27,402 nucleotides of DNA from the NCBI GenBank assembly GCA_030603445.1, contig JAUVXU010000017.1, positions 1 to 27,402 of the forward strand, read 5' to 3'. Position 1 is the stretch's first letter, and each line of letters starts with the position of its first letter. The notes beneath the pieces are model-generated. The model ran no database searches, had not been told where the DNA came from, and saw nothing but the letters and a program-made list of their open reading frames with translations. The position numbers and the translations under genes are program-made. Shown in pieces: positions 1 through 27,402 of this stretch. This DNA comes from Methanomicrobia archaeon (lineage in GTDB: Archaea; Methanobacteriota_B; Thermococci; Methanofastidiosales; NM3).

Positions 1-1004
1 TCCATTCTGGGTATCATACCAACACCAACTTTGAGTGCTTCTTTTTTTGTAAAACCTATCGCTTTACAAGCAACGAAGCTTCCACCTACCTTTCCAATAA
101 TAGCAATGGCAATAACAGCAATGCCTAACCATCCAATATTTAAAAATTCCCCAAACTGCACTGTCGAACCTACAAAAGAAAAGAAGAGCGGAATGAAAAA
201 AGCGTAACCAATAACTTTAGTCTTCGAAACTATTATGTTCTTTTGACCAGTCTGGGCAAAGATAATACCAGCGATAAAACTGCCTGTAATGCCCGCAATA
301 TAGGCTTTTTCCGCAAAAATTGCAAATGCCAGAATAAATACGATTGCAAGTGATTCTGAAGCTTCCTCTGTCCTGAGTTTTCTCCAATATCTGACAATTT
401 TTTTTACAAATCTTGTGACAACAAAATACGAGAAAGCAAAAAAAATCAAAATCACGGCTATTATCTTTCCAAAAGACATTATTGAGAATGTGTCATTGGT
501 AGTGATACCAACAACAACAGTGAAAATCAGGACAGCCAGAACGTCATCTATCACGGCCGCGCCCAGAATAGTGCTGCCAATTTTTGTGTTTAGCTTTTTC
601 AAGTCAAGCAAAACCCTGACTGTAATGCCGACAGAAGTTGCTGTTAGTGCCGAACCTAAAAACATAGCCTCTGCGATGGAAAACCCTACATAGATACCAA
701 GGAGATATCCTAATGAAAATGGTAAAATCATACCTCCAACAGCCACCGTAACAGAACTACGACCGGAACGGGATAATTCTTTTATATTGGTTTCAGCACC
801 TGCTAGAAACATCAACAAGAGGATGCCTATATATGAAATCCTCTCAATTGCACTACCTGTGGAAACAAGGTTCAAAAGAGAAGAACCAACAATAATCCCT
901 CCACAAAGTTCCCCCATAATGGAGGGATATCCAAAATATTCTGATATTTCCCCGCCAATCTTGGCAGCTAAAAGAAGGAATAATATTTCCACAATTATGT
1001 CCAT
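1..1004 (-). CDS. CPA2-family Na+/H+ antiporter, partial (C-terminus cut by window edge)
   Basis: I translated the minus strand from the ATG at 1004-1002; the frame stays open for 334 codons to the window edge, so the C-terminus is missing. The product is a membrane protein made of successive hydrophobic segments separated by short polar loops. An ALTATSVGI stretch followed by GAAVIDDVLAV matches the ion-binding core of CPA2 cation/proton antiporters. The paired Asp (DD) is typical of electrogenic NapA-like Na+/H+ exchangers, whereas KefB/KefC usually have QD there. The expected role is exchange of monovalent cations for protons across the cytoplasmic membrane. The start lies 8 bp after the stop of the CBS-domain gene, so the two are probably co-transcribed, and the CBS protein could be its cytosolic regulator (inference). 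The family assignment is firm; the exact ion is not. Confidence 0.88.
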   Translation of the reverse strand, partial: MDIIVEILFLLLAAKIGGEISEYFGYPSIMGELCGGIIVGSSLLNLVSTGSAIERISYIGILLLMFLAGAETNIKELSRSGRSSVTVAVGGMILPFSLGYLLGIYVGFSIAEAMFLGSALTATSVGITVRVLLDLKKLNTKIGSTILGAAVIDDVLAVLIFTVVVGITTNDTFSIMSFGKIIAVILIFFAFSYFVVTRFVKKIVRYWRKLRTEEASESLAIVFILAFAIFAEKAYIAGITGSFIAGIIFAQTGQKNIIVSKTKVIGYAFFIPLFFSFVGSTVQFGEFLNIGWLGIAVIAIAIIGKVGGSFVACKAIGFTKKEALKVGVGMIPRM

Positions 1005-1012
1005 CGAATCGC

Positions 1013-1534
1013 CTAGCTCAGTATTCTTAAAACCGTTAAAATACCTTTCATGCTAACCATTCCGACAACTTTATTATCTTTTTCTGTAACAGGGATATGA
1101 CTTATTTTAAATCTCCTCATGAGCGTGGCCACTTCTTCAACAGTTTGATCTGGGGAAATTGTGATGGGATCATATGTCATTATATCTTTCACATATTCTG
1201 ATGTTCTAAGAAAAGCCTCTTTGTACCCAATGCCACCAATCCCTGTCGAAATGAGGGGTTTAGATATTATTTTCATAAGGTCACTTTCGGTGACTATGCC
1301 AATAATTTTTTTATCATCATTTACAACGACGAAGTTTGTCGTCTGGAAGTCTTTCAGGCGCAAGAGCAGCTCTTTTATAGGCATATCAGCATCCACTTCA
1401 TGGCATTTTTGCATAATGTCTTTTGTAGCCATTCTTGAAGGAAATCGTACCTCTCTTGTCTTATCCTTTTTCTCCCTTAAACTTTCTTTTAACTCTTTGA
1501 TTTCTTTTTTGAGAAATCTTCTCTTTAGAGGCAT
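1013..1534 (-). CDS. Tandem CBS-domain protein
   Basis: The protein has 173 residues. A basic, Lys/Glu-rich N-terminus (about 1-30) likely forms a short helix. Two CBS motifs follow: the first at about 38-92 (DIMQKCHEV, then VVVNDDKKIIGIVTESDLMKII) and the second at about 115-172 (VKDIMTYDPITISPDQTVEEV, then HIPVTEKDNKVVGMVS). A CBS pair usually binds adenine nucleotides or SAM and transmits the ligand state to a partner. No catalytic domain is fused, so this is a stand-alone sensor. It lies 10 bp downstream of the AbrB-ACT gene and 8 bp upstream of the antiporter gene, suggesting one three-gene unit in which the CBS pair senses energy state for transport (inference). A GGTGA motif stands 6 nt before the ATG. 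Ligand and partner are unknown. Confidence 0.85.
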   Translation of the reverse strand: MPLKRRFLKKEIKELKESLREKKDKTREVRFPSRMATKDIMQKCHEVDADMPIKELLLRLKDFQTTNFVVVNDDKKIIGIVTESDLMKIISKPLISTGIGGIGYKEAFLRTSEYVKDIMTYDPITISPDQTVEEVATLMRRFKISHIPVTEKDNKVVGMVSMKGILTVLRILS

Positions 1535-1544
1535 TGATTTTCAC

Positions 1545-1946
1545 CTAGACTAAATGTGTAAGCTCTACTTTTTTTACCACGCCTGTTTTATAGAGCTTGT
1601 TTTCAATATCAGAAAGAGACAATTTGGAATCTTTTATATCTAGCATTTTCACTGAAACGTAGGTTTCTTCATCAATAGCTTCTCCCTCACCAAAAAGTAT
1701 GTTGATAAGATTTTCCCCAAGAACGAGATCAATCTTTGCATTGGTACCAGGAATATTTTTAACAACAATGTTCATTTCTACAAGTTTTGCTCCTTTTGGT
1801 GCGATTTTTGATATAACTATATCCTGTTCATGCCTGTCTACCTCTATGAGAAGATAAGATCCGTCTGAAATGCCAAGAAGTTGTTTCATCTCCGAAGAGA
1901 GTGTAATGGAATCGCCATTTAGTTTTGTTATAGAATATATTTTCAT
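1545..1946 (-). CDS. AbrB-like plus ACT-like domain protein, putative regulator
   Basis: The protein has 133 residues. Residues 1-48 resemble a SpoVT/AbrB swapped-hairpin DNA-binding domain: ITKLNGDSITLSSEMKQLLG followed by ISDGSYLLIEVD. Residues about 56-130 look like an ACT small-molecule-binding domain: VEMNIVVKNIPGTNAKIDLVL, with a closing VKKVEL strand. Such a protein could bind DNA or form an oligomer in response to a ligand, perhaps an amino acid; this is inference from fold resemblance only. It is the first gene of the unit with the CBS protein and antiporter. A minus-strand TATA-like box near 1983 and an AGGGATAT element just before the ATG support this start. The AbrB half is the clearer match. 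Confidence 0.65.
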   Translation of the reverse strand: MKIYSITKLNGDSITLSSEMKQLLGISDGSYLLIEVDRHEQDIVISKIAPKGAKLVEMNIVVKNIPGTNAKIDLVLGENLINILFGEGEAIDEETYVSVKMLDIKDSKLSLSDIENKLYKTGVVKKVELTHLV

Positions 1947-1977
1947 ATAATATCCCTATACTAACTGGAATCTTCAA

Positions 1978-1988
1978 CATTTATTAAG
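1978..1988 (-). promoter_or_regulatory. TATA-like box for the AbrB-ACT/CBS/antiporter unit
   Basis: The minus-strand sequence CTTAATAAATG lies about 37 nt upstream of the ATG at 1946. A start about 26 nt downstream (near 1957) would leave a leader of roughly 11 nt carrying AGGGATAT as a possible ribosome-binding site. This is assigned from position and composition alone. Confidence 0.4.
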
Positions 1989-2100
1989 TTTTCTTTCCCA
2001 TTTTCTTAAAATAACTTCTGTCGCAGGGGATATCGGATAAACTATGGAGGATAAATGTAGTGTATATACTGTCTCAAAGTTGCAAAGAAAACCTAAATTT

Positions 2101-2167
2101 TCCCCCTATCTGGGATGTAACAGACGCCCTATTGATTTGTAGCTTACCGTAAAACTAAAGAGGGGGA
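2101..2167 (-). ncRNA. Candidate structured small RNA with tRNA-like arm layout
   Basis: Read on the minus strand, the two ends pair perfectly over 7 bp: TCCCCCT (2167-2161) with AGGGGGA (2107-2101). Inside are a 6-bp hairpin at 2157-2140 (TAGTTT/AAGCTA, one G-U pair, loop TACGGT) and a 5-bp hairpin at 2125-2108 (GTCTG/CAGAT, one G-U pair, 8-nt loop) that directly abuts the closing stem. This recalls tRNA acceptor, D and T arms, but there is no anticodon arm, no T-loop consensus and no CCA. A TATA-like box at 2181-2192 predicts a start close to the 5' end of the closing stem, and a T-rich tract follows at 2082-2093. It could be a small RNA, a tRNA relic, or chance pairing. The strand is not certain. 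Confidence 0.3.
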
Positions 2168-2180
2168 TTAACAACCTATT

Positions 2181-2192
2181 TAAAAATATTTT
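2181..2192 (-). promoter_or_regulatory. TATA-like box upstream of the candidate RNA
   Basis: The minus-strand sequence reads ATTTTTAAATAG. A start about 26 nt downstream falls near 2160-2164, almost at the 5' edge of the 7-bp closing stem of the candidate RNA. Low-specificity evidence in AT-rich DNA. Confidence 0.3.
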
Positions 2193-2270
2193 CTTCTGTA
2201 ACAATATCAAATAAATTTGGATATTTACATATCATAAAATCAACTCTTAGGAATTTTTATTAAGATTTAT

Positions 2271-3458
2271 TCATTTTGAGTCAAGGTAGCGCTCTACTTT
2301 GGATAGCGCTTCTTCAATTATTTCTATAGGCGGGAGAAACACAGATCTAAAATGCATATGCCCTTGTTCTTTTGAGAAACCTGATCCATGTACAAAGAGT
2401 ACATGACAGTTATTTAGGATGTCTAGTACAAACTGCTTGTCGTTAGTCCATGCAGGATGGGTTATTTTTGGGAACATGTAAAATGCTCCTTGTGGTTTTG
2501 CACATTCAATACCTTCTATCTCGTTGAATCTTTTGTACATATAATCTCTGCGTTCTCTTAATTTTGATACCATCTTGGAAATGTGGTCCTGCGGACCTTT
2601 TAGTGCAGAGATACAGGCTTTTTGGCAGGGGGAGTTTACGCATATACGTAGTCGACTATATTTTTTGACCGCATCTTCCACTTCAGAGATGCGTTCTTGA
2701 GGATCATGAAATACCATGTAACCTACTCGCCATCCAGGCACTAAATACACTTTTGAGAAACCGTTTGCCACCACTACTGGCACGTCGTTGCTAAATGAAG
2801 AGGGTGAATAATGTTTGCCATCATAGACTATTTTATCATATATTTCGTCCGAGATTATGAAAATATCGTGTTCACCACATAGGTCAACAAGGTCCTTTAT
2901 ATGATTTTTTGGCAACAAGGCTCCCGTAGGATTGTTAGGATTGATTAGTACAATTGCCTTGGTATGGGCATTTATCTTTTTACGTATATCGTCAATATCA
3001 AATGCCCAGTTTTCTTTCTCTAATGTGTTGTAAATTATTGGATCTGCCCCAAAATAACGTGTTAGGGACGTATAAGGGGGATATGCCGGTCCAGGGATTA
3101 ATATGTTGTCTTTGGGGTTTAGAGTTGCACCAATAAGCATCTGTATTCCTTCCGATATTCCGCTAGTAACTAAGATATCGTCCTCTGTTGCGGACAGCAT
3201 GTTTTTAGAACGTTCGAAAGCAAGGATCTCTTCACGAAGTTCTAGATTGCCTTCTGATGGGGCGTATCCCATCTCGGTATCGTTTGCTATATTTTGCAAT
3301 GCTTCTAGCATATGAGGGGGCGTTTTAAAATCATATTTATTTGGATCTCCAATATTAAAGTTAGTTATCTTTGCCCCTTGTTTTTCTAATATAGTTGCAG
3401 GAACTACAACATCCCTGATTGCATATTCTACTTGATCTGAACGAAAAGATGCTTTCAT
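2271..3458 (-). CDS. Class I/II PLP-dependent aminotransferase, alanine aminotransferase-like
   Basis: The protein has 395 residues, a normal length for fold-type I aminotransferases. Visible landmarks are NPNNPTG at about 173-179, SDEIYD at about 203-208 (the Asp pairs with the PLP pyridine nitrogen), FSK at 234-236 with Lys236 as the expected Schiff-base lysine, and PGWRVGY just after it. It should move an amino group between an amino acid and a 2-oxo acid in the cytoplasm. The N-terminus and overall pattern resemble archaeal alanine/aspartate aminotransferases; alanine is my first guess, but substrate cannot be fixed from sequence. Its ATG overlaps the stop of the FAD synthase gene in an ATGA, so translation is probably coupled. 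Confidence 0.9.
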   Translation of the reverse strand: MKASFRSDQVEYAIRDVVVPATILEKQGAKITNFNIGDPNKYDFKTPPHMLEALQNIANDTEMGYAPSEGNLELREEILAFERSKNMLSATEDDILVTSGISEGIQMLIGATLNPKDNILIPGPAYPPYTSLTRYFGADPIIYNTLEKENWAFDIDDIRKKINAHTKAIVLINPNNPTGALLPKNHIKDLVDLCGEHDIFIISDEIYDKIVYDGKHYSPSSFSNDVPVVVANGFSKVYLVPGWRVGYMVFHDPQERISEVEDAVKKYSRLRICVNSPCQKACISALKGPQDHISKMVSKLRERRDYMYKRFNEIEGIECAKPQGAFYMFPKITHPAWTNDKQFVLDILNNCHVLFVHGSGFSKEQGHMHFRSVFLPPIEIIEEALSKVERYLDSK

Positions 3459-3880
3459 TTTTTTTCACACTCCAAATTTTTGTGTATTCGCTGCAAAATA
3501 TCCTTAGTCCAGGAAGAGGAATAGTTTAAGCGATTTTCTAAATGCTTTATTTTGATGTTTAATTTGGCATCAACAATTTTCTCTTTCAACCATTCATCTT
3601 CTTGATCTGGACCCATAAATATCATATCTGGGTTTAATTCTTCAACTTTTTTAAATAGGTCCTCGGTATCGCCTAAAACAGCTTTTTTTACCATTTTTAG
3701 ATTGTTAACTATAAGTTTTCTCTCTTTTTCGTTGAAAACAGGTTTTCTTCCTTTTATTTTTTGTACATTTTTGTCTCGCGCTATAATTACGTACACGTCC
3801 CCGTACTTACTTGCTTCTGTTAAAAAAAAGATATGTCCTGGGTGTATAATATCAAATGTTCCTGCAACAACAATATTCAT
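3455..3880 (-). CDS. ribL: Archaeal FAD synthase (cytidylyltransferase family)
   Basis: The protein has 141 residues, the size of the archaeal RibL group. The nucleotidyltransferase signature is clear: GTFDIIHPGH at residues 7-16 with the HxGH motif, then GRKPVFNEKER, and an SSSWTKDIL segment near the C-terminus in place of the usual SSTxI motif. RibL transfers AMP from ATP to FMN to make FAD; close relatives in the superfamily act on glycerol-3-phosphate or other alcohol phosphates, so the flavin substrate is an assignment by similarity. A GGTGA motif stands 5 nt before the ATG. It is divergent from uridine phosphorylase across a 62-bp gap with one palindromic TATA box, and is followed by the aminotransferase with a 4-bp overlap. 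Confidence 0.8.
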   Translation of the reverse strand: MNIVVAGTFDIIHPGHIFFLTEASKYGDVYVIIARDKNVQKIKGRKPVFNEKERKLIVNNLKMVKKAVLGDTEDLFKKVEELNPDMIFMGPDQEDEWLKEKIVDAKLNIKIKHLENRLNYSSSWTKDILQRIHKNLECEKK

Positions 3881-3913
3881 CTAGTTCACCATAGCTAATA
3901 AAATTGGAAAGGC

Positions 3914-3921
3914 TTATATAA
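3914..3921. promoter_or_regulatory. Palindromic TATA box probably shared by ribL and uridine phosphorylase
   Basis: TTATATAA is a perfect palindrome. Its centre is about 26 nt from the ATG at 3943 on the plus strand, predicting a leaderless uridine phosphorylase mRNA. It is also about 26 nt from a minus-strand position near 3891, just before the GGTGA motif of ribL. One element is therefore placed correctly for both directions. Confidence 0.6.
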
Positions 3922-3942
3922 ATTTGTTTGTTAATATATACA

Positions 3943-4776
3943 ATGGAATTTTCATCTGCAATGAATCCAAAAATAAAAGGAAAAGCATACCACATCAATC
4001 TTTCAAAGGGAGATATACCCCCATACGTCCTTCTTCCTGGAGATCCTGCACGTGTTGGGATAATTGCAGATATGCTTGAGGACAAGAGGACGCTTGCAAC
4101 ACATAGGGAATACACCTCTGCAGGTGGTACATATGGTGGTGCATCTATAGGCGTATGCTCAACAGGAATTGGTGGTCCATCTACTGCTATAGCAATAGAA
4201 GAATTAGCTTCAATAGGGTGCCATACATTCATACGTGTAGGTAGCACAGGTGTTCTTCAAGAGGATATCTCATGTGGTGACGTCATCATAAATACAGCAG
4301 CTGTGCGCTTTGACGGAACATCTAAGCAATACATTTTTTCAGAGTATCCTGCAAGTGCTAATTATGAAGTGACATTAGCCCTCATTCAAGCATGTGAAAC
4401 AGCAGGGATAACGTATCATATCGGAATCTCTGCCTCGACAGACTCTTTTTATGTTGGACAGGGTAGGCCAGGTTTTAATAATTATCTTCCCTCCAATAAA
4501 GAGAGCATTATTGATTCTCTTGAGGCCGCGAATGTTCTTAATTTTGAGATGGAGGCATCAACTCTTTTCACACTAGGAAATATATACAAACTACGCACAG
4601 GATGCATTTGTACTGTATTTGCGAATAGAAAGACAAATGAGTTTATTACTCGTGGCGAAGATAAAGCTTCAAAGGTTGCATGTGACGCCGTTAAAATACT
4701 TTATAAATGGGATGATTTAAAGAAACATGCAGGTAAAAAATACTTTTTCCCCGAATTAGGATTTAGCAAAAGGTGA
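3943..4776 (+). CDS. udp: Uridine phosphorylase
   Basis: The protein has 277 residues. Nucleoside phosphorylase (NP-I) landmarks are LPGDPARV at about 31-38 (phosphate loop), RVGSTG at 98-103 and NFEMEAST at 200-207 (ribose contact). The GQxR pattern at 172-175 matches the uracil-contacting Gln and Arg of bacterial uridine phosphorylase, favouring a pyrimidine substrate. It cleaves uridine with phosphate to uracil and ribose-1-phosphate. An upstream in-frame TTG at 3928 would add five residues, but the TATA box at 3914-3921 places transcription initiation at the ATG at 3943, so I use that and predict a leaderless mRNA. The mutase gene follows after about 13 bp, consistent with a nucleoside-degradation operon. 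Confidence 0.92.
   Translation: MEFSSAMNPKIKGKAYHINLSKGDIPPYVLLPGDPARVGIIADMLEDKRTLATHREYTSAGGTYGGASIGVCSTGIGGPSTAIAIEELASIGCHTFIRVGSTGVLQEDISCGDVIINTAAVRFDGTSKQYIFSEYPASANYEVTLALIQACETAGITYHIGISASTDSFYVGQGRPGFNNYLPSNKESIIDSLEAANVLNFEMEASTLFTLGNIYKLRTGCICTVFANRKTNEFITRGEDKASKVACDAVKILYKWDDLKKHAGKKYFFPELGFSKR
4772..4776 (+). promoter_or_regulatory. GGTGA ribosome-binding site that questions the mutase start codon
   Basis: GGTGA overlaps the uridine phosphorylase stop codon. Several other genes in the window have GGTG(A/G/T) exactly 4 nt before the start. Here that spacing lands on ACG (4781-4783), not on the TTG at 4790. Confidence 0.5.
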
Positions 4777-4789
4777 TAATACGGGGAAA

Positions 4790-6127
4790 TTGTTTGGTAC
4801 TGCAGGCATCCGCGGGAGTTCGCATGTAACGGTAAATACAGACTTCTGTTTAAATATGGGAAAAGCCATAGCTTCAATATATAAACATAAAGGATACAAA
4901 AACATGATATGCGGGTGTGATGGCCGAACGTCAAGTTCTGCTCTCCATCATGCTATAATTTCTGGATTGCTTTACAAAGGCATAGATGTCATTGATATTG
5001 GACAAGTTCCAACACCCGTGCTTGCATTTTCAACGCGTCATTTTGCTTCTCCAGGGATTATGGTAACAGCTTCACACAATCCCCCTGAAGACAATGGCCT
5101 AAAATTTTTCATTAATGGTTTTGAGATGGGAAGAGATGATGAATTGGAGATAGAGAATGCCTACTTTTGCCCCGATGATTCATATTTATGGAAAAGGTGT
5201 GGAAAATATGTTTTTGTAGATATGGTGCATGAATATATTATGTGTTTGCATCGTTACGTAGATAGTTTATTTCCTAATTTATCCTTGAGGGGCATGCATA
5301 TTACATTAGACGGGGGCAACGGGGTGGGAACCCAAGTGCTTTTGTTGGCACTCACGCGCTTAGGTGCAATTGTTGATACATGTAATTCACATGTTAGCGG
5401 ATTGTTCCCTGGAAGACCGTCAGAACCAACTGAAAAAAGTCTTAAACAAACATTATCTTATACCAAAAAAATTTCATCAAGCATATTAATAGCACAAGAT
5501 GGGGATGCAGATCGCATAAATGTGTTCTCCAAGTCAATGGCACAGATACCAGAAGATTCAATAATTGCATTTTTTTCCGATTTTTACTCTAAATCAGGAG
5601 ACACTGTCGTGACATCAATTGATACATCATTGCGCATTGAGGAAGTTGTAGGAAAAAAAGGGGTAAAAGTGATACGAGTCCCTTTGGGTTACTTGCATGA
5701 CGGAATAAAACGATATAATCCTGTGTTTGCCGCAGAACCATGGAAACACATACATATTGGATTTGGTCCATGGATAGATGGTATAGCTTCATCAGTTATT
5801 CTTTCATGTCTTGTATATAACTCATCGTTTGAATCTTTATTTTCCAATATCCCCTCACCTCATTATGAGAAACTAAATATTAAAGTGAGCTCTTCTGAAG
5901 AGAAAGAAGAATTCATGGTTCGCGCAAAAGATATGCTACTTCATTTCAACAAGAGAAAAAGTATAGATGAAACTTCAGGAATTAGGATGAATTTTGATGA
6001 CAATTCATGGATTTTAGTACGTCCATCAGGAACCGAGCCAAAAATCCGTATTATTATAGAAGGAGCTTCTCTTGAGAGATTCAATGAATTAAAAGATCTA
6101 TTAAATAAAATTAAAGTGGGGGCATGA
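4790..6127 (+). CDS. Phosphohexomutase-superfamily enzyme, probable phosphopentomutase
   Basis: The protein has 445 residues from a TTG start. Four superfamily landmarks are visible: TASHNPPEDNG at about 93-103 with the phospho-Ser at 95, QDGDADR at 236-242 (metal binding), the sugar-loop position at about 314-320, and VRPSGTEPKIRI near the C-terminus (phosphate binding). The sugar loop, usually GExSGH-like or GEENGG in archaeal homologues, reads AAEPWKH, so substrate is probably not the ordinary hexose phosphate. Between uridine phosphorylase and a purine nucleoside phosphorylase, ribose-1-phosphate to ribose-5-phosphate is the likeliest reaction. The start is doubtful: GGTGA at 4772-4776 is 13 nt before this TTG but 4 nt before an in-frame ACG at 4781 that would give xGKLFGTAGIRG, as in relatives. 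Confidence 0.85.
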   Translation: MFGTAGIRGSSHVTVNTDFCLNMGKAIASIYKHKGYKNMICGCDGRTSSSALHHAIISGLLYKGIDVIDIGQVPTPVLAFSTRHFASPGIMVTASHNPPEDNGLKFFINGFEMGRDDELEIENAYFCPDDSYLWKRCGKYVFVDMVHEYIMCLHRYVDSLFPNLSLRGMHITLDGGNGVGTQVLLLALTRLGAIVDTCNSHVSGLFPGRPSEPTEKSLKQTLSYTKKISSSILIAQDGDADRINVFSKSMAQIPEDSIIAFFSDFYSKSGDTVVTSIDTSLRIEEVVGKKGVKVIRVPLGYLHDGIKRYNPVFAAEPWKHIHIGFGPWIDGIASSVILSCLVYNSSFESLFSNIPSPHYEKLNIKVSSSEEKEEFMVRAKDMLLHFNKRKSIDETSGIRMNFDDNSWILVRPSGTEPKIRIIIEGASLERFNELKDLLNKIKVGA

Positions 6128-6128
6128 G

Positions 6129-6923
6129 ATGTATGCAATTATAGGTGGATCGGGGATATATAATCCAGGTATGTTAAATGAAGTGTTAATGCGAAAGATA
6201 AATACACCATTTGGAATTGTACATGCAATGTGTGGTAAATTAAATGATATAAGTGTTGTTTTTATGCCCAGACATGGGGTTAATCATTCAGTGCCACCTC
6301 ACATGATAAATTATAGGGCAAATATGTGGGCATTAAAATCTATAGGTGTCACTAGAATTGTGTCTACATCTGCAGTAGGTTCTCTGAAAGAGCCTATAAC
6401 GCCTGGCAGTTATGTTGTATTATCCGACTTTTTAGATTTTACTAAAAGGCGTCCATTAACTTTTTATGAGGGGACTAATTCTCTTGTCGAAGAAAAAGAT
6501 GTGGTGCATATAGATGTGACTAACCCGTACTGCCCCCAACTTCGGGAAGTTGTTATAAGATCCGGCAATAGAATTGGGCTTTCAATGGTCCCAAAAGGAG
6601 TCTATGTCTGTACAGAGGGCCCTCGATTTGAAACCGCTGCAGAGGTACGCATGTTCTCTGGGCTTGGAGGCGATGTTGTAGGTATGACAAACGTTCCTGA
6701 GGTCATACTTGCTAGAGAACTAGAGATGTGTTACTCTTCTGTAGCTATGGTAACAAACTATGCTGCAGGCACATCTTCTGAGAAGCTTACACATACAGAG
6801 GTACTTGATATAATGGAAAAAAATAAGGAATCAATAAACAAGCTTTTACTTGATGTTATTCCATCAATACCTTTGGAGCGCACATGTAAATGTGAGCAAG
6901 CACTTTTAGGTGCAAAGGGTTAA
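6129..6923 (+). CDS. Purine nucleoside / methylthioinosine phosphorylase (MTAP-PNP family)
   Basis: The protein has 264 residues. Landmarks are IIGGSGIY at 4-11 (phosphate loop), MPRHGVNHSVPPHMINYRAN at 46-65, TEGPRFET at 162-169, GMTNVPEVILARE at 185-197 and VTNYAAG at 208-214. In this family Asn at the VTN position goes with 6-oxopurines (inosine, guanosine or methylthioinosine), while Asp goes with adenine substrates, so I favour a 6-oxopurine phosphorylase. It would release a purine base and (methylthio)ribose-1-phosphate. The ATG lies 1 nt after the mutase stop, so the three genes 3943-6923 form a tight operon. It may serve nucleoside salvage, methionine salvage, or both. Confidence 0.9.
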   Translation: MYAIIGGSGIYNPGMLNEVLMRKINTPFGIVHAMCGKLNDISVVFMPRHGVNHSVPPHMINYRANMWALKSIGVTRIVSTSAVGSLKEPITPGSYVVLSDFLDFTKRRPLTFYEGTNSLVEEKDVVHIDVTNPYCPQLREVVIRSGNRIGLSMVPKGVYVCTEGPRFETAAEVRMFSGLGGDVVGMTNVPEVILARELEMCYSSVAMVTNYAAGTSSEKLTHTEVLDIMEKNKESINKLLLDVIPSIPLERTCKCEQALLGAKG

Positions 6924-6932
6924 TTATTTTAC

Positions 6933-6969
6933 CCCTATTTCTCTTTTTCTTAAATATCTATAGCTTTTT
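6933..6969 (+). terminator. T-rich transcription terminator region after the nucleoside operon
   Basis: Two runs of T/C-rich DNA (around 6938-6951 and 6964-6969) follow the last gene and precede the TATA box of the next. Oligo-T tracts on the non-template strand are how archaeal RNA polymerase typically terminates. No strong hairpin is seen. Confidence 0.45.
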
Positions 6970-6994
6970 TGTTCATCTTGGCATTTTTAGGTAA

Positions 6995-7006
6995 ATTATT
7001 TATAAG
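6995..7006 (+). promoter_or_regulatory. TATA box for the radical SAM/HD operon
   Basis: ATTATTTATAAG is centred about 26 nt upstream of the ATG at 7027, so the mRNA is predicted to be leaderless. Confidence 0.6.
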
Positions 7007-7026
7007 GCCGAATTTTATCTAGTTCA

Positions 7027-8175
7027 ATGAATACCCAAGACAGTTCTAAAAAATCACTTCATAAATATGATCTAGTTGGAGAGTTGGAACACAATATTGC
7101 AACTCTTGATGAACTGGAACGTTATATTTCTCTAGAAAAAAAAGAAAAAAACACACTTTTTAAGATAATAAAGACATATCCTATGAGTATTACGCGCTAC
7201 TACTTATCACTTATAGACCCAAATGATCCAACAGATCCAATACGTAAGATGGTTGTACCCTCATTAGATGAGCTATCTAGAATTGGGTCATTTGACACTA
7301 GTGGGGAGAAAACTAACACAAAAGCAATAGGCCTTCAGCACAAATATGCACAAACAGCACTAATCCTTACGACAAATAAATGCCCTTCTTATTGTAGATT
7401 TTGTTTTCGAAAAAGGCTTGTCGGCTTTTCTGATAAAGAGATAATCTCAAACTTTAATGTGGCACAAAAATACATCTCTGAACACACAGAGATAAATAAT
7501 GTTCTTCTTACTGGAGGCGATCCGTTTTCACTGGAAAATCATATTATAGAACATTTTTTAGAGTCATTTGCAACGATTGATCATTTGGATTTTGTGCGTT
7601 TTGGATCACGCATACCTGTAGTTCTTCCACAACGTATAAGTGAGGACAAGGAGCTTCAGGATATATTCTTAAAGTATTCTACACCGGACATGAGGATTCA
7701 TGTTGTCACGCATTTCAATCATCCCAATGAAGTAACAAAAGAAGCACGTGCGGCAATTGACGTCCTTCTCAAGTGTGGAGTACCTGTACATAATCAGACT
7801 GTACTTATGAAAGGCGTGAATGATTCTCCCAAAGTCATCGCCAAACTACAAAATATGCTCGTTTCCGCAGGTGTAAATCCTTATTATATATTCCAATGTC
7901 GCCCTGTTAAGAAGGTGACACATTTTCAAGTCACGTTAGCACATGGCTTGGATATAATAAATGAGGCAAACAAGCAGATGAATGGTCTTTCAAAGCGTTT
8001 TAAATATATAATGTCCCATAAGACTGGTAAGATAGAAATTATTTCAAAAGATGATGAGTTCATATATTTCAAATATCATCAGGCTAAAGACCCGAAAAAT
8101 ATAGGCAAATTTTTTAAGCTTCCCCTAATTTCATCTGCAAAGTGGTTAGACGACTTAAAAATGGTGACGAAATGA
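7027..8175 (+). CDS. KamA-family radical SAM aminomutase-like protein
   Basis: The protein has 382 residues. The radical SAM cluster motif CPSYCRFC is at 119-126 (Cys119, Cys123, Cys126), followed by FRKRLVG and LLTGGDPFSLEN, as in the lysine 2,3-aminomutase family. The fold and order are right, but the loop that holds the PLP lysine in true lysine 2,3-aminomutases (DAPGGGGK-like) reads SHKTGKIEI at about 330-338. It is therefore a KamA-like protein whose substrate is open: a free amino acid, or a residue on a protein. No beta-lysine acetyltransferase (ablB) is nearby. The gene has its own TATA box and is predicted to be leaderless. The downstream HD gene overlaps its stop in ATGA, so the two products are probably made together. 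Confidence 0.82.
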   Translation: MNTQDSSKKSLHKYDLVGELEHNIATLDELERYISLEKKEKNTLFKIIKTYPMSITRYYLSLIDPNDPTDPIRKMVVPSLDELSRIGSFDTSGEKTNTKAIGLQHKYAQTALILTTNKCPSYCRFCFRKRLVGFSDKEIISNFNVAQKYISEHTEINNVLLTGGDPFSLENHIIEHFLESFATIDHLDFVRFGSRIPVVLPQRISEDKELQDIFLKYSTPDMRIHVVTHFNHPNEVTKEARAAIDVLLKCGVPVHNQTVLMKGVNDSPKVIAKLQNMLVSAGVNPYYIFQCRPVKKVTHFQVTLAHGLDIINEANKQMNGLSKRFKYIMSHKTGKIEIISKDDEFIYFKYHQAKDPKNIGKFFKLPLISSAKWLDDLKMVTK

Positions 8176-8918
8176 ATGCAATTGATAATGACATATGTTC
8201 CTTACTCAAAGGCAGACCTCTTGATTTTTACAATAGTTTGCAAAAATATTCTCCCTATCTTAGTAGTGCTAATAGGATGCTTATGGGGCGATTGGGATAC
8301 AATGACCACGGAATAGTACATGCAAAAATAGTAACTCGCAATGCATTAAGGATACTTGATATTATTAAAGACGACGTTCCACTAAGCATTGTCAAAGATA
8401 AAATAGGGTCTGTGGAAGATAGTACTATTGTTATAATTGCAGCTTCCTTCTTGCATGACATAGGAAACATGGTACACAGAGATTATCACAATACTCACAG
8501 TGTTACACTAGCCCAACCCATTTTAAATGATATACTCCCTAAGTTCTACAATGGCCATATACCTATCATGGCAGAAATTTTGCATGCTATTTATGCACAC
8601 GATGAACATGCGCAGTGCCTTACAACCGAGGCAGGGATTGTTTCGATTGCCGATGGCACTGATATGGAAGAGGGTCGCGGGAGAATACCTTTTAGTCGCG
8701 GAAGAATAGATATTCATTCTGCATCGGCCATGGCCATAGACAAGGTACGGCTGATGCGTGGCGATAAACCCCTTAGAATAGAGGTATTGTTAAATGATAA
8801 TGCTGGTATCTTCCAAATACAGGAAATATTGGGTAAAAAACTCATGACAACTGGGTTGCGCAAGTATGTCGAAATCTACATAGAAAAGGATGATAAAAAA
8901 ATAAAAATAGAACTATAA
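8172..8918 (+). CDS. HD-domain phosphohydrolase
   Basis: The protein has 248 residues from the ATG at 8172. An HD metal site is visible: His at about 50 (GIVHAKIV), SFLHDIGN with His95-Asp96, further His residues at about 140-146, and SIADGTDM with Asp161. The C-terminal 60 residues are beta-rich and probably a separate lid or oligomerisation domain. HD proteins hydrolyse phosphate esters or nucleotides; the substrate here is unknown. A longer reading from 8142 exists, but GGTGA at 8163-8167 stands exactly 4 nt before the ATG at 8172, which overlaps the radical SAM stop as ATGA. Coupling to a KamA-like enzyme is unusual. It ends directly against the histone stop codon. Confidence 0.8.
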   Translation: MNAIDNDICSLLKGRPLDFYNSLQKYSPYLSSANRMLMGRLGYNDHGIVHAKIVTRNALRILDIIKDDVPLSIVKDKIGSVEDSTIVIIAASFLHDIGNMVHRDYHNTHSVTLAQPILNDILPKFYNGHIPIMAEILHAIYAHDEHAQCLTTEAGIVSIADGTDMEEGRGRIPFSRGRIDIHSASAMAIDKVRLMRGDKPLRIEVLLNDNAGIFQIQEILGKKLMTTGLRKYVEIYIEKDDKKIKIEL

Positions 8919-9122
8919 TTATAAGCGTTTAATAGCTAGTTCTATATCTTCTGATTTTACAGTTTTTCGACCAGCATGTTCTGCAAGACGCATAGCTTCT
9001 TGAGCAATCTCGACGCCCCAATCTTCTAAAAATTCTGAAAGTTCTTTTGCTGCACCCTTGCTGACCCTATATGCACCTGCTTTTCTTATAATCTTTTCAA
9101 TCGTTGCAATTGGCAAAGCCAT
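8919..9122 (-). CDS. Archaeal histone
   Basis: The protein has 67 residues, starting MALPIATIEKIIRKAGAYRV, with the single histone fold (helix-strand-helix-strand-helix) and the KSEDIELAIKRL C-terminal helix typical of HMf-like histones. It binds and wraps chromosomal DNA as dimers that stack into longer hypernucleosomes. A reading from 9161 adds 13 residues, but AGGAGGGAT stands 5 nt before the ATG at 9122 and all homologues start at MALP-like residues, so I reject the extension. The stop codon abuts the HD gene stop tail to tail with no base between. There is no tail or fusion. Confidence 0.97.
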   Translation of the reverse strand: MALPIATIEKIIRKAGAYRVSKGAAKELSEFLEDWGVEIAQEAMRLAEHAGRKTVKSEDIELAIKRL

Positions 9123-9160
9123 AATATCCCTCCTTATGTTTTTATGGTTATTTATGAGCA

Positions 9161-9210
9161 TATTTATATATTGTTTTCCTTTTTATAATAAGAAAATATG
9201 TTATATAAAG
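9161..9210 (-). promoter_or_regulatory. Histone promoter region with two TATA boxes
   Basis: Reading the minus strand, CTTTATATAAC (9210-9200) is a near-consensus archaeal TATA box, predicting a start near 9179 and a leader of about 57 nt. A second candidate (TATATAAATA, 9170-9161) predicts a start near 9140. Which one is used cannot be told from sequence. Both lead into the strong ribosome-binding site of the histone gene. Confidence 0.5.
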
Positions 9211-9276
9211 TTTTCGGTAATTATTATTAATTTTTTTTAAAAAATAGCACATATTATTTATGGAGTTGGTGCAATG

Positions 9277-9648
9277 TTAGTATATTGTGCTTGGGGCAAG
9301 ATAATCATATACTTCCTCTACAGACCCAACGATACGTACTTTAATAGGGCCCATTGGGCATTCATCTGAGAAGTTAACTTTTCCCACTGTTGCAACTTGC
9401 TTGTTTATGGAGAACGTGACACTGTTACCAAACGTCCCTTTTTTTAGTATGCGTCGCGCAGTGTCGCGTATGGCATGCGCTAGGATTGCCTCCTTTATTT
9501 TTTCCAGATCCTCAAGTTTATCTGTGGAACCGATAAGGAGATCACCATCAACTTCAAATGCCACGTTAGGAAATAGCAGGTAAAGTGCATTTCTTACTTT
9601 TTCTTCAATTTCTGTTGGGTATATCTGTGTCTTTATTTTTATGTTCAT
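9277..9648 (-). CDS. UPF0201 family RNA-binding domain protein
   Basis: The protein has 123 residues starting MNIKIKTQIYPTEIEEKV. The pattern of an alpha/beta N-terminal half followed by RRILKKG and a short beta-rich end (CPMGPIKVRI) fits the archaeal UPF0201 (COG1325) group, described as RNA-binding or exosome-related by fold. Its precise job is unknown. A longer reading from 9759 exists, but GGTGG stands 4 nt before the ATG at 9648 and the extra residues are low-quality, being out-of-frame sequence of the upstream gene. The gene overlaps the end of the acyl-CoA synthetase gene by 44 bp, so the two are co-transcribed. Confidence 0.82.
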   Translation of the reverse strand: MNIKIKTQIYPTEIEEKVRNALYLLFPNVAFEVDGDLLIGSTDKLEDLEKIKEAILAHAIRDTARRILKKGTFGNSVTFSINKQVATVGKVNFSDECPMGPIKVRIVGSVEEVYDYLAPSTIY

Positions 9649-11020
9649 TGTACCACCGTGAATATGACCACAATGCACCCAAGGCTTTTGCTGCTCGTTC
9701 TGGCGATGGATAGCAGGGAATATCGTTTGCCGCCATATAGCGCATGGATGCTGTTGCAATCTCTCCTGACATGAAGCACGTAATTAAGGTTTTTTCCTTG
9801 TCCCATCCATCAACAAGTGCCCGGGCATGAACTGTCATTCCTATGTTTGTGAAGTTTGGTACCACTACAACAGCCAAAATGGCATCAATCATGGTATCTT
9901 CTTGTAGTATTTTCAAGCTCTTTATATATTCTTCATATCCTGCCTGTGCAATAGTGTCGATTGGATTGTTAGTAGAAGCGTATGGTGGCAATATCTTTTT
10001 TAGTTTTTCTGAGGTCTCTTTTGATAGCTTTGCCACTATTAGACCTTGTTTTTCACATTCATCTGCTGCCAGTATTCCTGGCCCCCCTGCATTTGTGAGT
10101 ATCGCTACTCTATTTCCTGTTGTTTTGTTGAGTGAGAAAACATTGGCCCAGTCTATGAGGTCATCTATTGTATCAGCGCGAAGTATGCCTGCCTGCCTGA
10201 ATGCTGCTTCGTATATATCATCATCACCTGCCATGCTGCCTGTATGCGAAGCTGCGGCACGCGATCCTGAATTAGATTTTCCTGATTTAAGGGCAATAAT
10301 GGGTTTTTTAAGGGAACAGCGTTTGGCAATTTTTATAAATCGTTTGCCGTTTTTTATTCCTTCTATATATAGCGCTATGCTTTTAGTGTCATTGTCTGTA
10401 GCAAGATATTCCACCATATCACAAAAATTTATGTCAACCATATTTCCAAGTGAAATGAACTTGGAAAATCCAATGTTTTCGTATATGGTTTTGTATACTA
10501 TTGCTGCACCCAAAGCGCCACTTTGTGATATAAAAGAGATATGGCCTTTTTTTGAGTCCATGATAAATGTGCCATTCATTGTGATATCGTTGTTTGCAAT
10601 ACCAACTGAATTTGGCCCAACTATCCTAACACCATATTGTTTCGCAACTGCTAAAAGTTCTTGTTCTGTAGATTCGTTTCCTGTCTCAGAGAATCCTGCA
10701 GTGATTATAACAGCTGCTTTCACACCTTTTTTACCACATTCTTCAATCACATCTATGACATAAGTGGCAGGTATTGCAATTATGGCTAGATCAATCTCAT
10801 CTTTGATTGATATGATGGAAGAATATATTTTATTCCCACCTATATTTCCTCCTTTTGAATTTACAAGATATATATGGCCTTTGAATTTTTTGATATTCTT
10901 ATAAATTTCATATCCTATCTTTTTCTTATTTGCAGACGCTCCTATAATAGCAACAGAAAAGGGATAGATTAATTTTGAAAGAGATTTTGATTGTGAGGTG
11001 GTCATATTGCTAGCCTTCAT
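9605..11020 (-). CDS. acdA: Acyl-CoA synthetase (ADP-forming), alpha subunit
   Basis: The protein has 471 residues, close to the normal alpha subunit length. The N-terminal CoA-binding Rossmann domain has AIIGASANKKKIGYEI at about 25-40. The succinyl-CoA-synthetase-like ligase domains contain VGPNSVGI, FISQSGALGAAI and AAASHTGSMAGDD; His259 is the expected phospho-histidine. With a beta (ATP-grasp) subunit it converts acetyl-CoA or another acyl-CoA plus ADP and phosphate to acid, CoA and ATP, the energy-conserving step of archaeal amino-acid or sugar fermentation. No beta subunit lies in this window. The ATG at 11005 is an alternative start: a TATA-like TATATTATAC at about 11029-11038 (as read on plus) would give a leaderless mRNA there. 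UPF0201 overlaps its 3' end. Confidence 0.9.
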   Translation of the reverse strand: MKASNMTTSQSKSLSKLIYPFSVAIIGASANKKKIGYEIYKNIKKFKGHIYLVNSKGGNIGGNKIYSSIISIKDEIDLAIIAIPATYVIDVIEECGKKGVKAAVIITAGFSETGNESTEQELLAVAKQYGVRIVGPNSVGIANNDITMNGTFIMDSKKGHISFISQSGALGAAIVYKTIYENIGFSKFISLGNMVDINFCDMVEYLATDNDTKSIALYIEGIKNGKRFIKIAKRCSLKKPIIALKSGKSNSGSRAAASHTGSMAGDDDIYEAAFRQAGILRADTIDDLIDWANVFSLNKTTGNRVAILTNAGGPGILAADECEKQGLIVAKLSKETSEKLKKILPPYASTNNPIDTIAQAGYEEYIKSLKILQEDTMIDAILAVVVVPNFTNIGMTVHARALVDGWDKEKTLITCFMSGEIATASMRYMAANDIPCYPSPERAAKALGALWSYSRWYNEHKNKDTDIPNRN

Positions 11021-11290
11021 ATTTTTGTATATTATACTAATATGTATGTTTTAATGGTTAAGTAATATTAATTTTTTCTTTTTGAGTATGTCGAAGACAG
11101 ATTTTTTTTTGTTTAGTAACTTTTTAAAATTCATAAGAATTATTTGATGAGATTACTTTATATATGGATATGTATCTGTTATTATATTTTTAATATGTTT
11201 TATATATTTTATTTTATATATTTATATGTAATATTTTAGAATAAATACAAAGCTATTTAAGTAATAACATAGAGTTTTCGTTAAAATATA
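11021..11290. other. AT-rich divergent intergenic region with several TATA-like elements
   Basis: This 270-bp gap separates the minus-strand acyl-CoA synthetase from the plus-strand actin-like gene. It is the most AT-rich stretch of the window. Plus-strand TATA-like sequences occur near 11158-11166, 11212-11228 and 11253-11262. A small hairpin, TGTC-GAA-GACA at 11089-11099, is followed by a run of nine or more T, which resembles a terminator on the plus strand although no plus-strand gene precedes it closely. I see no protein gene here. Confidence 0.45.
11253..11262 (+). promoter_or_regulatory. TATA-like box for the actin-like operon
   Basis: CTATTTAAGT is centred near 11257, predicting transcription from about 11283. 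This leaves room for the GGTGA at 11294-11298 as ribosome-binding site for the GTG at 11303. Confidence 0.45.
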
Positions 11291-11302
11291 ATGGGTGATG
11301 AT

Positions 11303-12388
11303 GTGGCGTTATTTGGTAAAAGTAATAATGATGTAGAAGAAGAAAAAGAGAAGGTTTCAACCGCCCCAACATATATCGGGGCTATAAAATTAGGCACTGC
11401 GAATTCAAATATTACTGCAGGCGACAAACTCATAGGAACTCGTTCCTTGGTGCGTAGAATATTTAAGTCCACCGCGTACGAAAAGTCTACCAAGGTACCA
11501 GACATTATTGTTGGTTCCACAGCTTTAGAGTATGATGGGCTAGGAGAGCTTATTTATATTGTGAACAAAGGCGTTGTGAAAACAAAAGATGCATATTATC
11601 TTGTGGAATATCTTTTCGATCATGCGGAAAAGTTCAACAATACAGACTCAAAGAATCTCAAAATATTTGTAGCTACGCCTTCCATTGCTGCAGAGAATCA
11701 AAAGGAAGAGCTTGAAAAGCTATTAAAAGACTTTGTTTCTGAGGTAAAAATAATAAGTGAACCATTGGGTTCGTTGATATACCATAATTGGGTAACAGGC
11801 GTTTGTGCAGATATAGGCCATGGCACTACAGATTTTACTCTCATACATCAAAAGCTAGCTGTAAAAGATGAGATGGGGGATGTTGTAGCTGATACAATCC
11901 CAAATGGTGGGCGCGATATAGACTTTGCTATCCAGCAGAATATTAAGAGAAAATATGGCGTAGATGTTCCGCTTGAGGAATGCATGCGAATCAAAGAAGA
12001 TTATTGCGGCCCTTATTATGAGTATGTTGTGTTGGGAAAAGAGCTTCCAGAGCTTACTGAAGACATAATTACTGAGGAAGGTACTGCAGAGTGCATAATC
12101 ATTGATAAGGACATAATATCTTCAGTAGACGTTATTATAGATCATATTGCCCGAAAGATAGTTGAGCTTATTGGTAAGTCCCCATTTGCCGTAAGAAAAA
12201 ATATGTATAAAGCAATACTTCTTAATGGCGGTATATCTTCAATACGTGGCCTTGACATAACAGTTCGAAAACACATTGCCGGATATGCGAATCTTGACCT
12301 TGATGCCGTAAATGTAGTTCTTTCACAAGATCCTCTGCATTCATCTCTTCTAGGTGCAAAAAAAGCAGCAGAAATAGTCTTTAGATAG
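11303..12388 (+). CDS. MreB-like actin-fold protein with altered phosphate-1 motif
   Basis: The protein has 361 residues from the GTG at 11303 (365 from the ATG at 11291). After a charged, Glu/Lys-rich N-terminal tail, all actin/MreB segments appear in order: AIKLGTANSN (phosphate 1), KGVVKTKDA (connect 1 region), ADIGHGTTDF (phosphate 2), NGGRDIDFAI, LNGGISSIRGLD (adenosine) and DPLHSSLLGA at the end. Pattern and length are closest to MreB. In phosphate 1 the conserved Asp of DLGTAN is Lys, which should disturb Mg-nucleotide chemistry. Polymerisation or a switch role is inference. GGTGA at 11294 stands 4 nt before the GTG, so I prefer that start. A T-rich tract and then a PRC-barrel/coiled-coil gene follow; both may act with it. 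Confidence 0.85.
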   Translation: MALFGKSNNDVEEEKEKVSTAPTYIGAIKLGTANSNITAGDKLIGTRSLVRRIFKSTAYEKSTKVPDIIVGSTALEYDGLGELIYIVNKGVVKTKDAYYLVEYLFDHAEKFNNTDSKNLKIFVATPSIAAENQKEELEKLLKDFVSEVKIISEPLGSLIYHNWVTGVCADIGHGTTDFTLIHQKLAVKDEMGDVVADTIPNGGRDIDFAIQQNIKRKYGVDVPLEECMRIKEDYCGPYYEYVVLGKELPELTEDIITEEGTAECIIIDKDIISSVDVIIDHIARKIVELIGKSPFAVRKNMYKAILLNGGISSIRGLDITVRKHIAGYANLDLDAVNVVLSQDPLHSSLLGAKKAAEIVFR

Positions 12389-12401
12389 GATTATTACATA
12401 A

Positions 12402-12434
12402 CCTTTTTTAACTTTCTCTTTCTTTTATTTTATT
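12402..12434 (+). terminator. T-rich tract between actin-like and PRC-barrel genes
   Basis: A pyrimidine-rich run with several groups of 4-6 T lies in the 60-bp gap between the two genes. No TATA box for the second gene is seen, so this may be a leaky terminator that lowers expression of the downstream genes rather than the end of the operon. Confidence 0.35.
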
Positions 12435-12448
12435 GGTGGCTAACAAAT

Positions 12449-13030
12449 ATGGATGATAATGCGCTGTATGGGCAATTGTATGGAAAATATGCCGTAGACA
12501 TCGATGGAAAAATACGAGGATATGTGGATAATGTCGATGTTGAGATAAAGGATGGGGAAATTTTCTTTAATCTTGAAATGTACCAATATACACCTTCATA
12601 TAATGTAGGAGTCCTTGATAAGAACAAGTATGGTCCAAAAATAAAGCTTACATTAACTCCAAAAGATATAGTATCTGTCGGAAAGGATTGCATTATAATA
12701 GGATTTGGTAGGATTCCAGATCTCAAGGACATTGAGCGATTCAAGATGGTCATGGTGGAGAATGAGGGCTTGCGCAAACATTACAAAGAATGCCAAGAGG
12801 AGCTTGATGCAGTCACGAATAAGCTTAAAGAAAAAGAAGATGAGTTTTTGGAGCTTCTTGATAGATTGCGCATGCTCAAACGTAAGGAAGATGAGTTTGA
12901 TCTCATAAAAGAAGAGCTTACACGAAAGAATGGCGAGCTTAAGGCGGCTTATGAGTATATGAAAGTTATAGACAAACTAGAGAATAAAGTATCCAAGTTG
13001 CTTCAACAATATGAAGGACAAAAATCATGA
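12449..13030 (+). CDS. PRC-barrel domain plus coiled-coil protein
   Basis: The protein has 193 residues. Residues about 13-86 fit a PRC-barrel: a GKIRGYVDNVDVEIKDGEI strand pair, then LTPKDIVSVGKDCIIIG. Residues about 95-188 are Glu/Lys-rich with heptad spacing and should form a long coiled coil. PRC-barrels are small beta-barrel adaptor domains; archaeal CdpB proteins of this class act in FtsZ/SepF cell division. This protein differs by its coiled coil and its place after an actin-like gene, so a scaffold that links a filament or membrane to RNA or other partners is a reasonable guess (inference). GGTGG stands 9 nt before the ATG. The stop overlaps the next start in ATGA, so it is translationally coupled to the nucleotidyltransferase. 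Confidence 0.78.
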   Translation: MDDNALYGQLYGKYAVDIDGKIRGYVDNVDVEIKDGEIFFNLEMYQYTPSYNVGVLDKNKYGPKIKLTLTPKDIVSVGKDCIIIGFGRIPDLKDIERFKMVMVENEGLRKHYKECQEELDAVTNKLKEKEDEFLELLDRLRMLKRKEDEFDLIKEELTRKNGELKAAYEYMKVIDKLENKVSKLLQQYEGQKS

Positions 13031-13713
13031 AAGAAAAGACGATAGCCTTTCATAGAGAGGATGTCACCTATACGGACGAACATTGGGCATTACTGCAACA
13101 GTTGCGAAAGGAGGCATTTTCTGTTCTTGAAGTTATCGCAATGTACAATCCCGTGGTATATGGGAGCGTGGCACGAGGGGACGTGCACAAAGGAAGTGAT
13201 ATTGATATTTTCGTACCTTATGTGATTTCATCTTATGTATTTGAATTGGCATTAGATTGCTTTGGAATTATGGAAAAAATTATAGCTATGGCCACACCTT
13301 GGCATTTAATCAAGGCACATATCGTACTTTCGAACGGTGTAACTGTGACATTTCCTCTTGTGGATTTTAAAGGATTTGAGAAAGAGTTCTACTATTTCGG
13401 TGGAGCTGTTACTGTAAAAGATATCATAGATGACAGACGTGTTCCAGGTGTTGATAAACGCCTTATGTTAATTCAACCTACCAAAACGGGGCATACCGGG
13501 TCTGAGATAACTGGTAGGGAGGCAAATGTAGCTAAAATAGTTGGTGTTCCAATTGGACTGATACGAGAACGTCAGCAGGTATTAAATAGAAGAAATAAAC
13601 TTGGTAGGACAGGCGTATATTTGTATAGGCATTTGCCACCGGATTCTAACATAGAGTTGGAACTAAAAAAACTTGCAGACAAAGATACAAATATAAAACG
13701 CCGTTATCGCTAG
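13027..13713 (+). CDS. Predicted archaeal nucleotidyltransferase (COG1665-like)
   Basis: The protein has 228 residues. A DNA polymerase beta-type nucleotidyltransferase motif is visible: YGSVARG at 45-51 and GSDIDIFV at 56-63, giving the two metal-binding Asp residues; a third acidic residue is probably in FPLVDF at about 109-114. The C-terminal part (REANVAKIVGVPIGLIRERQ, about 164-183) looks like a helix-turn-helix, followed by a basic tail (KRRYR). It resembles the archaeal predicted nucleotidyltransferases of COG1665. It is not a typical MNT toxin-antitoxin partner: it is longer and no HEPN gene adjoins. It might transfer a nucleotide to a protein, an RNA or a small molecule. It is coupled to the PRC/coiled-coil gene by a 4-bp overlap. 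Confidence 0.75.
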   Translation: MKEKTIAFHREDVTYTDEHWALLQQLRKEAFSVLEVIAMYNPVVYGSVARGDVHKGSDIDIFVPYVISSYVFELALDCFGIMEKIIAMATPWHLIKAHIVLSNGVTVTFPLVDFKGFEKEFYYFGGAVTVKDIIDDRRVPGVDKRLMLIQPTKTGHTGSEITGREANVAKIVGVPIGLIRERQQVLNRRNKLGRTGVYLYRHLPPDSNIELELKKLADKDTNIKRRYR

Positions 13714-13780
13714 TGTTAGATATAGAATTTCCATTATAATAATCTATGATTATATATTATTGATTATGTTTTACAAAAAG

Positions 13781-13790
13781 TTTTATATTT
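13781..13790 (+). promoter_or_regulatory. TATA box for the glycine decarboxylase operon
   Basis: TTTTATATTT is centred near 13785, predicting initiation around 13806-13811. This is just upstream of GGTGT at 13812-13816, which stands 4 nt before the preferred ATG at 13821. Confidence 0.55.
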
Positions 13791-13820
13791 TTCTTTGGAT
13801 ACAGTATGGTAGGTGTGAAA

Positions 13821-15143
13821 ATGGTATATGTCCCTAATGAAAAAGAAAAGGACATTATGTACTCGTATATAGGAAGACAAGATATTTTTGCAGATATTCC
13901 TAGCAGTTATAGGATGCATACAAAAATAGGACCTAAGCCTTTAACCGAACAAGAAACACGACGCTATATTGAAAAAATATTTAAAAAAAATCACCATGTC
14001 ATTTCGTTCAAAGGAGGAGGAATCTACGACCATTATGTCCCTTCGCACGTTAAAGAAATAGTTGCACGAAATGAGTTTTACACCTCATACACACCATATC
14101 AACCCGAAGTCTCCCAAGGGATGCTACAAGCATTATTTGAATACCAAAGCCTTATGGCAGAGATTGTAGGGCTTCCTATCGTTAATTCATCGCTCTATGA
14201 CTGGTCATCTGCACTTGGAGAGGCTGCACTTATGTGCTCTAGGGTAACTAAACGAAATGAGTTTATTGTTCCAGAATCTATCTCCCCGGAACGTATGATG
14301 GTCCTTAAGACTTATGTGCATAGAGTTGGCATAAAAATACGCACAGTAGGGCACGATCCAATAACCGGGCAGTTGGATAGCAAGGCACTCTCTGAACTGG
14401 TTTGTGAAAATACTGCCGGCGTTTATTTTGAGACGCCCACTTATTATGGCTACTTTGAACATAATCCATCTGAATTAGTAAAAATTGCTCAGGATGCCGG
14501 CGCTCTTAGCGTAGTTGGCATAGACCCCCTTTCATGCGGAGTTGTAAAAAGCCCCGGCGATTACGGTGCAGATATAGTTATTGGGGAAGCGGCACATCTT
14601 GGAAATCCAATAAATTTTGGGGGCCCCCTTCTTGGAATTTTTGCTATTAAAAATGATAGGAACCTTCTTAGGATGATGCCTGGAAGGCTAGTCGGCCTGA
14701 CTACTGATAAAGAAGGAAAGAACGGCTATGTAATGACTTTGCAGGTTCGTGAACAACATATTAGACGTGAACGGGCTACATCGAACATATGTACAAATGA
14801 ATCTTTGTGCGCTGTTGCTTGTGCCGCATATCTCTCATCTTTGGGAAAGGTAGGATTTGAGGAGTTATCAAAAACGATCATGGCAAACGCACGCTATGCG
14901 TATTTGAACATAGGTGCAATAAATGGGTTTACCGCCCCTTGCTTTAAGGCAACTTATTTTAGGGAATTTATGGTAAAATCAGATAAGACAGTTGCAGAAC
15001 TTGAACAAGCCCTCAACTCCATAGGCATGAGCGGAGGCATCCCTGTCGACGATCATACTGCAATCTTTTGTATCACTGATAAACATACAAAAGAAGATAT
15101 AAACAAGCTTTGTGAGGTAATGGGGGGCTTAAATGTTGTATAA
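13821..15143 (+). CDS. gcvPA: Glycine dehydrogenase (decarboxylating) subunit 1
   Basis: The protein has 440 residues from the ATG at 13821. The N-terminus MVYVPNEKEKDIMYSYIG and the following FADIPSSYR match the start of the split P-protein alpha half. HVISFKGGGIYDHYVP and EFYTSYTPYQPEVSQGMLQA are family hallmarks. Together with GcvPB it forms the alpha2beta2 PLP enzyme that decarboxylates glycine and passes aminomethyl to the lipoyl H-protein. An upstream ATG at 13806 adds five residues; I prefer 13821 because of the family N-terminus and the GGTGT motif 4 nt before it. H-, T- and L-protein genes are not in the window. It overlaps gcvPB by 11 bp. Confidence 0.95.
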   Translation: MVYVPNEKEKDIMYSYIGRQDIFADIPSSYRMHTKIGPKPLTEQETRRYIEKIFKKNHHVISFKGGGIYDHYVPSHVKEIVARNEFYTSYTPYQPEVSQGMLQALFEYQSLMAEIVGLPIVNSSLYDWSSALGEAALMCSRVTKRNEFIVPESISPERMMVLKTYVHRVGIKIRTVGHDPITGQLDSKALSELVCENTAGVYFETPTYYGYFEHNPSELVKIAQDAGALSVVGIDPLSCGVVKSPGDYGADIVIGEAAHLGNPINFGGPLLGIFAIKNDRNLLRMMPGRLVGLTTDKEGKNGYVMTLQVREQHIRRERATSNICTNESLCAVACAAYLSSLGKVGFEELSKTIMANARYAYLNIGAINGFTAPCFKATYFREFMVKSDKTVAELEQALNSIGMSGGIPVDDHTAIFCITDKHTKEDINKLCEVMGGLNVV

Positions 15144-16605
15144 ACAGGCAAAAAATAATGAGGCAATGATATTTGAATTGTCCAGGGAAGGTAATAGGGG
15201 CTACATTTCTGATGCCCCATTTGGCGTTCTTCCAGATATTCCCAAATCACTTATTCGCGACAGCCCACCTATCCTCCCTGAATTGACTGAATTAGACGTT
15301 GTAAGGCACTTCATAAAGCTTTCACAGGAGAATTATGGTGTTGACACTGGATTCTATCCCCTTGGGTCTTGCACCATGAAGTACAACCCCAAACTTAATG
15401 AGGAAATTGCTGCTAGTATTGATGTAACGTCTCATCATCCTCTAGATCCTGAGGCGTTTATCCAGGGGAATCTGGAGTTGCTTTGGCGTTTTTCACAAAT
15501 TTTATGTGATATCTCCGGGATGCATGAAGTTACATTACAGCCTGCTGCAGGAGCGCAGGCTGAGTTCTTGGGTGCGATGATAATTGCTAAATATCATGAA
15601 AATAACGGAGATTGTCGCGATGAGATGTTAGTACCCGACACAGCTCACGGCACTAATCCTGCTAGCTCAGCTATGGCAGGATTTCGTGTTGTTGAGATTC
15701 CATCAGATGATTATGGGCAGGTGGATATCGACGCACTTGCAGCGGCTGCTTCCAAAAAAGTTGCAGGGCTTATGCTTACAAACCCAAATACATTAGGTAT
15801 CTTCGAATCGAAAATAGGGGAGATCTCTAATATAATTCATGAAGCAGGGGGTTTGCTATACCTTGATGGAGCAAACTTAAATGCTACATTGGGGCAGGCA
15901 CGCCCGGGTGATATGGGTTTTGACATTGTACACTTCAATATGCATAAAACATTTTCAACACCACATGGAGGGGGCGGGCCTGGTGCAGGCGCTATAGGTG
16001 TAAAATCATTCTTACGTGATTTTCTTCCTATGCCGCGCATCTTTAAAGATGGTGAACATTATACAATTTTACACGGCGCACCATACTCTATTGGGAAATT
16101 GCAAAGCTATTATGGGAATTTTGCTGTGCTTATCAGAGCATATATTTACTTGATTTCCCTTGGAACAGATATTTCTTCTGTGTCTGAAATGGCGGTCTTA
16201 AATGCAAATTATCTTATGAATCGCTTAAAGAAGGATTTTGATATACCTTATCTTGATAACACTCCCCTACGTAAGCATGAATTTGTAATTTCGTGTGAGA
16301 AAATACATAAGGATACTGGCGTTACAGTAATGGACATAGCACGAAGGATGCTCGATTTTGGGATACACCCTCCAACTGTTTATTTCCCCCTTATTGTTAA
16401 GGAAGCCCTGATGATAGAACCAACGGAAACGGAGACAAAAGAGACACTGGACAATTTTGCAGACATTTTAATAAAAATTAAGAAAGAGTGTTATGAACAA
16501 CCAGAACTAGTTTTGGGGGCACCGCACAATACTACCAGAAGGAAGCTTGATATGGTCAAAGCAACACGAAATCCTGTGCTAAGCTGGAAAATGCTTAAAG
16601 ATTAA
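15133..16605 (+). CDS. gcvPB: Glycine dehydrogenase (decarboxylating) subunit 2
   Basis: The protein has 490 residues. This half carries the PLP site: HFNMHKTFSTPHGGGGPGAG with Lys272 as the Schiff-base lysine. Other landmarks are PLGSCTMKYNPKLNEE at 76-91, PDTAHGTNPASSAMAG at 168-183 and YLDGANLNA at about 243-251. It pairs with GcvPA for glycine cleavage or, run in reverse, glycine synthesis. The ATG at 15166 (MIFELSREG) is a possible alternative start close to the N-terminus usual in the family. The gene converges on CTP synthase; the two coding regions overlap by 11 bp at their ends. Confidence 0.95.
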   Translation: MLYKQAKNNEAMIFELSREGNRGYISDAPFGVLPDIPKSLIRDSPPILPELTELDVVRHFIKLSQENYGVDTGFYPLGSCTMKYNPKLNEEIAASIDVTSHHPLDPEAFIQGNLELLWRFSQILCDISGMHEVTLQPAAGAQAEFLGAMIIAKYHENNGDCRDEMLVPDTAHGTNPASSAMAGFRVVEIPSDDYGQVDIDALAAAASKKVAGLMLTNPNTLGIFESKIGEISNIIHEAGGLLYLDGANLNATLGQARPGDMGFDIVHFNMHKTFSTPHGGGGPGAGAIGVKSFLRDFLPMPRIFKDGEHYTILHGAPYSIGKLQSYYGNFAVLIRAYIYLISLGTDISSVSEMAVLNANYLMNRLKKDFDIPYLDNTPLRKHEFVISCEKIHKDTGVTVMDIARRMLDFGIHPPTVYFPLIVKEALMIEPTETETKETLDNFADILIKIKKECYEQPELVLGAPHNTTRRKLDMVKATRNPVLSWKMLKD

Positions 16606-18163
16606 CCCTTTGTTTTCTATATAGTTTACATGCGTTTAGAAATCCTACAAATGTAGGTGCTGGTTTTTCTACTCTTGACATGAATTCTGGATGGAACTGT
16701 GTTGCAAGGAAAAAAGGATGTGATGGTATTTCTAATATTTCCATTCGTCCATCAGGGGATGTTCCAGAAAATACGGTGCCATTTGCCTCATATGTGGGTA
16801 TAAATGAATGAACCACCTCTAATCTATGACGATGGCGTTCATATACTTCGCTTTTCCCATAAATATCATAAGCTTTCGTATCTTTTTTTATAAGTATTTT
16901 AGATGCCCCTAGACGCATTGTTGCACCCATGTTTTCCAAATGCTTTTGTGATTCCAAAAAGTCGATGACACATGTGCCTTTAGTTTCAAATTCTGAAGAT
17001 GTAGCATCTTTTATTCCGCAATTTTGGGCAAGTTCAACAACTGCTAGTTGGAATCCATAACATAGACCAAGGAATGGAACGTTGTGTTCGCGTGCATATT
17101 TTATAGAATCTATTTTCCCTTTAGCGCCCCTTAGTCCAAAACCCCCTGGAACTAATATTCCATCGTAGTTTACAAATTCATCAGTTGATATAAATTCGGC
17201 ACCTATCCAATGTATTCTTATGTTTGAATGTGTCTTGTATGATGCATGTTTTAGGGCCTCAAGGATTGAAATGTATGAGTCATGCAGTTTTGTATATTTT
17301 CCTACAAGCGCTATGTGGACTTCTTCTCTTTTTTCAACATTGATGGTGGATTCCCATTTTTTGAGATCGACAGTTCCTTTAAGGCCGAACTTATACATTA
17401 TTTGTTCTCCAACATGCTGTTTATTGAAGAGAAGGGGAAGTTTGTATATGTCGTCTACATCTTGATTTTCTATGACTTGGCTTTCTTTTACATTACAAAA
17501 TAATGCAATTTTTTTCCTAACTGCTTCTTGCAAAAAGGAGGATGTGCGACACACCAACATATCTGGTTTTATACCTGCAGCCATAAGCTCTCGTACAGAG
17601 TGTTGGGCAGGTTTTGTTTTTTGTTCTCCTACAACTGATAGTTGGAGTATTGGGACAACATGGACGAACATGACATCCTCTTCGTTAGCCAGTTGCCTGG
17701 CAGCTTCTAAGAATGGCATGCTTTCTATATCGCCGACAGTACCACCTAGTTCAATTACCATAAAGTCGTGATTATTGGCAGTTGCTCTAATATGATCCTT
17801 TATTTCATTTGTGACATGGGGTATTATCTGTACAGTTTTTCCAAGATATTCTCCTTTGCGTTCTTTTTCTATAACACTTTTGTATATTTTGCCAGTAGTT
17901 ATATTATGGGAACTTGTAAGGGACATATTGAGAAAACGTTCATAATTTCCAAGGTCAAGATCAACTTCGCTTCCATCGTCTAGCACGAAAACTTCGCCAT
18001 GTTCTATAGGGCTCATAGTCCCTGCATCAATATTGACATAAGGGTCTATTTTTATTGGGTTAACAGAAAAATTCATGGATTGTAACAATTTCGCGATGGT
18101 GGCAGTTGTAAGGCCTTTCCCAAGGCCTGAAAGCACCCCGCCTGTCACAATGATATAGCGCAT
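16595..18163 (-). CDS. pyrG: CTP synthase
   Basis: The protein has 522 residues, slightly shorter than the usual 530-550. The N-terminal amidoligase domain has TGGVLSGLGKGLTTATI at 7-23 (ATP loop), KIDPYVNIDAGTM, and SLTSSHNITTGKIY. The C-terminal class I glutaminase domain starts near 285 and has LVPGGFGLRG and the nucleophile Cys368 in FLGLCYGFQ, with His491 and Glu493 in HPEF. It aminates UTP to CTP using glutamine and ATP in the cytoplasm. The nucleophile elbow reads GLCYGFQ where GxCLGMQ is more common, a mild variation. It has its own TATA box at 18192-18202 downstream of psmA, so it is transcribed separately. Confidence 0.97.
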   Translation of the reverse strand: MRYIIVTGGVLSGLGKGLTTATIAKLLQSMNFSVNPIKIDPYVNIDAGTMSPIEHGEVFVLDDGSEVDLDLGNYERFLNMSLTSSHNITTGKIYKSVIEKERKGEYLGKTVQIIPHVTNEIKDHIRATANNHDFMVIELGGTVGDIESMPFLEAARQLANEEDVMFVHVVPILQLSVVGEQKTKPAQHSVRELMAAGIKPDMLVCRTSSFLQEAVRKKIALFCNVKESQVIENQDVDDIYKLPLLFNKQHVGEQIMYKFGLKGTVDLKKWESTINVEKREEVHIALVGKYTKLHDSYISILEALKHASYKTHSNIRIHWIGAEFISTDEFVNYDGILVPGGFGLRGAKGKIDSIKYAREHNVPFLGLCYGFQLAVVELAQNCGIKDATSSEFETKGTCVIDFLESQKHLENMGATMRLGASKILIKKDTKAYDIYGKSEVYERHRHRLEVVHSFIPTYEANGTVFSGTSPDGRMEILEIPSHPFFLATQFHPEFMSRVEKPAPTFVGFLNACKLYRKQRVNL

Positions 18164-18191
18164 ATTATACTGTGAGAATTATGCTTTTTAA

Positions 18192-18202
18192 AAATATTTA
18201 TA
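18192..18202 (-). promoter_or_regulatory. TATA box for pyrG
   Basis: The minus-strand sequence GTATAAATATT is centred near 18198, predicting initiation near 18172 and a very short leader before the ATG at 18163. Confidence 0.5.
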
Positions 18203-18221
18203 CAAAAAAATGTATAGAGGA

Positions 18222-18980
18222 TTATTTATCCTCTTCTAAATCTTCTTCTTCCTCTATAGGTGGAAGCTTAGATATGTAGGAAGAAAGTTCTTTGCTTGAC
18301 AATCGTTTGAACTTGCGGTCAGCAGTGGTTATAACTACTACTTCTATGTTGGACTCGTTCATCTCTACATCCATCGATTTTCGTAGGACATTAAGTGAAA
18401 GAAGTATTGATTCCTCTGCTGTGCTGTCGAGTTTGTATTCTTTTTCAAAGAATTCCATCGCTTGTGGTTTTCCGGAGCCTATAGCTGTGGCTTTCCATTC
18501 AAGAAATGCACCAGACGGTTCTGTTACAAATATCTGTGCTCCATCTGAGTCCACACCTGCAATTATGAGTGAAACACCAAATGGTCGAAGACCCCCATAT
18601 TGTGTGTGCATCTGCTTGAGGTCGCCTATGCTCTTTGTGAGCGCCATGACACTAATTTCCTCATCATAGGTAAGCTTATGTATTTGAGCATGCACTCTAG
18701 CTCTGTCAACAAGCACTCTTGCATCGGCTATGATACCAGATGATGCAGTTGCCATATGGTCATCTATTTGAAATATTTTTTCAAATGATTCAGATTCAAC
18801 AAGCTCAGAAGGCAGACTCTTATCAACAGCAAGCACAATTCCCTCCTTGCATTTCACACCAAGTGCTGTTGAACCTTTTTTAACAGCTTCTGCTGCATAA
18901 CTTACTTGGTAAAGGCTTCCATCTGGGGAAAATACTGTGATAGCATGATCGTAACCTCCTCCTCTTGGGCCAAAAACCAT
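18222..18980 (-). CDS. psmA: 20S proteasome alpha subunit
   Basis: The protein has 252 residues. The alpha N-terminal signature is plain: GYDHAITVFSPDGSLYQVSYAAEAVKKGSTALGV, with the helix H0 region and the YDHAITVF segment that gates the channel. The RPFGVSLIIAGVD segment follows, and the C-terminus is strongly acidic (IEEEEDLEEDK). Seven copies form each outer ring and take up substrate from PAN or another AAA+ cap. The start lies 2 bp after the psmB stop, with GGTGGTGA as the ribosome-binding site, so the two subunits are co-expressed in near-equal amounts. There is no N-terminal Thr, as expected for alpha. Confidence 0.97.
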   Translation of the reverse strand: MVFGPRGGGYDHAITVFSPDGSLYQVSYAAEAVKKGSTALGVKCKEGIVLAVDKSLPSELVESESFEKIFQIDDHMATASSGIIADARVLVDRARVHAQIHKLTYDEEISVMALTKSIGDLKQMHTQYGGLRPFGVSLIIAGVDSDGAQIFVTEPSGAFLEWKATAIGSGKPQAMEFFEKEYKLDSTAEESILLSLNVLRKSMDVEMNESNIEVVVITTADRKFKRLSSKELSSYISKLPPIEEEEDLEEDK

Positions 18981-18982
18981 TT

Positions 18983-19612
18983 TTAATCACCACCCTTCAA
19001 TGATTTAATAACTTTATCCACTTCTTCTGCAGAGTACTCTTTGTATTCGTCTTTTGTAATAACATTTATGCAAACACCGTCGCCTGTACCCATATTTCTG
19101 GATATAGCAGCAAGAATTCCGCGCGTTGCAAGCTTAACTGCTTCTTTTATTTCCATATTCTCTTTATATCTATCGTCAAGGGCACCATATGCGGCTTCCA
19201 TGCCGGAGCCTGTAGCAACCATGTTATCTTGAGATACGCCCCCTATTGGGTCTATAGAGAATACATAACCATTTTCACCATCCATACCTCCAAGGACTAG
19301 CCATGCAAGTAATGGATAATATCTTTGGCTTTGGAGAATTGATGATGTAAGCTTAGCTAGTGCTTTTGGGCTCATCTTTTTTCCATTTTTTACTTCATAT
19401 AGTTTAGCTTCGGCTTTCATATACCCTACAAGGGCTTGAATATCGCCTACACTACCAGCGGTTGTAACGCCTATATGATCATTAATTTTCAATACTTTTG
19501 TTGCATTTTTATGGGCTATTAAATACCCTAATGAAACACGTTTATCTGCAGCGAGCACTACTCCTTCCTTGAATACAAGTGCCACAGTAGTTGTACCTTT
19601 CTTTACATCCAT
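18983..19612 (-). CDS. psmB: 20S proteasome beta subunit
   Basis: The protein has 209 residues. It begins with a six-residue propeptide (MDVKKG) followed by TTTVALVF; cleavage after Gly6 exposes the catalytic Thr7 (Thr1 of the mature protein). Asp and Lys of the catalytic centre are in AADKRVSLG (mature positions about 17 and 33 after counting). GSGMEAAYG and NMGTGDGVCI carry the Ser/Asp residues near the active site. It forms the two inner proteolytic rings. A strong GGAGG precedes the ATG. It lies 46 bp after the thermosome gene, separated by a T-rich tract. Confidence 0.97.
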   Translation of the reverse strand: MDVKKGTTTVALVFKEGVVLAADKRVSLGYLIAHKNATKVLKINDHIGVTTAGSVGDIQALVGYMKAEAKLYEVKNGKKMSPKALAKLTSSILQSQRYYPLLAWLVLGGMDGENGYVFSIDPIGGVSQDNMVATGSGMEAAYGALDDRYKENMEIKEAVKLATRGILAAISRNMGTGDGVCINVITKDEYKEYSAEEVDKVIKSLKGGD

Positions 19613-19625
19613 AATTTAATCCTCC

Positions 19626-19643
19626 AAATAAAAAAAAGAAAAA
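19626..19643 (-). terminator. T-rich tract between thermosome and psmB
   Basis: On the minus strand a run of T (with one C) follows the thermosome stop and precedes the GGAGG of psmB. It may terminate most thermosome transcripts; some readthrough, or a weak TATA-like TTAAATAT near the thermosome stop, would serve the proteasome genes. Confidence 0.45.
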
Positions 19644-19658
19644 GGAATATTTAATTGT

Positions 19659-21308
19659 TTACATTCCCATATCGCCCATATCGCCCATGCCACCCATACC
19701 GGGTCCGCCCATTGGTGGTGCACCATGTCCTAGATCAGATGCAGCTATTACATCATCGATTCTTAGGATCATGATTGTAGATTCAGAGGCGGATTTTATG
19801 GCCTGTTCTTTAATTCTCATGGGTTCAATAACGCCTGCTTCAAACATGTCGACAGCCTTACCTGTAAAGACATCGATCCCGAAGTTCTTTTTATTTGATT
19901 CATGGAGAGATCTTAGTTCTACTAGAAGGTCAATTGGATCTAGACCTGCGTTTTCTGCAAGTGTTCGGGGGATTACTTCAAGGGCATCAGCGAATGCTTT
20001 GATGGCAAGCTGCTCCCTACCAGAGTATTTGTCTGCGACATCTTTTAATCCCTTGGCTAGTTCCATATCAGATGCTCCGCCGCCGGCAACTATCGTTCCA
20101 TCTTCTATTACAGATGCAACAACTCCAACGGCGTCATCAAGGGCGCGCTCTACACTCTCAATGAAGTGCTCTGTTCCACCGCGTAGTAACAAGCTTACTG
20201 ATTTTGGGTCTTTGCATTTTTCTACAAAGATCATTTCGTCGCCAGATATCCTTTTTTCATCTACAAGTCCGGCTGTTCCAAGGTCTGATTCTTCAAGATC
20301 ATCGATTTTTGTTGCGATACGCGCCCCAGTTGCACGGGCAAGCGCTTTCATATCGGACTTCTTTACCCTTCTTACAGCAAGAATTCCATCCTTTGCTAAG
20401 TAATGCTGGGCAAGATCATCGATACCTTTCTGGCAGAATACAACAGTTGCACCGACTGATTTAATCTTGTCAACCATCTTTTTTAGCATATTTTCTTCTT
20501 GCTCTATGAAGCGCTGAAGCATCTCGGGGTCGGTGATCCTAATTTCTGCATCAGTTTCTGTTTCTTTGACTTCCATTGCTGTGGCCAAGAGGGCTATTTT
20601 TGCATTATTTATGCGTTCTGGCATGCCAGAGTGTACACGTTCTTTATCAATAATAATACCTTGAATAAGCGTAGAGTCCTCAACACTACCGCCGACTTTC
20701 TTTTCAATCTTGATGTTCTCTGTGTCGACTTCCCATTTACCGTTTACTTTTTCAACGACCTGTTTAACAGCATCGACAGCTAGTTTTCCAAGGGTGTCCT
20801 TTGCTTTTTCTGCCCCTTTTCCAGTCATGGCAGTGTTTGCTATCTTTAAGAGCATATCACTGTCGTTGATATCTACTTTTATTGCCATTTTTTTCAATAT
20901 AGTGTCTGCTTCTTCTGCAGCAATCTTGTAACCTGATGCGACAACTGTTGGATGTACGTTCTGGTCAAGCAGGATTTCAGACTTCTTCAATAATTCTCCT
21001 GCTATGACGACTGCTGTCGTTGTTCCATCCCCTACTTCGTCGTCTTGTGTTTTTGCAACTTCGACAATCATCTTTGCAGCGGGATGTGCGATATCCATTT
21101 CCTTTAGGATGGTTGCGCCATCGTTTGTTATGACAACATCGCCCATAGAATCAACAAGCATTTTGTCCATTCCACGAGGGCCTAGTGTTGTTTTTACAGT
21201 TTCTGATACAATTCGTCCTGCAAGGATATTCATCCTTTGTGCATCTCTTCCAATAAATCTTTGTCCACCATCTTCGGTGACAGACATTGGTTGTTTCATT
21301 TGTGCCAT
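19659..21308 (-). CDS. thsA: Thermosome subunit (group II chaperonin)
   Basis: The protein has 549 residues. Nucleotide-binding segments are [11 protein letters not shown] at 41-51, [10 protein letters not shown], and [12 protein letters not shown] at 93-104. The C-terminus is Gly/Met-rich ([11 protein letters not shown]), typical of archaeal chaperonins, and its tails fill the cavity. It forms a double-ring ATP-driven folding machine in the cytoplasm. The usual GGGAxE motif reads GGGASD here, a conservative change. The leader is about 66 nt and holds a short CCCC/GGGG inverted repeat. AGGAGAT precedes the ATG. Other subunits may exist elsewhere. Confidence 0.97.
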
Positions 21309-21358
21309 TTTAATATCTCCTCATTAATTAGTAGTTTAATGTTGTTATTATCCGAACT

Positions 21359-21370
21359 CCCCTCAAGGGG
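21359..21370. repeat. Inverted repeat in the thermosome leader
   Basis: CCCCT-CA-AGGGG lies about 4-15 nt downstream of the predicted thermosome transcription start. It can fold as a 4-bp hairpin with a 4-nt loop, or act as an operator for a dimeric regulator. Its place in an otherwise AT-rich leader is conspicuous. Confidence 0.45.
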
Positions 21371-21394
21371 TACACTAAAACAAGGATTATTATT

Positions 21395-21406
21395 GATATA
21401 AAAAGT
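21395..21406 (-). promoter_or_regulatory. TATA box for the thermosome
   Basis: The minus-strand sequence CTTTTTATATCA contains the archaeal TATA consensus and predicts initiation near 21374. Confidence 0.6.
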
Positions 21407-21420
21407 TTTTGGTTTTAATA

Positions 21421-21445
21421 GTTAGTAAATATACAGAAAGTTAGT
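21421..21445. repeat. Direct repeat GTTAGT upstream of the thermosome promoter
   Basis: Two copies of GTTAGT (21421-21426 and 21440-21445) are 19 bp apart, near two helical turns, and lie 15-40 bp upstream of the thermosome TATA box; the second overlaps the stop codon of the HTH regulator gene. They are possible activator or repressor sites. Confidence 0.3.
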
Positions 21446-22418
21446 CTATATTTTTCTTTGATTCTTTTTTTCTTTCATGTATAACTTCAATAATATTATT
21501 GCTATCTGTCAGGCGTTTTATCTCATCTTTTAGAACTATTGGAACACCTTCAATTGTGAAGTGAGAGATCTTTGTGTCGAGCACAAAAAATGCATCTTTA
21601 TTAAGTAAATCCGCTATATCGTGGACAACCATAATGCGTTTTTTCACAGTGCGTATATCCATATCGCTAATTCCTGTTAGCATAAGCACTTTGTTTTTGT
21701 TCTCATCTTCTTTTATAACAGCATCAAATGGTGTGTGGCTCGTAGGATGCACTATAAGCCCTATGGCATCAAACTTTTCAAAAACACTTTTCTCAAGTGT
21801 TGATTTCGTGTGTTTTTCTATCTTACTTTCATTATGAATTATATTTTTTAAGAGATTGAATGGTTTGATGATGGGAAGGTCAATGACTTTCTCTATTTTT
21901 ATAGCAGTGTCTACTTCAATGCCACGAGTAGAATGTTCGTAATCATACAAAGTACTGCGAGATACACCTAACTCTTTTGCGAATTCAGAGAGTGAGCATC
22001 CTGATTTCTCTCTAACATTGCGCAACAGTTCGCCTTCAATTCGAACATACAATCCACCCCTGTCTGCGTAGACTAAAGGGGGGGCGTCATCTACTATGGT
22101 ATTTTCTAGAGTTTCAATTGATAGCACCGGTACATCATCTCTAGTGTGCACAACACCTCTTTGTAGGTATTCGCTCTTTGTTCGTATGCCAATTATAAGG
22201 GGATGAGCATTGATATAATGACATAAACATTTTAGTGCTTGGGTGTGGTCAGAGGATATAGAATCTATATTTGGGATTATTTTAATAAGAAATGTAATAC
22301 TAGAACCATGTACTATAAGGTCATAACAAGAACGCAATGTACAAATGGAAGTGTCAAATCCTACTTTTTTGAACAGTTTTTCTGTTTCGGTAATAAGGGT
22401 AATCCTCTCATTTCCCAT
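21441..22418 (-). CDS. HTH-type transcriptional regulator (COG1395-like)
   Basis: The protein has 325 residues. An N-terminal alpha/beta domain (about 1-120) is followed by a Cro/C1-type helix-turn-helix at about 130-185: LLRNVREKSGCSLSEFAKELGV, then SRSTLYDYEHSTRGIEVDTA. A second alpha/beta region ends the protein. This order fits the archaeal COG1395 group of putative regulators, whose targets are mostly unknown. It lies between TiaS (divergent) and the thermosome (same strand, downstream), so it could act on either promoter. Its ATG and that of TiaS are only 38 bp apart. I take the ATG at 22418, predicted leaderless or nearly so. Confidence 0.82.
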   Translation of the reverse strand: MGNERITLITETEKLFKKVGFDTSICTLRSCYDLIVHGSSITFLIKIIPNIDSISSDHTQALKCLCHYINAHPLIIGIRTKSEYLQRGVVHTRDDVPVLSIETLENTIVDDAPPLVYADRGGLYVRIEGELLRNVREKSGCSLSEFAKELGVSRSTLYDYEHSTRGIEVDTAIKIEKVIDLPIIKPFNLLKNIIHNESKIEKHTKSTLEKSVFEKFDAIGLIVHPTSHTPFDAVIKEDENKNKVLMLTGISDMDIRTVKKRIMVVHDIADLLNKDAFFVLDTKISHFTIEGVPIVLKDEIKRLTDSNNIIEVIHERKKESKKNID

Positions 22419-22426
22419 GGTAACTA

Positions 22427-22449
22427 TTAAAAATAAATATATTATAAAC
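22427..22449. promoter_or_regulatory. Compact divergent promoter between the HTH regulator and TiaS
   Basis: Only 38 bp separate the two start codons. A TATA-like AAATAAATA (around 22431-22438) is about 26 nt from the TiaS ATG, and GTTTATAAT on the minus strand (around 22449-22441) is about 26 nt from the regulator ATG. Both mRNAs would be leaderless and the two pre-initiation complexes would overlap. Confidence 0.55.
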
Positions 22450-22456
22450 GTTTCTC

Positions 22457-23692
22457 ATGTTCATAGGGATTGATGACACAGATTCTCGTAGCGGCATGTG
22501 CACAACGTTTGTTTGTAAAACTATTATGGATTATATATCCCAAGAGGCCCATATAGTTGGTTTTCCGCGCCTTATAAGACTTAATCCGAATATACCTTAT
22601 AAGACAAGGGGCAATGGTGCACTTTCATTCAAAGTTGACGGCGATCCCTCTTTTGTATGGAAAACTGTGAAGAAGGGAATACGAGAGTTTCTAATTGACG
22701 ATCCATCCACTAATCCAGGAATAGTGCTTTTGGAGGGCGAGATCCCAAAAATATTGACAGATTTTTACCATCGTGCTCTTCATGAGATTCTTACTATTGA
22801 AGAAGCACATAGCCTAGCTAAGGAGATTGGTGCAAAGACAATGTTTTATGGAAATGGCAGAGGCATCATAGGTGCACTTGCGTCTATCGGGGCAGATCTA
22901 CCTGATTATACCTTTGAGCTTATAGCATATAGGGAATCCGAAAACATCGGCACCCCCCGCCATGTTGATGCGGATAGTGTTAAAAGAATTGATAGGCTTT
23001 ATAATCCGATAATATTCGATACATACGATTGGCATAATAATTATATCGCAATTGCGCCAAATGCCCCATGTCCTGTGTTGTATGGACTGCGTGGAGGGGA
23101 TTATAAAGTCATACAAAAAGCTGCCAATGAACTATTAACAGAACAGGTGTTCAAACAGCAGGTATTCATTACTAATCAGGCAACAGATGCACATATAGAA
23201 ACAAAAACAATCTGCAGCATTAAAGAATACAACTCCGTGCATATAAATTGTAAAGTAACAGAGACCCCTCATTTTGAGCATAAGGGCCATCTATTCTTCT
23301 CTGTTGAAGATGGGGCAAAGAGCATTTTGTGTGCTGCTTATGAACCAACAAAGGAATTTCGTAAAATTGTAGCACAGCTGCTTCCAGGAGATGAGATTGA
23401 AGTGTGGGGAGGCGTAAAACACACAGCATACGGAATGACACTTAATCTTGAGAAAATAAATGTATTATCGCTTGTCCAAAAAACACGGTACAAGATTCCT
23501 CTTTGTTGTGGAAAGAGGATGCGCTCTATTGGCAAGATGAAAGGATATCGCTGTAAAAAATGCAGCAAGAAGATTTCAGAATCTGCTCTTGAGACAATAT
23601 CTATTAAGAGGGATTTGAAGAAAGGGTTTTACGAAGTGCCAATAATTGCTAGAAGGCATTTGGCAAAACCACTTTCTCGCATGAAACTTTAA
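22457..23692 (+). CDS. tiaS: tRNA(Ile2) 2-agmatinylcytidine synthetase
   Basis: The protein has 411 residues. The N-terminus MFIGIDDTDSRSGMCTT carries the GIDDTDS motif of TiaS, followed by IPYKTRGNGALSFKV and YGNGRGIIGALASIG. An OB-fold region and a zinc ribbon (CC at 350-351, CKKC at 366-369) lie in the C-terminal part and bind tRNA. TiaS attaches agmatine to C34 of tRNA(Ile2) so that it reads AUA, an archaea-specific modification essential for decoding. Predicted leaderless mRNA from the divergent promoter. The next gene begins 24 bp after its stop codon. Confidence 0.96.
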   Translation: MFIGIDDTDSRSGMCTTFVCKTIMDYISQEAHIVGFPRLIRLNPNIPYKTRGNGALSFKVDGDPSFVWKTVKKGIREFLIDDPSTNPGIVLLEGEIPKILTDFYHRALHEILTIEEAHSLAKEIGAKTMFYGNGRGIIGALASIGADLPDYTFELIAYRESENIGTPRHVDADSVKRIDRLYNPIIFDTYDWHNNYIAIAPNAPCPVLYGLRGGDYKVIQKAANELLTEQVFKQQVFITNQATDAHIETKTICSIKEYNSVHINCKVTETPHFEHKGHLFFSVEDGAKSILCAAYEPTKEFRKIVAQLLPGDEIEVWGGVKHTAYGMTLNLEKINVLSLVQKTRYKIPLCCGKRMRSIGKMKGYRCKKCSKKISESALETISIKRDLKKGFYEVPIIARRHLAKPLSRMKL

Positions 23693-23716
23693 TTTATACA
23701 CATAATTTAATGAACA

Positions 23717-24718
23717 ATGTTTTTATGTTCTAGTGATGTTAGTTGGCATATGGATGACAAGGTATTTGTTTCTCAGCTTAAAGATGGAACGGCAGTAGAC
23801 TCTTGTTTTGTTATTGCTGAAAAGGAACTGCTCGATTTCAAATCAAAACCCGGACGCTATCTTCAAGTGAAGTTCAAGGATAGGACAGGAGAGATCTGGG
23901 GGAAGTGTTGGGAAGAGGCGTATGAGGCATCTGAAAAATTTGAGATAGGCGATGTGGTCCAAGTTCGCGGGAATGTTATATATTATAATGGCCATCTACA
24001 GCTTCAATTTACTCTTCGCGGCGTACAAAAAGTCGAGAATTATGATAGGTTTCAATTCATCGATAGCACAAAACAAAATGTTAATGAACTATATACACAG
24101 CTAAGGGGACTTACAAAGTCATTTACAAATATTCACCTTAAGGCATTGTTAACTTCTTTTTTTGACGATCCCGTTTTTGAGGAAGGATTTAAGGTATCTC
24201 CTTGTGCAAAGTCCCATCACCATAATTTTTTGGGTGGGTTAATAGAGCATACGTTTTCTGTTACGGTTATTTGCAGGACAATGGTAAAGTTATATCCTGC
24301 GTTGGATAAAGACCTTTTAATTACAGGCGCCATCTTGCATGACATTGGCAAAATAGAAAGCTACAAGGTAGACACCCTCATAGATTTGACACCTGAAGGG
24401 GGGCTTTATGACCATGTTGTAATGAGTTATGAAAAAATTAAGGCTAAAATAAGGGATCAAGAAGATTTTCCAAAAGATCTCGAAAGACGGCTGTTGCATA
24501 TGATACTTTCTCACCATGGAAAAAAAGAATGGGGCTCACCAGTAGTTCCAATGATAGAGGAAGCATGTGTCTTATCATATGCAGATCTTCTAGATTCACA
24601 AACGAGTGAATTTTTAAAGGTAAAAGATCAGCTTGATATTAATAGAAAAAGTATCTGGAGTGGTTTTTCACGCAAGCTAGACAGATTCATTTATTTAGGG
24701 GATGAAAATGGTCTTTGA
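23717..24718 (+). CDS. OB-fold plus HD-domain nuclease (YhaM-like)
   Basis: The protein has 333 residues. An OB-fold at about 15-110 (YLQVKFKDRTGEIWGKCWEE, then FEIGDVVQVRGNV) is followed by an HD domain: His residues near 167-178, AILHDIGK with His208-Asp209, ILSHHG at about 263-268 and SYADLLDS with Asp290. This order is that of the YhaM/Cbf1 3'-5' exoribonuclease group, so single-stranded RNA or DNA is the probable substrate. The ATG at 23750 (MDDKVFVSQLKDG) is a strong alternative start by comparison with the family; the TATA-like TTTAATTTATAC at 23688-23699 fits either a leaderless start at 23717 or a short leader. It overlaps pth2 by 17 bp. Confidence 0.82.
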   Translation: MFLCSSDVSWHMDDKVFVSQLKDGTAVDSCFVIAEKELLDFKSKPGRYLQVKFKDRTGEIWGKCWEEAYEASEKFEIGDVVQVRGNVIYYNGHLQLQFTLRGVQKVENYDRFQFIDSTKQNVNELYTQLRGLTKSFTNIHLKALLTSFFDDPVFEEGFKVSPCAKSHHHNFLGGLIEHTFSVTVICRTMVKLYPALDKDLLITGAILHDIGKIESYKVDTLIDLTPEGGLYDHVVMSYEKIKAKIRDQEDFPKDLERRLLHMILSHHGKKEWGSPVVPMIEEACVLSYADLLDSQTSEFLKVKDQLDINRKSIWSGFSRKLDRFIYLGDENGL

Positions 24719-25067
24719 TTACAAACAAGTAATTATAACCCGCCAGGACCTGAAACTGTCAAAGGGAAAACTTGCAGCCCAGGTAGCACACGCTTCTGTT
24801 TTATGTTCAAACATAGCAAGAGGGTCGCACAAAGAGTGGTATAACAAGTGGATTCAAGAAGGACAGAAAAAAGTAGTGTTAAAGGTTTCAAACAAAGAAG
24901 AGATGATAAAGTATTACATGATATCAAAACAAGCTGGTATCCCTTCTTGCATGATAACTGATGCAGGGCATACGGAAATTCCTTCAGGAACACTGACTGT
25001 AGCAGGTATTGGGCCTGCACCTGAGGATGCCATTGATAAGATAACGGGCGATCTGGAACTATTATAA
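24702..25067 (+). CDS. pth2: Peptidyl-tRNA hydrolase, Pth2 type
   Basis: The protein has 121 residues. The Pth2 signature is clear: KQVIITRQDLKLSKGKLAAQ followed by VAHAS at about 8-32, WIQEGQKKVVLKV, and IPSCMITDAGHTEIPSGTLT, ending in AGIGPAPEDAIDKITGDL. It releases stalled peptides from tRNA so that tRNA can be recharged. The ATG at 24708 is a possible alternative start two residues later. The start lies inside the end of the OB/HD nuclease gene, so translation is probably coupled, linking tRNA recycling with RNA turnover. Confidence 0.95.
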   Translation: MKMVFDYKQVIITRQDLKLSKGKLAAQVAHASVLCSNIARGSHKEWYNKWIQEGQKKVVLKVSNKEEMIKYYMISKQAGIPSCMITDAGHTEIPSGTLTVAGIGPAPEDAIDKITGDLELL

Positions 25068-25087
25068 TATCCGAAGATTATAGGAAC

Positions 25088-25097
25088 TTTTTTAAAT
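25088..25097 (+). promoter_or_regulatory. TATA box for the PRPP synthetase/TyrRS/SRP19 genes
   Basis: TTTTTTAAAT is centred near 25093, 26 nt upstream of the ATG at 25119, which predicts a leaderless mRNA and decides the start codon among TTG 25098, ATG 25107 and ATG 25119. Confidence 0.55.
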
Positions 25098-25118
25098 TTG
25101 CGTTACATGTCTTATATA

Positions 25119-26009
25119 ATGAAAGTGATAATGGGGCCTGCATCCGACATGTTAGAAGCGCTGGCACATAAATTAGAAATATCATATATACCCCTTGAAA
25201 TGAGGATTTTTCCTGATGGGGAGGTATGTCCTAGGATACTTCAGACCGGCGATTATGAGCGCGTTTATCTTTTTAATCAGTTAGATTATAGGAATTTTGA
25301 TCCAAATAAATATATACTAAACTATTATCTTATGGTTAAGACATTAAGTGACATTGGAATTAAGAGAATAGAACTTATCATGCCTTATCTCCCATATGGC
25401 CGTCAAGACAGGTCATTTAGATTAGGGGAGCCATTTTCTTTGCGTTATATCCTTGAATTATTTTCTAAAAGCGGGGTTTCACGCATCTATACATTGATGG
25501 CACATATTCCGAGATTAACAGAAATAATTGGCATAACAGAAGGAATGCGTGTTGTCAATATTAGCGTGGTAGATGCAGTTGTGGATTATATTAATAGCTT
25601 AAACTTTGATAATCCCCTAATAGTTGGGCCAGATTGCGAGAGTGAAAAGTGGGCTGATGCAATATCACATAGTCTTGGGACGGAGCATGTGGCGCTTGAT
25701 AAGAACAGGGACATTAACACAGGAGAGGTAAAGACCCGCGGATCAATTCCAAACTTACGCGGTCGACAGGTAGTAATTGTGGACGATATAATATCTACTG
25801 GCAGAACTGTTGAAAATGCCATTCATCTTATTAATAAGAAAAATCCGGATTCAATACATGTTATAGCTATACATGGCATATTTACTAGCGGCGCCATAGA
25901 CCGGCTTTCCAAATACAATGTCCCAATAATTACATCAAACACTATACACAATCCTTTTTCTAAGATACCTATTGAAAACATAATTACACGAGCAATCAAG
26001 AAGTGGTAA
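25119..26009 (+). CDS. prs: Ribose-phosphate pyrophosphokinase (PRPP synthetase)
   Basis: The protein has 296 residues from the ATG at 25119. Landmarks are RIFPDGEVCPRI at 29-40, PYLPYGRQDRSFRLGEPFS at 89-107 (the ATP-binding RQDR region), LDKNRD at about 193-198 (flexible loop Lys/Arg), and the PRPP loop VVIVDDIISTGRT at 218-230. It makes PRPP from ribose-5-phosphate and ATP for nucleotide and histidine synthesis. The segment AHIPRLTEIIG, where most homologues have a His-rich xHxxxxxxFF, departs from the norm. It starts a run with TyrRS (1 bp later) and SRP19. Ribose-5-phosphate from the nucleoside operon could feed it (inference). Confidence 0.94.
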   Translation: MKVIMGPASDMLEALAHKLEISYIPLEMRIFPDGEVCPRILQTGDYERVYLFNQLDYRNFDPNKYILNYYLMVKTLSDIGIKRIELIMPYLPYGRQDRSFRLGEPFSLRYILELFSKSGVSRIYTLMAHIPRLTEIIGITEGMRVVNISVVDAVVDYINSLNFDNPLIVGPDCESEKWADAISHSLGTEHVALDKNRDINTGEVKTRGSIPNLRGRQVVIVDDIISTGRTVENAIHLINKKNPDSIHVIAIHGIFTSGAIDRLSKYNVPIITSNTIHNPFSKIPIENIITRAIKKW

Positions 26010-26010
26010 C

Positions 26011-27117
26011 ATGGATACAGAAGAAAAAATTAGTTTTGTTCTTAGGCCTCCAACCGAGGAGATTCTAACTGAGAATGATTTGAAAAATCTTTTTGATGAA
26101 GGAAGGAAGATTGACCATTATATCGGCTTTGAAATATCTGGGTTGATACATCTTGGTACAGGGCTTATGGCAGGTTCAAAGATAGCAGATTTCCAAAAGG
26201 CAGGCATACAGTGTAGGGTCTTTTTGGCAGATTGGCATGCATGGATAAACAATAAATTTGGGGGCGATATGGAGACCATACAAAAAATTGCAGTAGGTTA
26301 TTTTAAAGAAGGGATGGCCATATCAATAAAAGTAATGGGCGGAGATCCTGATAAAGTACAGTTTATTCTTGGTTCGAAACTTTATGAAGATAATCCTTCT
26401 TACTGGGCAAATGTCATAAATGTCTCCAAACAATTAACCCTTGCTCGTGTTAGAAAATCTATTACTATTATGGGGAGGCGACAGGAAGATGAGGTTAATT
26501 TTGCCCAACTTATATATCCTCCTATGCAGGTGGCAGATATATTTGAGCAAGATTTATCACTGGTGCACTCTGGCATGGACCAACGAAAAGCCCATGTTAT
26601 CACAAGGGAAGTTGCCCAAAAGATAGGCAGGGAAAAACCAGTGGCTGTACACCATAGACTTTTATTAGGGCTTACTCAACCCCCCGTCTGGCCTGTTGAG
26701 CAGAATAATCTCAAGGAACTATGGTCCCAAATGAAGATGAGCAAATCTGTGCCGAAGTCTGCTGTGTTTATTCATGATTCTCCAAAAGAGATAGTTGATA
26801 AGTTAAAACAAGCTTTTTGCCCTGCAAAAAATACCGATTTTAATCCGGTCTTAGATTGGGCAAGATCCATAATATTTCGTAATGGGGATGTCGAGTTTGA
26901 AATAAAGCGTCCAACAAAGTTTGGAGGGGATGTGACTTTTTATAACTACAATTCTCTTGAAAATGCATTTGGCAAAGGAGATATTCATCCAATGGATCTT
27001 AAACATGCAGTAGGGGATAAGCTTGTAGAATTGTTAAAACCTGCTAGAGATCATTTTGAAAAACCCAAGCACGCGAAGATGCTAGAAGAGATTAGGAACG
27101 TAAAAATCACGAGGTGA
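26011..27117 (+). CDS. tyrS: Tyrosyl-tRNA synthetase
   Basis: The protein has 368 residues. It is a class I synthetase: YIGFEISGLIHLGT at 37-50 holds the HxGH-type motif (written HLGT), KMSKS is at 242-246, and YPPMQVADI at 169-177 has the Tyr/Gln/Asp pocket residues that fit tyrosine in archaeal TyrRS. RPTKFGGDVTFYNYNSLENAF and HPMDLKHAV are typical of archaeal enzymes. It charges tRNA(Tyr). The closely related TrpRS lacks this pocket pattern, so Tyr is favoured. It begins 1 bp after prs stop and SRP19 follows with overlapping signals: the GGTGA for SRP19 includes its stop codon. Confidence 0.93.
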   Translation: MDTEEKISFVLRPPTEEILTENDLKNLFDEGRKIDHYIGFEISGLIHLGTGLMAGSKIADFQKAGIQCRVFLADWHAWINNKFGGDMETIQKIAVGYFKEGMAISIKVMGGDPDKVQFILGSKLYEDNPSYWANVINVSKQLTLARVRKSITIMGRRQEDEVNFAQLIYPPMQVADIFEQDLSLVHSGMDQRKAHVITREVAQKIGREKPVAVHHRLLLGLTQPPVWPVEQNNLKELWSQMKMSKSVPKSAVFIHDSPKEIVDKLKQAFCPAKNTDFNPVLDWARSIIFRNGDVEFEIKRPTKFGGDVTFYNYNSLENAFGKGDIHPMDLKHAVGDKLVELLKPARDHFEKPKHAKMLEEIRNVKITR

Positions 27118-27121
27118 GAAA

Positions 27122-27402
27122 GTGCAAGATTCAATGATAATATGGATGGCAAACATGGATGCAGATCGCACGCGTTCAGAAGGCAGAAAGATTGCAAAAG
27201 GATTGGCCATAAAATCCCCCGATATTAAGGAACTTTCAAAAGCTGCGCATAATCTGGACATAAAATGTGAAAAGGAGAAAGAAAAGCATTTTCCAGGCGA
27301 TAGCGCCAGAATGACTGACCCTCTTGACGGTAGGCTGATTATATCTAAGAAGCATTCGAAAACAAAAACACTTAAGCTCCTTGCAGACGAGATTAGGCGC
27401 AT
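27122..27402 (+). CDS. srp19: Signal recognition particle subunit SRP19, partial (C-terminus cut by window edge)
   Basis: The frame is open from a GTG at 27122 to the window end, 93 complete codons. MIIWMANMDADRTRSEGRKI, followed closely by AKGLAIKSPDIKELSKA, matches the N-terminus of archaeal SRP19 (usual pattern IIWPxxID...RSxGRR). SRP19 binds 7S RNA and prepares SRP54 binding in membrane targeting. GGTGA at 27113-27117 stands 4 nt before the GTG; the ATG at 27134 is an alternative start. The domain after about residue 45 is less like typical SRP19 (an insert or divergent tail), and the gene end is outside the window. Confidence 0.85.
   Translation, partial: MQDSMIIWMANMDADRTRSEGRKIAKGLAIKSPDIKELSKAAHNLDIKCEKEKEKHFPGDSARMTDPLDGRLIISKKHSKTKTLKLLADEIRR

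Follow-up and report, generated by a model that had tools for sequence, protein, structure and literature searches.

Gene organization of the actin locus

The window analysed here, a stretch of 27,402 nucleotides, comes from an archaeal genome that we infer to belong to the family Methanofastidiosaceae. The hosts are uncultured methane-producing archaea. An ORF on the forward strand (11291–12388, +) encodes a divergent archaeal actin-fold protein of 365 aa, which matches the Pfam families MreB_Mbl (44.3 bits; cut-off, 27) and Actin (32.1 bits; cut-off, 27). The motifs GAIKLGTANSN, ADIGHGTTD, and LNGGISSIRG, named in the original prediction, were all found in this ORF.

The conserved upstream sequence indicates that the real start is probably GTG at 11303 rather than ATG at 11291. 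A ribosome-binding site, GGTGAT (11294–11299, +), lies 3 bases 5' of this GTG. GTG 11303 was preferred because GGTGRT, 3 bases, and a GTG, TTG, or ATG start are found in all four homologues, each start opening with (A/G)LFGK. With this start, the residue called Lys33 below would be numbered 29. The N-terminal ALFGK motif (11306–11320, +), with LFGK invariant in all four homologues, is followed by a variable acidic linker that is not conserved and that separates it from the actin domain (region 11306–11362). By analogy with the N-terminus of some MreBs, the ALFGK N-terminus could serve as a membrane- or partner-binding tag.

The next gene (12449–13030, +) encodes a 193-aa protein that has a coiled coil and whose N-terminal region is rich in beta structure, a description that comes from its sequence and from weak coiled-coil profile matches. 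It is adjacent to and co-directional with the actin gene in all three Methanofastidiosaceae loci that are long enough, and its product is a candidate partner of the actin. A gene designated OG0000094, which is MreB/DnaK-like, always adjoins a coiled-coil gene in Methanobacteriales and Methanopyrales (PMC11915815). Compared by description, the two loci share the coiled-coil neighbour and differ in gene order, and by this analogy the two pairings may be of the same kind. The N-terminal region of the 193-aa protein is also weakly PRC-barrel-like (Pfam E 0.07–0.64, below cut-off). Proteins with a PRC barrel have a known place in archaeal cell division. Longer, distant homologues of the coiled-coil gene occur in a sister family, f4 (L074, 5572–6411; L079, 1235–2068), where they adjoin a Hel308-like helicase, CBS-domain genes, and a 72-aa membrane-protein-like ORF. 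An actin gene was looked for beside these f4 homologues and is absent.

A minimal nucleotidyltransferase gene (13027–13713, +) overlaps the coiled-coil gene by 4 bases. It was considered as a functional partner of the actin and dropped, since almost every genome of the phylum (104 of 115) contains it, whether or not the actin is there. It is probably a housekeeping gene. From translations of the ORFs flanking the actin gene in the window and in loci L005 and L006, the surroundings consist of acyl-CoA synthetase-like, coiled-coil, nucleotidyltransferase, and glycine-cleavage genes, and no mreC or mreD was found among these flanking ORFs.

Relationship to known actin families

All four members of the family match Pfam MreB_Mbl above its gathering score. 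Among the NCBIfam models, MamK (NF040964) gave the top score (70.5 bits, E 1.2e-19), under its cut-off of 400, followed by BeeR (61.9 of 530 bits). The two mreB models (39.2 of 293 and 33 of 365.75) and crenactin (13.4 of 630 bits) were also below their cut-offs, as were Pfam Salactin (17.1 of 27.1 bits) and Volactin (26 of 35 bits). These profile scores describe a divergent archaeal actin of MamK/BeeR/MreB-like type that reaches the cut-off of no named subfamily.

MamK, the magnetosome actin, is the closest relative by both profile and fold, with other actins within about 1 to 2 Z units in the structural comparison. In its mode of action, the protein would most resemble filaments of the MamK/MreB type. 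MamK has Asp in the phosphate-1 segment, however, whereas the window protein has Lys and scores far under the 400-bit cut-off. The likeness to MreB/Mbl (PF06723) lies in the Pfam score, the profile-profile probability (P 98.6, see below), and the full E...T-x-D motif. It differs from MreB/Mbl in carrying Lys for the phosphate-1 Asp, in sharing only about 21–24% identity, and in lacking MreC/MreD neighbours. Salactin and volactin, from haloarchaea, are archaeal as well, and both match the protein weakly. Published phylogeny relates salactin to MamK (PMC10746226).

A structure model of usable quality required sequences beyond the family. With the four close homologues alone, AlphaFold gave a pLDDT of 40, which is unusable. 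With ten sequences (the four homologues and six MreBs from viral contigs), it gave a pLDDT of 64 and a pTM of 0.65, with weak confidence around the phosphate-1 loop and residues 36–102. The fold of this model resembles MamK, actin, and MreB along the entire protein. Its comparison with MamK (PDB 5ljw) gave Z 23.7 and an rmsd of 3.0 over 277 residues, and that with actin gave a Z of about 22; over residues 21–365, the structural Z to MamK and actin is 22–24, as for an actin fold.

A lysine replaces the phosphate-1 aspartate

The phosphate-1 Asp normally holds the water ligands of the Mg-nucleotide. The corresponding segment of the window protein, GAIKLGTANS (residues 30–39; 11378–11407, +), is unchanged in all four homologues and aligns without a gap to the MreB segment IDLGTAN. 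The replacing residue is Lys33, with codon AAA (11387–11389, +).

Lys33 occupies the Asp column in three alignments, namely a joint one made with MAFFT, an HH-suite profile-profile alignment, and a structural alignment with the AlphaFold model. The HH-suite alignment of the family with 14 MreBs covers residues 25–362 (P 98.6, E 1.3e-15) and has no gap at IKLGTAN/IDLGTAN. The structural alignment begins with model residue 27 at actin residue 5 and model residue 26 at MamK residue 10, so that residue 33, if the alignment is ungapped, falls on actin residue 11 and MamK residue 17. The model agrees with the sequence alignment, with low confidence at the loop and too weakly for side chains at phosphate 1 to be read; it is not fully independent of the alignment, since MreBs were already in its input.

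The phosphate-1 column holds Asp in 14 of 14 sampled MreBs and Lys in 4 of 4 family members. Of these 14 MreBs, 11 carry the catalytic Glu and 11 the phosphate-2 Asp, which makes the residue replaced here the best conserved of the three in this sample. The actin/Hsp70 catalytic signature, which has Asp in the phosphate-1 segment, is not found in this family. The DnaK proteins of the same genomes, that of the window's genome included, retain GIDLGTT.

A compensating acidic residue was sought in the family and MreB alignments, and none was found at the metal site. Asp45, the nearest invariant acid, was considered, but it lies after the phosphate-1 hairpin and off the metal-ligand strand in the alignment. 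A further charge reversal was suspected at Lys93, which corresponds to ScMreB5 Asp70 and actin His73, but its column varies among MreBs (D in 7 of 14, with R and N elsewhere), and it was judged not special.

Each of the four homologues is from a different assembly, and the other three proteins are 79–82% identical to that of the window; the fixation of Lys is thus read from four sequences at about 80% identity. Across the four members, the Lys codon is AAA, AAG, AAA, and AAG. Pairwise dN is 0.13–0.16; most dS values exceed what the method can estimate, synonymous sites being for the most part saturated. Because the codon varies while the residue is constant, dN is low, and dS is mostly saturated, Lys33 is, on this comparative evidence, maintained by purifying selection. 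These results bear out the original prediction that Lys stands in place of the phosphate-1 Asp, and they show it to be fixed among close homologues. Both ways in which it could have failed, namely homologues with Asp and Lys only here, or an alignment placing an Asp at the metal site, are contradicted by the four sequences and by the lack of an aligned neighbouring acid. A sequencing error, drift, or a misalignment hiding an Asp at the metal site is practically negligible as an explanation: four independent assemblies agree, the alignment is ungapped at the motif and consistent with the structure, and the Lys in every homologue already refutes it.

The remaining active site and its likely activity

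The other catalytic positions are retained. Glu157 (11759–11761, +) aligns with the catalytic Glu140 of Caulobacter MreB (CcMreB; actin Gln137). In the phosphate-2 segment DIGHGTTD (11810–11833, +), Asp174 corresponds to CcMreB D162 and Thr179-x-Asp181 to CcMreB T167-x-E169; His177 occupies a position where a small residue, Gly or Ala, is usual. The adenosine motif LNGGISSIRG (12221–12250, +) contains the invariant Gly313-Gly314. The family alignment shows that Glu157, Asp174, Thr179-x-Asp181, and Gly313-Gly314 are all retained, and by this reading the phosphate-1 Asp is the sole loss in the catalytic site.

In MreB, the Glu (CcMreB E140) positions the attacking water, and T167-x-E169 has been proposed to activate it (PMC9597168). 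The Mg water shell in ScMreB5 is held by Asp12, Glu134, and Asp156, and the ScMreB5 D12A mutant has a kobs of 0.02 per min compared to 0.15 per min (PMC9195046). According to published work, conservation of the phosphate-1 Asp across the actin superfamily is absolute; cells with Caulobacter MreB D16G survive, although the protein mislocalises to the poles, and yeast actin D11A is lethal (PMC3137890).

The reading we favour, at about even confidence, is that of a cytoskeletal actin that would bind nucleotide, polymerise, and hydrolyse slowly, with Lys33 partly replacing the Mg water shell. ATP or ADP would still be bound in the cleft; this binding is expected because selection has preserved the other residues that contact nucleotide or take part in catalysis. 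The Lys33 amine would lie near the beta and gamma phosphates and Asp174, partly supplying the charge that Mg ligation would otherwise provide, and hydrolysis would be slow. The lethality of D11A counts against this reading, since losing the phosphate-1 Asp can evidently abolish function altogether. A related and rather unlikely form is a Mg-free or nearly Mg-free nucleotide switch, in which Lys would stand for the metal-ligating Asp and assembly would follow the binding of a nucleotide or phosphate ligand with little or no hydrolysis. The earlier suggestion that the protein binds nucleotide without normal hydrolysis is partly supported, as it fits the intact adenosine motif, phosphate 2, and Glu/Thr/Asp residues together with the published mutants.

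The retention of the remaining catalytic residues, including the complete E...T-x-[D/E] motif, would also suit an ordinary, fully active ATPase, in which Asp174 and Glu157 suffice for Mg and Lys33 contacts the phosphates like the basic residue in the phosphate-1 loop of actin. We consider this unlikely: D12A alone lowers the activity of ScMreB5 about sevenfold (PMC9195046), a positive charge next to the metal should be worse, and the phosphate-1 Asp varies least of all catalytic positions in the MreB sample. By homology, Lys33 also stands opposite two retained metal-site acids, and a salt bridge with Asp174 and Glu157 could fill the metal site and lock the cleft, giving a pseudo-actin that binds no nucleotide and acts as a constitutive scaffold. 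Such a protein should have let its adenosine motif and Thr-x-Asp pair drift, yet both are kept in all four members, which makes this explanation improbable. His177 and Lys33 together make the phosphate end of the cleft more basic, and the cleft might hold a different phosphorylated ligand without Mg, such as another nucleotide, polyphosphate, or a cofactor. Nothing direct favours this; the adenosine GG motif is intact and the base site has no sequence sign of change, so that a different ligand is very improbable and the earlier suggestion that the protein binds something else found no supporting evidence.

The slowly hydrolysing actin favoured here has its nearest precedent, by analogy, in Spiroplasma MreB3, likewise a natural actin homologue with a crippled site and a Lys in it. 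Spiroplasma MreB3 has lost the hydrolysis motif, polymerises upon nucleotide binding, and releases phosphate very slowly (PMC9597168). The two differ in what is missing, as MreB3 lacks the motif Glu and Thr, whereas the window protein keeps both and lacks the metal-site Asp.

Distribution and possible cellular role

Among the 115 genomes of the phylum that were examined, the gene is confined to the window's own family, where four of five genomes have it. The fifth genome of the family is 77% complete and lacks the actin and the next two genes, one of which is near universal. An assembly gap is likely there, because of this incompleteness and because the near-universal neighbour is missing too. 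Other MreB_Mbl matches in the order were examined and set aside: they are longer frames, and of 17 such loci inspected, 13 show the DnaK motif GIDLGTTNSC. No relatives of the actin were found in a search of plasmids, phages, and viral contigs. The Lys may be older than Methanofastidiosaceae, the sampling having covered this one phylum.

Each of the 21 genomes of the order carries FtsZ-family genes, and 18 of the 21 carry SepF. With FtsZ-type genes and SepF available, cell division probably does not rely on the actin. A third, weaker-scoring tubulin/FtsZ-family gene was also observed in the window's genus (G000:C5:62019-62504; also G001:C22 and G002:C8). A limited literature search found no paper on the cytoskeleton of Methanofastidiosa.

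Under the favoured reading, nucleotide binding or the coiled-coil partner would control assembly to a greater degree than rapid hydrolysis would. The resulting filaments would be stable and may have a role in cell shape or segregation alongside FtsZ/SepF division. The family represents a natural case in which the phosphate-1 Asp is replaced by a basic residue while the hydrolysis motif is kept, uncoupling metal ligation from water activation, and it provides a clean way to ask if filaments of the actin type require any hydrolysis.
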